Shown piece by piece: positions 1 through 64,000 of a stretch of DNA of 64,000 nt. The notes below the pieces were generated by a model, which saw nothing but the letters and a program-made list of their open reading frames with translations, was not told where the DNA came from and searched no databases. The stretch comes from Curtobacterium sp. MCBA15_012. GTDB lineage: Bacteria; Actinomycetota; Actinomycetes; Actinomycetales; Microbacteriaceae. Position 1 is the first letter of the stretch. Every line of letters starts with the position of its first letter. Position numbers and translations under genes: made by a program. The DNA is taken from positions 2,728,001 to 2,792,000 of the forward strand of contig NZ_CP126267.1 in assembly GCF_001864935.2 (NCBI RefSeq), in the 5' to 3' direction.

Positions 1-742
1 CGCGTCGGGCACCGAGCGCGACGAGGTCGACCGACGGCGCGGGCTCGTCGACGCGGTGCTTCGTCCAGACCTGGCGGGCGCCGCGGTCGTCGAACGCCGT
101 GAACAGCGAGACCGAGTAGGCGTCGGACACCACCGCCTCGAAGTGTCCGAGCACCGCGTCCCACGGCAGGTCGAGGTGCACGGTCGTCGCGACCCGGAAC
201 GTCGGCTCGATCGCGAGCTCGACCGCGGACACGACGCCGAGCGCGCCGAGCGCCACCCGGTGCGCGTCGAGCGCACCGTCCGGCGAGGACGCGTCGACGA
301 CCGCGAGCGAGCCGTCCGCGCGGACGACCTCGAGTCCGACCACCGCCTGCGCGAGCGAGGGGTTGCGGACGCCCGAGCCGTGCGTCCCGGTCGCGACCGC
401 ACCGGCCACCGAGATGTGCGGCAGGGACGCGAGGTTCGCGAGGGCCCAGCCACGGGCCTCCAGGCCGGCGGCCACCTGCGCGTGCGTCATGCCGGCGGCG
501 ACCCGCACCACCCGACGCTCGGCGTCGACGTCGAGCACGGGCGGCAGCCCGGCGAGCGTGACCTGGACGGCGTCGGTGTCGGCGATCTCGTTGAACGAGT
601 GCGTCGAGCCGAGCGCCGTCAGGCGCGGTGTGGCCGCGACGAGCTGCTGCAGGTCCGCCACCGAGGTGGGGCGGGCCAGCGCGGAGGCACGGTACGTGAC
701 GTTCCCGGCCCAGTTGGTGCGCGTCGTCGCGGCCACGGTCAC
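1..742 (-). CDS. FAD-binding alditol/aldono-lactone-type oxidase, C-terminus cut by window edge
   Basis: This is the N-terminal 247 codons of a vanillyl-alcohol-oxidase-fold flavoenzyme; the rest lies beyond base 1. The translated product contains NWAGNVTYRA near the start, then GSTHSFNEIADT and VATGTHGSGV, which fit the FAD-binding PP-loop of the alditol oxidase / D-arabinono-1,4-lactone oxidase family. Family members oxidise a polyol or aldonolactone with O2. The GTG start lies 4 bases after the araA stop, so it is probably the last gene of the arabinose operon and may oxidise an arabinose-derived polyol or lactone (inference). A second GTG 6 bases downstream is an alternative start. Substrate cannot be told from this fragment. 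Confidence 0.8.
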   Translation of the reverse strand, partial: MTVAATTRTNWAGNVTYRASALARPTSVADLQQLVAATPRLTALGSTHSFNEIADTDAVQVTLAGLPPVLDVDAERRVVRVAAGMTHAQVAAGLEARGWALANLASLPHISVAGAVATGTHGSGVRNPSLAQAVVGLEVVRADGSLAVVDASSPDGALDAHRVALGALGVVSAVELAIEPTFRVATTVHLDLPWDAVLGHFEAVVSDAYSVSLFTAFDDRGARQVWTKHRVDEPAPSVDLVALGARR

Positions 743-746
743 GGTC

Positions 747-2270
747 CTAGAACCCGCGGTCGAGCCGGTGCCACGCCTGCTGCAGGCGGAGCTCGTCCGT
801 GAACGCGCGGGCGGTGGTGTGCTCGTCGATGACCAGGAACTCGGTGCCGACCATCGTCGCGAGGTCCTCGACCACCTGCAGGCCCACGGCCGTCGTCATC
901 ACGGTGTGGTGCGCGGCCCCGGCGGTGAGCCAGGCCTCCGCGGCGACCGGGAAGGACGGGCGCGGCTCCCACACGGCACGGCCGACCGGGAGCTTCGGCA
1001 GCGCCTCGGTCGGGGGCACCACGTCGACGACGTTCGCGGTGAGGCGGAAGCCGTCGCGGGTGTCGGACAGCGCGACGACCACGGCCTCGCCCGCGTCGGC
1101 GGTGAAGACCAGGCGGACCGGGTCGTCCTTGCCGCCGATGCCGAGCGGGTGGACCTCGAGCGTCGGCGTCGCGGTGGTGAGCGTCGGCGAGACCTCCAGC
1201 ATGTGGGCGCCGAGGATCTTCTCCGCACCCGGGGTGAGGTCGTACGTGTAGTCCTCCATGAGCGACGCGCCACCGGGGAGCCCGGCGCCGGCGACGTTCA
1301 TCGCGCGGACCAGGACGGCGGTCTTCCAGTCGCCCTCGGCGCCGAAGCCGTAGCCGTCCGCCATCAGCCGCTGCACCGCGAGGCCGGGCAGCTGCTTGAG
1401 CGTGCCGAGGTCCTCGAAGTTCGTGGTGAACGCGGCGCTGTCGTTCTGCTCGAGCAGGGCGCGGAGGCCGAGTTCGATCGCGGCGCCGTCGCGCAGCGCG
1501 TCGTGGCGGTCGCCGCCGTTCCGCAGCGCCGGCACCACGTCGTAGTCGCGCTCGTACGCCGCGACGAGGGCGTCCACCGCCGCGGTGTCCGCCTCCGCGT
1601 CCGCGACGGCCGCAGCGAGCTCGTTCACGGCCCAGGTGTTCACCTGCACGCCGAGCTCGATCTCGGCCTCGGTCTTGTCGCCCTCGGTGACGGCGACGTA
1701 CCGCATGTTGTCGCCGAAGCGCGTGAGCTTGAGCGACCGGACGGCGGCGGCACCGGCCGCGGCACGGGTCCAGTCGGACACGCGCTGCTGCACGCGCGGG
1801 TCGGACACGTGGCCGACCGCGGTCGCGTGGCGGACGCCGAGGCGCGCCAGGGCGTACCCGAACTCGCGGTCGCCGTGCGCGGCCTGGTTGAGGTTCATGA
1901 AGTCGAAGTCGATGTCGCCCCACGGGAGCGCGACGTTCGCCTGCGTGTGCAGGTGCAGGAGCGGCTTCGTGAGGGCCTGCAGGCCGCCGATCCACATCTT
2001 CGCCGGGCTGAACGTGTGCATCCACGTGGTGACACCGATGACCTTGTCGTCGCTGCTGGCCTCGACGAGGGCGCGGCGGATGCCGTCGGCGTCCTTGAGG
2101 ACGGGCTTCCACACGAGCTTCACCGGCAGCGCTCCGGCGAGCTCGGCGTGCACGGCCCGGCTCTGCTCCTCGACCTGGCGGAGGGTCTCCTCGCCGTACA
2201 GGCCCTGCGACCCGGTGAGGAACCAGACCTCGTAGCTGTCCAGGGTGGCCTGGGGGTTCACCTGCGTCAT
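747..2270 (-). CDS. araA: L-arabinose isomerase
   Basis: AraA converts L-arabinose to L-ribulose in the cytoplasm, the first step of bacterial arabinose catabolism. The 507-residue product has the family length (about 500) and matches along its length: it opens with [14 protein letters not shown] and contains [17 protein letters not shown] and [10 protein letters not shown] with the conserved Glu and His surroundings expected for the Mn-dependent active site. The ATG overlaps the araD stop by 4 bases (ATGA), indicating translational coupling. Order on the minus strand is araB, araD, araA, then an oxidase. Two LacI-type operators upstream of araB probably control the whole operon. Confidence 0.97.
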
Positions 2271-3007
2271 CGCATGGCTCCTTCGGGGTTCTGTCCGTAG
2301 ACGTTCTGGTAGCGATCGAAGAGTCGATCGACGTTCTCCGGCGCGATCGGGACGAGCTCGCCGCCCTGCTTCGCGATGTGCACGGTGCGGGCGACGTCCT
2401 CGCACATCACCGCGGCCTTGACGGCGTCCTTCGCGTCCTTGCCGATCGTGAACACGCCGTGGTTCTGCATGAGCACCGCGCGGGAGCGGTGGCCGGCGAG
2501 GGTGTCCACGATGCCGCGGCCGATCGAGTCGTCGCCGATGATCGCGAACGGGCCGACCGGGATCGGGCCGCCGAACTCGTCCGCCATCGCGGTGATCACG
2601 CAGGGGATCTCCTCGGCGCGGGCCGCCCACGCGGTCGCGTAGGTCGAGTGCGTGTGCACGACCCCGCCCACCTCGGGCATGTTCCGGTAGACGAAGGCGT
2701 GCGCGGCGGTGTCGGAGGACGGGCCGTGCGCGTTGCCCCACCCCTCGGCCGGCACGCCGTCGAGGGTGCAGACGACCTGGTTCTCCGGGGTGAGGTCGTC
2801 GCTCGACACCCCGCTCGGCTTGATCACGAACAGGTCGGTGCCGGGCACGCGCTCGGACACGTTGCCGCCGGTCCAGATGACCAGGCCGTAGCGGACGAGC
2901 TCGCCGTGCAGGCGGGCCACGCGCTCGCGCGCGCGGGCGACGGCCGCCTTCGTCTCCTCGGTCGGCGCGCTCGGGGCGGTCGGGGCGGTCGGGGTCGCGT
3001 CCGTCAT
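2267..3007 (-). CDS. araD: L-ribulose-5-phosphate 4-epimerase
   Basis: AraD epimerises L-ribulose 5-phosphate to D-xylulose 5-phosphate, which feeds the pentose phosphate pathway. The 246-residue protein is a class II aldolase/epimerase. It shows [10 protein letters not shown] and IKPSGV near the N-terminus and the zinc-ligand stretch [10 protein letters not shown] in the middle, with a later NHGVF segment. The first 20 residues are a Thr/Pro/Ala-rich extension not needed by the family, so a shorter in-frame start is possible. The ATG start overlaps the araB stop by 4 bases and the stop overlaps the araA start by 4 bases. Confidence 0.95.
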
Positions 3008-4710
3008 GCGGCTGGCTCCTGCTCGGTCTGGAGGCGCGGCTCGGCCTCGTCGGTCGGCTCGGCCTGGTCGGCCGGTGCGTCGGTGCGGGTGGTCGCGGCC
3101 GCCACGGCCTGCACGGGCAGGGCCGCGCGGTAGCGGTCGAGGTAGGTCCGGAAGCCCGCGACGTCGGTCGGGTCGGGTTCGGCCACGTGCACGGCGTCGC
3201 CGCCGAACACGGTGTCGGCCAGGAAGTCGGCGAGCGTGCGGTCGGTGTGCTCGAGGTACGCCGCGAGCACGGCGATCCCCCACGCACCGCCCTCGCCCGC
3301 GGTCTCCTCGAGGGCGACGGGGACGCGCAGGGCCGCCGCGAGCAGGCGCTGCGGTGCGCCCGGGGTCCGGAAGAGCCCGCCGTGCGCGGTCATCCGGTCG
3401 ACCGCGACGTCCTCGCCGTGCAGGACCTCCATGCCGATCGCGAGGGTGGCGAACGCGCCGTGCACCTCGGAGCGGACGAGGTTGCCGAGCGTGAACCGGG
3501 CGCCGGGGGTGCGGAGGAGCAGGGGGCGCCCGTCCTCGACACCCGTGACGGGTTCGCCGGCCAGGTAGTTGAAGGAGAGCAGCCCGCCCGCGTCCGGCTC
3601 GGCGTCGGCCGCCTCGGCGAGCAGCGTCGCGTAGACGTCGTCGATCGCGACGGCGGCGCCACCCGTGCGCTCGCTCGTCGCCTGGGCGAAGCGGCCGAAC
3701 ACCCGTGCCCACGCGGCGATCTCGCTCGCGCCGTTGTTGCAGTGCACCATCGCGACGGCGTCGCCGGACGGGGTGGTGACCACGTCGAGTTCCTCGTGCG
3801 GCGTGCCGAGGGGACGTTCGAGGACGACCATCGCGAAGATGCTCGTGCCGACGCTGACGTTGCCGGTGCGGGGTGCGACGGCGTTCGTCGCGACCATGCC
3901 CGTGCCGGCGTCGCCCTCCGGCGGGCAGAAGGCCACGCCGGGCTGCAGGGTCCCGGTCGGGTCGAGCCACGCGGCGCCCTCGGGGGTGAGCGCGCCGGCG
4001 TCCTCGCCCGCGACGAGCACCTCGGGCAGCAGGGCGCGGAGGTCCGGGACCGCCTCGCCGAGCAGCTCCTGCGTGGTCGCCAGCATGTCGTGGTCCCAGT
4101 CACGGCGACCAGGCTCCCCCGGGCCGCTGTCGACGGGCGCGCTGTCGATCGGGAAGACGCCGCTCGCGTCGCCGACGCCGAGGACGTCCTGCCCGGTCAG
4201 ACGTCGGTGCACGTAGCCCGCGAGGGTCGTGATGCCGGCGACCTGCGCCACGTGCGGCTCGTCGTCGAGGACGGCCTGCACGAGGTGCGCGATCGACCAG
4301 CGCTGCGGCACGTTGAAGTCGAGCGCGGCGCTCAGCCGTTCGGCCGCGGGGCCGGTCGAGGTGTTCCGCCACGTGCGGAACGGCACGAGCAGCTCGCCGT
4401 CCTGGTCGAACGGCAGGTAGCCGTGCATCATCGCGGAGACGCCCGCGGCGCGGAAGCTCGTCGGTCGGACGCCGTACTGCCGTTCGACGTCGGCGACCAG
4501 GTCGGCGTAGGCCGCACGGAGCCCGGTCTCGACGGCGAGGAGCGAGTAGGTCCACCGTCCGTCGACGTACTCGTTCTCCCACTCGTGGGACCCGGCGGCG
4601 ATCGGGACGAGGTCCTCGTCCACCAGGCACGCCTTGATGCGGGTCGACCCGAGCTCGATGCCGAGCGTCGTCCGCCCGTCCTCGACCTGTCGTCGGCGGT
4701 CGTCGCTCAT
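3004..4710 (-). CDS. araB: Ribulokinase-type FGGY carbohydrate kinase
   Basis: This 568-residue kinase phosphorylates L-ribulose to L-ribulose 5-phosphate (inferred from operon context). The N-terminal phosphate-binding strand [15 protein letters not shown] and the later [10 protein letters not shown] region are typical of the FGGY/ASKHA sugar kinases. It belongs to the longer actinobacterial FGGY group rather than matching classical E. coli AraB closely, so the symbol rests partly on its position directly before araD and araA. It is the first gene of the operon; the ATG lies 28 bases downstream of the nearer GTGAGCGCTCAC operator, with an aggagga-type ribosome-binding site just before it. 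Confidence 0.9.
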
Positions 4711-4738
4711 GTGTCCTCCTGAGACCTCGTCGTCCTCC

Positions 4739-4750
4739 GTGAGCGCTCAC
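4739..4750. promoter_or_regulatory. LacI-type operator, proximal to araB
   Basis: A perfect 12-base palindrome GTGAGCGCTCAC. The same word occurs at 4761, 6049, 32267 and 32383. It lies just downstream of the candidate -10 element of the ara operon, where a bound repressor would block transcription. Confidence 0.85.
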
Positions 4751-4780
4751 ATCCTGGCACGTGAGCGCTCACTCGCGCAA
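4751..4780 (-). promoter_or_regulatory. Candidate promoter of araB-araD-araA
   Basis: On the minus strand TTGCGC (4780-4775) and CAGGAT (4756-4751) are separated by 18 bases. One operator lies in the spacer and one immediately downstream of the -10. The -10 match is modest; the placement of the operators is the better argument. Confidence 0.45.
4761..4772. promoter_or_regulatory. LacI-type operator, distal to araB
   Basis: A second perfect GTGAGCGCTCAC, 22 bases centre to centre from the first, so the two sites fall on nearly the same DNA face and may bind repressor cooperatively. It sits between the candidate -35 and -10. Confidence 0.85.
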
Positions 4781-4841
4781 CGTGCGACTCGCCGTGCGGG
4801 CGGCGGGTGTCGCGTGGGGCCCTCGGCGACGACCAGCGCGG

Positions 4842-5891
4842 CTAGGCGCTGCGCCGCACCACCAGCTCGGGCAGCAGCAGCGTCTCGTCGCGCGGCTCGC
4901 CCTCGACCAGGGCGCGCACGGACTCGAGCACCCGCTGCCCCATCGCCATGAAGTCCTGCCGCACGGTGGTGAGCGGCGGGGTGAAGTGCGCGGCCTCGGG
5001 GACGTCGTCGAACCCGACCACCGCCACGTCGTCGGGCACCCGGAGGCCGTCGTCGGCGAAGGCGTGCAGGACCCCGAGCGCCATCTGGTCGTTCCCGGCG
5101 AACACCGCGTCGACGACCGCGGTGTCGATCTGGCGTGCGGCCGCGAACCCGCTCGCGGGGGTCCAGTCGCCGTCGAGCACGACGGGGGTCAGCCCGGCCT
5201 CGCGCATGATCCGCACGTAGGTGTCGCGGCGGACCTCGGACTCCTGCGACACGGCGGGACCGGCGACGTGGACGACGTGCCGGTGCCCGCGGCCGAACAG
5301 GTGCTCCATGACGAGGGTCGTGCCGGCGGCCTGGTCGATCGCGACCGCGGCGACGCTCGGCGCCACCGGGGTGCGGACCGCGTCGCGCTGCACGGCGTTC
5401 GCGACCACGACCGGGACGGTCACCGGGATCGTCAGCGACTCGAGGGCCGCGAGCACGCGGTTGTCGGCCGCGACGAGCACGATCGCGGCGACGTCCTGGG
5501 CGAGCAGCGTGGTGAGCGCGCCGGACAGGTCGGCGGGCCGAGGGGCGTCGGGCAGCGTGGACAGCAGCACGTGGTAGCCGGCGGACCGTGCGGCGCGTTC
5601 GAACCCGATCGAGGTGCTCGACGGCCCGTACAGCGCGTCGCCCGCGGTGATGATGCCGAGCGCCCGACTCCGTCCGCCGGCGAGGGCCCGGGCGGCGGCG
5701 CGGGGCCGGTAGCCGAGCGCCGTCACGGCGTCGGTGACCTGCGAGCGGAACTGCTCGCGGACCGTCGGGTCGCCGTTGATCACCCGGGACACCGTCTGGT
5801 GGGAGACGCCCGCGCGCTCGGCGACGTCGAAGATCGTGGGGGCCTTGCGGCGTCTGCCGCCGGCGCTCCCGAGCGCGGTCGTGGTCGTCAC
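4842..5891 (-). CDS. LacI-family transcriptional regulator of arabinose genes
   Basis: A 349-residue repressor. The N-terminal helix-turn-helix is clear (TIFDVAERAGVSHQTVSRVIN, about residues 18-38, followed by the hinge region GYRPRAAARALAGG), and the rest is a periplasmic-binding-protein-like sugar sensor ending in TTVRQDFMAMG and a short tail. The GTG at 5891 was chosen because it places the HTH at the usual distance from the N-terminus; the open frame continues 56 codons further upstream but that part is unlike the family. It lies between the ara operon and the divergent ABC transporter, and five identical palindromic operators sit at arabinose-related promoters, so it is the likely regulator (inference). 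Confidence 0.9.
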   Translation of the reverse strand: MTTTTALGSAGGRRRKAPTIFDVAERAGVSHQTVSRVINGDPTVREQFRSQVTDAVTALGYRPRAAARALAGGRSRALGIITAGDALYGPSSTSIGFERAARSAGYHVLLSTLPDAPRPADLSGALTTLLAQDVAAIVLVAADNRVLAALESLTIPVTVPVVVANAVQRDAVRTPVAPSVAAVAIDQAAGTTLVMEHLFGRGHRHVVHVAGPAVSQESEVRRDTYVRIMREAGLTPVVLDGDWTPASGFAAARQIDTAVVDAVFAGNDQMALGVLHAFADDGLRVPDDVAVVGFDDVPEAAHFTPPLTTVRQDFMAMGQRVLESVRALVEGEPRDETLLLPELVVRRSA

Positions 5892-6017
5892 GTGGCAGAG
5901 CGTACCGCCCGGGTCGTCCGGCTCCGCAACCCCTCCGACCGGTGGCGAGCGGGCCCCGCTCCCCGCTGCGGGAAGCCGCACGCCCCGCCGGAACATCCCG
6001 TCACCGCGACGGGGGAG

Positions 6018-6047
6018 TTGACACCCCGGCACGGAACACCCCATCAT
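6018..6047 (+). promoter_or_regulatory. Promoter of the monosaccharide ABC transporter operon
   Basis: A perfect -35 TTGACA (6018-6023), an 18-base spacer and CATCAT (6042-6047) as -10. The palindromic operator starts at the last base of the -10 and covers the expected start site, a textbook repression layout. Confidence 0.65.
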
Positions 6048-6060
6048 GTGAGCGCTCACA
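6047..6060. promoter_or_regulatory. LacI-type operator of the ABC transporter operon
   Basis: A 14-base perfect palindrome TGTGAGCGCTCACA with the same core as the araB operators. It overlaps the likely transcription start of the transporter operon. Confidence 0.85.
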
Positions 6061-6139
6061 CGAGCACATCCCAGCGGGGCACAGCAGCCCCAGCACCTGA
6101 GCGCGTCGACGTCGACGCGAGAGGAACAGAGGTACTTCG

Positions 6140-7270
6140 ATGATGAAGCGCAGGATCATCGCGGGGGTCGCGGCCCTCGGCATCGCGTTCTCCCTGGCAG
6201 CATGCTCGGCCGGTGGCCGTGGTGCGACCGACAGCGGCGCCGGCAGCGGCGACAACAAGGGCGCGCTCGTCGGCGTGGCCATGCCCACCAAGGTCTCCGA
6301 GCGGTGGATCAAGGACGGCGACGCCGTCAAGAGCGACCTCGAGAAGGCCGGCTACAAGGTCGACCTCGAGTACGGCGACAACAAGGTCCAGCAGCAGGCC
6401 CAGCAGGTCAGCAACATGATCACCAAGGGCGCGAAGGTCCTGATCATCGCGTCGATCGACGGTGGCGCCCTGTCCGACCAGCTCGACGCCGCCGCCAAGG
6501 CCGGCATCAAGGTGATCTCGTACGACCGCCTGCTCACCGGCAACAAGAACGTCGACTACTACGTGTCGTTCGACAACGAGAAGGTCGGCGTCGACCAGGC
6601 CAACTCGCTGCTGACCGGCCTCGGGCTGCTCGACAAGGACGGCAAGAAGACGGACGAGAAGGGTCCGTTCAACATCGAGGTGTTCGCCGGCTCGCCCGAC
6701 GACAACAACGCCACGTTCTTCTTCAACGGCGCGATGAAGACCCTCAAGCCGTACCTCGAGGACGGCACGCTGAAGATCGGCTCCGGCCAGGACGGCTTCA
6801 CGCAGGCCGCCACGCAGCAGTGGGACCCGGCGACCGCCAAGGCCCGCATGCAGAACCTCGTCGCGAAGTCGTACTCCGGCGGCACCAAGCTCGACGGTGT
6901 CCTGTCGCCCTACGACGGCATGTCGATCGGCATCATCTCGGCCCTGCAGGGCGCCGGCTACGGCTCGGGTGACCGTCCCCTCCCGGTGATCACCGGTCAG
7001 GACGCCGAGGCCGCCTCGGTCAAGTCGATCATCGCGGGCCAGCAGTACTCCACCATCTACAAGGACACGCGCAAGCTCGCGAAGCAGTCCGCGACGATGG
7101 CCGAGGACCTGCTCGCCGGCAAGAAGCCCGAGGTCAACGACACCAAGAGCTACGACAACAAGGTCAAGGTCGTCCCGACCTACCTGTTCCAGCCCACGGT
7201 CGTCACGAAGGACAACTACAAGGAAGTCCTCGTCGACTCGGGGTACTACACCGAGGCCGACCTCAAGTAG
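6140..7270 (+). CDS. ChvE-like sugar-binding lipoprotein of an ABC importer
   Basis: A 376-residue extracytoplasmic solute-binding protein. It has a lipoprotein signal peptide with lipobox LAAC (acylated Cys about residue 22) followed by a Gly/Ser-rich linker and a family 1 periplasmic-binding domain ([40 protein letters not shown]). This pattern is typical of ChvE/MmsC-type multiple monosaccharide receptors. Two ATG codons are adjacent; the first follows an aggaacagagg ribosome-binding stretch. It is the first gene of an operon with ATPase and permease genes, separated from the ATPase by a very strong hairpin. Arabinose is the likely ligand from context. Confidence 0.92.
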
Positions 7271-7284
7271 GTCCTGCCCCATCT

Positions 7285-7332
7285 GACGGACAGGAGGCGC
7301 GGTGCCAGCGCGCACCGCGCCTCCTGTCCGTC
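7285..7332. repeat. Long inverted repeat, family A copy 1 (intraoperonic)
   Basis: A perfect 21-base stem with a 6-base loop, containing the family core GGAGGCGCGGTGC and its complement. It lies between the binding-protein gene and the ATPase gene of one operon, where it could terminate part of the transcripts or stabilise the upstream mRNA so that binding protein is made in excess. Related copies are at 35761, 41551, 53548 and 63260. Confidence 0.85.
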
Positions 7333-7374
7333 TCCACCAGCGCGCGCACGCGCGCACGACGGAAAGGCGTCCAC

Positions 7375-8912
<1,538 letters not shown>

Positions 8913-8916
<4 letters not shown>

Positions 8917-10094
8917 ACGCGCTCAAGTCCGCCGCCGGCTACCTCACCGGGCAGCTCCGACAGATCGGCCTGTTCATCGCGCTGATCGTCATCGTGATCT
9001 TCTTCCAGGCGACGACCGGCGGGATCACCCTCGCGCCGATCAACGTCTCGAACCTGATCGTCCAGAACAGCTACATCCTCATCCTCGCCATCGGCATGGT
9101 GATGGTCATCATCGCGGGCCACATCGACCTGTCGGTCGGCTCGGTCGTCGCCTTCACGGGCGCCATGGCCGGCGTGATGATCACGCAGTGGGGCATCCCG
9201 TGGCCGATCGCGGTCGTCCTGTGCCTCGTGCTCGGTGGCCTCGTGGGCGCCTGGCAGGGCTTCTGGATCGCCTACTTCGGCATCCCGGCGTTCATCGTGA
9301 CGCTGGCGGGCATGCTCGCCTTCCGCGGTGCGGCGCAGATCGTCCTGCAGAACCAGCAGATCTCACCCTTCCCGGACGGCTTCCGCTCGCTCGGCTCCGG
9401 CTTCCTGCCGTCGTTCGGCACCTCGGGCTACGAGCCGCTGACGATGATCCTCGGCTTCGCGGCCGCCGCGATCATGGTCGTCGTCTCGCTGCGCGGTCGC
9501 GCCACCCGCCGCAAGTACCAGCTCGAGAGCGAGCCGCTCGTGTGGTTCCTCGTCAAGCTCGCGTTCGGCGTCGTGCTCGTCGTCTACGTGTCGCTCCTGC
9601 TCGCCAGCTACAACGGCACCCCGATCGTGCTCGTCGTGCTCGGCCTGCTCGTGGTCGTCTACTCGGTCGTCATGCGCAGCGCGGTCTTCGGTCGCCACGT
9701 GTACGCGATCGGTGGCAACGCCCTCGCGGCGCAGCTGTCCGGCGTGAAGACCAAGCGCGTCACGTTCCTGCTCTTCGTGAACATGGGCGTCATCGCGGCC
9801 CTGGCGGGCGTGGTCTTCACCGGCCAGCTCAACCTCGCCGCCCCGGGTGCCGGCAACGGCTTCGAGCTCGACGCCATCGCGGCCGTGTTCATCGGTGGCG
9901 CAGCCGTCACCGGCGGCATCGGCACGGTGCCGGGCGCGATCATCGGTGGTCTCATCATCGGCATCCTGAACAACGGCATGTCGATCCTCGGTGTCGGTAC
10001 CGAGTACCAGTCGCTCATCAAGGGCCTGGTGCTGCTCGCCGCCGTCGCGTTCGACGTGTTCAACAAGCGTCGGGCCGCGTCCGCGCGCAAGTAG
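8913..10094 (+). CDS. gguB: Monosaccharide ABC importer permease
   Basis: A 393-residue polytopic membrane protein of the branched-chain/ribose-type permease family. It contains [36 protein letters not shown] and [19 protein letters not shown], all conserved in MmsB/XylH-like permeases. The length suits the longer Ggu/Mms group with extra transmembrane segments. The start overlaps the ATPase stop (ATGA). The gene ends 18 bases before a family B inverted repeat shared with the convergent amylase gene. Confidence 0.93.
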
Positions 10095-10111
10095 GGGTCT
10101 CCCCTCCCCCG

Positions 10112-10166
10112 GATGGAGCAGGAGACGTCGGGTCGCTGTCAGGCACCCGACGTCTCCTGCTCCATC
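10112..10166. repeat. Long inverted repeat, family B copy 1
   Basis: A perfect 22-base stem (10112-10133 with 10145-10166) around an 11-base loop; the core is GATGGAGCAGGA...CGTCGGGT. It lies between convergent genes and is a likely bidirectional terminator. Copies: 41618, 53631, 62072. Confidence 0.85.
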
Positions 10167-10183
10167 GCTGCGTTGCGGGGGCG

Positions 10184-11575
10184 TCAGGACGTCAGGACCG
10201 CCCACCCCGCGGCCGGGAGGCGTAGGCTCCCGTCCCGCAGGTCGCCACCGCCCGCCTCGACCCGCGTCGCGTCGGCCGCGGGCACCTCGACCGGCTCGTC
10301 CGCCAGGTTCAGGGCGGTCACCACGGCGGCGTCCGCGGTCGCGGTCCGGAGCACGACCGCGGTGTTCGTCAGGTGCAGGACGTCGGTGTGCGCCCGGTGC
10401 AGCCACGGCATCCGCCGCCGGAGTGCGACGAGCGCCTGGTACGTGCGGGTCAGGTCGCTGGGCTCCGGCGGCACCGCGGGCAGCGCCGGACGCACCGCGT
10501 CGTCCCCGCCCTCGCGCTCCTCCTTCACGGCGGTCCAGCCGTACTCGTCGCCCGCGTAGACCACGGGCGTGCCGGCCACCGTGAACAGCACCGCGGCGGC
10601 GTGCGCGGCGAACCGCTCCCCCACCGCGCTCGCGATGCGCGTCACGTCGTGGTTGCCGACGAACGTGGTGGGGACGAACGTGCCGAGCAGGGCGTCGTGC
10701 CGCTCCACCGCGTGCGCGAGCTCGAAGCAGTTCCGGTCGGCGATGCCGTGCCAGATCCCCTGCCACAGCTCGTACTGCGTGACCGAGTCCATCGTCGACG
10801 CGGTCACGATCGCCGCGGCGTCGCCGTGGATGACCTCGCCGCTGCACCAGGCGTCCGGGAAGCGTTCGCGCACGCGCGGCAGCACCCGGGCCCAGAACGC
10901 CGGCGGCACCGCGTAGGCCGCGTCGAGCCGCCACCCGTCGACCCCGCGGTCGAGCCAGTACGTCATCACCTCGACGACGAGGTCCTCGGTCGCCCGGCTG
11001 TCGTGGTCGAGGGCGACGAGGATGTCGTGCCCCTCGAAGTCGGCGACGGGCACGGGGTCGCCCGCGCTCCAGCCCGACCGGTCGACGGCGAACAGGTCGA
11101 CGGTCGGGGCGTCCGGCCCCTGCTCCTCGAGGGCGCGGAACGCGGGGTGCTCCCGCCCGACGTGGTTGAACACGCCGTCGAGCAGCACCCGGACCCCACG
11201 CTCGTGCGCCGCCGCGACGAGTGCGGTGAGGTCCGACTCGTCGCCGAGCCGGGAGTCGACGCGGAAGTGGTCGACGGTGTCGTAGCCGTGGGTGCTGCTC
11301 GCCGAGACGGGCCCGAGCAGCAGGCCGTTCAGCCCGAGGTCGACCACGTGGTCCAACCAGCCCGTCAGCCGGTCGAGGCGGTGCTCGACGGGCCGCTCGT
11401 CGACGGGGGAGTCGGGGCGCACCGCGGCGTCGACCGCGCCGAGCGGGTAGACGTGCCACCACATCGCGTGCTCGACCCAGGCGGGCTCCTGCCGGGGTGC
11501 GGGGCGGCCGGGGGCGTCGTCGTGACGGTCGGTGTCGGGACGGTCGGTGGCGGTGCGCTCGGTGTCGTCGGTCAC
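10184..11575 (-). CDS. GH13 alpha-amylase-family glycosidase
   Basis: A 463-residue glycoside hydrolase family 13 protein. The four conserved regions are visible in order: DGVFNHVG, GWRLDAAYA with the nucleophile Asp, CSGEVIHGD with the general acid Glu, and FVGNHDV with the third catalytic Asp. A C-terminal beta domain follows. No signal peptide is seen, so it should act on imported alpha-glucans or oligosaccharides in the cytoplasm. The GTG start was chosen ahead of an Asp/Arg-rich leader; MWWHVYPLG about 36 residues on begins the catalytic barrel. Exact specificity (maltodextrin, sucrose or other alpha-glucoside) cannot be told. Confidence 0.88.
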   Translation of the reverse strand: MTDDTERTATDRPDTDRHDDAPGRPAPRQEPAWVEHAMWWHVYPLGAVDAAVRPDSPVDERPVEHRLDRLTGWLDHVVDLGLNGLLLGPVSASSTHGYDTVDHFRVDSRLGDESDLTALVAAAHERGVRVLLDGVFNHVGREHPAFRALEEQGPDAPTVDLFAVDRSGWSAGDPVPVADFEGHDILVALDHDSRATEDLVVEVMTYWLDRGVDGWRLDAAYAVPPAFWARVLPRVRERFPDAWCSGEVIHGDAAAIVTASTMDSVTQYELWQGIWHGIADRNCFELAHAVERHDALLGTFVPTTFVGNHDVTRIASAVGERFAAHAAAVLFTVAGTPVVYAGDEYGWTAVKEEREGGDDAVRPALPAVPPEPSDLTRTYQALVALRRRMPWLHRAHTDVLHLTNTAVVLRTATADAAVVTALNLADEPVEVPAADATRVEAGGGDLRDGSLRLPAAGWAVLTS

Positions 11576-11641
11576 CGGGACGATGCTGCCACCCGTACCT
11601 GGGCTGTGCGCCCGGGTGGACAGCGGGACGAGGATGGACGC

Positions 11642-12040
11642 ATGGGACGAGCGATCAGGACGGCCGCCGACGCCGAGGCGGTCGAGCAGGCGCACGGCGA
11701 GCGCACCTGCGCCGCGTGCGGGCGACGGATGCCGTCCTCGGCGGGGCCGGACACGAAGTGGTGCTCGGCGGCCTGCCGGAAGCACGGCGTCGACGCCACC
11801 GACCGGGCGCTCGAACAGCGCATCGACGAGCTCTTCGCGGCGCGCGCCCGGACCGCGAGCATCTGCCCGTCCGAGGTCGCACGGTCCCTCGATCCCGACG
11901 ACTGGCGGCCCCTGATGGAGCCGGCACGACGGGCCGCCCGGCGCATGGTCGCCCGCGGCGAGGTCGAGATCACGCAGCACGGCAGCGTCGTCGACCCGTC
12001 GACCGCGAAGGGACCGATCCGGATCCGGCGTCCCCGGTAG
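11642..12040 (+). CDS. DUF2256/DUF3253 two-domain small protein
   Basis: A 132-residue protein. The N-terminal part has CAACGRRM and KWCSAACRK, a compact Cys4 zinc-binding motif like DUF2256. The C-terminal part (LEQRIDELFAAR, CPSEVARSLDPDDWRPLM, RRMVARGEVEITQHG) matches DUF3253, a small winged-helix-like fold. No function is established. The zinc knuckle plus winged-helix-like architecture suggests nucleic-acid binding (inference). The ATG lies in a 66-base gap after the divergent amylase gene. Confidence 0.82.
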   Translation: MGRAIRTAADAEAVEQAHGERTCAACGRRMPSSAGPDTKWCSAACRKHGVDATDRALEQRIDELFAARARTASICPSEVARSLDPDDWRPLMEPARRAARRMVARGEVEITQHGSVVDPSTAKGPIRIRRPR

Positions 12041-12075
12041 GGAACACCCGTCACCCGCGGGCGTTGCAGTCGGGG

Positions 12076-13182
12076 ATGACCTCGACCACGCGCACCACCA
12101 CCGACCAAACCTCCGACCGGCCCGAAGCGCTCGTCGTGGGGGCCAGCGGCATCACCGGCTCGGCGCTCGTCGACCACCTGCTCGACCTCGGCTGGCGGGT
12201 GACGGCGCTCTCCCGCAGACCGCTCGCCCGGGACGGCGTCCGGACCGTCGCGGCCGACCTCCGCGACCCGGACTCGCTCGCCGCGGCACTCGCCGACGAG
12301 CGGCCGACCCACGTGTTCTTCACCGCGTGGCAGCGCCAGGACACCGAGGCCGAGAACATCCGCGTCAACGGCGGCATGGTCCGTGACCTCCTCGCGGCGC
12401 TCGCACACGCACCCCTCGCCCACGTCGCCCTGGTCACCGGGCTGAAGCACTACCTCGGCCCGTTCGAGGCGTACGCCGCCGGGGTCGTCCCGGACACGCC
12501 CTTCCACGAGGAGGAACCGCGGCTCGACACCCCGAACTTCTACTACGCGCAGGAGGACGAGCTGTTCGCGGCCGCCGCGCGCCAGGGCTTCACGTGGTCG
12601 GTGCACCGTTCGCACACCGTGATCGGCCACGCGGTCGGCAACGCCATGAACATGGGCCTCACGCTCGCGGTGCAGGCGACGCTCGTCAAGGAGCTCGACC
12701 TCGACTTCGTGTTCCCCGGCAGCGCGGCCCAGTGGAACGGGCTCACCGACATGACCGACGCCGGACTCCTCGCCGAGCACATGGTCTGGGCGGCGACGAG
12801 CCCCGAGGGCGCGGACGAGGCGTTCAACGTCGTCGACGGCGACGTCTTCCGCTGGCGGTGGATGTGGCCCCGGCTGGCCGCGCACCTCGGGGTGGACCCG
12901 GCGCGGGTCGTCGGCTTCGCGGACCGGTCGCGACCGCTCGAGGAGCAGATGGCGCCGCACGTGTCCGCGTGGCCCGCGATCGCCGAGCGGCACGGCCTGG
13001 TGGAGTCGGACGTCACACGCCTGGCCTCGTGGTGGCACACCGACGCCGACCTCGGGCGCGAGATGGAGGTCGTCACCGACATGGGCAAGAGCCGCGAGGC
13101 CGGGTTCACCGGGTACCGCCGCACGGACCGCGCGTTCGCGGAACTGTTCGACCGGTACCGCGCGGACCGACTGGTCCCGTAG
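12076..13182 (+). CDS. PRISE-like short-chain dehydrogenase/reductase
   Basis: A 368-residue NAD(P)-dependent extended SDR. The Rossmann motif is VVGASGITGSALVDHLL, and VALVTGLKHYLGPF and NFYYAQEDELF resemble the progesterone 5-beta-reductase / iridoid synthase-like (PRISE) group of enone reductases, in which the active-site Tyr stands in this NFYY region. The natural substrate in bacteria of this family is mostly unknown; an enone or aldehyde is likely. The ATG is preceded by a weak cggggat-type site. It is followed by about 190 bases without a gene before csbD. Confidence 0.85.
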   Translation: MTSTTRTTTDQTSDRPEALVVGASGITGSALVDHLLDLGWRVTALSRRPLARDGVRTVAADLRDPDSLAAALADERPTHVFFTAWQRQDTEAENIRVNGGMVRDLLAALAHAPLAHVALVTGLKHYLGPFEAYAAGVVPDTPFHEEEPRLDTPNFYYAQEDELFAAAARQGFTWSVHRSHTVIGHAVGNAMNMGLTLAVQATLVKELDLDFVFPGSAAQWNGLTDMTDAGLLAEHMVWAATSPEGADEAFNVVDGDVFRWRWMWPRLAAHLGVDPARVVGFADRSRPLEEQMAPHVSAWPAIAERHGLVESDVTRLASWWHTDADLGREMEVVTDMGKSREAGFTGYRRTDRAFAELFDRYRADRLVP

Positions 13183-13375
13183 CCCGCGGGCCACTGCCTG
13201 GCGGTCGGCCGACCCAGCGGTCGGCCCGCGCCTGCACCGCCGGTCGTCGTACCCCGTTCTCGTGGACGGGGTACACGAACCTCCGGCTGGGCCGCGAGCG
13301 GGTGGGAGGCCCGTGGTTGTGTCAGGTGCACAGGCGCCGGGGTCCCTCGGCGGATCCCCGCAGGAAGGAAGCACC

Positions 13376-13552
13376 ATGTCGCTCGCAGACAAGGCCAAGG
13401 ACGTCACGCAGAAGGTCGTCGGCAAGGTCGAGGAGACCGTCGGCAAGCACACCGACGACGCCGAACTGACCCACCAGGGCCAGAAGGACCAGGTCATGGG
13501 CGAGGCTCGCCTCGACAAGGAGAAGGCCAAGGACGCGTTCGAGGGCAAGTGA
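13376..13552 (+). CDS. CsbD-family stress protein
   Basis: A 58-residue, very hydrophilic, Lys/Glu-rich protein (starts MSLADKAKDVTQKVVGKVEE). The repeated K-x-x-G-x-x-E-E pattern is characteristic of the CsbD family, general stress proteins of unknown mechanism. A strong ribosome-binding site, aggaagga, precedes the ATG. A clear hairpin terminator follows. It is too short for many automatic callers but has every sign of being real. Confidence 0.93.
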   Translation: MSLADKAKDVTQKVVGKVEETVGKHTDDAELTHQGQKDQVMGEARLDKEKAKDAFEGK

Positions 13553-13568
13553 CCCTCGCTCGACCCTG

Positions 13569-13597
13569 ACGCCCGCACCGTTCGTCGGTGCGGGCGT
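13569..13597. terminator. Bidirectional hairpin terminator
   Basis: A perfect 12-base stem (ACGCCCGCACCG and its complement) with a 5-base loop, between the convergent csbD-like gene and the radical SAM gene. No long T-tract follows, as usual in high-GC actinobacteria. Confidence 0.8.
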
Positions 13598-13605
13598 TCG
13601 TCGTC

Positions 13606-14679
13606 TCAGAACGCGTAGCGGATGCGGCAACTCGGCAGGTGCTCGGCGACCAGCTCGCGGAACCGCTCGACGAGCTGTCCCTTCATGCCCGACCGGTACC
13701 GGACGTTCACGGCGCCGTTCTGGGACACCTTGCGCTCCTGCAGGTCCGGGCGCCACAGCAGGTCCTCGGCCTTCGGGTGCCAGCCGAGGTTGACCTCGTG
13801 CAGCGGCTCGTTGTGGGTGAGGAAGATCACCTCGGCCGCGAGCTGCGCCTTGGCCGCCGGGGACAGGACGTCGTCGACCTGCCGGAGCAGCTCGGTCCAG
13901 TCGGCCTCCCACGTGGGGGTGAGGACGACGGGCGAGAAGTTGAGGTGCACCTCGTACCCGGCCTCGACGAAGTCGTTCACCGCCGCGATCCGTTCGGCGA
14001 TCGGCGAGGTGCGGATGTCGGTGACCTTGGCCGTCTCGTGCGGCATGAGCGAGAACCGGATGCGCGTGCGGCCGAGGGGGTCCCAGTCGAGCAGGTCGCG
14101 GTTGACGTACTTCGTGGCGAAGGAGGCCTTGGCGGTCGGGCTCATCCGGAACAGGTCGCACAGGTCGCGGACGTTGTCGCTGATCACCGCGTCGACCGAG
14201 CAGTCGCTGTTCTCGCCGATGTCGTACACCCACGCCTCGGGGTCGCACTGGTTCGGCTCGGTCTTCGGCCCCTGCTTCGCGATGTTCCGCGCGAGGTGCG
14301 CCGTGATCTGCTCGATGTTCGCGAACACCGTCACGGGGTTCGAGTACCCCTTGCGCCGGGGCACGTAGCAGTAGGCGCACGCCATCGCGCAGCCGTTCGC
14401 CGTGGACGGGGCGATGAAGTCCGCCGAGCGGCCGTTCGGCCGGGTGACGAGGGACTTCTTCACGCCGAGCACGAGCGCCTCGGTCTTGATCCGGACCCAC
14501 CGCTGCACGTTGCGCTCGTCGCCGTGCACCTCGGGGATCTGCCAGTGCGAGGCGACCGGGACGATCTCGGCGTCCGGCCACCGCCCGACCACCTCCTGCC
14601 CCCGGGGCAGTGCGAGCGCCGCGTCCTCGGCGTAGATGCGTCGGACGTCGAGCATCGGGCGCACGCGTGGTTCCGTCAT
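13606..14679 (-). CDS. Spore photoproduct lyase-like radical SAM protein
   Basis: A 357-residue radical SAM protein. The cluster motif is CAMACAYC (Cys 97, 101, 104; CX3CX2C), followed by YVPRRKGYSNP, and the layout matches actinobacterial homologues annotated as spore photoproduct lyase family proteins. True SPL reverses the spore-specific thymine photoproduct; this organism group does not sporulate, so the substrate is uncertain and may be another DNA photolesion or a different molecule altogether. The ATG has ccgatga-type context and overlaps nothing. It is convergent with csbD across the terminator. Confidence 0.85.
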   Translation of the reverse strand: MTEPRVRPMLDVRRIYAEDAALALPRGQEVVGRWPDAEIVPVASHWQIPEVHGDERNVQRWVRIKTEALVLGVKKSLVTRPNGRSADFIAPSTANGCAMACAYCYVPRRKGYSNPVTVFANIEQITAHLARNIAKQGPKTEPNQCDPEAWVYDIGENSDCSVDAVISDNVRDLCDLFRMSPTAKASFATKYVNRDLLDWDPLGRTRIRFSLMPHETAKVTDIRTSPIAERIAAVNDFVEAGYEVHLNFSPVVLTPTWEADWTELLRQVDDVLSPAAKAQLAAEVIFLTHNEPLHEVNLGWHPKAEDLLWRPDLQERKVSQNGAVNVRYRSGMKGQLVERFRELVAEHLPSCRIRYAF

Positions 14680-14728
14680 CGGCTCCTGTCTACCGGGCAC
14701 CGCCGACACCGCCTGGCAGACTCGGGTC

Positions 14729-15061
14729 GTGCCCGCGAGCGAACCCGACGACCACTTCTTCGTCGTCGACGGCCGCCGGTGGCGCCGGACCGACCCCGCG
14801 CTCCCCGAGGACCTCGCCGCGGCGCTCCGGTCCCACCTCGGCCGCGGGCGGGGCGGGGTCCGGCAGGCGAAGCGCGCGGGCGACGACGCCGCGCTCGCTG
14901 CGGCCCGGCACCGGAACGGCCTGGCGAAGCACGGGCTCGGCGAACGCGGTCCGGAGTGGTGGACGCGCCCCGAGGCCGACCGGGTCGCCGACGCCCGGCG
15001 GGCGCTCGAGGAGCTCGACGCGCTCGACACTCTCGACGTTCCCGACTCGCACCGATCGTGA
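14729..15061 (+). CDS. Small conserved actinobacterial protein ('biopolymer transporter Tol' of databases)
   Basis: A 110-residue basic protein with VDGRRWRRTDPALPED, SHLGRGRGGVRQAKRAGDD and NGLAKHGLGERG. These blocks match a short, widely conserved protein that databases label 'biopolymer transporter Tol', apparently without experimental support; no transmembrane segment is present, so that name should not be trusted. The GTG start was chosen because homologues begin around P-x-S-x-P-D-D-H. It is the last normal-GC gene before the low-GC cluster. Confidence 0.75.
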   Translation: MPASEPDDHFFVVDGRRWRRTDPALPEDLAAALRSHLGRGRGGVRQAKRAGDDAALAAARHRNGLAKHGLGERGPEWWTRPEADRVADARRALEELDALDTLDVPDSHRS

Positions 15062-15191
15062 CTGCGGCGATCCGCCCGCTTCAACTGGAGCGGGGTCTCG
15101 ACGCTCAGGTCCATCACCGCAGCGGCCCTGCGGAGGTGACTTCGTCAGGTCAGTCGCGGATCTGGCACATCCTGCAAGCACGGTTCCGCTC

Positions 15192-16019
15192 TCACGACTT
15201 GAGGCACAGCTCGAGCACGGAGACCTCGTGTTCAACCTCGTGAGCCGAACTCGGAAGATCGTAGAACCGCCCCAGGAACTGCGGCGCGATGAGGTGAGCT
15301 GGTAACGGTGCTCTCCAACTGGCAAGACGGGAGACGACCAGATCGGATCGTGTTTCGATGATCGCGTCGATCTCCGAAGCGAAAGCCTCGGAGCGAGTCA
15401 TGATCACTTTTTCTGCGTGCACACCGACCGCATCGACAAGCGATCCGTAGAGTCCGAATTCATCGCTCATGGTGACTTGCCCGACCCTTGGGATCACAGA
15501 ACCGCTGGGGAAGTAAGGAGGGTTGCTCACTGCCACGTCGAATTCCTGCCCCCGCTCGAGGCTTCTGTAGTCGGAAAGCACGAACGCACCATGAACCACT
15601 TGATCGATCCCGTCGAAATTTTGCTCAGCAAGCCGAAGTGCGCTCTCGCTGAGGTCGAGCAGCGTGATGGCCTCCAGCCCATCGAGCGCGGCGATGAGGT
15701 TCAGTCCGACCACGCCCGAGCCGCAACCGACGTCGATCAGAGTCCGCGTCGACCCTCCAGCGAGGCGTGCGCGCGCCGCTCGCACCAGCCGGAAGGCGTC
15801 GAGCGTGATTTGATACGCACCGGGAGCCCAGACGATCCGCGTCTCCTCGAAGATGACCTCCAGTCTCAACGCAAGTCCGGACGAGACGTAGCGAACAGCG
15901 TCTGTCAGCAGAGACCGTGGGGCGCCTCGCTCGTAGCTCCTGACCAAGCGCCCTCCGTGGAACACGCGTGTCCGGACAGAGGAGAGATCCGATGTCAACT
16001 CGATCTCGATGTCGAACAT
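15192..16019 (-). CDS. NPPY-motif SAM-dependent methyltransferase
   Basis: A 275-residue class I methyltransferase. Motif I is LIDVGCGSGVVGLN (about residues 93-106) and the catalytic NPPY lies in VAVSNPPYFPSG. This motif is used by enzymes that methylate amide, amino or ring nitrogens (PrmC, TrmN6, RlmG types), so N-methylation is likely. It is not a plain PrmC: the N-terminal 85 residues do not resemble the PrmC helical domain. ATG 16019 is preceded by tgaggagagg, an excellent ribosome-binding site; an ATG at 16043 would overlap the acetyltransferase. Last gene of the low-GC operon, so probably a tailoring enzyme. Confidence 0.82.
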   Translation of the reverse strand: MFDIEIELTSDLSSVRTRVFHGGRLVRSYERGAPRSLLTDAVRYVSSGLALRLEVIFEETRIVWAPGAYQITLDAFRLVRAARARLAGGSTRTLIDVGCGSGVVGLNLIAALDGLEAITLLDLSESALRLAEQNFDGIDQVVHGAFVLSDYRSLERGQEFDVAVSNPPYFPSGSVIPRVGQVTMSDEFGLYGSLVDAVGVHAEKVIMTRSEAFASEIDAIIETRSDLVVSRLASWRAPLPAHLIAPQFLGRFYDLPSSAHEVEHEVSVLELCLKS

Positions 16020-16029
16020 CCGCCTCTCC

Positions 16030-16584
16030 TCACTTGAACACATCGGTCATGAGCAATGAGAAGAGCCGCATGTCCGTGCGGCCAGAACGAAGGACTCCCG
16101 CAGAGCGCAGCAGACCCTCTTCTCGGAAACCTGCTTTCTGAGCTACACGGGCTGACGCCGAGTTACCCTGCGCCACACGCAGCTCGACCCGATCGAAGCC
16201 GACCGAGAACGCGTAGTTCGACAAGGCCGCGACCGCACGGCCGGCGATGCCCTTCCCCCGCTCGTTCTCAGCCAACCAGTAGCTGACCTCTACGATGCCT
16301 TCCCTCCAATTCGGGTTCTTCAGCGACATACAACCGACGAAGGACCCGTACAAGCGAATCGCGAACTGAACCCCGGAACCGCTGAGCCGATAGGCCTCAG
16401 CACCCCCTTCGCACCAGCTACGAGCGATAGCCCGCGTGTACGGCGAAGGCAACGGAATCCAGCGATTCACCGTCTCGTCCTGACAGGCCAGGAAACAATC
16501 ATCGGCGTCCTCGGCACGGAGAGGCGTGAGGGAGATCCCGTCACCGGCGTCGATCTCCTCAGCTGGGAGCACTTGCGCTTTCAT
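16030..16584 (-). CDS. GNAT N-acetyltransferase (RimJ/RimL-like)
   Basis: A 184-residue GNAT enzyme that should transfer an acetyl (or acyl) group from CoA to an amine. ISLTPLRAEDADDC opens the fold, and YWLAENERGKGIAGRAVAAL contains the acetyl-CoA-binding R-G-K-G-I-A-G loop; RVAQGNSASARVAQKAGFREEG is the RimJ/RimL hallmark. The ATG, with a gaggtcaagg ribosome-binding site, lies inside the end of the exporter gene (26-base overlap). In this cluster it may tailor the product or protect the producer from it; both are inference. Confidence 0.85.
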   Translation of the reverse strand: MKAQVLPAEEIDAGDGISLTPLRAEDADDCFLACQDETVNRWIPLPSPYTRAIARSWCEGGAEAYRLSGSGVQFAIRLYGSFVGCMSLKNPNWREGIVEVSYWLAENERGKGIAGRAVAALSNYAFSVGFDRVELRVAQGNSASARVAQKAGFREEGLLRSAGVLRSGRTDMRLFSLLMTDVFK

Positions 16585-17788
16585 CCTTGACCTCCATCAA
16601 TCTCGTGGTTCTTTGCATCGCGAAGACAACCATGCACATCGCTGCGGACACAGCCGCTGCTCTGATCACCGGTGCCGGACCGATGCGCTCGGACAGCCCA
16701 CCTACGACGAGGTACGAAAGCGGGAGGAGGAATGTCGAGGGGAGCATCAGCAGAGCGCTGGTCCGACCGAGCAACTCTGCAGGAATGTTTGTCTGCAGCA
16801 CCGTGTCGAAGAGCACTTTTCCCAGCTCGAGACTCGCCCCGCCGATGCAGCACCCCAGGAGACAGATCGCGAGGCGCTCTTGAGCTACACCCAACAAAGC
16901 GACCCCGAAGAGGGCTACGAACAGGCTTGCGCGGACCGCTGCCCGTCCCCGCGCCAGAACCGGTGCGGACAAGGCACCGATCAGGCCGCCGATCGCGAAG
17001 GCACCGAGCACCGCCCCGAACGCACTCGCTCCCCACGCGTCTCGCACGAGTACTGGCCCGAGCACCGTCCATGCCCCGACCGCCAGAACCGTCTGCAGAG
17101 CCCCGGCCGTCGCGTACCGCCACAGCCAGCTGGTGCACAACAGAGCAGCCGCACCCTCGCGAAGGCTTCGCGCATAGGTTCGTGGAGTCAAGGCTGGCCG
17201 CTTGTCCGTCCCGCCGACGTACAGCAGCCGGCCGAGGAATAGTGCGCTCATCCCGAAAGCCGCGCAGTTCAGGAGAATCCCCCACACGGGTGCCACGATG
17301 AGCAGGAGGAGAGCTGCGAGTGCGGGTCCCGCGATCATGGTGGAGCTCCGTGCAAGAGAGGACAGGCTGTTCGCTGAAGCGAGATCGTCGCTCGCGACGA
17401 TCGCAATCAGGAGCGCCCGTGCAGACGGGGAGAACACTGCCTCGGCCAAGCCAGTGACCAGAACGGCCGCGACCGCGACCGGGAAGCAGCCCGTCGATAT
17501 CCCAACAGCCACGAGAAGAGTGGTCAGAACCCGCAGTAAGTCGGCCCAGATCATGAGGTTCCGTGGCTCGAGATGCACACTCAATCCCCCGAGCACGAGA
17601 TAACCAAGGAAGAGACCGATCGCGCGAGCAGCGAGTATCTCCGCGACGCTCGAGGCGTCGCCGCCGTGCTCCAGCACCGCGAGACTCGCGACCACGGTCA
17701 TGAGCGACGCACCCATCAGCCCCGTCACCTGACTCAACCAGAACCGCGAGAACGCCCTGTTGCGGCGCAGCAGTGCGAACTGATTCAC
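16559..17788 (-). CDS. MFS exporter of the low-GC cluster
   Basis: A 409-residue major facilitator with about 12 predicted membrane segments, beginning MNQFALLRRNRAFSRFWLSQ, a start typical of drug and siderophore efflux MFS proteins (MefA/EntS-like). The internal ADLLRVLTTLLVAV motif and SPSARALLIAIV fit this group. The GTG start overlaps the nucleotidyltransferase stop by 4 bases (GTGA), and the C-terminus overlaps the acetyltransferase gene. It is the only transporter in the operon and would carry the product out of the cell (inference). Confidence 0.85.
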   Translation of the reverse strand: MNQFALLRRNRAFSRFWLSQVTGLMGASLMTVVASLAVLEHGGDASSVAEILAARAIGLFLGYLVLGGLSVHLEPRNLMIWADLLRVLTTLLVAVGISTGCFPVAVAAVLVTGLAEAVFSPSARALLIAIVASDDLASANSLSSLARSSTMIAGPALAALLLLIVAPVWGILLNCAAFGMSALFLGRLLYVGGTDKRPALTPRTYARSLREGAAALLCTSWLWRYATAGALQTVLAVGAWTVLGPVLVRDAWGASAFGAVLGAFAIGGLIGALSAPVLARGRAAVRASLFVALFGVALLGVAQERLAICLLGCCIGGASLELGKVLFDTVLQTNIPAELLGRTSALLMLPSTFLLPLSYLVVGGLSERIGPAPVIRAAAVSAAMCMVVFAMQRTTRLMEVKDESASAPS

Positions 17789-18516
17789 GTGCTGGCAACC
17801 CCGATCTGCTCGTCGGCGAGCCGCAACAGGGCGTCGGTGCCGCAGTCCTGATAGGTCTTCGGCAGGTCAGCAGCGACGAAGCGGGCGGAGGAAGCCAAGA
17901 TCGCCCCGAGAACACTCCGTCCGACGCTGAGGTTGGCGAGGAGCGCCTCCGATGTCCTGAAGGCGTAGCGCCCGATGTACCGCGCCTGCACTCCCTGGGG
18001 CGCGTCGCTCCTCCGCGCCCACTTCGCTTCCCCAGCCCCGATGTCCATCATGAGGGGGTCGAACTCCCCCGGCGGGAAGCGCTCGTCGTCTTCCAGGACG
18101 ACTTCAGCCGACCGACTCAACCCCAGTCGAATTGTCTCTGTGAGGCGAGCCGCCGAGGAGCCGACCACCGGCAAGTTGAACCGTTCCGCGATCGCTGAGT
18201 AGCATCTCGCTCCTGCCGAGCCCAGACACAATTCGTCTGTATGCAGCACCACGACGATCTCGCCGACCGAAACTTCACGCGCGATCGATCGAGCGGGCGT
18301 ATCTGCCTTCGCTACGGAGATACGCACTCCGCGGAGCCAAGGCTCGTGCTCGAAGGCAGTCAGCGCATCGTCACGGACCAGGATCGTGGTTTCCAATCCT
18401 TCAGTCTCCTCAAGCACCCACTCGAGCAACGCTCTTCCTGCGACCTGGACGAGCGCCTTCGGACCGGGCGACGAGACCCGGGTGCCGAGACCGCCCGCCA
18501 GGATGATGGCCCTCAC
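17785..18516 (-). CDS. Sugar-phosphate nucleotidyltransferase-like protein
   Basis: A 243-residue protein starting VRAIILAGGLGTR, the NTP-binding signature of the GlmU/RmlA/MobA superfamily, followed by PKALVQVAGRALLEW with the conserved Pro-Lys pair. These enzymes activate sugar phosphates or similar phosphates with an NTP. GTG 18516 overlaps the HisG-like stop by 4 bases; the open frame runs 37 codons further upstream but that stretch is unlike the family. It may make a nucleotide-activated building block, or nucleotidylate the product of the neighbouring phosphoribosyltransferase-like protein (inference). Confidence 0.8.
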   Translation of the reverse strand: MRAIILAGGLGTRVSSPGPKALVQVAGRALLEWVLEETEGLETTILVRDDALTAFEHEPWLRGVRISVAKADTPARSIAREVSVGEIVVVLHTDELCLGSAGARCYSAIAERFNLPVVGSSAARLTETIRLGLSRSAEVVLEDDERFPPGEFDPLMMDIGAGEAKWARRSDAPQGVQARYIGRYAFRTSEALLANLSVGRSVLGAILASSARFVAADLPKTYQDCGTDALLRLADEQIGVAST

Positions 18517-19190
18517 CGGAGCGCCGAATCCATACGCGCCGTCACACCGGTGAGCAACTGCAGTGCCCGGGCATCTTTCGCAATCCGCCGGGACCGGTAG
18601 ATCCGTCCCGAACTCTCGAACAAGCACTCAGCGATCCGCATACCGTTCGCCTCGAGGCTCAGGCCGGTCATGACTGCATCGATTGCTAGGTCGGCCATAC
18701 CCAGACTGACGAACACCTCGGCCGCTCCGTCGATCGGAACGAGCGTCATACGACGGCGCAGGGGGTGACGTCGGATCCAGTCGCTGGCGATGTTCGGGTA
18801 CTGGCTGACGACGGTGAGAGATCGGGTGACATCCTCGAGCTCTTCATCGTCGTCACGCCGCACAACGCACAACTTCGTGCGCTGGATGCCGAGGTCCTTC
18901 ACCATGCGCAACTGCGACGCTGTCCCCGACTCGACGACGTAGTCGTGCGCGGAGACGCACGCATCCAGGGCGCCGCTCGCTACTAACCTCGGAAGGTCCG
19001 TGGATCTGGCGAGGACGACCAGGATTCCGTCTGCACGGAAAGTGAGACTCCTACTGTCGGAGCCCCATCCCTTCCAGTCGAGAGCCTCCCGCACTTCCGC
19101 ACGCAACCTGCCCTGGTTCGGCACCCCGAATCGTAGAGCCTCTCTTCGCTCGACGCGTGGCAGATCAAGGAACGATCTCGCTTCACTCAT
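18513..19190 (-). CDS. HisG-like (ATP phosphoribosyltransferase fold) protein
   Basis: A 225-residue relative of the HisG catalytic domain. LRFGVPNQGRL matches the family N-terminus, VSQYPNIASDWIRRH matches the 'yPNl' block, and AAEVFVSLGMADLAIDAVMTGLSLEANGM matches the PRPP-binding region with its conserved G-x-A-D-x-x-x-D and T-G-x-x-L-x-x-N-G. Length fits the short HisG form without a regulatory domain. No other his gene is nearby, so it is a paralogue recruited to another pathway. ATG 19190 was chosen over a GTG two codons upstream; it overlaps the CHAT gene end by 8 bases. Substrate is unknown: it could phosphoribosylate a nucleobase, nucleotide or the peptide. Confidence 0.75.
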   Translation of the reverse strand: MSEARSFLDLPRVERREALRFGVPNQGRLRAEVREALDWKGWGSDSRSLTFRADGILVVLARSTDLPRLVASGALDACVSAHDYVVESGTASQLRMVKDLGIQRTKLCVVRRDDDEELEDVTRSLTVVSQYPNIASDWIRRHPLRRRMTLVPIDGAAEVFVSLGMADLAIDAVMTGLSLEANGMRIAECLFESSGRIYRSRRIAKDARALQLLTGVTARMDSALR

Positions 19191-20634
19191 CCACACTTCT
19201 TTCTATCTCGAACACCTCGCGCAAGTACGCCAGGCGATCGGTACCGAAGATGACCACTCGCACCGAGCCGATGTCAGGCCCTGCGTCGCCGGGCACTGCG
19301 AACAACACATCACTCGGCCGCTCTTCGAAACGTTCGCTCTGTTCGACGACCGGAACTCTCCTCGACTTGTCCCGAACTTGTACGAAGACAGTCCCCGATG
19401 TCGTCTCGTCGGACATCGGTAGGCGCACCAAGTGACGTTCACCAGCCAGTACAGGTCTGTGCACATCCAAGAAGGTCGCGGGACCATCGCCCTGGGCGGA
19501 AGCCCGCTTGACGCCGCAACCGCTGCACCAAGAGATCAACCAGCGCTGCGCCACACCGCTCGTCGTTTGCCAGACCGTCCCCGAACACATGGCGCAGAAT
19601 CGTCCGGAATGTGTCGAGCTGCTCGGTGCGAGCCGCGCTCTACCGATCATCGCTTTCTGGAGAACGTCTCCGTGACCCGATCCTGACCCGAGTAGGCCCT
19701 CTTCGACGCAGTGCTCCCAGCCAGTCCTGATCGCGCGATGAATGCGATCGCGCAGGTCGGCCTGCGGCGTCGCTGCGGAGAAGTATGCTCTCGTCTCCAG
19801 TGTCGCGAGCCCGGATATCAACCTCCCCTGCTCAGCAAGTCGTCGGCCAAGCGCGCTGTTGGCGCCCACGTGCGCAACGGCGGCCAGGATGACCTCTTCG
19901 ATGGCCCGTAATCGCTTCACCTGAGACGGCGCTCTCGTCGGGAAGGACCGTGGCAGGTTCGACGAGGCGTCCGGGTGTTCTTCGGCCTCGTCCCCCCCAG
20001 CGGGCACCAGGAGGACGTACGCGCCATCCACCTCCGGTAGATCGTTCAAGTTCTGGACGATGTTCTCGACCGAGTCACCGGCCATCCAGCTGTCCTCGAT
20101 GACAGCGATCTGCCTTCGGTTGACGATCACCTGCCTCGTCGAAGCAACCACCTTCGAGAACCCAGCTTCAAGGAGCGTCCACGCGAGACTCAGGCCCGGC
20201 GAGCCGAGCTGGGCTGCGAGGTTTGCGCTGTTGCAAGAAAGGAGGAAACACACGTCGCCTCGCATGTTCGCCGCAAACTTCACGCAGCGCACCGCTCGCG
20301 ATTTTCGGCACGCCCCGCCTGCTCTGCAGCCGTCAGCCGCGCTGTCCGTGCCCACCGAGACGCGCGCGCCACACAGACACGAATCGCCGAGCAGGAGATG
20401 CAAGCCGTCGCCGTGGCCGGCAAGCAAGTACCCTCGCTCGGCCCGAGAAGCACGCCCTCGCAGTTCGAAGCGCGACTGCCAGTTCGGCGGGGGCGCCGTT
20501 GCAACGGCGAGAGCGCCGCCTGGAAGCCGGACTCGGACGTACGGGGGCTTGGAGTCGCGTCTTGCTCGAGATGCAACACCCTCCAGCTCATCGAAGGTCA
20601 GCCGCACTTCCACCGCCTCAGACTGCACGATCAC
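19183..20634 (-). CDS. CHAT-domain (caspase-like) protein with two Cys clusters
   Basis: A 483-residue protein unlike its family's usual TPR-linked forms. Residues about 20-225 form a CHAT/caspase-like domain: His 74 in LAGHGDGLHLLLG and Cys 134 in FLLSCNSANLA are the expected catalytic pair, followed by LLEAGFSKVVAST. Between them sits a CLCG...C...C cluster (Cys 86, 88, 103, 109), a possible metal site. The C-terminal half has a zinc ribbon, CAMC-x19-CSGC. Several GTG starts are possible (20676, 20634, 20628, 20613); 20634 gives a 17-base overlap with the DUF1152 gene. It is the best candidate for the leader peptidase of the cluster (inference). Confidence 0.72.
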   Translation of the reverse strand: MIVQSEAVEVRLTFDELEGVASRARRDSKPPYVRVRLPGGALAVATAPPPNWQSRFELRGRASRAERGYLLAGHGDGLHLLLGDSCLCGARVSVGTDSAADGCRAGGACRKSRAVRCVKFAANMRGDVCFLLSCNSANLAAQLGSPGLSLAWTLLEAGFSKVVASTRQVIVNRRQIAVIEDSWMAGDSVENIVQNLNDLPEVDGAYVLLVPAGGDEAEEHPDASSNLPRSFPTRAPSQVKRLRAIEEVILAAVAHVGANSALGRRLAEQGRLISGLATLETRAYFSAATPQADLRDRIHRAIRTGWEHCVEEGLLGSGSGHGDVLQKAMIGRARLAPSSSTHSGRFCAMCSGTVWQTTSGVAQRWLISWCSGCGVKRASAQGDGPATFLDVHRPVLAGERHLVRLPMSDETTSGTVFVQVRDKSRRVPVVEQSERFEERPSDVLFAVPGDAGPDIGSVRVVIFGTDRLAYLREVFEIERSVDE

Positions 20635-21628
20635 TGCCGATCGCCTCGATCCTCGACAGAAGACCGTCGCCAACACTTCGCACCGTCAACAACTGCCTCC
20701 CGTAACGTTGCTGGAACCGGTTGGTGACGAAATCACCTACACGGCAATCGTCGACCGCTTCTCGCCGGGCCTGGATCGGTAGGACGGAAAGGCGAGATGC
20801 GTTTGCACGCATCTCATCGACGTACCCGCTGTCGACGAGATCGACATTGGCATCCCGAATCCCCCTGGCGGCGGGGCGCACGGCGAGCCCAGGATTTCGG
20901 GTCAACGCTGTCAGCGGTAGACGAACAGCTCGGGCGGCGAAACAGTTGAGGTGCACTGGCCGCCCTCGCCCATCGCACCACACTCGGCCGCGGCGACCCG
21001 AAAGGGCGCTGAGCCAAAGCCTGCTCGCTTCGGAGTCGACGGCGTCGAACACGTCCAGGAGCTTCGGTGCCCCCGCATCGATACGGCAGTCTTCGTGCGG
21101 CATCTCGGACAGGCGGACGGTGATCTCTACCTGAGTCAGCTCGTTGTCGACCCCCGGGCCGGCCACGATCACATCAGCGGCCCGGATCTGGTCGGCGTCG
21201 ATCACGAGACGAATTGCAAGTGCTTCGAGCAAGGGACTCGTCAAGCCCTCATGAGAAGCCTCGCCCAGTATGTCTCCCCCCGCATCGACCAGAACCACGC
21301 GCTCGTGGACGTCCTTCGAGACCAACGCGTTCAACACGCCGGCGGACCAGGACAAGTCGTCGACATCGAGCAGGTGCAAGCTCCCGGGTAGGTTCTGGGC
21401 CAGAGTGCGCACCTGATCCCACCTGCCGTCGATGGTGAACGTCTCAGGGTCGACCCGGCCATGAGCCGCTCGGTCTACCCCATGCAGTGCCGACCATGGG
21501 CTGTAGCCGGCAGACAGAGCGTCACGACGCCAAGCGAACGTGACAAAACTGTCGATCGGACTCACCTCAGAAAGGGCGGCAGCGACGATGAGATCGCCCG
21601 GCCCTCCGGCGGCCATGTACACGGTCAC
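20618..21628 (-). CDS. DUF1152-family protein
   Basis: A 336-residue protein with YMAAGGPGDLIVAAAL at the N-terminus (a glycine loop like a nucleotide-binding G-G-x-G-D) and VVLVDAGGDILGEASHEGLTSP in the middle, the signature block of DUF1152. The fold is probably Rossmann-like; no reaction is known for the family. The C-terminal 100 residues include a Cys (NCFAARAV) and an Arg-rich segment. GTG 21628 lies 6 bases after a ggggag ribosome-binding site; GTG 21622 is an alternative. It follows the small peptide gene and the strong hairpin, making it the first enzyme gene of the operon. Confidence 0.75.
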   Translation of the reverse strand: MTVYMAAGGPGDLIVAAALSEVSPIDSFVTFAWRRDALSAGYSPWSALHGVDRAAHGRVDPETFTIDGRWDQVRTLAQNLPGSLHLLDVDDLSWSAGVLNALVSKDVHERVVLVDAGGDILGEASHEGLTSPLLEALAIRLVIDADQIRAADVIVAGPGVDNELTQVEITVRLSEMPHEDCRIDAGAPKLLDVFDAVDSEASRLWLSALSGRRGRVWCDGRGRPVHLNCFAARAVRLPLTALTRNPGLAVRPAARGIRDANVDLVDSGYVDEMRANASRLSVLPIQARREAVDDCRVGDFVTNRFQQRYGRQLLTVRSVGDGLLSRIEAIGSDRAV

Positions 21629-21648
21629 TGTTCTCCCCAGTGGTAGGG

Positions 21649-21684
21649 CGGCTCGCTCCCCGTGTCGTGGAGGGGAGCGAGCCG
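21649..21684 (-). terminator. Strong hairpin between peptide gene and DUF1152 gene (attenuator or processing site)
   Basis: A perfect 13-base stem (CGGCTCGCTCCCC with its complement) and 10-base loop, starting 6 bases after the stop of the 30-residue peptide gene. Such hairpins after RiPP precursor genes lower expression of the enzymes relative to the precursor; that role here is inference. Confidence 0.75.
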
Positions 21685-21689
21685 TGAAT

Positions 21690-21782
21690 TCACCAGCTCA
21701 TCAAGTTGTCCTCGGGAAGCTGTGCGATGTCGATCGACTCGATCTCCTCGATCAGCGCTTCAAGAGCGTTCTTCGTTTCCAC
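21690..21782 (-). CDS. Putative RiPP-like precursor peptide, 30 residues
   Basis: A short gene missed by length cut-offs. It encodes 30 residues: N-terminal METKNALEAL, then an acidic IEEIESIDIAQ stretch, ending LPEDNLMSW. The GTG start is the only one possible, because an in-frame TGA lies three codons upstream, and an aagggggg ribosome-binding site stands 9 bases before it. The acidic, probably helical N-terminal two thirds look like a leader and the C-terminal NLMSW-type tail like a core. It is the first gene of the low-GC operon and is followed by a 13-base-pair hairpin, the usual layout for a ribosomal peptide precursor. Function is inferred only from layout and composition. Confidence 0.65.
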   Translation of the reverse strand: METKNALEALIEEIESIDIAQLPEDNLMSW

Positions 21783-21835
21783 GGCGATTCACCCCCCTTC
21801 TCCACTCGCGCCACGCTGTAGCGGCAGTCTCACCC

Positions 21836-21848
21836 TACTATCGTAGTA
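21836..21848. promoter_or_regulatory. Short AT-rich inverted repeat in the cluster promoter region
   Basis: TACTATCGTAGTA, five-base arms around TCG, lies 54 bases upstream of the peptide start codon. On the minus strand it contains TACGAT, a fair -10 hexamer. It may be promoter, operator or both. Confidence 0.35.
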
Positions 21849-22407
21849 CGTCACATGCCACATCTCGGTTCGTGGTCGTGGCTGCCCACGGACAGCGCGT
21901 TTGTCGAGGGGAGGTGGCGGCAGCCGTGTGGCGTCCATCGGCGGACGTCATCCTTCGTTCTCCACGACCTGGCCGGTCTGAGTGCTTCCGCCCGGCTCGG
22001 TCGAGTCGAACGGCGCCATGGAGTCGATTCGAGACGCAGAACTCAGGGTTCCCTTCGGTTGACGTCGAGCGACTCGCGCCGCGGTCGGGATCGACGCGGA
22101 ATCGGAGGATGTGTCGAGCCTGGACGACCGTCAAAAGCTGCCTGGTGCACACCGCCAGAACAGTGGTCTAACAGGTCCTCCGAGACGCTCGTACACGTCG
22201 AGTCGTTCCCCGTGGTTCTGCCGGCAAGCCCCGTCTCGGTCCGAGAGGAGAGGACGTTGGACGCCGGCGAAGGTGTTGTGAGATTGGCCTCGATGGGAGA
22301 GCAGGTCCGGCTGAACCCTTCGGGCTGTGCCGATCACGCGAACCGCGCAGGCAGCTACACCCGGAGTACAGCGCTTGGTTGCCCCCGGGCGTCGGCCTAC
22401 GCTCGCG
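21849..22407. other. 560-base low-GC stretch without a recognisable gene
   Basis: Open frames in both directions exist but none resembles a known family and none has a convincing ribosome-binding site. The GC content stays low until about 22390 and then jumps at the beta-galactosidase 3' end. It probably holds the cluster promoter and a decayed flank of the acquired segment. Confidence 0.5.
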
Positions 22408-24324
22408 CTACGCCTCGGTGTGGCCGAGGTCGGGCTCGGTGAGCAGGCAGACCCGGCGTGCGGCCGACGCGTGCACCTCGAACACGACGACCTCGTTGCG
22501 GCCGGCCCGCAGCACCGGACCCGGCACGGCGAGGGTCCGCTGCGGCCCGCGCGACCAGTGCCGGCCGAGGCAGAACCCGTTGACCCAGGCGACGCCCTTC
22601 CGGAAGCCGTCGAGCGACAGGTACCGGTCCCCCGCCTCGGCGAGCTCGAACGCCCCCGCGGCGAACACTGGCCCGGCGAGCACGTCGCCGTCGGTCGGGA
22701 CCGCCTCGGCGAGCAGGGACAGCGCGGCGGGGGCGACCGGGTCGAGGGCGAGCGGCGACGCCGTCCACCGGGCGACCGGGACCCCGTCGACGGCGACCCC
22801 GCCGAGCAGGCCCTTCGGCTCGCCGATGCGGGGGCCGTAGTCGACCCGACCCTGGTCCTCGACGAGGAGCTCGAGCGTGCCGGTGACCGGCGGGAGCGCG
22901 ACGGCCCGGTCGTGGTGCTCGCGTTCGAGCACGCCGACCACGACGCCGTCGACGGAGACGACCGCACGGTCGCGGACCTCGGTGCCGACGGTGAGGACGC
23001 CGCCGTCCGGCAGGTCGACCTCGGCGCGGTACAGCACGAAGCCGCTGGCCGCCCCGAGCGCGTCGAACGTCGGCGGCTCGTCGTGCGTCGACCAGTCGGT
23101 GAGCGCGGGCAGCAGGGACCGCAGCGACGCGACCCGGTCGAGGCGGACGGCGACGTCCGCGGCGGGCGCGGGGCGCGCCTCCCGGCCGGTGCCGGACGCA
23201 CCCGGTGCCGACGCACCCGGTGCCGACGCGACCGGTGCCGACGCACCCGGCGCGGAGCCAGCTGCTCCGGATGCCAGCGCGGCCGGCGCGTCCTCGTCCA
23301 GGTGACCGGACCCGCCCGGCTGCATCGAGGCGGGCAGCGGCGGGACGGGCGCGTAGCGCTCGATCACCGCGCGGAACGCGTGGAACTTGTCGGTGGGGCG
23401 ACCGGCTTCGTCGAGCGGTGCGTCGTAGTCGTACGACGTCGCGATCGGCCGGTAGACGCCCTTGTCGTTCGCGCCGTTCGTGAAGCCGAAGTTCGTGCCC
23501 CCGTGGAACATGTAGATGTTCACGGAGCCGCCGGCGGCCAGCAGGACGTCGAGGTCCTCGGCGCTCGCGGACGCGGGCGTGGTGTGGTGGTGCTCGCCCC
23601 AGCTGTCGAACCAGCCGTCCCAGAACTCCGAGCACATGAGCGGACCGGTGGGCTGGGCCTGGCGCAGGCGGGCGAGCCGCTCGGTGGACCTCGAGCCGAA
23701 GGACCCGGTCTTGTGCAGCGACGGCAGCGACCCGTCCTCGAGCATGGTGCCCATCGGCTGGTCGACGCTCGTGAACGGCACGGTCAGCCCGACGTCGCGG
23801 TGCATCTGCTCGAGCTTCGTCAGGTACACGGGGTCGGAGCCGTACGCGCCGTACTCGTTCTCGACCTGCACGAGCACGATCGGCCCGCCCTGGTCGACCT
23901 GCCGTGGGACGAGCACGGGGGCGAGCTGCTCCAGGTACTGCCGCACGGCGGCCAGGAAGCCGGGCTCGTCGCGGCGCACACCCACGGTGCCGTCCGCGAA
24001 GAGCCAGTACGGCAGGCCGCCGTTCGACCACTCGGCGCAGATGTACGGGCCGGGGCGGACGATGGCGTGCATGCCCTCGGCGGCGACGAGGTCGAGGAAC
24101 CGCCCGAGGTCGAGGCCACCGGTCAGGTCGAACTCGCCGGGACGCGGCGCGTGGGCGTTCCACGCGACGTAGGTCTCGATGGTGTTGAGGCCCATCAGCC
24201 GGGCCTTGCGGATCCGGTCCTGCCACAGGTCGGGGTGGACGCGGAAGTAGTGGATCGCGCCGGAGAGCACCCGGTGCGGCTCGCCGTCGAGCAGGAAGTC
24301 GGTGTCGCCGATGGCGAAGCGCAT
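22408..24324 (-). CDS. GH35 beta-galactosidase
   Basis: A 638-residue family 35 glycoside hydrolase without signal peptide. SGAIHYFRVHPDLWQDRI and GPYICAEWSNGGLPYWL are family landmarks; the acid/base Glu lies in VQVENEYGAYG and the nucleophile Glu in MCSEFWDGWFDSWG. The catalytic barrel ends near residue 330; an Ala/Pro/Gly/Ser linker encoded by 15-base tandem repeats follows, then jelly-roll-like domains. It would release galactose from imported galacto-oligosaccharides. A gagaggg ribosome-binding site precedes the ATG. It is the last gene of an operon (two permeases, binding protein, enzyme) and a hairpin separates it from the binding-protein gene. Confidence 0.93.
   Translation of the reverse strand: MRFAIGDTDFLLDGEPHRVLSGAIHYFRVHPDLWQDRIRKARLMGLNTIETYVAWNAHAPRPGEFDLTGGLDLGRFLDLVAAEGMHAIVRPGPYICAEWSNGGLPYWLFADGTVGVRRDEPGFLAAVRQYLEQLAPVLVPRQVDQGGPIVLVQVENEYGAYGSDPVYLTKLEQMHRDVGLTVPFTSVDQPMGTMLEDGSLPSLHKTGSFGSRSTERLARLRQAQPTGPLMCSEFWDGWFDSWGEHHHTTPASASAEDLDVLLAAGGSVNIYMFHGGTNFGFTNGANDKGVYRPIATSYDYDAPLDEAGRPTDKFHAFRAVIERYAPVPPLPASMQPGGSGHLDEDAPAALASGAAGSAPGASAPVASAPGASAPGASGTGREARPAPAADVAVRLDRVASLRSLLPALTDWSTHDEPPTFDALGAASGFVLYRAEVDLPDGGVLTVGTEVRDRAVVSVDGVVVGVLEREHHDRAVALPPVTGTLELLVEDQGRVDYGPRIGEPKGLLGGVAVDGVPVARWTASPLALDPVAPAALSLLAEAVPTDGDVLAGPVFAAGAFELAEAGDRYLSLDGFRKGVAWVNGFCLGRHWSRGPQRTLAVPGPVLRAGRNEVVVFEVHASAARRVCLLTEPDLGHTEA
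23195..23254. repeat. 15-base tandem repeat inside the beta-galactosidase gene
   Basis: Four copies of a GACGCACCCGGTGCC-type unit, the last two with one or three changes. On the minus strand they encode repeats of an Ala/Pro/Gly/Ser pentapeptide in an interdomain linker, so copy number may vary between strains. Confidence 0.8.
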
Positions 24325-24344
24325 GGTGTGACCCTCTCAGGGAT

Positions 24345-24375
24345 CGGGGCCGTGCGGAAGATCCGCACGGCCCCG
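24345..24375 (-). terminator. Intercistronic hairpin before the beta-galactosidase gene
   Basis: A perfect 14-base stem (CGGGGCCGTGCGGA with its complement) and 3-base loop, between the binding-protein stop and the beta-galactosidase ribosome-binding site. It may act as a partial terminator or protect the upstream mRNA. Confidence 0.7.
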
Positions 24376-24393
24376 AGGTGGTGGTGGGACGTC

Positions 24394-25728
24394 TTACTTG
24401 GTGGTGACTTTGAAGCCCTGGTCGTTGCCGTACTTCACGAGGGCCTTCTGCCAGGCCTCGAGCCCGCTCTCGAGCGAGGTGCCGTTCTCGTACGACTGGC
24501 CGACGGTGTCCGCGTAGACGCTGTTCGCGTACACCTGGTAGGGCAGGTAGGTGAAGTCGGTGGCCGAGGTCTTCGACGCGTCGACGAGCACCTTGTTGAT
24601 CTCCTGGCCGCCGAAGTACTCCGGCTTCTCCTGCAGGAACGCGCTGGAGTCGAGGTCGGCGGTGGTCGACGGGAAGCCGCCGGACTCCATGAAGACCTTC
24701 GTCGACTCCTTGGACGAGTTGAGCCACTTCAGGAAGCCCGCGGCGAGGGCCGGGTTCTTCGACTGCTTCATGACCGCCTCGGCGCTGCCGCCGTTGCTCG
24801 CGGTCTGTGCCTGGCCGCCGTCGTACGTCGGCATCGGGGCGACGCGCCAGTCACCCTTCGACTCGGGGACGCTGGCCATCAGGTTGCCGGGCATCCAGGC
24901 ACCGGTGATCATCGTGGCGATCTGGCCGTTGCCGAGCTGCTTGTACCAGTCGTCGGTCCAGCCGGTGGTCTTCGACAGGAGCCCCTGCTCGACGAGCTGG
25001 TCCCAGGTCTTGGTCCACTTCTTCGTGCCCGCGTCCTCGAGGTTGATCGTGACCTGGTCGCCCTTCGTGGTGAAGGGGGTGCCGCCGGCCTGGGCGATCA
25101 TGCTCGTGGTGAAGCCGGCGTCGCCGGAGTCCGCCGCGATGTACTTCGACGGGTCGGCCTCGTGCAGCTTCTTGGCCGCGGCGACGTACTCGTCCCACGT
25201 CTTCGGCACGGCGATGCCGTACTGGTCGAAGACCTTCTCGTTGTAGAACAGCGCCATGGGGCCGGAGTCCTGCGGCAGGCCGTAGACCTTGCCGTCCATC
25301 GCGACGTTGCTCCAGGTGCCCTTCGAGAACTTGCTCTCGAGCTTGTCGAAGCCGTACGACTTGAGGTCGACGAGCGAGTCCGACAGCGCGAACTGCGGCA
25401 GGGCGTAGTACTCGACCTGCGCGACGTCCGGGGCGCCCGAGCCGGCCTTGATCGTGTTCTGCAGCTTCGTGTACTGGTCGGCACCGGTGCCGGCGTTGAC
25501 GATCTTGACCTTCACCTTGGGGTACTGCTTCTCGAACGCGGCGACCTGGTCCTTGGCCGAGGGGGTCCAGGACCAGTACGTCAGCGTGCCGCCGTCCTTG
25601 AGTGCCTTGTCGATGTCGCCGGACGAGCCGCCGGCGGACGAGCCACCGGAGGCGCAGGCCGCGAGGGCGATGGCGGCGGTGACGCCGATGGCGAGGGCGC
25701 TGAACCCGCGCCGGATGCGCTTGTGCAT
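24394..25728 (-). CDS. Extracellular sugar-binding lipoprotein (galactoside importer)
   Basis: A 444-residue family 1 solute-binding protein (MalE/UgpB-like). The signal peptide ends in lipobox LAAC (Cys 25), followed by a Gly/Ser linker. GGTLTYWSWTPSAKDQVAAF, PDVAQVEYYALPQF and YGLPQDSGPMALFYN are typical blocks. Encoded after its two permease genes and before the GH35 gene, so beta-galactosides are the likely ligand (inference). No ATPase gene is present; such importers usually share a housekeeping MsmK/MsiK-type ATPase. ATG start with a ggaaggc ribosome-binding site. About 200 bases of GC-rich, hairpin-prone sequence separate it from the permease gene upstream. Confidence 0.92.
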   Translation of the reverse strand: MHKRIRRGFSALAIGVTAAIALAACASGGSSAGGSSGDIDKALKDGGTLTYWSWTPSAKDQVAAFEKQYPKVKVKIVNAGTGADQYTKLQNTIKAGSGAPDVAQVEYYALPQFALSDSLVDLKSYGFDKLESKFSKGTWSNVAMDGKVYGLPQDSGPMALFYNEKVFDQYGIAVPKTWDEYVAAAKKLHEADPSKYIAADSGDAGFTTSMIAQAGGTPFTTKGDQVTINLEDAGTKKWTKTWDQLVEQGLLSKTTGWTDDWYKQLGNGQIATMITGAWMPGNLMASVPESKGDWRVAPMPTYDGGQAQTASNGGSAEAVMKQSKNPALAAGFLKWLNSSKESTKVFMESGGFPSTTADLDSSAFLQEKPEYFGGQEINKVLVDASKTSATDFTYLPYQVYANSVYADTVGQSYENGTSLESGLEAWQKALVKYGNDQGFKVTTK

Positions 25729-25925
25729 GGTGCCTTCCACTTCTTCGTGATCGGGGATGTTCCGTGGTGCAGGTGGTGCGCCGGTGCCGGACCGTCCGCA
25801 CCGTGGGCGGTGCGGACGCCGGTCGGCACCGGGTCGTGCGGTGGTGCTGCGGTGCGGTCCGTGGCGGACCGGCACCGTGCCTCCCGGCCGACGGTCCGAC
25901 GTGGACCGGCAGCCGGGTGGCGGGA

Positions 25926-26891
25926 TCAGGCCTTGACGGACCCGGCCGCGAGGCCGGACTGCCAGAAGCGCTGCAGGAAGAGGAACGCGACCACGATCGG
26001 GATGATCGTGAGGAGCGATCCGGTGACGACGAGGTTGTAGATCGGCTGCGCGCCGGAGCCGGTGGCCTGCGCGTTCCACTGGTTGAGGCCGACCGTCAGC
26101 GGGTACCACTTCGGGTCGCTCAGCATGATGAGCGGCAGGAAGTAGTTGTTCCAGGTCGCGACGACCGCGAACAGCAGGACCGTCACGACGCCCGGGGCGA
26201 GGAGCTTCAGCGCGATGGTGAAGAAGATCCGGAACTCGCCGGCGCCGTCCATGCGGGCGGCCTCGATGAGCTCGGTCGGGATCGCGTCGATCGCGTAGGT
26301 CCAGATCAGGTACATGCCGAACGGGCTGATCAGCGACGGCAGGATGATCGCCCACGGGGTGTTCGTCAGGCCGAACTGCGAGAACAGCAGGAAGGTCGGG
26401 ACGGCGAGGGCGGTACCGGGCACCGCGATCGCGCCGAGGACGACCGCGAACACCGCGCGGCGGCCGGGGAACTGGAACTTTGCCATGCCGTAGCCGGCGA
26501 CCGTCGCGAGCAGGGTCGCACCGCCGGCGCCGACGACGACGTACAGCAGCGTGTTGCCGAGCCACTGGACGAAGATGCCGTCGTCGTAGGTCAGCGTGTC
26601 GACGATGTTCTGCCAGAGGGTGAAGTCGCCGCCGAACCACAGGCCGAAGGTCGACAGGAGCGACGACTGCGTCTTCGTGCTGTTCACGAGCAGGTAGAAC
26701 AGCGGCGCGAACGAGTAGACGACGAAGACCACCATGACCGCGGTCAGCAGGCCGGAGCGCTTCACCTTGCGTCCGTCGACGGGCTTGCGGGGCTTCCGGG
26801 AGGCGCGGCTCGTCACGGCGCGCGGGTCGCGCTGCGTCGTGGTCGCCTCGGTGACGGTCGCCGGGCCGGCGGGGTGCTGCAGGGTGCTCAT
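25926..26891 (-). CDS. Sugar ABC importer permease (MalG-like)
   Basis: A 321-residue membrane permease. The cytoplasmic N-terminus is 45 residues and basic; six membrane segments follow, and the ATPase-contact EAA loop is ELIEAARMDGAGEFRIFFTIALKLLAP. The protein ends in SVKA. Start overlaps the stop of the partner permease by 4 bases. It forms the channel with the next protein; the cognate binding protein follows in the operon. Confidence 0.93.
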   Translation of the reverse strand: MSTLQHPAGPATVTEATTTQRDPRAVTSRASRKPRKPVDGRKVKRSGLLTAVMVVFVVYSFAPLFYLLVNSTKTQSSLLSTFGLWFGGDFTLWQNIVDTLTYDDGIFVQWLGNTLLYVVVGAGGATLLATVAGYGMAKFQFPGRRAVFAVVLGAIAVPGTALAVPTFLLFSQFGLTNTPWAIILPSLISPFGMYLIWTYAIDAIPTELIEAARMDGAGEFRIFFTIALKLLAPGVVTVLLFAVVATWNNYFLPLIMLSDPKWYPLTVGLNQWNAQATGSGAQPIYNLVVTGSLLTIIPIVVAFLFLQRFWQSGLAAGSVKA

Positions 26892-27823
26892 CGGTTCTCC
26901 TGGCGGGTTCCGCGGACCTGGACGACGTAGGCGATCACGGCGGTGATGACGCCCATGACGATGGCGACCGTGGCGGAGTAGTTGAACTGCTGGCCGCTGA
27001 AGGACAGCGAGTAGGCGTACATGTTCGGGGTGAAGGCGCTGCCGATGACGTTCGGGGCCAGGGTCTTCAGCAGGTTCGGCTCGTTGAAGAGCTGGAAGCT
27101 GCCGATGATCGAGAAGATCGTCGCGATCACCATCGGGCCGCGGAGCGCGGGGATCTTGATCGAGAACACCGTGCGCATCGGGCCGGCACCGTCGAGCTCG
27201 GCGGCCTCGTACAGCTCACCCGGCACCGTGCGGAGCGCGGCGTAGAAGATGAGCATGTTGTAGCCCAGGAACTCCCACGTCACGACGTTGCCGATCGAGG
27301 TGAGCACCCAGTCCGGGCTGAACGGCTGCAGCAGGTCGATGCCCATGGCCTGGTTGGCGGCACCGGTCAGACCGAACTGGTTGCCGTAGATGAAGCCCCA
27401 GATGAGCGCCGCGACGACGCCGGGGACCGCGTAGGGCAGGAACACCGCGATGCGGAAGAAGCCGGTCCCCCACAGGCGGGCGCTGTCGAGCGCGAGGGCG
27501 GCGACGAGCGCGAGGCCGAGCATGATCGGGACCTGCACGACGAGGAAGAGCGCGACGCGGCCGAGGCCGGACCAGAACTTGGCGTCCTGGAACAGCTGCA
27601 CGTAGTTGGCGAACCAGACGAACTGGTTGCCGCCGATGAGCTGGTCGCGGAACAGGCTGAGCCAGAGCGCGTAGCCGATCGGGACGATGAGCATGGCCAC
27701 GAGGACCACGACGAAGGGGCCGACGAAGAGCCAGCCGGTGAACCGCCCCCGGGGCTTGGGGCGGCGAGCGGTCGGCCGCGGGGCGGAGGCCGCCTCGGCC
27801 GGACGCGCTGCGAGCGTGCTCAT
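26888..27823 (-). CDS. Sugar ABC importer permease (MalF-like)
   Basis: A 311-residue permease with six predicted membrane segments starting GWLFVGPFVVVLVAMLIVPIGYALW; the EAA loop is ELYEAAELDGAGPMRTVFSIKIPALRG. It is the first gene of the beta-galactoside operon and is divergent from a LacI-type regulator; two palindromic operators lie in the gap between them. Confidence 0.93.
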   Translation of the reverse strand: MSTLAARPAEAASAPRPTARRPKPRGRFTGWLFVGPFVVVLVAMLIVPIGYALWLSLFRDQLIGGNQFVWFANYVQLFQDAKFWSGLGRVALFLVVQVPIMLGLALVAALALDSARLWGTGFFRIAVFLPYAVPGVVAALIWGFIYGNQFGLTGAANQAMGIDLLQPFSPDWVLTSIGNVVTWEFLGYNMLIFYAALRTVPGELYEAAELDGAGPMRTVFSIKIPALRGPMVIATIFSIIGSFQLFNEPNLLKTLAPNVIGSAFTPNMYAYSLSFSGQQFNYSATVAIVMGVITAVIAYVVQVRGTRQENR

Positions 27824-27895
27824 GTGACTCCCTCGTCTGGTGCGTTCGTGTGCCGACCGGGTCCGGTGCTGCTCGGTCCGTGGTCGGGGGACGTC

Positions 27896-27913
27896 GATGT
27901 TGACGTCAACATC
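27896..27913. promoter_or_regulatory. LacI-type operator 1 of the beta-galactoside locus
   Basis: A perfect 18-base palindrome, GATGTTGACGTCAACATC, between the divergent permease and regulator genes. It differs from the GTGAGCGCTCAC sites, fitting a second LacI regulator with its own specificity. Confidence 0.8.
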
Positions 27914-27930
27914 GAACGTCGGAACCGTAG

Positions 27931-27948
27931 CATGGCAACGTCAACATG
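27931..27948. promoter_or_regulatory. LacI-type operator 2 of the beta-galactoside locus
   Basis: CATGGCAACGTCAACATG keeps the central ACGTCAACAT of operator 1, with a weaker left half. Centre spacing is 35 bases, allowing cooperative binding. Confidence 0.6.
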
Positions 27949-28042
27949 CGCTACCGTTCGGGAGTCCTGCGCCGTCGCGGGTCGGCACGGAACCCCGTCC
28001 GCACCCGTCACGGCCCCGCCCCACCAGCCCCGAGGAGCGCCC

Positions 28043-29068
28043 GTGTCGACCGACCTGACGGCTGGCCGCCGTGCGCCGTCGATGGCCGCCGTGGCCGAGG
28101 CCGCCGGCGTGTCGATGCAGACCGTGTCCCGCGTCGCCCGGGGCTTCGACAACGTCAGCCCGGACACCCGCGACCGCGTGCAGCGGGCGATGGACGAACT
28201 CGGCTACCGGCCGAACCGCGCCGCCCGGGCCCTGCGCTCCGGACGGTTCCGCACCATCGGCGTGATCATGTTCTCGCTCGCGTCCTTCGGCAACATGCGC
28301 ACGCTCGAGGCGATCGCCGAGGCGGCCGTCGCGGCGGACTTCACCATCACGCTGCTGCCGATGGCGTCGCGCACCGAGGAAGGCGTCCGCTCGGCCTTCT
28401 CGCGCCTGCACGAACAGGCCGTCGACGGCGTCGTGATCATCATCGAGTCGCACATCATCGACACCGCCGAGGTCGTGCTGCCCGACGGCGTGCCGATGGT
28501 CGTCGTCGACTCCACCGGCACCACCGACCACCCCTCGATCGACACCGACCAGGCCGACGGCGCGCGGCAGGCCACGCAGCACCTGCTCGACCTCGGGCAC
28601 GAGACCGTCTGGCACGTCGCCGGGCCGACCTCGTCGTACTCCGCCGCCCGCCGGCTCGCCGCGTGGCAGGACACGCTCGAACGTGCCGGCCGTCCGGTCC
28701 CGCCGGTGTTCCACGGCGGCTGGACGACCGAGCACGGCTACCGGGCGGGCCTCGAGATCGCCGACCGACCCGAGGTGACCGCGGTGTTCGCCGCGAACGA
28801 CCAGACCGCGCTCGGGGTCCTGCGTGCGGCGCACGAACGGGGTCGCGCCGTCCCGTCGTCGTTGAGCGTCGTGGGGTTCGACGACTCCCCCGAGGCCGAC
28901 TCGTTCTGGCCGCCGCTCACCACCGTGCACCAGTCCTTCGACGAGGTCGGGCGGCGCGCGGTCGCGAACCTGCTCGACCAGATCGACGGCATCCCGGTGC
29001 GGGGCGAGACCGACCTGGTGCCAGTCCGGCTGGTCGAACGCGCGAGCACGGCACCGCCGCAGGGCTGA
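28043..29068 (+). CDS. LacI-family regulator of the beta-galactoside operon
   Basis: A 341-residue repressor with N-terminal HTH AAVAEAAGVSMQTVSRVARG (about residues 14-33) and hinge GYRPNRAARALRSG, followed by a sugar-sensing domain. The GTG at 28043 has a gaggag ribosome-binding site and puts the HTH at the normal distance; the open frame extends 73 codons further upstream without family resemblance. Divergent from the beta-galactoside importer operon and next to two palindromes, so probably its repressor. Its last codons and stop fall inside the first unit of a 21-base tandem repeat. Confidence 0.92.
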   Translation: MSTDLTAGRRAPSMAAVAEAAGVSMQTVSRVARGFDNVSPDTRDRVQRAMDELGYRPNRAARALRSGRFRTIGVIMFSLASFGNMRTLEAIAEAAVAADFTITLLPMASRTEEGVRSAFSRLHEQAVDGVVIIIESHIIDTAEVVLPDGVPMVVVDSTGTTDHPSIDTDQADGARQATQHLLDLGHETVWHVAGPTSSYSAARRLAAWQDTLERAGRPVPPVFHGGWTTEHGYRAGLEIADRPEVTAVFAANDQTALGVLRAAHERGRAVPSSLSVVGFDDSPEADSFWPPLTTVHQSFDEVGRRAVANLLDQIDGIPVRGETDLVPVRLVERASTAPPQG

Positions 29069-29155
29069 GCGGCGCCGCCGCGGGGCCGATCGGCACCGCC
29101 GCGGGGCCGATCGGCACCGCCGCGGGACCGATCGGCACTGCCGCCGGGACGGTCG
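29051..29155. repeat. 21-base tandem repeat across the regulator stop codon
   Basis: Five 21-base units of the type GCACCGCCGCGGGGCCGATCG. The first, degenerate unit contains the end of the regulator gene; the others fill the gap before the next gene. Slippage here could change spacing or the protein's C-terminus. Confidence 0.8.
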
Positions 29156-29182
29156 GCGCCACCCGTCCCCTAGGCTCGTCCG

Positions 29183-30244
29183 ATGGAACTCGTCGCCCCC
29201 GCCACCCGGTACTTCCCGTCGTTCCGCCGCGCCCTCGACGAGTGGGACGGTGCCCACCAGGACGGTGCCGGCATCCGCGACGCCGACGCCCTGACCGACC
29301 GCGCGGGCTTCGACGAGTGGGTCGGGCAGCTCCTCGACGAGGAGACCACGCCCGCGAGCCCGAACCACGTGACGTGCACGTACCGCTGGCTCGTCGAGGG
29401 CGACGAGTACCTCGGCAGCATCGCCCTCCGGCACGAGCTCAACGACTTCCTCCGCGAGACCGGCGGCCACGTCGGCTACGGCGTCCGTCCCTCCGCCCGC
29501 GGTCGGGGCCTGGCCGCCGAGGCACTCGCCCGGGTCGTCGTGCTGGCCGCCGAGCGCGGCATGCCCGAGCTCCTGGTCACCTGCGACGCCGCGAACCCCG
29601 CGTCCCGCCGCACGATCCAGCGCGTCGGCGGCCGCCTGCAGGACGAGGTCCCCGGCCCCGACGACCACCGGCTCCAGCGCTGGTGGATCCGCACCGGCGC
29701 GCGCCACGCACCGGACGTCGACACGGTCGACATCGTCGGCGGGCCCGAGCCGCTCACGGTCGGCATGCACGAGCACGATCCGGCGTGGGCCGACCGCTAC
29801 CGGGAGCACCGCGACCGGATCACCGCGGCGCTCGCGGACCTGCCGGTCCAGGTCGAGCACATCGGGTCGACGGCGGTCCCCGGGCTGGCCGCCAAGCCGA
29901 TCGTCGACATCGTCGTCGCGGTCCCGGACGTCACCGACGAGGACGCCTGGCTGCGCCCCCTGCTCGACGCCGGGTACGAGCTGCGCGTCCGCGAACCGGG
30001 CCACCGGCTCGTCCGGACGCCGACCCGCGACACCCACGTGCACGTCTACGACCGCGGCGCGACGGCGATCGAGGACTACCTGCTCCTGCGCGACCAGCTG
30101 CGCCGCGACCCCGACGACCGGCAGCGGTACGAGGCGGTGAAGCGCGCGCTCGTGGAGCGCACGTGGGACGACACGAACGCGTACGCCGACGCGAAGACCG
30201 AGGTCGTCACGGCGATCCGGGAGCGGGCCCGCGCGGCGCGGTGA
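29183..30244 (+). CDS. Fused GNAT acetyltransferase and GrpB/UPF0157 protein
   Basis: A 353-residue two-domain protein. Residues 1-175 are a GNAT acetyltransferase (HVGYGVRPSARGRGLAAEAL holds the acetyl-CoA loop R-G-R-G-L-A; NPASRRTIQRVGGR is the usual late motif). Residues about 190-350 are a GrpB/UPF0157 domain with VEHIGSTAVPGLAAKPIVDIVV, a nucleotidyltransferase-like fold with no settled function. Both domains usually occur as separate genes. No stop or frameshift separates them. ATG start shortly after the 21-base repeats. A linked acyl- and nucleotidyl-transfer role, for example in antibiotic modification or tRNA/metabolite repair, is speculation. Confidence 0.85.
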   Translation: MELVAPATRYFPSFRRALDEWDGAHQDGAGIRDADALTDRAGFDEWVGQLLDEETTPASPNHVTCTYRWLVEGDEYLGSIALRHELNDFLRETGGHVGYGVRPSARGRGLAAEALARVVVLAAERGMPELLVTCDAANPASRRTIQRVGGRLQDEVPGPDDHRLQRWWIRTGARHAPDVDTVDIVGGPEPLTVGMHEHDPAWADRYREHRDRITAALADLPVQVEHIGSTAVPGLAAKPIVDIVVAVPDVTDEDAWLRPLLDAGYELRVREPGHRLVRTPTRDTHVHVYDRGATAIEDYLLLRDQLRRDPDDRQRYEAVKRALVERTWDDTNAYADAKTEVVTAIRERARAAR

Positions 30245-30642
30245 CGTCGGGGTCGCGCACGGCGGGGACGTCGGAGCGGCGGGCGTCCGGACCGAGCGGG
30301 CCGGACGACCGGGACGACCGGACCGGGAGGGCCGGGCCGGGAGGACCGGGCCGGGACGGGTGGCCGCGGTCCGTGCGACGGACCGCGGCCACCGAGCACC
30401 GGGCGTGACCCGAACACGGACCCCGGCACCCGCCGCGCCGCCGGGACCTGATCCTCCACTGCGACGCTGCCGTTGCGAGGATGCCTCCGGCGGACGCCCG
30501 GGTCAAGTCCGGACTGCGCCCAGCGGACGCTCAGACCGCGATCGGCCTGCGCGCACAGCGGAAGGGCGCCGGCCCGCTCGCGCGGACCGACGCCCTCCGT
30601 GCTCACTCGACGCTCACCGTGGCGCTCGCCGAGGCACCTGTG
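30245..30642. other. 400-base intergenic stretch
   Basis: No gene is supported. It holds GGACGACCGG-type short repeats at about 30290-30360, a hairpin of CCGCGGTCCGT with its complement at about 30362-30390, and nothing else recognised. Confidence 0.5.
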
Positions 30643-30671
30643 CACCGTGCCCGGGCGGACCGGGCACGGTG
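30643..30671 (-). terminator. Terminator of the arabinofuranosidase gene
   Basis: An 11-base perfect stem (CACCGTGCCCG with its complement) and 7-base loop, 4 bases downstream of the arabinofuranosidase stop. Confidence 0.75.
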
Positions 30672-30674
30672 GGG

Positions 30675-32177
30675 TCAGCCGATCGACACCGCGGTCCAGG
30701 AGACCGGCGGCAGCTCGATCGTGACGGTGTCGCCCTCGCGACGAACCGTCTCATTCGTGCGCAGTGCGACCCGCTCGCGGTTCCCGAGGTCGTTCACCGC
30801 GTGCACGTCGTCGTCCCACACGCCCTCGGCGTGCACGTCACCCTCGACGCCGATGCCGGCGAGGTCGATCGTGACCGTGGTGGACTCGGTCTGGCTGCGG
30901 TTCACGAGGAACACCGCGGCCGTGCCGTCCTCGACCGTCGCGGCCGAGTCGACGACGGGGACCTCGCCGTACTTGCCACCGTCGACGGTGTCACCGGAGG
31001 CCTTGACCTGCAGCGACGTGCCGTTCGCCAGACGCGAGGTCACCGAGAACGGGAAGAACGTCGTCTGCCGCCAGGCCGGACCACCGGGCTCGGTCATGAT
31101 CGGGCCGATCACGTTGACGAGCTGCGCGAGGCTCGCCGACGCGACGCGGTCGGCGTGGCGGAGCAGCGAGATGAGCAGCCCACCGACGACGACCGCGTCG
31201 GCGACCGTGTAGACGTCCTCGAGGAGGCGCGGGGCGACCGGCCAGTCCTGCAGTTCGAAGGTCTTCTGCTGCGCCTCCCAGCGCTTGATCGACCAGACGT
31301 TCCACTCGTCGAACGAGATGTCGATCCGCTTGTCGGACTTCTTGTGCGCCTTGACGTGGTCGGCGGCGGTCGTGACCGTGTCGATGAAGTGGTCCATGTT
31401 CACGCCCGAGGCCAGGAACGAGGACATGTCGTCGTCCTCCTCGTAGTAGGCGTGCGCCGAGATGTAGTCGACGTCGTCGTAGGTGTGCTCGAGGACCGTG
31501 CGCTCCCACTCGCCGAACGTCGGCATCGACGCCCCGGAGGACCCGCACGCGACGAGCTCGAGGTCGGGCTGGATCTGCCGCATGGCCTTCGCGGTCATCG
31601 CGGCGAGCTTGCCGTAGTCCTCGGCGTTCTTGTGGCCGAGCTGCCACGGGCCGTCCATCTCGTTGCCGAGGCACCACATCTTGATCGCGAAGGGCTCATG
31701 ACGGCCGTTCGAGCGGCGGTACTCGCTCAGCGCGGTACCGGCGTCGATGTTCGCGTACTCGAGGAGCTCGATGGCCTCCTGCGTCCCGCGCGTGCCGAGG
31801 TTCACGGCGAGCATGAGCTCGGAACCGACCTGGTCGAGCCAGTGCTGGAACTCGTGCAGGCCGACCTCGTTCGTCTCGGTGGAGTGCCACGCGAGGTCGA
31901 GGCGACGGGGGCGCTGCTCGACCGGGCCGACGCCGTCCTCCCACTTGTAGCCCGACACGAAGTTGCCGCCCGGGTAGCGGATGGCCGAGACGCCGAGCTC
32001 CTTGACGAGCTCGACGACGTCCTTCCGGAAGCCGTGCTCGTCGGCGGTCTCGTGCGCGGGCTCGTGGATGCCGTCGTAGACGTGACGACCGAGGTGCTCG
32101 ACGAACCCGCCGAACAGCCGACGGCGCACCGGCCCCACGGTGAACGCGCTGTCGAGGACGAGGTGAGTGCGAGGCAT
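30675..32177 (-). CDS. abfA: GH51 alpha-L-arabinofuranosidase
   Basis: A 500-residue intracellular family 51 enzyme that cleaves terminal alpha-L-arabinofuranosyl residues from arabino-oligosaccharides. FGGFVEHLGRHVYDGI and RYPGGNFVSGYKWEDG mark the N-terminal barrel; the acid/base Glu is in CLGNEMDGPW and the nucleophile Glu in SFDEWNVW. The C-terminal 170 residues form the usual beta-sandwich. No signal peptide. ATG with an aaggagat ribosome-binding site. It is divergent from an ABC importer, and a GTGAGCGCTCAC operator lies in front of each, linking it to the araBDA regulon. Confidence 0.95.
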   Translation of the reverse strand: MPRTHLVLDSAFTVGPVRRRLFGGFVEHLGRHVYDGIHEPAHETADEHGFRKDVVELVKELGVSAIRYPGGNFVSGYKWEDGVGPVEQRPRRLDLAWHSTETNEVGLHEFQHWLDQVGSELMLAVNLGTRGTQEAIELLEYANIDAGTALSEYRRSNGRHEPFAIKMWCLGNEMDGPWQLGHKNAEDYGKLAAMTAKAMRQIQPDLELVACGSSGASMPTFGEWERTVLEHTYDDVDYISAHAYYEEDDDMSSFLASGVNMDHFIDTVTTAADHVKAHKKSDKRIDISFDEWNVWSIKRWEAQQKTFELQDWPVAPRLLEDVYTVADAVVVGGLLISLLRHADRVASASLAQLVNVIGPIMTEPGGPAWRQTTFFPFSVTSRLANGTSLQVKASGDTVDGGKYGEVPVVDSAATVEDGTAAVFLVNRSQTESTTVTIDLAGIGVEGDVHAEGVWDDDVHAVNDLGNRERVALRTNETVRREGDTVTIELPPVSWTAVSIG

Positions 32178-32266
32178 GGATCTCCTTCGATCTGCTGGGG
32201 GCTGGTGCTGCACGTGGCGGGAGCGGGTCACGCGTGGGGAGGTCCGATCGGCGTCCGTCGGCCTGC

Positions 32267-32278
32267 GTGAGCGCTCAC
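32267..32278. promoter_or_regulatory. LacI-type operator in front of the arabinofuranosidase gene
   Basis: GTGAGCGCTCAC, identical to the araB operators. On the minus strand it lies about 16 bases downstream of TAGCGT, a possible -10, so it would cover the start site. Confidence 0.8.
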
Positions 32279-32382
32279 GACACGGACGACGCTAGCGGCT
32301 CGGGGCCGGACACGGAAGGGGACGCGCACGGTCGTCGTGACGTTCACGAAAAGGCTGGCGCGACGTCCGACCCAGCACTAGT

Positions 32383-32394
32383 GTGAGCGCTCAC
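32383..32394. promoter_or_regulatory. LacI-type operator in front of the arabinooligosaccharide importer
   Basis: GTGAGCGCTCAC, identical to the other four copies. It overlaps TAGTGT (32379-32384), a possible -10 for the plus-strand importer operon. Confidence 0.8.
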
Positions 32395-32441
32395 GGAGCA
32401 CCGACCCTGCTCCGCTCGGCCCGTCCCGATGGAGTGATGCC

Positions 32442-33812
32442 ATGCCGATCCGATCCGTTGTACCCACCCCGCCCCCACGCGGCGGCGCCTTCACACGGCG
32501 CAGCCTCCTCGCCGGTGCCGCAGCGGGAGCAGCGGTGCTCCCCCTCGCCGCCTGCGCCAGTCCCCTCGCCGCGGGGATCGCCGGCGCCCCGCTCAACCCG
32601 GAGACGCTCGTCTTCTGGAACCTGTTCGGCGGCGGTGACGGTCTCCGCATGCAGGCGATGGAGGCCGGCTACGCGAAGCAGCACGGCGGTTCGTCCTCGC
32701 TGCAGGCCACGACGTTCGCCTGGGGCAACCCGTACTACTCGAAGGTGACACTGGCCACCGTCGGGAACAAGCCGCCGGACGTCGCGATCGCGCACCTCAC
32801 CCGGGCGAAGCCGCTCTGGGACGGCGGGCTGCTCGACGCCATCACGTCCGAGGACCTCGCGAGCGTCGGCCTCAGCGCGAGCGACTTCAACCAGAAGGCG
32901 TGGTCGGCCCAGAAGACCGACGGCAAGAACATCTGCGTCCCGCTCGACACGCACCCCTTCGTGCTGTTCTACAACGTTGACGTGTGCCAGAAGGCGGGCC
33001 TGATCGGCGCGGACGGCGAGCTCAAGGACCTGAACGGGCTCGAGGCCTTCGAGGCCGCGCTCGCCGCGGTCGCGAAGGTCACCGGCGGCACCGCGCTCAA
33101 CGTCGCGAACGTGGTGCCCGAGACCGCGACCCCGTGGCGGTTCTTCTGGACGATGTACAACCAGATCGAGGGCGCGACGCCGTTCATCAGCGACGGCGGC
33201 GCGAAGCTCACCGTCAACGAGGACGCCTACACCAAGGTCACCGAGATGACCCAGAAGTGGGTGCAGAACGGCTGGATGAACAAGGCGCTCGACTACGCCA
33301 CGGCGCAGTCGCTGATGTTCGACGGCAAGGCCGGGTTCTTCATGCAGGGCGAGTGGGAGATCAGCACCGCCCAGTCCATCAAGGGGCTGAAGTTCGGCAT
33401 GGTGCCGATCCCGCAGCTGTTCGACAAGCCGGCCACCCAGGCCGACTCGCACACGTTCATCCTGCCGAAGAAGGACCGCACGCCCGAGCAGCGCAAGGCG
33501 CACCTGCTCTTCATCAAGCAGATGCTCGAGCAGAGCCTCACCTGGGCCGAGGGCGGGCACGTCCCCGCCTACATGCCGACGTTCGACAGCACCGCCTACA
33601 AGGACCTCAAGCCGCAGTCGAACTACGCGTCGGCCGCCGAGACCGCCGTGTTCGACGACCCCGCCTGGTACGGCGGGTCCGGCTCCACGTTCGAAGGCAT
33701 CGTCGGCGCCCAGCTCGCCCTCGTGCAGCAGGGCAGCTCCACCCCGGCCAGCGCGCTCAGTGCCATCAAGGGGCAACTCCAGACCTACCTCGACACCCCG
33801 AGCCCGCTGTGA
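32442..33812 (+). CDS. Sugar-binding lipoprotein of the arabinooligosaccharide importer
   Basis: A 456-residue family 1 solute-binding protein. The signal is Tat-like (FTRRSLLAGAAAGA, Arg 19-20) and ends in lipobox LAAC (Cys 38), so it is likely exported folded and lipid-anchored. LVFWNLFGGGDGLRMQAM and GKAGFFMQGEWEIST are typical of arabinose/lactose-type binding proteins. First gene of an importer operon divergent from the GH51 gene and under the same operator, so arabinooligosaccharides are the likely ligand. No ATPase gene accompanies it. Confidence 0.92.
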   Translation: MPIRSVVPTPPPRGGAFTRRSLLAGAAAGAAVLPLAACASPLAAGIAGAPLNPETLVFWNLFGGGDGLRMQAMEAGYAKQHGGSSSLQATTFAWGNPYYSKVTLATVGNKPPDVAIAHLTRAKPLWDGGLLDAITSEDLASVGLSASDFNQKAWSAQKTDGKNICVPLDTHPFVLFYNVDVCQKAGLIGADGELKDLNGLEAFEAALAAVAKVTGGTALNVANVVPETATPWRFFWTMYNQIEGATPFISDGGAKLTVNEDAYTKVTEMTQKWVQNGWMNKALDYATAQSLMFDGKAGFFMQGEWEISTAQSIKGLKFGMVPIPQLFDKPATQADSHTFILPKKDRTPEQRKAHLLFIKQMLEQSLTWAEGGHVPAYMPTFDSTAYKDLKPQSNYASAAETAVFDDPAWYGGSGSTFEGIVGAQLALVQQGSSTPASALSAIKGQLQTYLDTPSPL

Positions 33813-33866
33813 TGCGGCCCGCGACCCCCTCGATCCCTGTGGCCCCCGCACGAGAGGCACGATGAC

Positions 33867-34832
33867 GTGACCGCTGCACCCGTTCTCACCCGTCCCGCCG
33901 ACGCCGCGTCGATCACCGGCCGGACCCGCTCCCGCGTCAACTCGACGAACCGCGGGCAGGGCCGCTCCGGCTGGCTGTTCCTCGCCCCGTTCGGACTCTT
34001 CTACCTGGCCTTCCTGCTGGGGCCGACGGTCTGGATGATCGTCACCAGCTTCTTCAACACCTCGACCGTCCGCACCGGGCTCGGCAGCTTCGCCGGGTTC
34101 GCGAACTACGCCGAGATGCTCGGACGCGCCGACTTCTGGTCGTCGCTCTGGCACACCCTGCAGTTCACGCTGTACACGACGCCGCCGCTCGTCATCCTGG
34201 CGTTCGTGTTCGCCGTGCTGACGAACCGGATGAACCGCGGCCAGTGGTTCTTCCGCCTGGCGTTCTTCCTGCCGTTCATCCTGCCGTCGGCGACGATCTC
34301 GCTCATCTGGGTGTTCATCTTCACGCCGTCGACCGGCCTGTGGGCGAGCCTGCAGACCGCGATCGGGATGACCCCGGGCTCCGGGATGCTGTCCAGCCCG
34401 AACACCGCGATGATCGGCGTCGCGATCGCCACGATCTGGTGGACGCTCGGGTTCAACTTCGTGCTGTACCTGGCCGGCCTGCAGGAGATCCCCCGTGAGC
34501 TGTACGAGGCCGCGGCCGTCGACGGCGCCTCGAACTGGCAGCAGATCAAGTCGATCACGCTGCCGCTGCTCGGCCGCACGACGACCCTGGTGATCCTGCT
34601 CCAGATCATCGCGAGCCTGAAGATCTTCGACCAGGTCTACCTGATGACGAACGGCGGCCCGGGCATCTCGACCCAGGTCTCGCTGCAGCTCATCACGGGC
34701 GTCGGCTTCACCGACAACCGCCTCGGTGCGGCATCGGCCGCCTCGGTGCTCCTGTTCATCGTGATCGTCGCGATCGCGGTCATCCGGCAGCTCGTCGAGC
34801 GCGCTGCCGCCAAGCGAGAGATCGGTGCCTGA
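33867..34832 (+). CDS. Sugar ABC importer permease (MalF-like)
   Basis: A 321-residue permease with a 40-residue cytoplasmic N-terminus, six membrane segments from GWLFLAPFGLFYLAFLLGPTV, and EAA loop ELYEAAAVDGASNWQQIKSITLPLLGR. GTG start, 54 bases after the binding-protein stop, with a gaggcac-type site. Partner of the next permease. Confidence 0.92.
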   Translation: MTAAPVLTRPADAASITGRTRSRVNSTNRGQGRSGWLFLAPFGLFYLAFLLGPTVWMIVTSFFNTSTVRTGLGSFAGFANYAEMLGRADFWSSLWHTLQFTLYTTPPLVILAFVFAVLTNRMNRGQWFFRLAFFLPFILPSATISLIWVFIFTPSTGLWASLQTAIGMTPGSGMLSSPNTAMIGVAIATIWWTLGFNFVLYLAGLQEIPRELYEAAAVDGASNWQQIKSITLPLLGRTTTLVILLQIIASLKIFDQVYLMTNGGPGISTQVSLQLITGVGFTDNRLGAASAASVLLFIVIVAIAVIRQLVERAAAKREIGA

Positions 34833-34833
34833 C

Positions 34834-35748
34834 ATGACCGCCACCGAGAGCATCACGACCGGCCGCCCGAAGTACCGGTCCGGCGTCTCGTCGGCCGCCC
34901 CGACGAGCGCCGCGAAGATCGGCGTCAGCGGACGCGGCTTCACGATCGCGTCGGGCATCATCCTGACCGTCTTCGCGATCATCTGGCTCATCCCGAGCCT
35001 GTTCGCGCTGAAGACCTCGCTGTCCGACAACGGCGTCGCCGCACTGGGCGCGAACTCGATCCTGTCGAACTGGAACCCGACGCTGCACTCCTACGCGTCG
35101 CTGTTCCAGGCCGGGGACATCTGGAACTGGTACCTCGCCAGCGGGATCACGAGCTTGTTCACCACGGCGCTGACGGTGCTGTTCGCCTCGATGGCGGCGT
35201 TCGCGCTGTCCCGCCTGGCGTTCCGCGGCCGCAACGTCGCGTTCCTGCTCATCATCCTGGGCATCATGATCCCGACGCAGGTCCTGATCATCCCGATCTT
35301 CCAGGAGCTCAACGCGGTCAACCTGCTGAACACCTACTGGTCGGTGATCTTCCCGCAGGTACCCGCCGTGATCGCGGTGTTCATCTTCAAGCAGTTCTTC
35401 GACGGCATCCCGAAGGAGCTCGAGGAGGCCGCGCGCATCGACGGTGCGGGCATGTGGAAGATCTACTGGTCGGTCATCCTGCCGCTGTCGCGTCCGGTCA
35501 TCGCCGCCGTGGCGATCCTGACGTTCGTCGGGGTGTGGAACAACCTGCTGCTGCCGCTGTTCGTGCTGTCGAACCCGGACCTCATGACGATCCCGGTCGG
35601 GCTCGCCACGGTCCAGGGCAGCTTCGGTCAGCGCTACGCGGACATCCAGGCCGGGGCGATCCTGGCGGCGCTGCCGCTCATCATCCTCTACCTGATCTTC
35701 CAGCGGCAGATCGTCGAGGGCGTGACGGGGTCCGGCCTCAAGGGCTGA
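34834..35748 (+). CDS. Sugar ABC importer permease (MalG-like)
   Basis: A 304-residue permease with six membrane segments and EAA loop ELEEAARIDGAGMWKIYWSVILPLSRP. ATG 34834 was chosen; a GTG three codons upstream is inside the previous gene and also possible. Last gene of the importer operon; a family A inverted repeat follows 12 bases after the stop. Confidence 0.92.
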   Translation: MTATESITTGRPKYRSGVSSAAPTSAAKIGVSGRGFTIASGIILTVFAIIWLIPSLFALKTSLSDNGVAALGANSILSNWNPTLHSYASLFQAGDIWNWYLASGITSLFTTALTVLFASMAAFALSRLAFRGRNVAFLLIILGIMIPTQVLIIPIFQELNAVNLLNTYWSVIFPQVPAVIAVFIFKQFFDGIPKELEEAARIDGAGMWKIYWSVILPLSRPVIAAVAILTFVGVWNNLLLPLFVLSNPDLMTIPVGLATVQGSFGQRYADIQAGAILAALPLIILYLIFQRQIVEGVTGSGLKG

Positions 35749-35760
35749 CGCGACCCCGGG

Positions 35761-35806
35761 ACGGACGGGAGGCGCGGTGCCGGCTGGCACCGCGCCTCCC
35801 GTCCGT
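35761..35806. repeat. Long inverted repeat, family A copy 2
   Basis: A perfect 21-base stem with loop GGCT, differing from copy 1 in a few positions only. It lies between the importer operon and the convergent VOC gene; likely bidirectional terminator. Confidence 0.88.
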
Positions 35807-35922
35807 CGTCCGGTCGCGTCCACGACGTGCGGTCGCGCCGGCGGCGTGCGACCACGTCCGCGGCCTGCGGTCGCACCGGCGACCCGCGTCCGCGCTGCGC
35901 CGTCACGGCCGCAACGCGGGTC

Positions 35923-36300
35923 TCAGAGCGGGTCGAGGCGCCTGCGCAGCAGGCAGAACTCGTTGCCCTCGGGGTCCTGCAGGACGTGCCACGACTCCTC
36001 GCCGGTCTGCCCGATGTCGGCCGGCCGCGCACCGAGGCCGAGCAGGCGTTCCAGCTCGGCGTCCTGGTCGCGGTCGACGGGCGAGACGTCGATGTGCAGG
36101 CGGAGGGGCTGCGCCTTCGCGTGCTCGACCTTCGACAGGATGATCGTCGGGGCCGCTCCCCCGAACCCGGACTCGGGCCCGATCTCGATGCCGTCCTCGT
36201 CCTTGCCGAGTTCGACGTAGCCCAGCACGGCGCACCAGAAGCGCGACAGCTCCTCGGGGTCGTGACAGTTCAGCACCAGTTCGCTCAGTCGGCTGCTCAT
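35923..36300 (-). CDS. VOC/glyoxalase-family protein
   Basis: A 125-residue vicinal-oxygen-chelate fold protein (LSELVLNCHDPEELSRFWCAVLGY at the start, LRLHIDVSPVDRD in the middle, VLQDPEGNEFCLLRR at the end). The D-P-E-G-N-E-F-C-L block is typical of small actinobacterial glyoxalase/bleomycin-resistance-like proteins. The conserved His and Glu could bind a metal. Substrate unknown. Confidence 0.88.
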   Translation of the reverse strand: MSSRLSELVLNCHDPEELSRFWCAVLGYVELGKDEDGIEIGPESGFGGAAPTIILSKVEHAKAQPLRLHIDVSPVDRDQDAELERLLGLGARPADIGQTGEESWHVLQDPEGNEFCLLRRRLDPL

Positions 36301-36340
36301 GCCGCGACCGTACTCGTCGCGGGACGCGGTCGACCGGAGC

Positions 36341-37168
36341 TCAGGCGGGGACGACCTGCCGGGCGTCGTGCTTCCAGAACCCCGAGAACGTGATGCGGTC
36401 CTTGGGCAGCCCGGCCCGGTGCAGGTGCCGACGCCCCTCGGTGGCCAGGCGGGACTCCCCCACGACGAAGGCGTACCCGCGGTCGTCGGAGGGGACGTGC
36501 CGCTGGAGTTCGGCGAGCGCCGCGTGCCCCGGGACGTCGTGCTCGGTCTCGTCGCGGACGATCCAGGTCACGACGACGCCGGCCGGCGCGTCGAGCTCGC
36601 GCACGTCGCCGGCGGTCGGGACCTCCTGGATGATGCGGCCGACCGTGTCGCGCGGCAGCGACGCGGCGATGCCGACGACGCCGGGCAGGCCGGTCTCCTC
36701 GGCGGCGATGACGACCTCGCTCGTGTCGGGCGGGCAGTCGAAGATGCAGCCCTGGTCGAGGAGCGCGAGCTCGTCGCCGGGTCGGGCGGCGCTGGCCCAG
36801 ATCGCGGCGCGGCCCTCGGGCTCGCCGTCACGGTCGCAGTGCACCACGAAGTCGACGTCGAGCTCGGCCGCGTCGGGGCGGAAGGCCGCGACCGTGTAGT
36901 TCGCGCAGTGCGGTCGGACGGCCTCGGGGATCGCGAGGAACGACGGCCACCAGCGGCGCCCGTCGAGGTCCGGCATGCGGAAGCCGTCCTGGTCGGGGCG
37001 GGGCACGAACAGGCGGAACCAGTGGTCGAAGCCGAGGAACGGGAAGGCGTGCAGGTCGGCTCCGGTGACGGTCACGCGCTGGATCGACGGGGTGTGGCGG
37101 ACGCTCCGGACGACGCGGGCCCGGAACAGGGCGGGGTTCTCGGGGAGGAGCCGCGGGGTCTTCGCCAT
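36341..37168 (-). CDS. Siderophore-interacting protein (FAD-dependent ferric reductase)
   Basis: A 275-residue protein of the ViuB/SIP family, which reduces or releases iron from imported ferric siderophores using FAD and NAD(P)H. Family blocks: VRSVRHTPSIQRVTVTG, FDHWFRLFVPRP, NYTVAAFRP in the flavin-binding strand, WASAARPGDEL and FSGFWKHDAR at the C-terminus. The usual Arg two residues before the YT of the flavin motif is replaced here (CANYT), which is worth noting. The start codon abuts an iron box shared with the divergent permease gene, so transcription is probably leaderless and iron-repressed. Confidence 0.9.
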   Translation of the reverse strand: MAKTPRLLPENPALFRARVVRSVRHTPSIQRVTVTGADLHAFPFLGFDHWFRLFVPRPDQDGFRMPDLDGRRWWPSFLAIPEAVRPHCANYTVAAFRPDAAELDVDFVVHCDRDGEPEGRAAIWASAARPGDELALLDQGCIFDCPPDTSEVVIAAEETGLPGVVGIAASLPRDTVGRIIQEVPTAGDVRELDAPAGVVVTWIVRDETEHDVPGHAALAELQRHVPSDDRGYAFVVGESRLATEGRRHLHRAGLPKDRITFSGFWKHDARQVVPA

Positions 37169-37186
37169 GAGGCAAGGCTACCCTAA
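37168..37186. promoter_or_regulatory. Iron box (IdeR/DtxR type) between divergent siderophore genes
   Basis: On the minus strand TTAGGGTAGCCTTGCCTCA, matching the TTAGGTTAGCCTAACCTAA consensus at 15 of 19 positions. It touches one start codon and is 10 bases from the other. Confidence 0.82.
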
Positions 37187-37196
37187 GCTGGTCCGC

Positions 37197-38348
37197 GTGC
37201 CAGCCCCCGATCCCCTGACGACGCCGACCCCGGCGGACCGCCGTCCGGCGTCCCCGGCGGCGGCTCCGGACCCCCGGACGCCCGGCGCGGCGGCTCCCGG
37301 CGCAGCGCGGGTCGGCGGCACCGGCGTCGCGGCCCTCGGGGTGCACCGTGCCGCGGTCCGACGCCGGGTCGCGGTCGTCGCGGCCCTGGTCGTCGTCCTG
37401 CTGCTGGCCGCCGTCGCGAGCCTGCTCTTCGGCAGCAACCGGCTCGGGGTCGACCAGGTCCTCGCGGGGCTGACCCGCACCGGGTCGAGCACGACCGAGG
37501 CCGTCGTCTGGGGGTCACGCATCCCCCGCACCCTGATCGGGGCCGCGGTGGGAGCCGCACTCGGGATCGCCGGTCTGCTCATGCAGGGGCACACCCGCAA
37601 CCCGCTCGCCGACCCCGGGCTGTTCGGCGTCTCGTCCGGTGCCGGCCTGGCGGTCGTGCTCGGGGTCTACGTCTTCGGGGTGACGAGCACGGGCGCGACC
37701 GTGTGGTTCGCCCTCGCGGGTGCGGTCGTCGCGAGCGTCGTCGTCTTCTCGGTCACGATCGCCGGCAGCGGCACCGCGAGCCCCGTTCCACTCGCACTGG
37801 CCGGCGCCGCGGTGTCGGCGCTGCTCGGCGCCGTGACGTCCTTCATCGTGCTCACCGACCAGCAGTCGCTCGACGCGTACCGCCTGTGGGTGGTCGGCTC
37901 GCTCGCGGCCCGGCAGCTCGACGTCCTGGCCGCCGCCGCCCCGTTCCTCCTCGTCGGACTCGCCCTCGCGGTCGCGAACGTCCGGTCGCTCGACGCCCTC
38001 GGGCTCGGTGCGGAGCTGGCCAGGGGCCTCGGCGAGAACGTGCTCGTCGCGCGGCTCGTCGGCCTCGGCGGCATCACGCTCCTCGCCGCGGGGGCGACCG
38101 CCGCCGCCGGGCCGATCGGCTTCGTCGGCCTCACCGTCCCGCACGTCGCCCGCGCGCTGGTCGGCACCGGGCACCGCTGGACCCTGCCGGTGAGCGCCCT
38201 CGTCGGCGCGGCCCTCGTGCTCGTCGCCGACGTGGTCGGGCGGCTGGTCGGCGGGTTCTCCGAGGTCGAGGTCGGCATCGTCCTCGCCGTCATCGGCGGA
38301 CCGGTCTTCGTCGCCGTCGCCCGCCGTCGATCGCTGGTGTCGCTGTGA
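37197..38348 (+). CDS. Iron-siderophore ABC permease 1 (FecC/FecD family)
   Basis: A 383-residue membrane protein of the BtuC/FecCD family. After a 55-residue Pro/Ala-rich cytoplasmic start come about nine membrane segments; SRIPRTLIGAAVGAALGIAGLLMQ, NPLADPGLFGVSSGAGLAVV and AGPIGFVGLTVPHVAR are family signatures. The GTG start lies 10 bases after the iron box and may be the transcript 5' end. Its stop overlaps the next permease start (GTGA). Confidence 0.92.
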   Translation: MPAPDPLTTPTPADRRPASPAAAPDPRTPGAAAPGAARVGGTGVAALGVHRAAVRRRVAVVAALVVVLLLAAVASLLFGSNRLGVDQVLAGLTRTGSSTTEAVVWGSRIPRTLIGAAVGAALGIAGLLMQGHTRNPLADPGLFGVSSGAGLAVVLGVYVFGVTSTGATVWFALAGAVVASVVVFSVTIAGSGTASPVPLALAGAAVSALLGAVTSFIVLTDQQSLDAYRLWVVGSLAARQLDVLAAAAPFLLVGLALAVANVRSLDALGLGAELARGLGENVLVARLVGLGGITLLAAGATAAAGPIGFVGLTVPHVARALVGTGHRWTLPVSALVGAALVLVADVVGRLVGGFSEVEVGIVLAVIGGPVFVAVARRRSLVSL

Positions 38349-39430
38349 GCGCCGCGACCCGCAGCCCCGAGGTCGTCCCGGGCCGCCGCGGCGTGCGCGT
38401 CGGTCCGGTCGGGCTCGCCTGGCGCCCCCGGGTGCTCTGGTACACGGTCGGTGCGCTCGTGGCGGCCCTCGTCCTCGTGGTCCTCGGCGTCGCGATCGGC
38501 AGCACCTGGATCGCCCCCGCCACCGTCGTCCGCGCGCTGCTCGGCGCCGAGGACGGCCCCGAGGGCTTCATCGTCACGACCCTGCGCCTGCCCCGCGTGC
38601 TCACCGGCGCCCTCGTCGGCCTCGTGCTCGGCGTCGCCGGTGCCCTGACGCAGACCGTCACGCGCAACCCGCTCGGCACCCCGGACATCATCGGCGTCAC
38701 CGCGGGCGCGAGCGTCGGCGCGGTCGCCGCGATCGTGCTCGGCGGCGGGTCGTACTCGGTGTCCTCGATCGTCCTCGGCGGCGGCATCCCGGTCGCGGCG
38801 ACGATCGGTGCGCTCGTCGCCGCCGCGGCCGTGTACGGCTTCGGGTGGCGCGGCGGGGTGCAGAGCTACCGGCTCGTCCTCGTCGGCATCGGCGTGAGCG
38901 CGACGCTCGACGCGGTCACGAGCTACCTGCTCGTCCGCGCGAAGATCACGATCGCGACCGCAGCCTCGCAGTGGCTCGTCGGCAGCCTGTCGAGCACCTC
39001 GTGGTCGGCGGTGTGGCCGCTGCTCGTGGTCGCGGCCGTCGCGGTGCCGCTCGCCCTCGCCACGAGTGCGGCCCTCGGCACCGGTCAGCTCGGGGACGAG
39101 GTCGCCACCGGCGTCGGGCTCGGGGTGCAGCGGCACCGGCTGCTCGTCATCGTGCTCGCCGTCGTGCTCACCGCCGCCGCGGTCGCCGCCGCCGGGCCGA
39201 TCGGGTTCGTGGCGTTCGTCGTGCCCCAGGTCGCGCTGCGCCTCGCGGGCACGAACCGCCCGCCGCTGCTGCTCGCCGGGGCCCTCGGTGCCGTCCTCGT
39301 GCTCGGGGCCGACCTGCTCGCCCGCTCCGCGTTCCCGTGGCAGGTGCCCGTCGGCATCGTCACGACCGTCGTCGGCGCCCCCTACCTGATCTGGCTCCTC
39401 GTCCGGCACCGCAAGGAGATGTCCCGATGA
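38345..39430 (+). CDS. Iron-siderophore ABC permease 2 (FecC/FecD family)
   Basis: A 361-residue partner permease with LRLPRVLTGALVGLVLGVAGALTQ, NPLGTPDIIGVTAGASVGAV and AGPIGFVAFVVPQVALR, the same signatures as its neighbour. The two should form a heterodimeric channel. GTG start overlaps the previous stop by 4 bases; the stop overlaps the ATPase start by 4 bases. Confidence 0.92.
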   Translation: MSAATRSPEVVPGRRGVRVGPVGLAWRPRVLWYTVGALVAALVLVVLGVAIGSTWIAPATVVRALLGAEDGPEGFIVTTLRLPRVLTGALVGLVLGVAGALTQTVTRNPLGTPDIIGVTAGASVGAVAAIVLGGGSYSVSSIVLGGGIPVAATIGALVAAAAVYGFGWRGGVQSYRLVLVGIGVSATLDAVTSYLLVRAKITIATAASQWLVGSLSSTSWSAVWPLLVVAAVAVPLALATSAALGTGQLGDEVATGVGLGVQRHRLLVIVLAVVLTAAAVAAAGPIGFVAFVVPQVALRLAGTNRPPLLLAGALGAVLVLGADLLARSAFPWQVPVGIVTTVVGAPYLIWLLVRHRKEMSR

Positions 39431-40353
39431 CCGCACGCAGCGCGACCGACCCGTCCACGGCGACCGGGGCCGACGGACGGGGCCACCCGGCCGCCCCCGG
39501 CGCCGACGCGACCACCCCGTCGACGCACGCCGACGCACCGACCCGCACCGCGCCTCCCGGCGGGGTCCCCGTGCTCGAGGCACGCGGCCTGTCCGTCGGC
39601 TACGACCGCGAGCCGGTCCTGCGCGACCTGGACCTGCGGATCGAGCGCGGGACCGTCACGACGTTCCTCGGTGCGAACGGCTGCGGGAAGTCGACGCTGC
39701 TCAAGGCCTTCGGGCGCGTGCTGAAGCCGCAGTCCGGCGAGGTCCTGCTCGACGGCACCCCGATCCGTCGGGAACCGACCCGCTCGGTCGCACGTCGGCT
39801 CGCGATCCTGCCGCAGTCCCCCGTCGCGCCGGCCGGCACGAGCGTGCTCGACCTCGTCATGCGCGGCCGCAACCCGCACCAGGCCTGGGCGCGACCCTGG
39901 ACCGCCGAGGACGCCGACGTCGCCGAGCGGGCGATCGCGGCCACCGGGCTCACCGAGGTCGCGCACCGCGACGTCGCGAGCCTGTCCGGCGGACAGCGGC
40001 AGCGCGCGTGGATCGCCCTGGTCGTCGCACAGCAGGCCGAGACGCTCCTGCTCGACGAGCCGACGACCTACCTCGACCTCGCGCACCAGCTCGACGTCCT
40101 GCGGCTCGTGCGGCGGCTGAACCGGGAGCAGGGCTCGACGGTCGTCATGGTGCTGCACGACCTGACGCTCGCCGCGCGGTACTCGGACCGGCTCGTGGTG
40201 CTGCACGACGGCGGGGTGGTCGCGGACGGGACGCCGCAGGAGGTCCTCACACCCGCGGTGCTCGAGCGGGCGTTCGGGCTGCACGCCCGGGTGGTGCCGG
40301 ACCCGGTCACCGGGGCGCCGATGATCGTGCCCGAGGCCGACGAGCACGACTGA
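39427..40353 (+). CDS. Iron-siderophore ABC ATPase (FecE/FepC family)
   Basis: A 308-residue ABC ATPase with Walker A GANGCGKST, Q-loop ILPQSP, signature LSGGQRQRAWIAL and Walker B LLLDEPTTYLD. The first 48 residues are a Thr/Ala/Pro-rich extension; a later start is possible but none with a good ribosome-binding site is seen. Energises the FecCD-type channel encoded upstream. Confidence 0.92.
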   Translation: MTARSATDPSTATGADGRGHPAAPGADATTPSTHADAPTRTAPPGGVPVLEARGLSVGYDREPVLRDLDLRIERGTVTTFLGANGCGKSTLLKAFGRVLKPQSGEVLLDGTPIRREPTRSVARRLAILPQSPVAPAGTSVLDLVMRGRNPHQAWARPWTAEDADVAERAIAATGLTEVAHRDVASLSGGQRQRAWIALVVAQQAETLLLDEPTTYLDLAHQLDVLRLVRRLNREQGSTVVMVLHDLTLAARYSDRLVVLHDGGVVADGTPQEVLTPAVLERAFGLHARVVPDPVTGAPMIVPEADEHD

Positions 40354-40395
40354 GCAGGGGCGGGGACGCGCGCGGCAGCGCCGGCGCTCGCACGA

Positions 40396-40458
40396 GTGCG
40401 GCAGCGCGTGCGGCAGCGCGCGGCGCGCGTGCGGCAGCGCGCGGCGCGCGTGCGGCCC
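40396..40458. repeat. GTGCGGCAGCGCG repeats
   Basis: Four spaced copies of GTGCGGCAGCGCG (last one truncated), the middle pair forming a 21-base tandem unit, between the ATPase gene and the iron-box promoter. Confidence 0.7.
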
Positions 40459-40492
40459 CCGGGCAGCCCCGCACCTGGCGGAACCCACAGAG

Positions 40493-40511
40493 TTAGGTTA
40501 GGCTCCCCTAA
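40493..40511. promoter_or_regulatory. Iron box in front of the siderophore-binding protein gene
   Basis: TTAGGTTAGGCTCCCCTAA, a near-perfect IdeR/DtxR operator, ending one base before the GTG start. TAGGCT inside it is a plausible -10, so the message is probably leaderless and shut off by iron. Confidence 0.9.
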
Positions 40512-40512
40512 C

Positions 40513-41538
40513 GTGAAGATTCTCCGCCGCGGCTCCGTGCGCGCCGCCCTCGTGACCTCCGTGGCCGTCTCGGCCCTCCTGCTCTCCGGCTGCTCCGCAT
40601 CGGACGGTGCCGACGACTCCTCCGGGGGCGCGGCGAAGGGTTCCGCAGCGAGCGGTCCGTGGTCGTACCGGGACGCCACCGGCGCCACCGTGAAGACCGA
40701 CCACACCCCGAAGCGCGTGGTCGTCCTGAACGACATCGCGATCTCGTTCATCGAGTACGGCGTGCGCCCGGTCGGCACGTTCGGGCAGCTCACGATGGCG
40801 AAGGACAAGCGCTTCGCGGGGCTCGACACGAAGGGCATCACGCAGCTCGGCGACGCCTACGGCGACATCGACCTCGAGGAGCTCGCGGCCCTGAAGCCCG
40901 ACCTCGTCGTCACCTCGGTGTACCCGACCGACGAGAAGGGCACGCTGGACAAGACGCAGCCCGCGTACGGCTTCAAGGACAAGGAGCAGCAGCAGCAGGT
41001 CGAGGCCATCGCTCCCGTCGCGACGGTCGAGTGGGGCGGCAAGGGCGAGGACGTCATCGAGGAGATCGCCGACCTCGCCGAGTCGCTCGGTGCGCCCGAG
41101 TCGAAGGTCGAGGCCGCCGAGAAGCGCTTCGACGCCGCGGAGGACGAGCTCGAGAAGGCCGCGAAGGCGAGCGACGTGTCCGTCGTCTCGATGTACGCCG
41201 ACGGCGACGGCGCCTACGTCACCCGCCCGTCCGACGAGCCGACGCTGCAGATGTACTCGTCGTTCGGTGTCGACTTCGTCGACCCGAAGCCGAAGGGCTT
41301 CTACTGGGGCATCTACTCGTGGGAGAACGCCGGTCAGATCACCGGCGACGTCCTGCTGCTCTCCCAGCAGGGGTACCAGGTGGCGGACCTCGAGAAGCAG
41401 CCGACGTTCGCCGACAACCCGGCACTCAGGGCCGGCCAGGTGCACAGCTGGACGTTCCCGGCCCTCGACTACGCGTCGCAGGCCGACTACATGACGAAGC
41501 TCGCGGGCTGGCTCGCCGAGAGCAAGAAGGTCTCGTAG
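40513..41538 (+). CDS. Iron-siderophore-binding lipoprotein
   Basis: A 341-residue FecB/FhuD-type binding protein. Basic start VKILRRGSVR, hydrophobic stretch and lipobox LSGC (Cys 27), then WSYRDATGATVKTDHTPKRVVVLN, the usual strand leading into the class III binding fold, and LEELAALKPDLVVTS. The GTG was chosen because it abuts the iron box and begins the signal peptide. It supplies the FecCD/E importer encoded just upstream but has its own iron-regulated promoter. Confidence 0.92.
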   Translation: MKILRRGSVRAALVTSVAVSALLLSGCSASDGADDSSGGAAKGSAASGPWSYRDATGATVKTDHTPKRVVVLNDIAISFIEYGVRPVGTFGQLTMAKDKRFAGLDTKGITQLGDAYGDIDLEELAALKPDLVVTSVYPTDEKGTLDKTQPAYGFKDKEQQQQVEAIAPVATVEWGGKGEDVIEEIADLAESLGAPESKVEAAEKRFDAAEDELEKAAKASDVSVVSMYADGDGAYVTRPSDEPTLQMYSSFGVDFVDPKPKGFYWGIYSWENAGQITGDVLLLSQQGYQVADLEKQPTFADNPALRAGQVHSWTFPALDYASQADYMTKLAGWLAESKKVS

Positions 41539-41550
41539 CCCGGGTGGAGC

Positions 41551-41597
41551 CGGACGGGAGGCGCGGTGCCGGCTGGCACCGCGCCTCCCGCCGTCCG
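41551..41597. repeat. Long inverted repeat, family A copy 3
   Basis: Same core and GGCT loop as copy 2, with a two-base bulge in the right arm. Paired with a family B copy 20 bases further on, in a convergent junction. Confidence 0.85.
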
Positions 41598-41617
41598 CGG
41601 GGTCGCCACCACCGCCC

Positions 41618-41674
41618 CGATGGAGCAGACGACGTCGGGTCGCGCCGTGCGACCCGACGTCGTCTGCTCCATCG
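41618..41674. repeat. Long inverted repeat, family B copy 2
   Basis: A perfect 26-base stem with a 5-base loop, between the convergent binding-protein and penicillin-binding-protein genes. The arm differs from copy 1 at two bases, and both changes are matched on the other arm. Confidence 0.88.
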
Positions 41675-41722
41675 ACGAGGGCGAAGGGCCCGGGGGACGC
41701 CGGGCGCGCCGCTGCCCGGGCG

Positions 41723-43780
41723 TCAGCGGACGGGCAGGGCGGCGTTCACCGCGGTCTGCGCCTGCCGCCAGACGGCCGCTCGCGCACCGGCGTAGTTCCC
41801 GCCCTGTCCGTTCGCGTACCGCCGGAGGTTCGCCTTGCCGCCGTCGGTGTTCCCCTGCCAGTAGGCCGTGACGGCGCGCTCACTGCCGCCGACGAGCCAG
41901 ATCTGGTCGGCGGCGTCGGTCGTGCCGGTCTTCCCGAACAGCGTCGTGCCGTCCGGCGTCTGCCCGCCGTCCGCGGTCCCGCCCCGGAAGGCGCCGCGCA
42001 TCACGTCGAACGCCGTCGCCGCCGTCGACGCGGACACCGCCCGGGAGCAGGCGCGCGGCTGTCCGCCGAGGGCCTTCCCGTCGCGGCCGGTCACCTGGTC
42101 GACGACGACCGGGGCGCAGTACACCCCGCCGTTCGCGATGCCGGCGTACGCCGCGGCCATGGTGAGCGGTGCGATGCTCGTCGTCCCGAGCACCGCGGCC
42201 GGGTTCGCCGGCAGTTCACCGCCGGTCGCGGGGTGCACACCGAGCCGGGTCGCCACGTCGCGGATGTCGCACAGGTCGAGCTTCGACGCCATGTCGGCGT
42301 AGGCCGCGTTGACCGACTGGGCCGTGGCCGAACGCACCGAGTACGGCCCGGTCTGCCCCGCCGAGTCGTTCTTCGGGTTCCACGCCTTCGTGGTGACGCG
42401 CTTGCCGCACTGCGTCCACGAGGACCGGGCCTGCCGGGTGCCGTCGACGACCGCGTCGGGGCTCCGGCCGTCGGCCAGCCAGGCGAGCAGCGTGAACATC
42501 TTGTACGTCGACCCGACCTGGAAGCCCGTCGAGCCGCCGTTCGCCTCGTCGGTCGCGAAGTTCAGCGAGGTCGCCGTCGGCGGGGCCGTCGAGGAACGGT
42601 CGTAGTCGGTGTTCTGCGCCATCGTGAGCACGCGCCCGGTACCGGCCTCGACCGTGTCGAACGTGGCGCCGAGGGCGAACTGCGCGCGAGCGGCGCCGTC
42701 GTACCGGTCCAGCAGCTCCTTGTGCCGGTCGTTGAGGTCGAGGTCGAGCGTCGTCTGCACGCGCAGTCCGCCCCTCCGCCAGGCGTCCGCCCGGGCGGCG
42801 TCGTCCGCGCCGAGCTGCGGCAGCGCCTTCGCGACCTCGACCGCGTACGCGCAGAGGTACTCGGCCCCGCGGACCGCGGACTCGCAGCCCTGCCGCGACG
42901 GGGTGAGCCGGACGTAGTCGGCCGGCGTCGAGGCGAGCGCGGCCTGCAGCCCGGCGTCGTCGAGGTGTCCCTGCTGGTGCATCGACCGCAGGATGACGTC
43001 GCGGCGGGCCTGGTTCGCCGCGTGGTGCTCCGGGGTCGACAGGTCGCGTTCCTCCGGCCACTGCACGATCGCGACGAGCGACGCAGCCTCGGCCGGGCTG
43101 AGGTCGGCGGCGTCCTTGCCGTAGTAGTGCTGCGACGCGGACTGCACGCCGTACGTCTGGTCGCCGAAGTAGGCGATGTTGAGGTACGCGGCCAGGATCT
43201 CGTCCTTGGTGTGCCGCTTCGCCAGACCGATCGCGAGCTTGACCTCGCCGAGCTTGCGGTCGAGCGACCGCTTCGTCGCCTCCTTCGTCGCGGCGTCGCG
43301 CTCCTCCTGGGTGGGCAGTTCGCTGGCCGCCTGGATCTTGATGTTCCGGACGAGCTGCATCGTCAGCGTCGACCCGCCGGAGCCGCCCTCGCCGCCCGAG
43401 GCCACCACGCTGACGAGCGACCGGACCAGGCTCGTGGCGTCGACGCCGCCGGTCTCGCGGAACCGCTTGTCCTCGCCGTCGATCGCGGCGTGCTCGACGG
43501 TGTCGCTGATCCGGTCGAGCCCGACCTCCTGCCGGTTCTGGTCCCACACGTCGGCCAGGTGCACGGGCTGTCCGCCGCGGTACGCCCAGACCTCGTTGCG
43601 GGTCGGCAGGTCACCGATCTCGATGTACTCGGGCATCGAGTCGAAGACGTCGATCGCGCTCGTCGTCCCGATCCCGGCCACCGCGAGCACCGGCGTCACG
43701 CCGACACCCACCAGCAGTCCGGCCAGCACGCTGCCGCCCACGAAGCCGGCCGCGGCCCCGGTCACCCGTCGCATCGTCAT
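41723..43780 (-). CDS. Class A penicillin-binding protein (transglycosylase/transpeptidase)
   Basis: A 685-residue bifunctional peptidoglycan synthase. After a short cytoplasmic start and one membrane anchor (GFVGGSVLAGLLVGVGV) comes a GT51 domain with DGEDKRFRETGGVD, GGSTLTMQLVRN and RKLGEVKLAIGL, then a transpeptidase domain with the catalytic STYKMF (SxxK), SVN (SxN) and KTGT motifs. No PASTA domain follows. ATG 43780 has a gagggggag ribosome-binding site. The gene faces an alpha/beta hydrolase gene across a 200-base gap and lies one gene away from a beta-lactamase. Confidence 0.94.
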   Translation of the reverse strand: MTMRRVTGAAAGFVGGSVLAGLLVGVGVTPVLAVAGIGTTSAIDVFDSMPEYIEIGDLPTRNEVWAYRGGQPVHLADVWDQNRQEVGLDRISDTVEHAAIDGEDKRFRETGGVDATSLVRSLVSVVASGGEGGSGGSTLTMQLVRNIKIQAASELPTQEERDAATKEATKRSLDRKLGEVKLAIGLAKRHTKDEILAAYLNIAYFGDQTYGVQSASQHYYGKDAADLSPAEAASLVAIVQWPEERDLSTPEHHAANQARRDVILRSMHQQGHLDDAGLQAALASTPADYVRLTPSRQGCESAVRGAEYLCAYAVEVAKALPQLGADDAARADAWRRGGLRVQTTLDLDLNDRHKELLDRYDGAARAQFALGATFDTVEAGTGRVLTMAQNTDYDRSSTAPPTATSLNFATDEANGGSTGFQVGSTYKMFTLLAWLADGRSPDAVVDGTRQARSSWTQCGKRVTTKAWNPKNDSAGQTGPYSVRSATAQSVNAAYADMASKLDLCDIRDVATRLGVHPATGGELPANPAAVLGTTSIAPLTMAAAYAGIANGGVYCAPVVVDQVTGRDGKALGGQPRACSRAVSASTAATAFDVMRGAFRGGTADGGQTPDGTTLFGKTGTTDAADQIWLVGGSERAVTAYWQGNTDGGKANLRRYANGQGGNYAGARAAVWRQAQTAVNAALPVR

Positions 43781-43980
43781 GTGTCTCCCCCTCGGTCGAG
43801 TCCGTGGTGACCATCGCAGCGCTCCTCGGACGATCACCCCGCGTTCCCGGGGTGGACACGGGGTGCGGGCTGGGAAAGGCCCGGGTCGGCACGGATCGTT
43901 ACCGACCGCGGTGTCCGCGTGATGCGTCCGTGACCCGCTCGTGCCCGGTCCTGACCGGCGGCGGAGGCTAGCCTCGGGGC

Positions 43981-44973
43981 ATGGAGACGGGGCGCTGGCG
44001 CGAGGACGTCCTCGGCCCGCCCTTCGAGCAGCTCGAGCTGCCGCTCGGCGAGGACGCCGAGGGGCCCGTGGTCGCCACGCTCGTCCGGCGTCGACGGTCC
44101 CCGAACGACCTGCTCCTGCACGCCCGCGGGCCGCTGCACGGCGTCGACGTGCTCTACGTGCACGGATGGTCGGACTACTTCTTCCAGGTCGAACTCGCCG
44201 AACGCATCGAACGGCTCGGGGCACGCTTCCACGCGCTCGACCTGCGCAAGTACGGGCGGAGCCTGCGTCCGCACCAGACCCCCGGCAACGTCGACGACCT
44301 CGCGGTGTACGACGAGGACATCGGGGCCGCGCTCGACGCGATCGCCGCCGAACACCGCGGTGGACCCCGACGGCGGCTCGTGCCGATGGGCCACTCGACC
44401 GGCGGGCTGACGCTGTCGCTCTGGGTCGCCCGGCACCCGGAGCTCGTCGACGGACTGGTCCTGAACAGTCCCTGGCTCGAGTTCCAGGCGAGCGCGGTCG
44501 GCCGGGCCCTCGTGGCGCCGGTGATCAGGCTCGGCGCCCGGCGGAACCCGCTCGCGCCGCTGCCGGCGGTCGACCCCGGCTTCTACACGAGGACCGTCTC
44601 GGCAGCGGGCGAGGGCTCGTGGACGTACGACCAGCAGTGGCGCCCGGACCGCGGCTTCCCGCTCCACCCGAACTGGCTCGCCGCCGTGTTCGCCGGGCAG
44701 GAGCAGGTCGAGCGGGGGCTCGGCATCGCCGTCCCGACGCTCGTGCTGCTGAGCGACCGGAGCATGCTCCAGCCACGCTGGGACGACGGCATGGCCCGGG
44801 CGGACGTCGCGATCAACGTGGACGTGGTCGCCCGACGGGCACTGTCGCTCGGGGCCGAGGTGACCGTCCGTCGTCTGCACGGCGCCCTGCACGACGTCGT
44901 GCTGTCCGAGCCCGCCGTCCGCGAGCAGGCGTACGACGCGGTCGCCCGCTGGTCGGCCTCGCTCCCCCGCTGA
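43981..44973 (+). CDS. Alpha/beta hydrolase
   Basis: A 330-residue serine hydrolase of the alpha/beta fold. LYVHGWSDYFFQ supplies the oxyanion region, the nucleophile Ser is in PMGHSTGGLT (G-H-S-T-G), and the catalytic His is probably in RRLHGALHDVVLS near the C-terminus. It resembles monoacylglycerol lipase-like hydrolases. No signal peptide. Substrate unknown. Confidence 0.88.
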   Translation: METGRWREDVLGPPFEQLELPLGEDAEGPVVATLVRRRRSPNDLLLHARGPLHGVDVLYVHGWSDYFFQVELAERIERLGARFHALDLRKYGRSLRPHQTPGNVDDLAVYDEDIGAALDAIAAEHRGGPRRRLVPMGHSTGGLTLSLWVARHPELVDGLVLNSPWLEFQASAVGRALVAPVIRLGARRNPLAPLPAVDPGFYTRTVSAAGEGSWTYDQQWRPDRGFPLHPNWLAAVFAGQEQVERGLGIAVPTLVLLSDRSMLQPRWDDGMARADVAINVDVVARRALSLGAEVTVRRLHGALHDVVLSEPAVREQAYDAVARWSASLPR

Positions 44974-44975
44974 CG

Positions 44976-45071
44976 GGTCCGGCTGTGGACCGGTCCGGCT
45001 GTGGACCGGTCCGGCTGTCGACCGGTCCAGCTGCTGACCAGCCCGGCCGCTGACCAGTCCGGTCGCTGTCC
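44976..45071. repeat. 16-base tandem repeat after the hydrolase gene
   Basis: Six 16-base units of the type GGTCCGGCTGTGGACC, each itself nearly palindromic; the first two identical, the later ones increasingly diverged. Fills the junction with the convergent beta-lactamase gene. Confidence 0.78.
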
Positions 45072-45074
45072 CGG

Positions 45075-46148
45075 TCAGCCGCCGGTCGTGGCCCCGAGCC
45101 GCTCGACCGCCGTCCGGGTGGCCTCGGCGACGAGCGCGTCGGACGGCTCGGCGTCCGGCGCCGGGTGTGACGTCATCACGACGAGCACGATCGGGTCCCG
45201 CCCGGGCGGCGTGACGACCGCGACGTCGTTCCGGACGCCGTACGACGCCGTCCCGGTCTTGTCCGCCACCGTCCACGCGGGGTCGACCCCGGCCCGGATC
45301 GTGCCGTCACCGGTCGTCGTCCCGCGCATCGAGCCGAGCAGCAGCGCCCGGTCGTCGGCGTCGAGGACGTCCCCGAGCAGCACCGCGCGCAGGTCGGTGG
45401 CGGACTGCGCCGGGGTCGTGGTGTCCCGCCGGTCGCCCGGCACGGCGGTGTTGAGGTCGGGCTCGGTGCGGGACACGTCCGTCACGTCGTCCCCGGTGCT
45501 GCGGAGCCAGCGCGACACCGCCTCCACGCCGCCGAGGCGTTCGACGAGCAGGTTGGCCGCGGTGTTGTCGGAGGACCGGACCGCGGCGTCGACGAGCTGC
45601 CGCACGGTCAGCCCGGTGTCCACCGCGGGGCGCGTCACCGGGGCGTACGACAGCAGGTCGCCCCGGTCGTAGTGCACGACCTCGTCGAGGTCCGACCCGG
45701 TCGCGGCGTCGAGGACGGCCGCGGCGATGAACACCTTGTTCGTCGAGGCGAAGGCGAACCGCTCGTCGGCGTGGTACCCGATCGCGTGCCCGTCGCCGGT
45801 GTCGAGCGCGACCACACCGACCCGGGCACCCGAGCGGGCCTCGAGCGCGGCGAAGGCCTGCCGGGTGGCGGCGTCGGCCGTGGGCACCGGAGCGGGCGTC
45901 GAGGAGGGCGCGCCCGTGGTCGACGCGCTCGGCGCCACGGACGACCGGGGTGCGGCCGTCGGGCCGCCGGGGCTGCACCCGGCGAGCGCCAGCAGCCCCG
46001 CCACGGCGGACACCGCGAGCAGGGTCGCGCGCGCCGGGCGACCCGGCCGCGCCGTCCTCGTCGCGCGGGTCGGCCGCGCCGTCCTCGGCGCGCGGGTCGG
46101 CCGCGCCGTCCTCGTCGCGCTGGTCGGCCGCGCCGTCGTCGTCTGCAC
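45075..46148 (-). CDS. Class A beta-lactamase lipoprotein
   Basis: A 357-residue serine beta-lactamase. All class A motifs are present: STNK (Ser 135, Lys 138), SDN (193-195), E-P-D-L-N (229-233) and KTG (297-299), so it should hydrolyse beta-lactams. The export signal contains a lipobox LAGC (Cys 58), so the enzyme is anchored outside the membrane. The first 40 residues are an odd Thr/Ala/Arg/Pro repeat encoded by 27-base tandem repeats; the true start could be further in. A low-complexity Ser/Thr/Pro linker follows the Cys. Confidence 0.9.
   Translation of the reverse strand: MQTTTARPTSATRTARPTRAPRTARPTRATRTARPGRPARATLLAVSAVAGLLALAGCSPGGPTAAPRSSVAPSASTTGAPSSTPAPVPTADAATRQAFAALEARSGARVGVVALDTGDGHAIGYHADERFAFASTNKVFIAAAVLDAATGSDLDEVVHYDRGDLLSYAPVTRPAVDTGLTVRQLVDAAVRSSDNTAANLLVERLGGVEAVSRWLRSTGDDVTDVSRTEPDLNTAVPGDRRDTTTPAQSATDLRAVLLGDVLDADDRALLLGSMRGTTTGDGTIRAGVDPAWTVADKTGTASYGVRNDVAVVTPPGRDPIVLVVMTSHPAPDAEPSDALVAEATRTAVERLGATTGG
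46045..46145. repeat. 27-base tandem repeat at the beta-lactamase 5' end
   Basis: Three full and one partial copies of a 27-base unit beginning GGCCGCGCCGTCCTCG, encoding a nine-residue Thr/Ala/Arg/Pro repeat in frame before the signal peptide. In-frame unit length means copy changes would keep the gene open. Confidence 0.82.
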
Positions 46149-46364
46149 GGGCCGAGCATGCCGGACCGGGTCGGGACCGACCTGGACGCGGGGACCGTCG
46201 GACGCACGCCTGGGGACGGGGGTGGGCCCCGCCTCCCGGCCGTCCCGCGACCACTGCGGGGCGGACCCGGCGCGAACCGTCCGCGCCGGACGGACGGCCC
46301 GCCCGCCGCGCCCGCACCTGGCGGACGAGCCGCCTGCGGTGAGCGACCGCAGCCGCGGTCGCCC

Positions 46365-47870
46365 TCAGTCCCCTGGCCCGGCCCCGGCCCCGGCCCCGGC
46401 CAGTCGGCGCACCGTCGCGTGCGCGCCGTCGGTGAGCAGCCCGTCCAGGGCGTCCAGGTACGCGGCGACGAAGCGCTCGTCGTCCACGAGGTCGCCGAAC
46501 ACCGCCCGGTTCTCGATGAAGGCCGTGCGGTGCTCCCGCTGGGTCGCCGCCGTGCGCTGCAGGTCCTCGGCCAGCCGGTCGACGACCGTGATCGGCTCGC
46601 CGGACTCGTCGGTGCCCTCGGCGTACCTGGCCCACGACGCGACCACGGCGGCGGACAGCGTCACGGGCCTGCCGGCCGCCAGGTTCTCGCGCACGACCGG
46701 GAGCAGCCACGTCGGGATGCGGTCGCTCGACTCGGCGCACAGGCGGGCCAGGGTGTCCCGCACCTCGGGGTTGCGGAACCGGTCGAGGAGCGTCGCCTCG
46801 TAGGCGTCGAGGTCGATGCCGGGGACCGGGCGGAGCGTCGGCGCGCCCTCCTCGGCCATGTACCGGCGGAGGAACGTCGCGATCGCCGGGTCCTGTGTCG
46901 CCTCGTGCGCGGAGCGGTACCCGGACAGGTACCCGAAGTAGCACAGGGCCTGGTGGCTGGCGTTGAGCAGCCGGAGCTTCATGAGCTCGTACGGCTCGAC
47001 GTCGTCGACGACCTGCACGTCTGCCTGCTCGAAGGGCGGGCGACCGGCGGGGTGGTCGTCCTCGAGCACCCACTGGAAGAACGGCTCGGCGACGACCGGC
47101 CACGCGTCGTCGATGCCGAGCTCGTCGCGCACCACGGCACGGTCGGCGTCGGTCGTGCCCGGGGTGATCCGGTCGACCATCGAGTTCGGGAAGGCGACGT
47201 GCTCGTCCACCCAGTCGCCGAACGCCGGGTCCTGCAGTCGGGCGAACGCGGTGAACACCGCGCGGGCGACGTGTCCGTTGCCCTGCACGTTGTCGCAGGA
47301 CATCACCGTGAAGGGCTCGATCCCGCGGTCACGGCGACGACGCAGCGCCTCGGTGACGAGGCCGAAGACGGTGCGCGGCGGGGTGTCCCCGGCGAGGTCG
47401 GCGACGACGCCCGGGTGGTCGGCGACGAACGCTCCGGTGACGCGGTCGGTGTTGTACCCGCCCTCGGTCACCGTCAGGCTGACGATGCGCGTGGTGGGTG
47501 CAGCCATCCGTTCGAGCACCGCCTCGGGGTCGTCCACCGCGAGCAGGTACTCGACGATGCTGCCGACCACGCGTGCCTCGCGGGACCCGTCCGGGTGCTG
47601 CAGGACCAGCGTGTACAGCCCGCCCTGCTCCCGCATGACGTCGGCCATCCGGCGGTCCTGGTCGAGCACGCCGACCCCGCAGATGCCGTACTCGCGGGCC
47701 TCGCCCTGCTCCAGCAGCCGGTCGACGACCATCGCCTGGTGCGCCCGGTGGAAGCCGCCGACGCCGAAGTGCACGATCCCGGGCACGACGTCGTCGCGGT
47801 CGTACGTCGGGACGGGCAGGCCGAGGGCGGCGACCTGGTCGAGGGTGTCGGGCGACAGGCGGACGGGCAT
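46365..47870 (-). CDS. Mannitol 2-dehydrogenase / polyol dehydrogenase family
   Basis: A 501-residue NAD(P)-dependent long-chain polyol dehydrogenase. IVHFGVGGFHRAHQAMVVD is the N-terminal Rossmann motif and LMKLRLLNASHQALCYFG holds the catalytic Lys-Asn-His set of the mannitol dehydrogenase family. It would interconvert a polyol (mannitol, arabinitol) and its ketose, or act as a fructuronate-type reductase; sequence alone does not decide. ATG with a perfect aggag site six bases before. The divergent TetR gene starts 174 bases away. Confidence 0.9.
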   Translation of the reverse strand: MPVRLSPDTLDQVAALGLPVPTYDRDDVVPGIVHFGVGGFHRAHQAMVVDRLLEQGEAREYGICGVGVLDQDRRMADVMREQGGLYTLVLQHPDGSREARVVGSIVEYLLAVDDPEAVLERMAAPTTRIVSLTVTEGGYNTDRVTGAFVADHPGVVADLAGDTPPRTVFGLVTEALRRRRDRGIEPFTVMSCDNVQGNGHVARAVFTAFARLQDPAFGDWVDEHVAFPNSMVDRITPGTTDADRAVVRDELGIDDAWPVVAEPFFQWVLEDDHPAGRPPFEQADVQVVDDVEPYELMKLRLLNASHQALCYFGYLSGYRSAHEATQDPAIATFLRRYMAEEGAPTLRPVPGIDLDAYEATLLDRFRNPEVRDTLARLCAESSDRIPTWLLPVVRENLAAGRPVTLSAAVVASWARYAEGTDESGEPITVVDRLAEDLQRTAATQREHRTAFIENRAVFGDLVDDERFVAAYLDALDGLLTDGAHATVRRLAGAGAGAGPGD

Positions 47871-48005
47871 CGGTACTCCTTCGTACGCGGCGGTGGTCCA
47901 CCGGCTGCGGCGGACACGGACCAGTCTGCCACCCTGAACGTCCGTGCTGCACAGTCGTTCAATGGCGACGACCGGGGGACGAACCTGAGGGAGTGCTCCC
48001 ATTCG

Positions 48006-48035
48006 TTGCACCGAGTGCATCGATGCACCTAGTGT
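48006..48035 (+). promoter_or_regulatory. Promoter of the TetR-MMPL operon
   Basis: TTGCAC (48006-48011), 18 bases, TAGTGT (48030-48035). The regulator GTG follows 8 bases later, suggesting a leaderless message. Confidence 0.6.
48015..48028. promoter_or_regulatory. Palindromic operator in the TetR promoter spacer
   Basis: GTGCATCGATGCAC, a perfect 14-base palindrome exactly between -35 and -10; expected site of autorepression by the adjacent TetR protein. Confidence 0.75.
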
Positions 48036-48043
48036 CTCCACTC

Positions 48044-48682
48044 GTGACCACCTCGACCGACCGCCGCGCTGCCCTCAAGGCGAAGCACCGCGCCGCGATC
48101 GTGCAGGCCGCGCGCGACCTGATCGACGCACGCGGAGGCCGTGGGTTCAGCGTCGACGACCTCGCCGAGCGGGCCGACGTCGCCCGCCGGACGGTGTTCA
48201 ACCACTTCGCCTCGCTCGACGAGGTCCTGCTCGCCGTGTGCGAGGAGGAACTCTCCGTGATCATCGACCGCTTCCTCGCCGACATGGCGCGGACCCCGGT
48301 CGGCGACGGGAGCCGGGCGTCGATGTTCGACGAGCTCGAGTCCGCGGCGCGCGGGGCCGACCTGGCACCGGCGATCTCCGGCATGTACCGGATCATCGGC
48401 GAGCCCGGGAAGGAGGACCCGAAGGCCGCGGTGCTCACGCAGACCGCGTTCTCGCGGGTCACCGACCGGCTGCGCGACGAGGTCGCCCGGCGGCACCCCG
48501 GCGCCGACCCCCTCGACACGGCCCTCCTGGTCGACTCCCTGATGAGCGGCATCGTCGTGATCGCCGACCACTGGCTCACGACCGACGGCCCCGACCTGAC
48601 ACCCGACAGCCTGGGCGCCTGGGACGCACTGCTGAGCAGACTCGTGCACAGCGTCCGCTCCGGCTACATGGCCGTCGACTGA
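48044..48682 (+). CDS. TetR-family regulator of the MMPL exporter
   Basis: A 212-residue repressor. The HTH is FSVDDLAERADVARRTVFNHF (about residues 33-53), preceded by the AAIVQAARDLIDARG helix; the C-terminal two thirds bind an unknown ligand. GTG 48044 was chosen because it lies where the transcript should begin; an in-frame ATG at 48023 lies inside the promoter palindrome. The MMPL gene follows 72 bases later in the same direction, so the regulator probably controls itself and the exporter. Confidence 0.88.
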   Translation: MTTSTDRRAALKAKHRAAIVQAARDLIDARGGRGFSVDDLAERADVARRTVFNHFASLDEVLLAVCEEELSVIIDRFLADMARTPVGDGSRASMFDELESAARGADLAPAISGMYRIIGEPGKEDPKAAVLTQTAFSRVTDRLRDEVARRHPGADPLDTALLVDSLMSGIVVIADHWLTTDGPDLTPDSLGAWDALLSRLVHSVRSGYMAVD

Positions 48683-48754
48683 CACCTCCCCCGGGGTCCA
48701 CCGGCGCACCCCGCACCTCCACAGCACCTGACACGAAAGGAACGGGGCAACCGC

Positions 48755-51451
48755 ATGGCCGGTCTCCTCTACCGTCTCGGACGGTTCGCCGCACGACGCC
48801 ACTGGCTGGTGATCATCACCTGGATCGTCCTCATGGGCATCGCGGGACTCACCTACAGCCTGTTCGCCGGCACGATCTCGTCGTCGATCACGATCCCGAA
48901 CACCAAGACGAGCCAGGTCCAGGACCAGCTCGCCGACAAGTTCCCGTCGGCGAACGGCGGCAACGGCACGCTCGTGTTCGAGACGACCGACGGCAAGGCC
49001 TTCACGGACGAGCAGAAGGCGGACGTCGGGTCCTTCCTGAAGGGACTCGAGGACCTCGACGGCGTCAAGGGGGTGCGCGACGGGTTCACGGTCCAGCAGC
49101 AGCTCGACGAGCAGCGCCAGAAGATCACCGACGGCCGGCAGCAGATCACCGACGGCCGGGCGCAGATCACGCAGCAGACGGCGCAGCTCGACGCGGGCAA
49201 GCAGCAGCTGCAGCAGGCGCAGCAGCAGCTCGACCAGCAGAAGGCACAGGCGCAGTCCGCCGGTGCCGCCGCGGCGGCCGGCAGTGCGGCGGGCGCAGCG
49301 GCCCAGGCGCAGCTCGAGCAGGCGCAGGCCCAGATCGACGCGCAGCAGCAGCAGATCACCTCGGGTGAGCAGCAGATCCAGGCCGCCGAGCAGAAGCTCG
49401 ACGCCAGCGAGCAGCAGCTCGAGCAGGGGTCCGACCTGCTCGACCTGTCGAAGGGCATCCGGTTCGTGTCGTCGAACGACTCGGCCGCGATCGGCACCGT
49501 GCAGTTCACGACGTCGACCTACGAGGTCCCCCAGGCGACCAAGCAGGCGATCTCCGACCGTGCCGACGACGCGAAGATCGACGGCGTCGCGGTGTACGTC
49601 TCGAACGACATCGCGCAGGGCGTGCCGTCCATCCTCGGTCCGGGCGAGATCATCGGCGTCGTCATCGCGGCGCTCGTGCTCCTGCTCATGCTCCGCACCG
49701 TGATCGGCGCGGCGATCCCGCTCGTCTCCGCGGTGCTCGGCGTCGGCGTCGCGACCCTCGCCTCGCTGTCGTTCTCGAGCCTGGTCGAGTTCATCTCGGT
49801 CACGCCGGTCCTGGGGGTGATGCTGGGCCTGGCGGTCGGCATCGACTACTCGCTCTTCATCCTCAACCGGCACCGCACGCAGCTGAAGACCGGCATGGGC
49901 GTGCACGAGTCCATCGGCCTGGCGAACGGCACCTCCGGCAACGCCGTGGTGTTCGCCGGCACGACCGTCATCGTCGCCCTGCTCGCGCTGAACATCACGG
50001 GCATCCCGTTCCTCGGTCTGATGGGCACGGTCGGCGCGGTCGCGGTCCTGTTCGCGATCCTCATCGCCACGTCCTTCACCCCGGCGCTGCTGTCGCTCAT
50101 CGGCATGCGGATCCTCCGGCGGAAGGAGCGCGACCAGATCGGCAGCACGGGTGCGATCCGGGTGCCGAACAAGCCGATGTCGACCTGGCGCGCGGTCGTC
50201 ACGCTCGTCGCCGGCGTCGCCGTGCTCGGCACGATCGCGCTGCCCGCGACGCAGATGCGCCTCGGCCTGCCGACCGGTGCGTCCGAGTCGGTCGAGTCCA
50301 GCCAGTACAAGGCCTACAAGGCGCTCGACGACGAGTTCGGCGCCGGCCAGAACGGTCCGCTGCTCGTCGTCGCCGACCTGCCGAAGGCGATCAGCAAGGA
50401 CGACGTCACCGCGACCGAGGTCACGATCGGCCAGGCGCTCGCGAAGAACGACGACGTCGAGGCGGTCCTGCCGATCGGCGCCTCGAAGGCCCGCGACATC
50501 ATCGCCTTCCAGGTGAAGCCGTCCGGCGGCCCCGACAGCGTCTCGACCGAGGACCTCGTGAAGGACCTCCGCCAGCAGACCGTCCGGACCGACGACGGCC
50601 GGGTCACGCTCGGCGTCGCGGGCAACGCGTCGGCGAACATCGACGTGTCCGAGAAGCTCGCGAACGTGCTGCCGCTCTACCTCGTGGTGGTGGTCGGCCT
50701 GTCGCTGCTCATCCTCATCCTGGTGTTCCGGTCGTTCCTCGTCCCGATCACCGCGACGGCCGGCTTCATCCTGTCGGTGCTCGCGTCGTTCGGTGGTCTG
50801 ACCGCGATCTACCAGTTCGGCTGGCTCGGCTCGGTGTTCGGGGTGCACGACCCCGCGCCGATCCTGAGCTTCCTGCCCATCATCGAGATCGGCATCCTGT
50901 TCGGTCTGGCGATGGACTACCAGCTGTTCCTGGTGTCGGGCATGCGCGAGGCGTACGCCCACGGCGCCTCGGCGAAGGTGGCGGTCCAGCGCGGTCTGCA
51001 CGCCGGACGCGCGGTGGTCACGGCGGCCGCGATCATCATGATCTCGGTGTTCGCGGGCTTCATCTTCTCGGACTCCTCGACCATCAAGCCGATCGGCTTC
51101 GGGCTCGCGTTCGGTGTCCTCATCGACGCCTTCGTGGTCCGGATGCTGCTCATCCCCGCGGTCATGCACCTGCTCGGGAAGAGCGCCTGGTGGATCCCGA
51201 AGTGGCTCGACCGGATCCTGCCGGACGTCGACGTCGAGGGCGCGAAGCTCGAGCGGTCGCACCCGGGCGACGGCAGCGGCGCCCAGCACGGCACGGACGA
51301 CCAGCACGGCCCGCGCCACGGTGCACACGCCGCACCGGTCGCTCCGGACGGCGGCGGGACGCACGCGGAGGGCCACCACGGGTCGCACGCCGCGGACGTG
51401 GCACCCGACGCGGGCCCGCACGAGGGGCACACCCCGACGCACCGCGCCTAG
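48755..51451 (+). CDS. MMPL/RND-family exporter with Gln-rich coiled coil
   Basis: An 898-residue RND-superfamily membrane protein of the MMPL type, built from two homologous halves; GLAVGIDYSLFILNRHRT and FGLAMDYQLFLVSGMREA carry the conserved Asp-Tyr pairs of the proton relay. Between the first membrane segment and the second, residues about 113-226 form a long Gln/Ala-rich heptad region, a probable coiled coil outside the membrane. The last 60 residues are a His/Gly-rich tail, possibly metal-binding. Strong aaaggaac ribosome-binding site. Under the adjacent TetR regulator; the exported lipid or toxic compound is unknown. Confidence 0.9.
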   Translation: MAGLLYRLGRFAARRHWLVIITWIVLMGIAGLTYSLFAGTISSSITIPNTKTSQVQDQLADKFPSANGGNGTLVFETTDGKAFTDEQKADVGSFLKGLEDLDGVKGVRDGFTVQQQLDEQRQKITDGRQQITDGRAQITQQTAQLDAGKQQLQQAQQQLDQQKAQAQSAGAAAAAGSAAGAAAQAQLEQAQAQIDAQQQQITSGEQQIQAAEQKLDASEQQLEQGSDLLDLSKGIRFVSSNDSAAIGTVQFTTSTYEVPQATKQAISDRADDAKIDGVAVYVSNDIAQGVPSILGPGEIIGVVIAALVLLLMLRTVIGAAIPLVSAVLGVGVATLASLSFSSLVEFISVTPVLGVMLGLAVGIDYSLFILNRHRTQLKTGMGVHESIGLANGTSGNAVVFAGTTVIVALLALNITGIPFLGLMGTVGAVAVLFAILIATSFTPALLSLIGMRILRRKERDQIGSTGAIRVPNKPMSTWRAVVTLVAGVAVLGTIALPATQMRLGLPTGASESVESSQYKAYKALDDEFGAGQNGPLLVVADLPKAISKDDVTATEVTIGQALAKNDDVEAVLPIGASKARDIIAFQVKPSGGPDSVSTEDLVKDLRQQTVRTDDGRVTLGVAGNASANIDVSEKLANVLPLYLVVVVGLSLLILILVFRSFLVPITATAGFILSVLASFGGLTAIYQFGWLGSVFGVHDPAPILSFLPIIEIGILFGLAMDYQLFLVSGMREAYAHGASAKVAVQRGLHAGRAVVTAAAIIMISVFAGFIFSDSSTIKPIGFGLAFGVLIDAFVVRMLLIPAVMHLLGKSAWWIPKWLDRILPDVDVEGAKLERSHPGDGSGAQHGTDDQHGPRHGAHAAPVAPDGGGTHAEGHHGSHAADVAPDAGPHEGHTPTHRA

Positions 51452-51630
51452 GCACGGCCGGTCGCGTCCCGACGCGACGAGCGGTCGCGACCGCCGCTCG
51501 CGTCCCGACGCGACCACCCTGGAGGCCCGGAGCCGGTCCACGAGACCGGCACCGGGCCTCCCGTGCGTGCGCCACCCACGCGACCCGGCTCCCCTCGACG
51601 GATCGTTCGCCCACGAAGTACCCTGACGAC

Positions 51631-52077
51631 ATGACCGCGACCGACGTCGACCCCCTCGCCCTCGACCGGCAGCTCTGCTTCGCCCTGGCCGCGACGAGCC
51701 GGAGCGTGATCGGCCTGTACCGCGACCTGCTCGACCCGCTCGGCCTGACGCACCCGCAGTACCTCGTCATGCTCGCGCTCTGGGAGCACGACCCCCGGTC
51801 CGTGCGCGAGATCGCCCGCGAGCTCCGCCTCGACTCGGCCACCCTCAGTCCGCTGCTCAAGCGCCTCGAGGCCTCCGGCTACGTCCGCCGTGCCCGCAGC
51901 ACCGCCGACGAACGGCAGCTCGAGGTGTCCCTGACCACCGCGGGCCGCGCGCTCCGCGCCCGCGCCCGGGACGTGCCGCTCGCCGTCGCCGACCGGCTCG
52001 GGTGGCCGCTCGCACGCCTCGAACGCCTGAAGGACGACCTCACCGAGCTGCTCGGGCGGGTCGACGCGCTCGACTGA
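51631..52077 (+). CDS. OhrR-like MarR-family regulator
   Basis: A 148-residue winged-helix regulator. LDRQLCFALAATSRSVIGLYR near the N-terminus carries Cys 16 in the position of the peroxide-sensing Cys of OhrR, and VREIARELRLDSATLSPLLKRLEASGYV is the recognition helix region. An organic-peroxide sensor is likely. No ohr gene is adjacent, but an old yellow enzyme gene lies two genes downstream. ATG start; the upstream gap has short direct repeats of the GTCGCGTCCCGACGCGAC type. Confidence 0.87.
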   Translation: MTATDVDPLALDRQLCFALAATSRSVIGLYRDLLDPLGLTHPQYLVMLALWEHDPRSVREIARELRLDSATLSPLLKRLEASGYVRRARSTADERQLEVSLTTAGRALRARARDVPLAVADRLGWPLARLERLKDDLTELLGRVDALD

Positions 52078-52159
52078 CGGGTCGGCCGTCAGTGCGGAGC
52101 CCTCGACGCGCGGAACACTTCGTGCCACAATGATTGGTGTACGAACGAAAGGACGGACC

Positions 52160-52372
52160 GTGGGTCGCTTCGGCAGCTGGTACGACCGCTGGAACCGCAC
52201 GCTCATCGAGAAGATGGGCCCCTCGCAGATCGGCGCCGGGCGCGACGAGGGCATCGACGACCGCACGGTCGACCGGCCCTGCCCGATCTGCCACCAGCCG
52301 CTCTCGCAGCACACCGTGATCCGCCCCGAGGGCCAGGTCCGGTCGAGCACCCTGGTGTGCCCCGTCCGCTGA
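52160..52372 (+). CDS. Small Cys-containing protein
   Basis: A 70-residue protein, VGRFGSWYDRWNRTLIEKMGP at the start, then RPCPICHQPLSQH and a last Cys in LVCPVR. The CPIC motif plus late Cys and His suggest a small metal-binding or redox site. GTG 52160 has an aaagga ribosome-binding site; an ATG ten codons upstream is possible. I do not recognise a named family; small proteins of this kind are conserved in actinobacteria. Confidence 0.65.
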   Translation: MGRFGSWYDRWNRTLIEKMGPSQIGAGRDEGIDDRTVDRPCPICHQPLSQHTVIRPEGQVRSSTLVCPVR

Positions 52373-52436
52373 GCATCCGCCGAACGTGTCCGCCGGACGC
52401 GGAATTGCTCGGGGCAACACGTGGTTCAACGGTTCC

Positions 52437-53531
52437 GTGAAGCTCTTCGAACCCGCCGACCTCGGCGCACTCCACCTGAACAACCGCATCGTGATGGCCC
52501 CGCTCACCCGGACCCGCGCCGGAGCCCAGGGCGTCCCGAACGACCTCCTCGTCGAGCACTACGCGCAGCGCGCCGGCCTCGGCATGATCATCACCGAGGG
52601 CACCTGGCCCGTGCAGGAGGGTCGCTCGTACCCCGGCCAGCCCGGCATCGAGACCGACGAGCAGGTCGCCGGCTGGCGCCGCGTCGCCGACGCCGTGCAC
52701 GAGCGGGGCGGCACCATCGTCATGCAGCTCATGCACGGTGGCCGCGTCTCGCACACCGACATCTCCGGCACCCCGCGCATCGTCGGCCCGTCCGCGGTCG
52801 CCGCGCCCGGCCAGACCCACCTCGCCGACGGCAGCAAGGCCGACATGCCCGTCCCGCACGAGCTGACCACCGACGAGGTCCGCGAGGCCGTGCAGCAGTT
52901 CGCCCGCGCCGCCCGCAACGCGATCGCCGCCGGCCTCGACGGCGTCGAGGTGCACGGTGCGAACGGGTACCTCGTGCACGAGTTCCTCTCCCCCGTGTCG
53001 AACACCCGCACCGACGAGTACGGCGGGTCGCCCGAGAACCGCGCACGCTTCGCGGTCGAGGTCACCACGGCCGTCGCCGAGGCCGTCGGCGCCGAGCGCG
53101 TGGGCATCCGCCTGTCCCCGGAGCACAACATCCAGGGTGTCCTCGAGGAGGACGCCGACGACGTGCGCGCCACCTACACGGCCGTCGCCGAGGGCCTCGC
53201 ACCGCTCGGCCTCGCGTTCGTGGACGTCCTGCACGCCGAGCCGGGCAGCGACCTCGTCCAGCACGTCCGCCGGACCGCCGGTGCCCCGTTCATCGCGAAC
53301 TCGGGCTTCTCGTCGATGACGTCCCGCGACGAGGCGATCACGCTGCTCGACCAGGACCTCGCGGACGCCGTCGCCGTGGGCCGCGCGGCGATCGCCAACC
53401 CGGACCTCGCCGAGCGCTGGGAGCAGGACGCGGAGCTCAACGAGCCGCGCCCCGAGCTCTTCTACGGCGCCACGGCCGAGGGCTACACGGACTACCCGAC
53501 GCTGGCCGAGCTGCAGGAGCGCGCCGCGTAG
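52437..53531 (+). CDS. Old yellow enzyme family NADH:flavin oxidoreductase
   Basis: A 364-residue FMN enzyme that reduces activated alkenes or nitro compounds (NemA/XenB/OPR-like). LHLNNRIVMAPLTRTRA is the FMN-binding start, VEVHGANGYLVHEFLSPVSN has the substrate His-x-x-Asn pair, and the conserved SPENRARF follows. The GTG was chosen from the family N-terminus (KLFEPADLGAL); there is no strong ribosome-binding site. Its neighbourhood with an OhrR-like regulator suggests a role in electrophile or peroxide stress. Confidence 0.92.
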   Translation: MKLFEPADLGALHLNNRIVMAPLTRTRAGAQGVPNDLLVEHYAQRAGLGMIITEGTWPVQEGRSYPGQPGIETDEQVAGWRRVADAVHERGGTIVMQLMHGGRVSHTDISGTPRIVGPSAVAAPGQTHLADGSKADMPVPHELTTDEVREAVQQFARAARNAIAAGLDGVEVHGANGYLVHEFLSPVSNTRTDEYGGSPENRARFAVEVTTAVAEAVGAERVGIRLSPEHNIQGVLEEDADDVRATYTAVAEGLAPLGLAFVDVLHAEPGSDLVQHVRRTAGAPFIANSGFSSMTSRDEAITLLDQDLADAVAVGRAAIANPDLAERWEQDAELNEPRPELFYGATAEGYTDYPTLAELQERAA

Positions 53532-53547
53532 TCGACGCGACCACCCC

Positions 53548-53593
53548 ACGGACGGGAGGCGCGGTGCCGGCTGGCACCGCGCCTCCCGTCCGT
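53548..53593. repeat. Long inverted repeat, family A copy 4
   Basis: Identical in arms and GGCT loop to copy 2 (21-base perfect stem). Again followed by a family B copy in the same convergent junction. Confidence 0.88.
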
Positions 53594-53630
53594 CTGCGGT
53601 CCCGCTCCCGGCGCCGACACCCGCGCCCTC

Positions 53631-53693
53631 CGCGGATGGAGCAGGAACCGTCGGGTCGCGCCCGGCCACCCGACGTTTCCTGCTCCATCCGCG
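53631..53693. repeat. Long inverted repeat, family B copy 3
   Basis: A 26-base stem with one mismatch and an 11-base loop. Convergent junction between the old yellow enzyme and PucR genes. Confidence 0.86.
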
Positions 53694-53718
53694 GGCCGCA
53701 CCCCGGGCGGCCCGCGGG

Positions 53719-55263
53719 TCAGGCCCCGCCGAGCGCGCGCGTGGCCAGGTGCAGCGCCAGACGCGTCTCCGGGTCGCCGAGGTCCACGCCGAGCAGCCGC
53801 TCGACCCGCGCGACCCGGTCGGCCACGGTGTTCCGGTGCACGCCGAGCACCGCGGCGGTCTCGGCGACCGAGGACTCGGCGTCGAGGTAGGCGGCGAGCG
53901 TCGCCCGGAGCGCTCCCCCGCCGCGTTCGAGCGGTGCGAGCAGCTGCTCGGCGGCCGGCAGGAACGTGTCGGTCTGCGTCCACGCGAGCAGCAGCTGCGC
54001 CAGACCGAGCCGGTCGACGTGCACGAAGTACCCCGACTCGGGGCGCGCGGCGGCCAGGCGGACAGCGTCCCCGGCCTCGCCGAGCGTCCGGACCAGGCCG
54101 CCGGCGCCGGCGTGCACGCTGCCGACGCCCGCGTTCGTGTCGACCGTACCCCGCAGCGCTCGCTGCGCGGTACGGACGGCGGTGGCGACCGCGGCGACCC
54201 CGGCCCGGTCGGGCTCCTCCGTCGAGGACCGCCAGAGCGCCCAGCCGTCGGCCTGCTCGACCACCGTGACGTCGAGGCCCGTCGCCGCGAACGCGACCTC
54301 GACCTCGCGCCGGAGGGCCACCGCGTCGACGGGCTGCCGCGCGATGAGCCGGACCCCGACGTGCCAGGCGTCGAGCTGCCACCCGGCGGCGATCGTCCGC
54401 TGCACGAGGGGCGGTGCGGGTGCGCCGTCGGCCGCGCGGAGGTCGTCGAGCATCGCCATCCGGTACCGGGCGTCGCGCTCGTCGTCGAGCCGCGTGAGCA
54501 CGAGGCGGTGTCCCGCGGCGACCGCCGCCACCCGGAGGGCGGTCGCGAGCGTGGTGCGCTCAGCGGCCAGCGGGGCGTCGAGCCCGACGGCCAGCCAGGC
54601 ACGCGGGCCGATGCCGGTCGGGACGGGGACCGCCACGACGGTCTCGCCGGGCTCCGCGCCGTCCGGGTCGGCGGTCGCCCACACCGGCTCGCTCGTGCCC
54701 ACCGTCCGGGCGAGCAGGGCAGCCGTCGCCGGGGCCACCCCGGCGCCGCGCAGTGGTCGGCCGGAGGCGTCGAGGAAGCGGACGGCGTGGCCGAGCTCCG
54801 CCTCGAGGCGACCGAACAGCTCCTCGAGGTCGGGCCCGGCGTCGAGGCCGACGCGCGCCACGGCAACCGCGGCCCGGGCGGCCGGGGCCTCGCCCGACCC
54901 GATCAACTCGTGCATCCGGACCGAGGTCGCCCACGGGTCGGGCGTCACCACGACGCCGACGCCGAGCCGGTCGGCGAGCGCCGCGGTCCCCGGTCCGGGC
55001 GCGGGCGCGCTGTCGGTGACCGCGACGACGAGCGCGGTCACCCCGGCGGTGGCCGCGCGACGGAGCAGCACGTCGAAGCGGGCGTCGAACCGGGTCACGG
55101 GGGTGAGGAGCACGACCGCGTCGTCGGCCGGGGTGAGCGTGCGACCGACCTGCTCGGGCGGGCCGACCACACCACGGACGGCGGCCACCGCGCCGGACGC
55201 CGGGCCGACGAGCAGCGCCGTGCCGGACGGCAGCAGCGGGAGGAACTCGGCGACCGGGATCAC
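53719..55263 (-). CDS. PucR-family regulator
   Basis: A 514-residue regulator of the PucR/CdaR type. The N-terminal part (VIPVAEFLPLLPSGT to about residue 110) is a PucR sensor-like region; a GGDEF-like middle follows; the C-terminal HTH is AETAAVLGVHRNTVADRVARVERLLGVDL. Such regulators control purine, allantoin or hydantoin catabolism. GTG 55263 overlaps the stop of the DUF917 gene by 4 bases, so it is the last gene of the operon that it presumably controls. Confidence 0.88.
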   Translation of the reverse strand: MIPVAEFLPLLPSGTALLVGPASGAVAAVRGVVGPPEQVGRTLTPADDAVVLLTPVTRFDARFDVLLRRAATAGVTALVVAVTDSAPAPGPGTAALADRLGVGVVVTPDPWATSVRMHELIGSGEAPAARAAVAVARVGLDAGPDLEELFGRLEAELGHAVRFLDASGRPLRGAGVAPATAALLARTVGTSEPVWATADPDGAEPGETVVAVPVPTGIGPRAWLAVGLDAPLAAERTTLATALRVAAVAAGHRLVLTRLDDERDARYRMAMLDDLRAADGAPAPPLVQRTIAAGWQLDAWHVGVRLIARQPVDAVALRREVEVAFAATGLDVTVVEQADGWALWRSSTEEPDRAGVAAVATAVRTAQRALRGTVDTNAGVGSVHAGAGGLVRTLGEAGDAVRLAAARPESGYFVHVDRLGLAQLLLAWTQTDTFLPAAEQLLAPLERGGGALRATLAAYLDAESSVAETAAVLGVHRNTVADRVARVERLLGVDLGDPETRLALHLATRALGGA

Positions 55264-56333
55264 CGGACGCCCCCTCGCGCGGGCCGCTGCCCGGGCTCCG
55301 GCACGGGGTCGGCGTCGATGCCGAAGGCGCGGGGTGCGACCCGGTCGGTGCGGTGCGGTTCCGCCCACCACCACGGGGCGCCCGGCAGCACGACCACGGC
55401 GAGCTCGTCACCCACCCGGGCACGGTCGGTCGACACCGGGCGGAGGGACCGGGCGTCGACCACGACGATGCAGCTCGGTGTGCTCGCCACCGGTTCGCCG
55501 TCGACCAGGCAGTGCACCCACTCGCTGCCGGCCTCGACCCGCACCACCGCTCCGGTGCCGGCGTCGCGGATCGCCATCGAGCCGTGCACGAACGAGACCG
55601 CGTCGCCGCCGCGCTGCACGTCGAGGACGCGTCCGCGTGCGACGAGCCGGCCGCCCGACACCGCGGCGAGGTGCTCCACGTCCCGCGCCCGGCCCGCGGC
55701 TCGTCCGGTCCGGACGGCACGGGTCACGCTGCCGTCCACGGCCCGCCCGGCGAGCAGCTCGGCGTCGACGGGGCCGATCGCGAACGCGGCCCACCCGCCG
55801 CTGTGGGACACCGCCTCGCGCCACACCGTCTCGAGGTCGCGCGGGTCCGGCGCGTCGACGACGATGCGGAGCCCGCTGGACGTCACGGCGGCCGCGGTGA
55901 CCGTGGGCAGCGGGTCGACGAAGAGCGACAGCTGGTCGATGCGCGGCGTCGCGCGTCCGACCAGGTCGGCGTCGACGAGCGGGAGCCCGGCGGCGTGCGC
56001 GGTCAGGGCGGCGGCGGGTCCGGTGACCCCGCCGATCTGCGCGGCGACGACGGCGTCCGCACGGCGACCGGTCCAGCGTTCGACGGCGGCGAGGGCGTCC
56101 GGCAGCTCGCGGCCGCTCGGCGTCTTCTCCTCGAGCACGGTCGTCGACCCGACGAGTCCGACTGCGATCACCGAGTGTGCGGGCCCGTCGAGCGGGACGA
56201 CGGGGACCGTGTCCGCACCGAGCGCGACGCGGAGCGCGTGCACCATGTGGTCGACCTGGCCGCCGCCCCCGCAGCCGAGCAGCGCGGTGCCGCGGCCGAG
56301 GTCGACGGCGTCGCCGGCCTGGAGGCCCGTCAC
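55260..56333 (-). CDS. DUF917-family protein, divergent third paralogue
   Basis: A 357-residue DUF917 protein (Pfam now names the family S-methyl-thiohydantoin desulfurase, as I recall). The start GRGTALLGCGGGG matches its two neighbours, but the family's central block is altered: where they have E/C-GG-x-N-S and GRAFPE, this one has QIGGVTGP and GRATPR. That suggests lost or changed catalysis, perhaps a structural or regulatory partner. Start is uncertain: GTG 56333 gives the family N-terminus; GTG 56363 and 56378 are in frame and give longer proteins. Confidence 0.78.
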   Translation of the reverse strand: MTGLQAGDAVDLGRGTALLGCGGGGQVDHMVHALRVALGADTVPVVPLDGPAHSVIAVGLVGSTTVLEEKTPSGRELPDALAAVERWTGRRADAVVAAQIGGVTGPAAALTAHAAGLPLVDADLVGRATPRIDQLSLFVDPLPTVTAAAVTSSGLRIVVDAPDPRDLETVWREAVSHSGGWAAFAIGPVDAELLAGRAVDGSVTRAVRTGRAAGRARDVEHLAAVSGGRLVARGRVLDVQRGGDAVSFVHGSMAIRDAGTGAVVRVEAGSEWVHCLVDGEPVASTPSCIVVVDARSLRPVSTDRARVGDELAVVVLPGAPWWWAEPHRTDRVAPRAFGIDADPVPEPGQRPARGGVR

Positions 56334-56382
56334 GGCTCCGTCACGCGGGTCACCCTGGTGCACACCCCATGCTCTCACCCCG

Positions 56383-56460
56383 TGGTCGCCCGGGTGCGGA
56401 CGCGGCGGTGCCGCTCACCCCTGGTCGCCCGGGTCCGGACGCGGCGGTGCCGCTCACCCG
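56383..56460. repeat. 39-base tandem duplication
   Basis: Two copies of a 39-base unit beginning TGGTCGCCCGGG, differing at one or two bases, between two DUF917 genes and running into the 3' end of the upstream one. Confidence 0.8.
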
Positions 56461-57566
56461 GCCGGAGCCAGCTGGCCGTGCAGCTCCTCCACCGGAACGA
56501 AGGCGTCCTCGAGGCCGAAGCAGGACGGACCGAACACCGCGAGCGCCTCGGGCGTGCGCATCAGGTCGGGCGTCGAGACCCCGACCACGCGGACGCGCTG
56601 CCCGTACCGCAGGCGCTCGGTGGTGATCGGCTCCGCGGTCTCGGCGTCGAGGACGCAGATCAGGTCGGGCACCACCGCGACGAGTCGGCCGTCCCGTCGG
56701 GCGACGAGGTTCTCGTTCTGGAAGGCGATCTCGAGCGTGGACCCGTCGGCGTCCTGCACGACGGCGCGGCCCTTCGCGAAGCCGTCCACCGTGCGGCGCT
56801 CGACGTCGACGACCTTGCCGTCGAACAGCTCGCGCAGGTGCGTGTAGATCGTCTGCCCGAACGCCTCGGCGAGTCCCTCGACGGGGTCGCGGTGCTGCTC
56901 GCGGGCGAGTCGGACGGCGCGGCCGACGGACAGCGCGAGCGAGAGCGTGCGCGGGACCGCGGTCTCCCGGACCTGGCGTCCGGTCATGGCGTACTCGGCG
57001 ATGTACGCGACGCCGCCGAGGCGGATCGTGACACCGCGGGCGAGCCACTCCATCTGCCGGTTGTCGTGCCCGGTGTCGATGACGACGCCGTGGCCGTTCT
57101 CGTCGCTGATCGCGAGCGGTGACCCGGGCACGCCGTAGACCGAGAACGTCTCCATCTGCAGCTCCGGGAACGCCCGGCCCATGCCGTCGGCGTCGACGAC
57201 CGGCAGACCACCGGTGGCGCCGACGAGCAGCGGGATCATCGAGTTGATGCCGCCGCACTCGATCGGCATGGTCGCCGTCGCGGTGCAGCCCAGGTGCTGC
57301 TCGAGCCGGCGGAGGGCACCGAGCGGCTCGGGTCCGGCCGGGATCCGTTCGAGCACGACCGTCGGGGCGCCCATCTGCGCGGTGGGGATGACGAACGCGT
57401 CGTCGTCGAGCTCGGACGGGTCGAGGATCGTCACCGGACCGTGCTGCTCGATGGCGGCCTTGACGAGGAGCATCCCGATGGTCGGGTCGCCGCCGCCGCC
57501 GGTGCCGAGCAGTGCGGCACCGCGGGCGAGGTCGGGCAGGTCGTCGACGTCGATGGTCCAGCTCAC
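56454..57566 (-). CDS. DUF917-family protein, second paralogue
   Basis: A 370-residue member of DUF917. LARGAALLGTGGGGDPTIGM is the conserved N-terminal Gly-rich loop; PIECGGINSMIPLL and DADGMGRAFPELQMETF form the conserved centre; the C-terminal subdomain carries VPDLICVLDAETAEPITTE. Compared with the first paralogue all these blocks are intact. Start overlaps the preceding paralogue's stop by 4 bases. With a HyuA-like partner it may act on a hydantoin- or thiohydantoin-like ring (inference from family and operon). Confidence 0.85.
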   Translation of the reverse strand: MSWTIDVDDLPDLARGAALLGTGGGGDPTIGMLLVKAAIEQHGPVTILDPSELDDDAFVIPTAQMGAPTVVLERIPAGPEPLGALRRLEQHLGCTATATMPIECGGINSMIPLLVGATGGLPVVDADGMGRAFPELQMETFSVYGVPGSPLAISDENGHGVVIDTGHDNRQMEWLARGVTIRLGGVAYIAEYAMTGRQVRETAVPRTLSLALSVGRAVRLAREQHRDPVEGLAEAFGQTIYTHLRELFDGKVVDVERRTVDGFAKGRAVVQDADGSTLEIAFQNENLVARRDGRLVAVVPDLICVLDAETAEPITTERLRYGQRVRVVGVSTPDLMRTPEALAVFGPSCFGLEDAFVPVEELHGQLAPAG

Positions 57567-58795
57567 GGCTGTTCTCCTTCACTGACGGTGCCGTCGTGGC
57601 GGACCGCCGGGGTGTCGTAGCCGAAGTACCGCGGGCCGGCGAGCGCGAGGCCGGCCGGGCTGTGCCACCGCGGGTCGGCGGGGGCCGTGACGATCCGGAC
57701 GCGCGCGCCGAACCGGAGGCCCTCGGTGGTGATCGGTTCGCCGGTCTCGGCGTCCAGGGTGACGATGAGGTCGGGAGCCGTGGTGCGCACCGAGCCGGCC
57801 ACCTCGACCAGCAGGTGCTCGTTCTGGAACCGGAGCACCGCCTCCCGTCCGGTGTCGTCGCCGGAACCCGTGATGCGGGCGGTCCCGCGCGCGAAGCCGG
57901 TGACGGTCTTCCGTTCCACGTCGGCGACCTTCCCGCTGAAGACGACGCTGCCGCCGAGGGTCGCGGCGACCGCCGCGACCGGGTCCGCGTTGGCGGCCCG
58001 CGCCGCGACCAGGGCCTCGCCGAGGCGGACGCACAGCGACAGGCTGCCGCGCACGTACGACTCCTTGACCTGCGCGCCGGTCATCGCGTAGTTCGCGGTG
58101 ATCGCGGAGCAGCCCATCTCGACGGTCGCGGTCCGGGCGAGCCGTTCCGCCCACCGGTTGTCGACCGTGCTGAACACGGCGGTGTTGCCCTTCTCGTCGG
58201 CGAGCGCCATCGGGGTGGCGCTGACGCCGGCGAGCGTCGGCAGGACCATCTGCACCTCCGGGAACGCGCGTCCCATCGCGTCGCCGTCGACCAGGGGCAG
58301 GCCGAGCTCGGCGGCGGCGACGATCGGGCTGGTCGAGTTGACCCCGCCGACCTCGATGCAGGCCACGTGCGTGGGCGTCACGCCGAGGTGGGCGGCGAGG
58401 CTGCGGACCGCCTCGGCGAACTGCGCGCCGGAGGGGAGCTTCTCGACCATCACGGTCGGTGCGCCGATCATCGCGACGTTGAGCACCACGGCGTCGTCCG
58501 GCAGGTCCTCGACCTGCACGACGGTGACCGGGCCGTGCTCGCGGACGGCGGCCTCGGCGAGGAGCCGGCCGATGTACGGGTCGCCGCCGCCACCGGTGCC
58601 GAGCACGGCGGCACCGCGCGCGAGGTCGGCGCAGTCGCCGTCGACGACCGTGAGGGGGCGGACGGTGGGGGCTGTCGTGGCGGCGCGTGCCGACGTGCCG
58701 CCGGCGTGCGTCGACGCGTCGGTGTGTGCCTGATCGTCGGTGTGTGCCGGTGCCGCGCCGTGGGTCGGCGCGGGTCCCGCTGCGGTCGTGCTCAC
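57563..58795 (-). CDS. DUF917-family protein, first paralogue
   Basis: A 410-residue DUF917 protein with a 50-residue Thr/Ala/His-rich N-terminal extension before the conserved LARGAAVLGTGGGGDPYIG. CIEVGGVNSTSPIV and DGDAMGRAFPEVQM are intact. GTG 58795 overlaps the HyuA-like stop by 4 bases; a shorter start is possible because the extension is not part of the family. Order in the operon: permease, HyuA-like, then three DUF917 genes. Confidence 0.85.
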   Translation of the reverse strand: MSTTAAGPAPTHGAAPAHTDDQAHTDASTHAGGTSARAATTAPTVRPLTVVDGDCADLARGAAVLGTGGGGDPYIGRLLAEAAVREHGPVTVVQVEDLPDDAVVLNVAMIGAPTVMVEKLPSGAQFAEAVRSLAAHLGVTPTHVACIEVGGVNSTSPIVAAAELGLPLVDGDAMGRAFPEVQMVLPTLAGVSATPMALADEKGNTAVFSTVDNRWAERLARTATVEMGCSAITANYAMTGAQVKESYVRGSLSLCVRLGEALVAARAANADPVAAVAATLGGSVVFSGKVADVERKTVTGFARGTARITGSGDDTGREAVLRFQNEHLLVEVAGSVRTTAPDLIVTLDAETGEPITTEGLRFGARVRIVTAPADPRWHSPAGLALAGPRYFGYDTPAVRHDGTVSEGEQP

Positions 58796-60348
58796 CGGAC
58801 CAGGGCCCCGAGTGCGAGGTCGCCGACGGCCTTCGCGCGGATGCGGGTCGCGTTGCCGGGCAGGTACGGGATCGGGACCTCGTCGAAGTCGACGATCGCG
58901 ACGGTCGCCGGGTCGGCCCCGGCGGCGACGGCCCGGTCGATCGCCTCCTGCCGCGCCTCCTCGACCACCGTGGCACGGCCGCCGTCGGTGATCGCGTAGA
59001 CCTTGTCGACCTCGCCGGAGACCTGCGCGATCGCCGCGCCGATGGCGTTGGCGACGGCGTAGTGCTCCGGGCGGTGCACGGTGCCGAGCCCGGGCAGCGT
59101 GTCCGGCAGCAGCACCGAGCCACCCCCGACCGCGACCACCGGCAGCGGTGCCGACGAGGTCCGCATGCGCTCGACGACGTCGGCCACGCGCTCGGCGATC
59201 ACCGCGAGGGCGCGCTCGGCGACCTCGGCGGGCACCTCGGCGACCCGGTCCGGGTCGCCGATCGTGCCGCGGCCACCGCGGACGGCGACGTCGGTGGCGG
59301 TGAGCGTCGTGCCGCCGAAGACGAGGCCGTCCTCGGTGAGTCGGTAGCCGACCGAGTCCGGACCGACGAGCGCGCCGTCCTCGCGGATGCGGGAGCCGCC
59401 GCCGATGCCGATCGACAGCACGTCGGGCATCCGGAAGTTCGTGCGGATGCCCGCCACCGCGACCTCGCCGGTGGCCTCGCGCGGGAACCCGCCGGTCAGG
59501 ACGCCGACGTCGCTCGTCGTGCCGCCGACGTCGACGACCGCGCAGGTGTCGAACCCGGACAGCACCGCGGCGCCGCGCATCGAGTTGGTCGGTCCGGAGG
59601 CGAACGTCGCGACCGGGTACCGGCGGGCGTACTCGACGTCCATGAGGGTGCCGTCGTTCTGGCTGAGGAACAGGGGCGCGTCGATGCCGCTCGACGCGAC
59701 GGAGGCGGACAGCCCGTCGACGATCCGGTCGGCCAGCTCGCGCAGGGCGGCGTTGATGATCGTGGCGTTCTCGCGTTCGAGCAGCCCGATGCGGCCGATC
59801 TCGCTCGACAGCGAGAACGCGACGTCCGGTCCGAGCTCCGCGGCCAGGATCTCCTGCGCGCGCTGCTCGAACGTGTCGTTGATCGGCGAGAACACCGACG
59901 AGATCGCGACCGAACGGATGCCGGCGGCCCCGATCGCCGCAGCGTGGCGCTTCAGCTCGTCCGGGTCGAGCTCCGAGATCACCCGGCCGTCGAACTCGTG
60001 GCCGCCGTGCGCCAGGAACGCCCGTCCCTGCACCGCGGTGACCAGGTGCTCGGGCCAGTCGGTGAACGGGGGCAGCGACGCCGTCGCCGGGAGCCCGAGG
60101 CGCACGGCGGCGGTCGGCGCGAGCCCGCGGGCCTCGATCAGGGCGTTGATGAAGTGCGTCGTGCCGATCATCACGCCGTCGATGTCCTCGGACCCGAACG
60201 CCCGCTGCTCGCGGAGCCCGGCCAGTGCGGCGACGATCCCGGACGTGACGTCCTGGCTGGTGGACCGCTTCACGGCCGCGGCGACCGTGCTGCCGTCCAT
60301 GAGGACGGCGTCCGTGTTCGTGCCGCCGACGTCGATGCCGATGCGCAT
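58792..60348 (-). CDS. Hydantoinase/oxoprolinase A-like protein
   Basis: A 518-residue ASKHA-fold protein, MRIGIDVGGTNTDAVLMDG at the start (phosphate-binding loop), VVDVGGTTSDVGVL in the middle and PVVAVGGGSVLLPD late, as in HyuA/5-oxoprolinase proteins that open cyclic amides with ATP. It is shorter than classical HyuA (about 700) because the C-terminal domain is missing, which is usual for the HyuA-like proteins encoded beside DUF917 genes. No hyuB gene is present; the DUF917 proteins may take its place. ATG start with an aaggg-type site. Confidence 0.85.
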   Translation of the reverse strand: MRIGIDVGGTNTDAVLMDGSTVAAAVKRSTSQDVTSGIVAALAGLREQRAFGSEDIDGVMIGTTHFINALIEARGLAPTAAVRLGLPATASLPPFTDWPEHLVTAVQGRAFLAHGGHEFDGRVISELDPDELKRHAAAIGAAGIRSVAISSVFSPINDTFEQRAQEILAAELGPDVAFSLSSEIGRIGLLERENATIINAALRELADRIVDGLSASVASSGIDAPLFLSQNDGTLMDVEYARRYPVATFASGPTNSMRGAAVLSGFDTCAVVDVGGTTSDVGVLTGGFPREATGEVAVAGIRTNFRMPDVLSIGIGGGSRIREDGALVGPDSVGYRLTEDGLVFGGTTLTATDVAVRGGRGTIGDPDRVAEVPAEVAERALAVIAERVADVVERMRTSSAPLPVVAVGGGSVLLPDTLPGLGTVHRPEHYAVANAIGAAIAQVSGEVDKVYAITDGGRATVVEEARQEAIDRAVAAGADPATVAIVDFDEVPIPYLPGNATRIRAKAVGDLALGALVR

Positions 60349-60468
60349 GGGGTTCCCTTCGGGGTGGAGCGGGGTGGTGCGGAGCCGTGCGGGTCGCTGG
60401 TGGACGCCGAGCGGCCGTCGGGCGGAGGTGGCGGTCGACGTGGGGGGACGCCGACCGCCGGTCCGGGG

Positions 60469-60504
60469 GCGACGGTGCCGGCGCGGGGCGGGCGGCACCG
60501 TCGC
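60469..60504 (-). terminator. Intercistronic hairpin after the permease gene
   Basis: An 11-base perfect stem (GCGACGGTGCC with its complement) and 14-base loop, 5 bases after the permease stop. It probably lowers readthrough into the catabolic genes. Confidence 0.6.
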
Positions 60505-60509
60505 CGGGT

Positions 60510-61871
60510 CTAGGCGGTGGTCGCCGGGGCGGGGACGGCAGCCGCGACCGGGGCGGCCTCGGTGCGGCTGACGCCGAGGCCACGGACCCAGCCGGCCTTG
60601 CCCGCGACCACGTACAGCACGAAGGCGATGACCACCGAGTTGATCGACGGGATGCCGACGGCGACGAAGTACCCGACCACGGCGGCGACCGCCCAGATGA
60701 CCAGGGTGGCCGGTACCCACGTCGGACTCGTCGGCGGCAGGCCCTCGCTCGCGCTCAGCTCGGGGCGCCACCGCTTCACGACGAAGTACTCGGCGATCAT
60801 GATGCCCGCGATCGGCGGGAAGACGACGCCGAGCACGATGAGGAACGGCGTGAACGCGTCGAGGAACCCGACGGCCGCGAGCAGCGACCCGACGACACCG
60901 AGCACGAGCGTGACGACACCGCGGTTCACCTTCTTGCCGAACACGACGTCGATGAAGTTCGTGACGCCGAGGCTCGAGCTGTAGATGTTCCAGTCGTTGA
61001 TCTTGAAGGTGCCGAGCAGGATCACGAGGATGCCGACCCAGCCGACGCTCGACGTGATCACGCGGGTGATGTCCGAGGAGCCGACGGCGTGGGCGAGCAG
61101 GACGCCAGCGAGGCCGATGACGTACTCGCCGAGGGTGACACCGAGCGCGGTCTGCTTGACGACGTCGCCGACCGAGCGGTTGAAGCGCGTCATGTCGGGC
61201 GTGATGACGGCGCCGACGATGAAGCCGCCCGCGACGAGCGTGGTGCCGGCGACGAAGCTCAGCTCGGGACCGGCCGGGGCCTTCGCGGCGAGCTCGGCGA
61301 GCGAGTGCTTGCTCAGCTCGACGACGACCGCCCACCCGACCAGCACCAGGAACAGCGGCACGGTGACGTTCGCGAGCCACTGCATCGAGTGGAAGCCGCG
61401 CAGCACGATGGCGGTGACGAGCAGCCCGAACACGAGCGACCACGCCCACGCGGGCAGGACCGGCAGGATCGCGACGAGGCCAGCTGCCGAGACGCCGGAC
61501 TGGATGCCGAACCAGCCGATCAGGCTCAGCCCGATCGCGAGCCCGACGAGCGCCGACCCGGCCTTGCCGAACCCGGTCCACCGCGCGATGACCGAGGTGT
61601 TCAGCCCCTCGCGCATGCCGATCACGCCCACGAACACGGACACGACCTCGAGGATCACGGCTCCGAGCGTGATCGCCCAGAACGCCTCCCAGAAGCCCAT
61701 CCCGAAGCCGAGCGTCGCGCCGAGCAGGAACTGGGACAGGGCGGAGATCTGCCCGAAGCGCTGCACCGCCACCTGGAACCACCCGTAGCGGGCGGACATC
61801 GGGACGCGGGACAGGGAGTGGTCGTCGACGACGACGGACGGGGCTGGTGGTGCTGACGCTGCACTGGCCAT
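60510..61871 (-). CDS. NCS1-family cytosine/purine/hydantoin permease
   Basis: A 453-residue, about 12-segment transporter of the nucleobase:cation symporter-1 family. SLSRVPMSARYGWFQVAVQRFGQ is the conserved N-terminal region; GWFGIQSGVSAAGL and GAVITPDMTRFNRS are CodB-like substrate-site blocks; INDWNIYSSSLG follows. Close to CodB in length. First gene of the HyuA/DUF917 operon, so it brings in that pathway's cyclic substrate. ATG start preceded by caggagcac. Confidence 0.92.
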   Translation of the reverse strand: MASAASAPPAPSVVVDDHSLSRVPMSARYGWFQVAVQRFGQISALSQFLLGATLGFGMGFWEAFWAITLGAVILEVVSVFVGVIGMREGLNTSVIARWTGFGKAGSALVGLAIGLSLIGWFGIQSGVSAAGLVAILPVLPAWAWSLVFGLLVTAIVLRGFHSMQWLANVTVPLFLVLVGWAVVVELSKHSLAELAAKAPAGPELSFVAGTTLVAGGFIVGAVITPDMTRFNRSVGDVVKQTALGVTLGEYVIGLAGVLLAHAVGSSDITRVITSSVGWVGILVILLGTFKINDWNIYSSSLGVTNFIDVVFGKKVNRGVVTLVLGVVGSLLAAVGFLDAFTPFLIVLGVVFPPIAGIMIAEYFVVKRWRPELSASEGLPPTSPTWVPATLVIWAVAAVVGYFVAVGIPSINSVVIAFVLYVVAGKAGWVRGLGVSRTEAAPVAAAVPAPATTA

Positions 61872-61983
61872 CGGGTGCTCCTGGGGGAAGGGGTGCCGGC
61901 CGGGGCGGCCGGGTTGGAGCAACCGTAGTGAGCGCCCGGCGACCGGCGACACGTGCACTCCGTCGTTACGGGAACGTGAATCG

Positions 61984-61996
61984 GTGCACTGTGCAC
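61984..61996. promoter_or_regulatory. GTGCAC repeat upstream of the permease operon
   Basis: GTGCACTGTGCAC, a 13-base palindrome about 115 bases upstream of the permease start, with a further GTGCAC near 61954. Possible PucR or other regulator site; not proven. The rest of 61872-62259 holds a family B repeat and the tRNA terminator. Confidence 0.35.
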
Positions 61997-62071
61997 AGCC
62001 GCCGCCGGCACTCGTCGGCACCCGCCGGCACCCGCCTGCCCCGCCGAGCGCCCCGCCGGGCGCCCTGCCGT

Positions 62072-62136
62072 CCGCGGATGGAGCAGGAAACGTCGGGTCG
62101 AGGTCCGCCGCCCGACGTTTCCTGCTCCATCCGCGG
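62072..62136. repeat. Long inverted repeat, family B copy 4
   Basis: A perfect 26-base stem with a 13-base loop; nearly the same arm as copy 3 but with the mismatch repaired. It lies between a tRNA gene and the permease operon, both leftward, so not every copy is at a convergent junction. Confidence 0.86.
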
Positions 62137-62221
62137 GGCGGGGGGCGGGGGGCGGGGGCGGGCCGGGAGGCTGGGGACAGGACGGGAGCGCGGGGCGAGC
62201 ACGGGCGCGCCCGGGAACGAC

Positions 62222-62252
62222 GAAGGCCCCGCCGCAGTGCGACGGGGCCTTC
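62222..62252 (-). terminator. Terminator of the tRNA-Arg gene
   Basis: A 10-base perfect stem (GAAGGCCCCG with its complement) and 11-base loop, 7 bases after the tRNA 3' end on the minus strand. Confidence 0.8.
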
Positions 62253-62259
62253 AGTGATG

Positions 62260-62332
62260 TGCGCTCGAAGGGACTCGAACCCCCAACCTTCTGATCCGTA
62301 GTCAGATGCTCTATCCATTGAGCTACGAGCGC
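62260..62332 (-). tRNA. tRNA-Arg (anticodon ACG)
   Basis: A 73-nucleotide cloverleaf: acceptor GCGCTCG/CGAGCGC, D-arm GCTC/GAGC, anticodon stem TCTGA/TCAGA with loop CTACGGA, T-loop TTCGAGT and discriminator A. No CCA is encoded. The anticodon ACG reads CGN arginine codons after deamination of A34. Confidence 0.96.
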
Positions 62333-62442
62333 ATCCGGCTTTCCAGCCGAACTGGCCTTGCGGCCGTGGAAGACTCTACAACAGGTCCGGCGCGGACGCG
62401 AATCGAGCTCCTCCGGGGCAGCCCCTCGGCGTGTCGCGCGGG

Positions 62443-63228
62443 TCAGGCGACGGTCGGCTCCTCGTCGAAGACCTCGGCGAGGAACACCTGCAGCGCCTGC
62501 CACGACCGACGGTCCGCGCGCTCCTGGTACTGCGCACCGTGGTCCGGCGCGTCCGTGCCCGGCACGGCGAACGCGTGCATCGCGCCCGCGTAGGTGACGA
62601 CCTGCCAGTCGACCTCGGGGGCGCCGCGCATCTCGTCCTGCCACGCGGTGACCGCGCTGTCCGGGACCACCGGGTCCGAACCGCCGGTCAGCACGAGCAG
62701 CTTCGCGCGGATCGCCGACGCGTCCGACGGGTCGTGCGCGATGAGGCCGCCGTGGAACGACACCGCACCGACCAGGTCGGCACCGGTCCGGGCGAGCTCG
62801 AGGGCCCCGGAGCCGCCGAAGCAGTACCCCATCACGACGATGCGGGAGTGGTCGACGTCGGGGTCCTCGCGCAGCCGGTCGAACCCCGCCGTGAGCCGGG
62901 CGCGGAACAGCGGCAGGTCCTGGTAGAACGAGCCGGCGACCTCGGACGCGGTGTCGTCGCCGGGACGGACGCCCTCGCCGTAGACGTCGGCGCCGAACGC
63001 GACGTAGCCGAGCCGGGCGAGCATCGTGACGCGGGCCTCGACGTGCTCGTTGACGCCGTGCCAGTCGTGCACGACGAGGACGCCGGGACGCGGCCCGGAC
63101 ACGGCGTGGTCCTTCGCCAGGACACTGAGGAGCGCGGTGCCGTCGTGGTCGTGACGGACGGGCTCGACGCGGACGTCGGAGCCGGCGGGAGCGGGGACGG
63201 TGGACAGGACGTCGTCGGTGGTCTTCAC
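62443..63228 (-). CDS. Dienelactone hydrolase family protein
   Basis: A 261-residue alpha/beta hydrolase with a Cys nucleophile in VMGYCFGGS (Cys 136), an Asp in GGSDPVVPDSA and the catalytic His in GAMHAFAVPG, the triad of dienelactone hydrolase. LVVHDWHGVNEHVE near residue 52 gives the oxyanion region. The true substrate need not be dienelactone. GTG start chosen from the family N-terminus. It follows zwf across two family A hairpins. Confidence 0.88.
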   Translation of the reverse strand: MKTTDDVLSTVPAPAGSDVRVEPVRHDHDGTALLSVLAKDHAVSGPRPGVLVVHDWHGVNEHVEARVTMLARLGYVAFGADVYGEGVRPGDDTASEVAGSFYQDLPLFRARLTAGFDRLREDPDVDHSRIVVMGYCFGGSGALELARTGADLVGAVSFHGGLIAHDPSDASAIRAKLLVLTGGSDPVVPDSAVTAWQDEMRGAPEVDWQVVTYAGAMHAFAVPGTDAPDHGAQYQERADRRSWQALQVFLAEVFDEEPTVA

Positions 63229-63259
63229 GGTGCGCGACGTTACGCCGCGCGACCAGGAA

Positions 63260-63354
63260 CGGGTCGGGAGGCGCGTGGCGGGCCCGCACCGCGCCTCCCG
63301 TCCGACCGCGCGCACGACGGGAGGCGCGTCACCAGCCCGCCACGCGCCTCCCGC
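63260..63354. repeat. Long inverted repeats, family A copies 5 and 6 in tandem
   Basis: Two adjacent hairpins (about 63260-63304 and 63317-63354) sharing GGGAGGCGCG and its complement with the other family A copies but with different loops. They lie between zwf and the hydrolase gene, both leftward. Confidence 0.78.
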
Positions 63355-63363
63355 CCGACCGCG

Positions 63364-64000
63364 TCAGCAGTCGACGTTGTCCCAGCCCTCCGGCCCCTCG
63401 GACCCGGCCGCGTAGTCGTCGAGCGGCGTCTCGCCGGAGCGCCACGCCTGCAGGAACGGCTCGACGACCTTCCACCCCTGCACCGCGCTGTCCCCGCGCA
63501 CCGACAGGGTCGCGTCGCCCTCGAGCACACCGGCCAGGACCTCGCCGTAGGCGCTCAACCGCCCCGGGTTGAACGTCGTCGACAGCGAGGTGTGGTCGAT
63601 CGTGTACGGGTCGCCGGGGCCGTTCACGTTGAGCTCGAGCTGCATCTCGTCGGGGGCGATCCAGATGCGCAGCTTGTCGGGGCGCTCGGGCCCGGTCAGC
63701 CCGTTCGGCACGTGCGGGGAGTCCTTGAACGTCACGACGATCTCGCGGCGCTGCTTCGCGAGCGCCTTGCCCGACCGCAGGGTGAACGGCACGCCGGCCC
63801 AGCGCCAGTTCGCCACCTCGACGGTGAGCTGCGCGAGGGTCTCGGTGCCGAGCGAGGGGTCGACACCGTCCTCGTCGACGTAGGCCGGGAGCGACCGGTC
63901 GCCGATCGTGCCCGCCGTGTACCGGGCGCGCTTGCCCGCCGCGACCACGTCGCCGCCCCACGGCCGCACGGCCCGCAGCACGAGCTCCTTCTGGGTGCGG
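63364..64000 (-). CDS. zwf: Glucose-6-phosphate dehydrogenase, C-terminal part
   Basis: The last 211 codons of a gene that starts beyond the window. WRWAGVPFTLRSGKALAKQRREIVVTFKDSPH, DEMQLELNVNGPG and YGEVLAGVLEGDATLSVRGD are the C-terminal beta domain of glucose-6-phosphate dehydrogenase, which oxidises glucose 6-phosphate with NADP in the pentose phosphate pathway. The reading frame is intact to the stop. Two family A hairpins follow immediately. Confidence 0.95.
   Translation of the reverse strand, partial: RTQKELVLRAVRPWGGDVVAAGKRARYTAGTIGDRSLPAYVDEDGVDPSLGTETLAQLTVEVANWRWAGVPFTLRSGKALAKQRREIVVTFKDSPHVPNGLTGPERPDKLRIWIAPDEMQLELNVNGPGDPYTIDHTSLSTTFNPGRLSAYGEVLAGVLEGDATLSVRGDSAVQGWKVVEPFLQAWRSGETPLDDYAAGSEGPEGWDNVDC

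Follow-up and report, generated by a model that had tools for sequence, protein, structure and literature searches.

PQQ and mycofactocin are small molecules cut from a ribosomally made scaffold, and the Trp of the crocagin precursor is C-terminal. Microcin C combines a short ribosomal precursor, a nucleotidyltransferase gene and an MFS exporter, and the locus described here has a counterpart of each (the exporter being putative). According to the available portion of PMC9239234, a GNAT gene belongs to the MccE2-type immunity of microcin C, and a GNAT gene is also found here. The crocagin cluster, as described in the accessible part of PMC10070186, resembles the present locus in having Trp in the precursor core, a leader-removing hydrolase and a methyltransferase.

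The 64,000-nucleotide stretch of Curtobacterium DNA analysed here (the window) contains eight tightly packed leftward open reading frames between 15192 and 21782, all on the minus strand, where an earlier note on this DNA had placed them. We consider it probable that they constitute a self-contained, horizontally moved biosynthetic cassette of RiPP type.

An inserted eight-gene cassette

The features are as follows; domains were called by Pfam and NCBIfam profile searches of the window proteins, with scores (in bits) judged against the model cut-offs.

15047..22405, no strand: inserted cassette, approximate extent, ~7.36 kb; its flanks adjoin without it in related Curtobacterium
21690..21782, minus strand: precursor peptide gene, 30 residues, METKNALEALIEEIESIDIAQLPEDNLMSW, GTG start (from the ORF list; syntenic homologue in Microbacterium)
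21649..21684, minus strand: perfect hairpin, 13-bp stem, 10-nt loop, no T-run, between the precursor and DUF1152 genes
20618..21628, minus strand: DUF1152 protein, 336 aa (PF06626, 89.9, cut-off 27)
19183..20634, open frame to 20676, minus strand: CHAT-like putative Cys protease, 483 aa (P0004), with a CxxC..CxxC pair (named from motifs)
18513..19190, minus strand: HisG-like phosphoribosyltransferase, 225 aa (PF01634, 91.9, cut-off 25.5; TIGR00070, 94.6, cut-off 75.75)
17785..18516, open frame to 18627, minus strand: MobA/GlmU-like nucleotidyltransferase, start MRAIILAGGLGTR (NTP_transf_3 PF12804, 36.8, cut-off 27)
16559..17788, minus strand: MFS transporter, putative exporter (MFS_1 PF07690, 54.5, cut-off 33.4; TIGR00900 below cut-off)
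16030..16584, minus strand: GNAT acetyltransferase, RimL/ArsN1-like (PF13302, 95.1, cut-off 25.4)
15192..16019, open frame to 16043, minus strand: PrmC/HemK-like methyltransferase with an NPPY motif (MTS PF05175, 45.3, cut-off 23)

With likely starts judged from the sequence (20634 for the CHAT-like gene, 19190 for the HisG-like gene, 18516 for the nucleotidyltransferase and 16019 for the methyltransferase), successive genes overlap by 17, 8, 4, 4 and 26 bp, and gaps are left only after the peptide gene (61 bp) and before the methyltransferase gene (10 bp). The cassette has a GC fraction of 0.636, against 0.727 and 0.707 in its flanks. Both observations bear out the earlier description of eight leftward, mostly overlapping genes in a block of lower GC.

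The cassette was inserted as one unit: none of 14 syntenic regions from other Curtobacterium species carries it, and in 12 of the 14 both immediate flanks are present without it. It is sparsely distributed, with two known syntenic loci in three genomes. In one of the 365 genomes of the genus that we take as Microbacterium, all eight genes recur in unchanged order (E<=1e-25; loci L087/L088). The co-occurrence search proposed in the earlier note thus had a positive outcome, as DUF1152, CHAT-like and HisG-like homologues are found together in Microbacterium, where the corresponding position also holds a short ORF whose tail is similar. The two Curtobacterium strains differ by 4 synonymous and 7 non-synonymous changes over the eight genes, which show selection neither way.

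Proteins encoded by the cassette

The DUF1152 gene adjoins the precursor gene in both loci, and the Microbacterium copy is broken by a frame change in the assembly. Two relatives were detected among ~8000 candidates (P0002 and P0003, 47% and 44% identity). The family was considered as a marker for the cluster and rejected: searches returned 13 distant places, spread over 12 other genomes, and when these, two weaker places and the second HisG of Curtobacterium G021 were checked, tblastn searches with all eight proteins turned up, near the DUF1152 genes, nothing else of the cluster but a generic GNAT match at one edge of a single locus (L041). The presence of a DUF1152 gene is therefore not enough to indicate the cluster.

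The 483-residue protein displays the motifs GHGDG and SCNS..QLGSP, placing a His before a Cys, and H74 and C134 of these motifs are invariant in the two copies, which share 37% identity over 482 columns. Alignment with five CHAT domains by hhalign gave a weak match over the Cys motif only (probability 7.6%, E 0.0046). Neither the Curtobacterium nor the Microbacterium copy has any Pfam match, including PF12770, at E up to 10, and we therefore keep the name to "CHAT-like": the CHAT assignment proposed earlier is a tentative one, made at the level of motifs. No homologues were detected among the ~8000 candidates. AlphaFold models of this protein (single sequence, pLDDT 43.3) and of the DUF1152 protein (3 sequences, pLDDT 43.4) were too poor for fold searches, and sequence searches of the PDB with the two proteins gave best matches of E 0.73 or worse. 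Plasmid searches with these two proteins and the nucleotidyltransferase returned no match.

The HisG-like protein is shorter than the host's own HisG (312-aa frame). Because the host genome encodes this second HisG, of canonical type, the cassette gene is a paralogue. It resembles HisG ATP phosphoribosyltransferases in scoring above both family cut-offs and in retaining the PRPP loop and a catalytic Arg. The loop, DAVMTG.[ST]L..N, is preserved in the window copy and in every one of the seven database copies except P0005, where P175 replaces its Thr, and all seven copies of the family keep the Arg that aligns with the PPi-stabilising residue of a HisG of solved structure. It differs from those enzymes in that its gene lies outside the his operon, in that its seven-member family (A2) forms a clade of its own (support 99/99), and in that all seven members have Gln where the PDB matches that span the N-terminal SKG/NKG motif have its Lys. 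The UCD-KPL2560 copy carries L163P; this change and P175 of P0005, both to proline and both in other copies, could mark decay. A plasmid search with the protein returned 17 records (best identity 30.1%), and no viral contigs with the family were found.

The remaining four proteins belong to broader families. The nucleotidyltransferase is 33% identical to its Microbacterium counterpart over 236 columns; among 149 relatives, 60 genomes gave matches, all of them short and weak except its own (best other E 1.3e-7). The MFS protein (48% over 401 columns), the GNAT protein (56% over 154 columns) and the methyltransferase (37% over 280 columns) are likewise conserved in Microbacterium. The best NCBIfam models for the GNAT protein are of ArsN1 and RimL type, below cut-off, and for the methyltransferase PrmC (TIGR03534), at 59.2 far under its cut-off of 199.1. 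RRE domains, which recognise precursors, are common but not universal in RiPP pathways, and profile searches can miss them; searched against Pfam at E up to 10, the eight proteins had no PqqD/RRE entry among their listed matches.

The short peptide and the readings of the cassette

The GTG start of the peptide gene is preceded by a Shine-Dalgarno-like stretch, AGAAGGGGGG, and directly by an in-frame stop. The first gene of the Microbacterium locus (L088 357-259) encodes MTVANAEINDLIAEIESIDISAPSADWKPASW, the counterpart of the Curtobacterium peptide: both have a common EIESIDI, within a leader pattern written LI.EIESIDI, a variable middle and C-terminal Ser-Trp. The tblastn match between the pair is by itself not significant (E 0.09). 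Among 196 short ORFs the Microbacterium peptide is the best match, with a score of 48 (next 9) that none of 20000 shuffles reached. The second Curtobacterium strain has the variant D25G. A conserved leader and a more variable core can thus be seen, in three sequences of which two are from one species; all three end in Trp, and what they have in common within the presumed core is the C-terminal SW.

The peptide gene is followed by the hairpin at 21649..21684, which the earlier note had not described. The surrounding 101 nt fold with a z of -3.1 (2 of 200 shuffles fold equally well), a 13-bp hairpin also occupies the equivalent position behind the Microbacterium peptide gene (L088 221-252), and the spacers between peptide and DUF1152 genes in both loci each fold better than 300 of 300 mononucleotide shuffles.

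A short precursor gene beside tailoring genes, a general feature of RiPP clusters, is therefore present in both genera at the corresponding position. Synteny in a second genus and the similar short ORF uphold the RiPP-like architecture suggested by the earlier note; its modification chemistry is carried forward here as a proposal. The hairpin would keep the precursor in large excess over the enzymes. Using PRPP, the HisG-like enzyme would phosphoribosylate the core at the C-terminal Trp or another nitrogen, and capping of the 5'-phosphate with an NMP by the nucleotidyltransferase would yield a peptidyl nucleotide. Leader removal would fall to the CHAT-like protein, decoration or detoxification of the product to the methyltransferase and GNAT protein, and export to the MFS protein; the DUF1152 protein may modify the core or bind the precursor. 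That the peptide itself receives a phosphoribosyl or nucleotidyl group is plausible but in our view doubtful. The fuller version of this proposal is similarly speculative: in a new class of RiPP, an enzyme descended from HisG would place phosphoribose on the peptide (for example at N1 of the C-terminal Trp) and a MobA-like enzyme would convert it to a peptide-linked NDP-ribose, yielding a Trojan-horse-type nucleotide peptide by a route unrelated to that of microcin C.

A tentative alternative is that the peptide serves as a ribosomally made scaffold, in the manner of crocagin, PQQ and mycofactocin: its C-terminal Ser-Trp, or the Trp alone, would be tailored and excised, and the product would be a small alkaloid or a nucleoside-like compound instead of a peptidyl nucleotide. 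The SW common to all three peptides is consistent with this, the CHAT-like protease could release Ser-Trp, and crocagin is built on the Tyr and Trp of its precursor core, as stated in the accessible part of PMC10070186; however, none of the eight proteins matched a dioxygenase or radical SAM domain in Pfam or NCBIfam.

As the leading gene of the operon, followed by a hairpin, the short ORF might also be an attenuator-type regulatory leader, not a substrate, before a nucleoside or other small-molecule pathway, and two other HisG-like genes, which lie beside MazG-type genes, look like parts of nucleoside pathways. We find this improbable: the seven-residue EIESIDI, the C-terminal SW and the variable middle suit a leader and core better than a run of regulatory codons, the peptide has no His codons, the hairpin lacks a T-run and is not among the listed terminators, and the single Rfam match within 15000-22500 falls below gathering score, inside the methyltransferase gene.

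CHAT proteases occur in defence systems, and the cassette is a sparsely distributed insertion, but a defence or stress module with nucleotide-metabolism enzymes is very unlikely, as the MFS and GNAT genes do not fit it and PADLOC, given seven window proteins and the Microbacterium CHAT-like protein, matched only the methyltransferase (mad2, 44.8 bits, residues 74-178), which we read as its general methyltransferase part.

Significance and comparison with known systems

If confirmed, the RiPP-type pathway would bring a new peptide-modification chemistry and a role for DUF1152. With one precursor and seven other genes it is compact enough to be rebuilt, and the leader EIESIDI and the HisG signature VPNQGRL provide handles for finding more examples. 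The open-licence PMC text searched yielded no RiPP class with a HisG-like phosphoribosyltransferase, DUF1152 and a CHAT-like protease, and does not name DUF1152. This, and the poor fit of microcin C and crocagin, agrees with the earlier note, whose author knew of no RiPP class with such a gene set.

HisG paralogues outside the his operon are also found on the Streptomyces anulatus plasmid NZ_CP109414 and in Curtobacterium G021. In the former, unlike here, the neighbours are by annotation a MazG-type pyrophosphohydrolase and an AIR-synthase-like protein; in the latter the gene lies beside a MazG-type gene, and the other seven cassette genes were not found nearby by tblastn.

Crocagin, suggested by the peptide's final Trp, was rejected, as its proteins do not match: Pfam finds no dioxygenase (CgnC) domain in the cassette, and the PDB sequence matches of the DUF1152 and CHAT-like proteins give no sign of CgnB- or CgnE-like proteins. 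The accessible part of PMC10070186 uses neither the term "phosphoribosyl" nor "nucleotidyl".

Microcin C resembles the cassette in its precursor, nucleotidyltransferase, putative exporter and GNAT genes, and differs as follows: no match to the ThiF-like MccB is found among the eight proteins by Pfam, the precursor ends in Trp (3/3) whereas that of microcin C ends in Asn, the nucleotidyltransferase is MobA/GlmU-like, and the HisG-like, DUF1152 and CHAT-like genes are additional here.

Gene set, layout and a counterpart in Microbacterium

An earlier note had proposed an undescribed cluster of the RiPP (ribosomal peptide natural product) type at 15192-21782 in the window, and its eight leftward genes are indeed present, encoding a 30-residue candidate precursor peptide (21690-21782, minus strand) followed by DUF1152, CHAT-like, HisG-like, nucleotidyltransferase (NT), MFS, GNAT and PrmC-like methyltransferase (MT) proteins. 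Pfam and NCBIfam models agree with the domains it assigned, except for the "CHAT" protein, which matches no Pfam model and whose putative assignment comes from its motifs and a weak profile match. Packing is as tight as claimed, with overlaps of 4-26 bp between genes at their likely starts and two spacers as exceptions (10 bp ahead of MT and 61 bp separating peptide and DUF1152), and the cassette has the lower GC content described (0.636, with flanks at 0.727 and 0.707). The peptide-DUF1152 spacer contains a 13-bp hairpin with perfect pairing and no T-run (21649-21684), and folds at -35.4 kcal/mol against a shuffle mean of -17.0, a value reached by 0 of 300 mononucleotide shuffles; for a longer stretch around the hairpin, 2 of 200 dinucleotide shuffles fold as well. 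A promoter scan found no sigma-70-type site. Another lower-GC stretch of the window (6001-10000, GC 0.65-0.68) is matched in most of 14 related Curtobacterium regions fetched.

Among the protein search matches listed, DUF1152 of this type has at least two relatives besides its own copy (47% and 44%). Two N-terminal patterns scanned over genome contigs returned one locus, from the same species as the window. No close DUF1152 relative was found in 149 related genomes (two weak matches) or in 396 genomes of the phylum (12 with a distant DUF1152), and 398 genomes of the family yielded the own copy only. The HisG-like protein has six relatives at 43-54% identity, two of them labelled Microbacterium; its nearest other match in 59 related genomes is 36% identical, and the best other among the matches listed for the 396 phylum genomes has E 9.7e-18 and 29% identity.

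Searches with A2, a seven-member alignment of the HisG-like family, matched a single genome in a set of 365 from genus g64 at E<=1e-25. The co-occurrence named as a check in the earlier note, that of DUF1152, CHAT-like and HisG-like homologues with an upstream short ORF bearing a similar tail, was found in one g64 genome. We call this genus Microbacterium because the HisG-like protein of that genome includes database copy P0008, whose label is unclassified Microbacterium, without a mismatch from residue 2 onwards, and because, of five genomes compared with the his region of Microbacterium NZ_CP072877, the g64 genome G401 lay nearest (79% over 6.5 kb); two congeners of G401 were no closer to that region than a pair from genus g63. 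The Microbacterium locus (fetched stretches L087 and L088) has all eight cassette genes, in order and strand as in the window.

Features of the Microbacterium locus (percentages are identities to the window copies)
Peptide: L088 357-259, spotted by position
13-bp hairpin: L088 221-252
DUF1152: two frames, interrupted; 41% and 37% to the window copy
CHAT-like: 37% over 482 columns
HisG-like: 54% over 184 columns
NT: 33% over 236 columns
MFS: 48% over 401 columns
GNAT: 56% over 154 columns
MT: 37% over 280 columns

A frame change at about L087 19543-19552 interrupts DUF1152 in this assembly. The spacer after the peptide folds at -32.6 kcal/mol against a mean of -21.0 (0 of 300 mononucleotide shuffles as good). 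Two direct repeats of 328 bp with 91% identity, containing the last part of a DUF981 gene, bracket the cassette (joined L087+L088 13323-13650 and 20389-20716) and suggest a recombination-type insertion. The cassette is known from these two loci only, in Curtobacterium and Microbacterium.

Insertion in Curtobacterium

The same-species locus, in Curtobacterium sp. UCD-KPL2560 (NZ_MCIG01000026.1), is 99.4% identical to the window over 18.5 kb. The beta-galactosidase gene neighbouring the cassette occurs in 60 of 60 genus genomes searched, and its place was fetched from 15: G539, of the same species, and 14 of other species. None of these 14 regions gave a blastn match inside window 15047-22397, and 12 have both immediate flanks 22 to 1146 bases apart, so the eight genes, together with some 600 bases upstream of them, arrived as one inserted unit. 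The left flank of region L072 is matched only from further out (13552), and in L079 the right flank alone is matched. No direct repeats of note were found at the window's ends.

The peptide and its predicted modification

The two peptides were scored as a pair after positional discovery, by comparison of ORFs of 20-60 aa; tblastn alone gives E 0.09. Their global score is 48, the next best of 196 ORFs scores 9, and none of 20000 shuffles scores as high; searched the other way round, the 64-kb window gives 48 versus 7 for the next of 198 ORFs. Both share an N-terminal LI.EIESIDI and a C-terminal SW around a variable middle, and the UCD-KPL2560 peptide has a single difference from the window's, D25G, in the presumed core. 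RiPP operons typically begin with a short gene, followed by tailoring, protease-like and export genes. Judged by sequence, the peptide gene in first position, with its shared N-terminal part, variable middle and SW end, the hairpin, and the tailoring, protease-like and export genes have the anatomy of a RiPP operon.

The HisG-like gene lies at 18513-19190. Its PRPP loop, DAVMTG.[ST]L..N, is intact in the window copy and in six of seven database copies; P0005 has Pro in place of the loop Thr. Arg47, invariant in 7 of 7 A2 members, corresponds in the alignment to residue 57 of the 5m8h chain, which we take to be Arg56 of Psychrobacter HisG, assuming that species and a one-residue offset. Arg56 of HisG is proposed to stabilise pyrophosphate departure (PMC9734150), and Arg29 and Arg32 are described as equivalent (PMC10795190). 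The N-terminal motif reads SKG or NKG in four PDB matches that cover the site, among the matches listed, and its Lys is Gln in all seven HisG-like proteins. With the PRPP loop and Arg47 kept and this Lys replaced, PRPP chemistry with an altered acceptor is plausible. The UCD-KPL2560 copy (L016 11191-11874) carries L163P; this change, the Pro of P0005 and the Microbacterium DUF1152 interruption may be errors or decay. Several long branches meet in the HisG tree, so the inner order of the HisG-like clade is unsure.

NT keeps LAGG.G.R and the motif Lys in both the window and Microbacterium copies. As a possible chemistry on the peptide, we propose that PRPP transfer by the HisG-like enzyme would come first, and nucleotidyl capping by NT would then give a peptidyl nucleotide.

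Comparison with known systems

Open-licence papers found by search, judged by title and start of abstract, include no description of this cluster. The searches found no paper on DUF1152, none describing the cluster among those on crocagin, on RiPPs with an ATP phosphoribosyltransferase or on a HisG/CHAT combination, and no cluster description for a phosphoribosyl- or nucleotidyltransferase with a precursor peptide or for Curtobacterium and Microbacterium RiPPs.

Other neighbourhoods of these families were also seen. Another HisG paralogue adjoins a MazG-type pyrophosphohydrolase in Curtobacterium G021 (L044 9700-11036) and on a Streptomyces anulatus plasmid (NZ_CP109414.1, L062 8015-15949), where AIR-synthase-like, VOC, kinase and phosphatase genes accompany the two; such pairs perhaps belong to a separate nucleoside-type pathway. 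In two Streptomyces-like genomes of genus g65 (L031 9616-14526 and L035 4111-10228), a radical SAM protein is encoded next to a distant DUF1152 gene, with an amino-acid-ligase-like ATP-grasp protein and a second ATP-grasp protein nearby and, in L035, an MFS gene, possibly another biosynthetic cluster with DUF1152.

Microcin C combines a precursor with a ThiF-like nucleotidyltransferase, export by an MFS protein and GNAT immunity (PMC9239234). Its likeness to the cassette is functional: the ThiF-like enzyme was tested for, with no ThiF match in Pfam among the eight cassette proteins, and the C-terminal Asn of its precursor, also tested, does not occur in the cassette peptides. With crocagin, as described in PMC10070186, the cassette has in common a Trp in the core.
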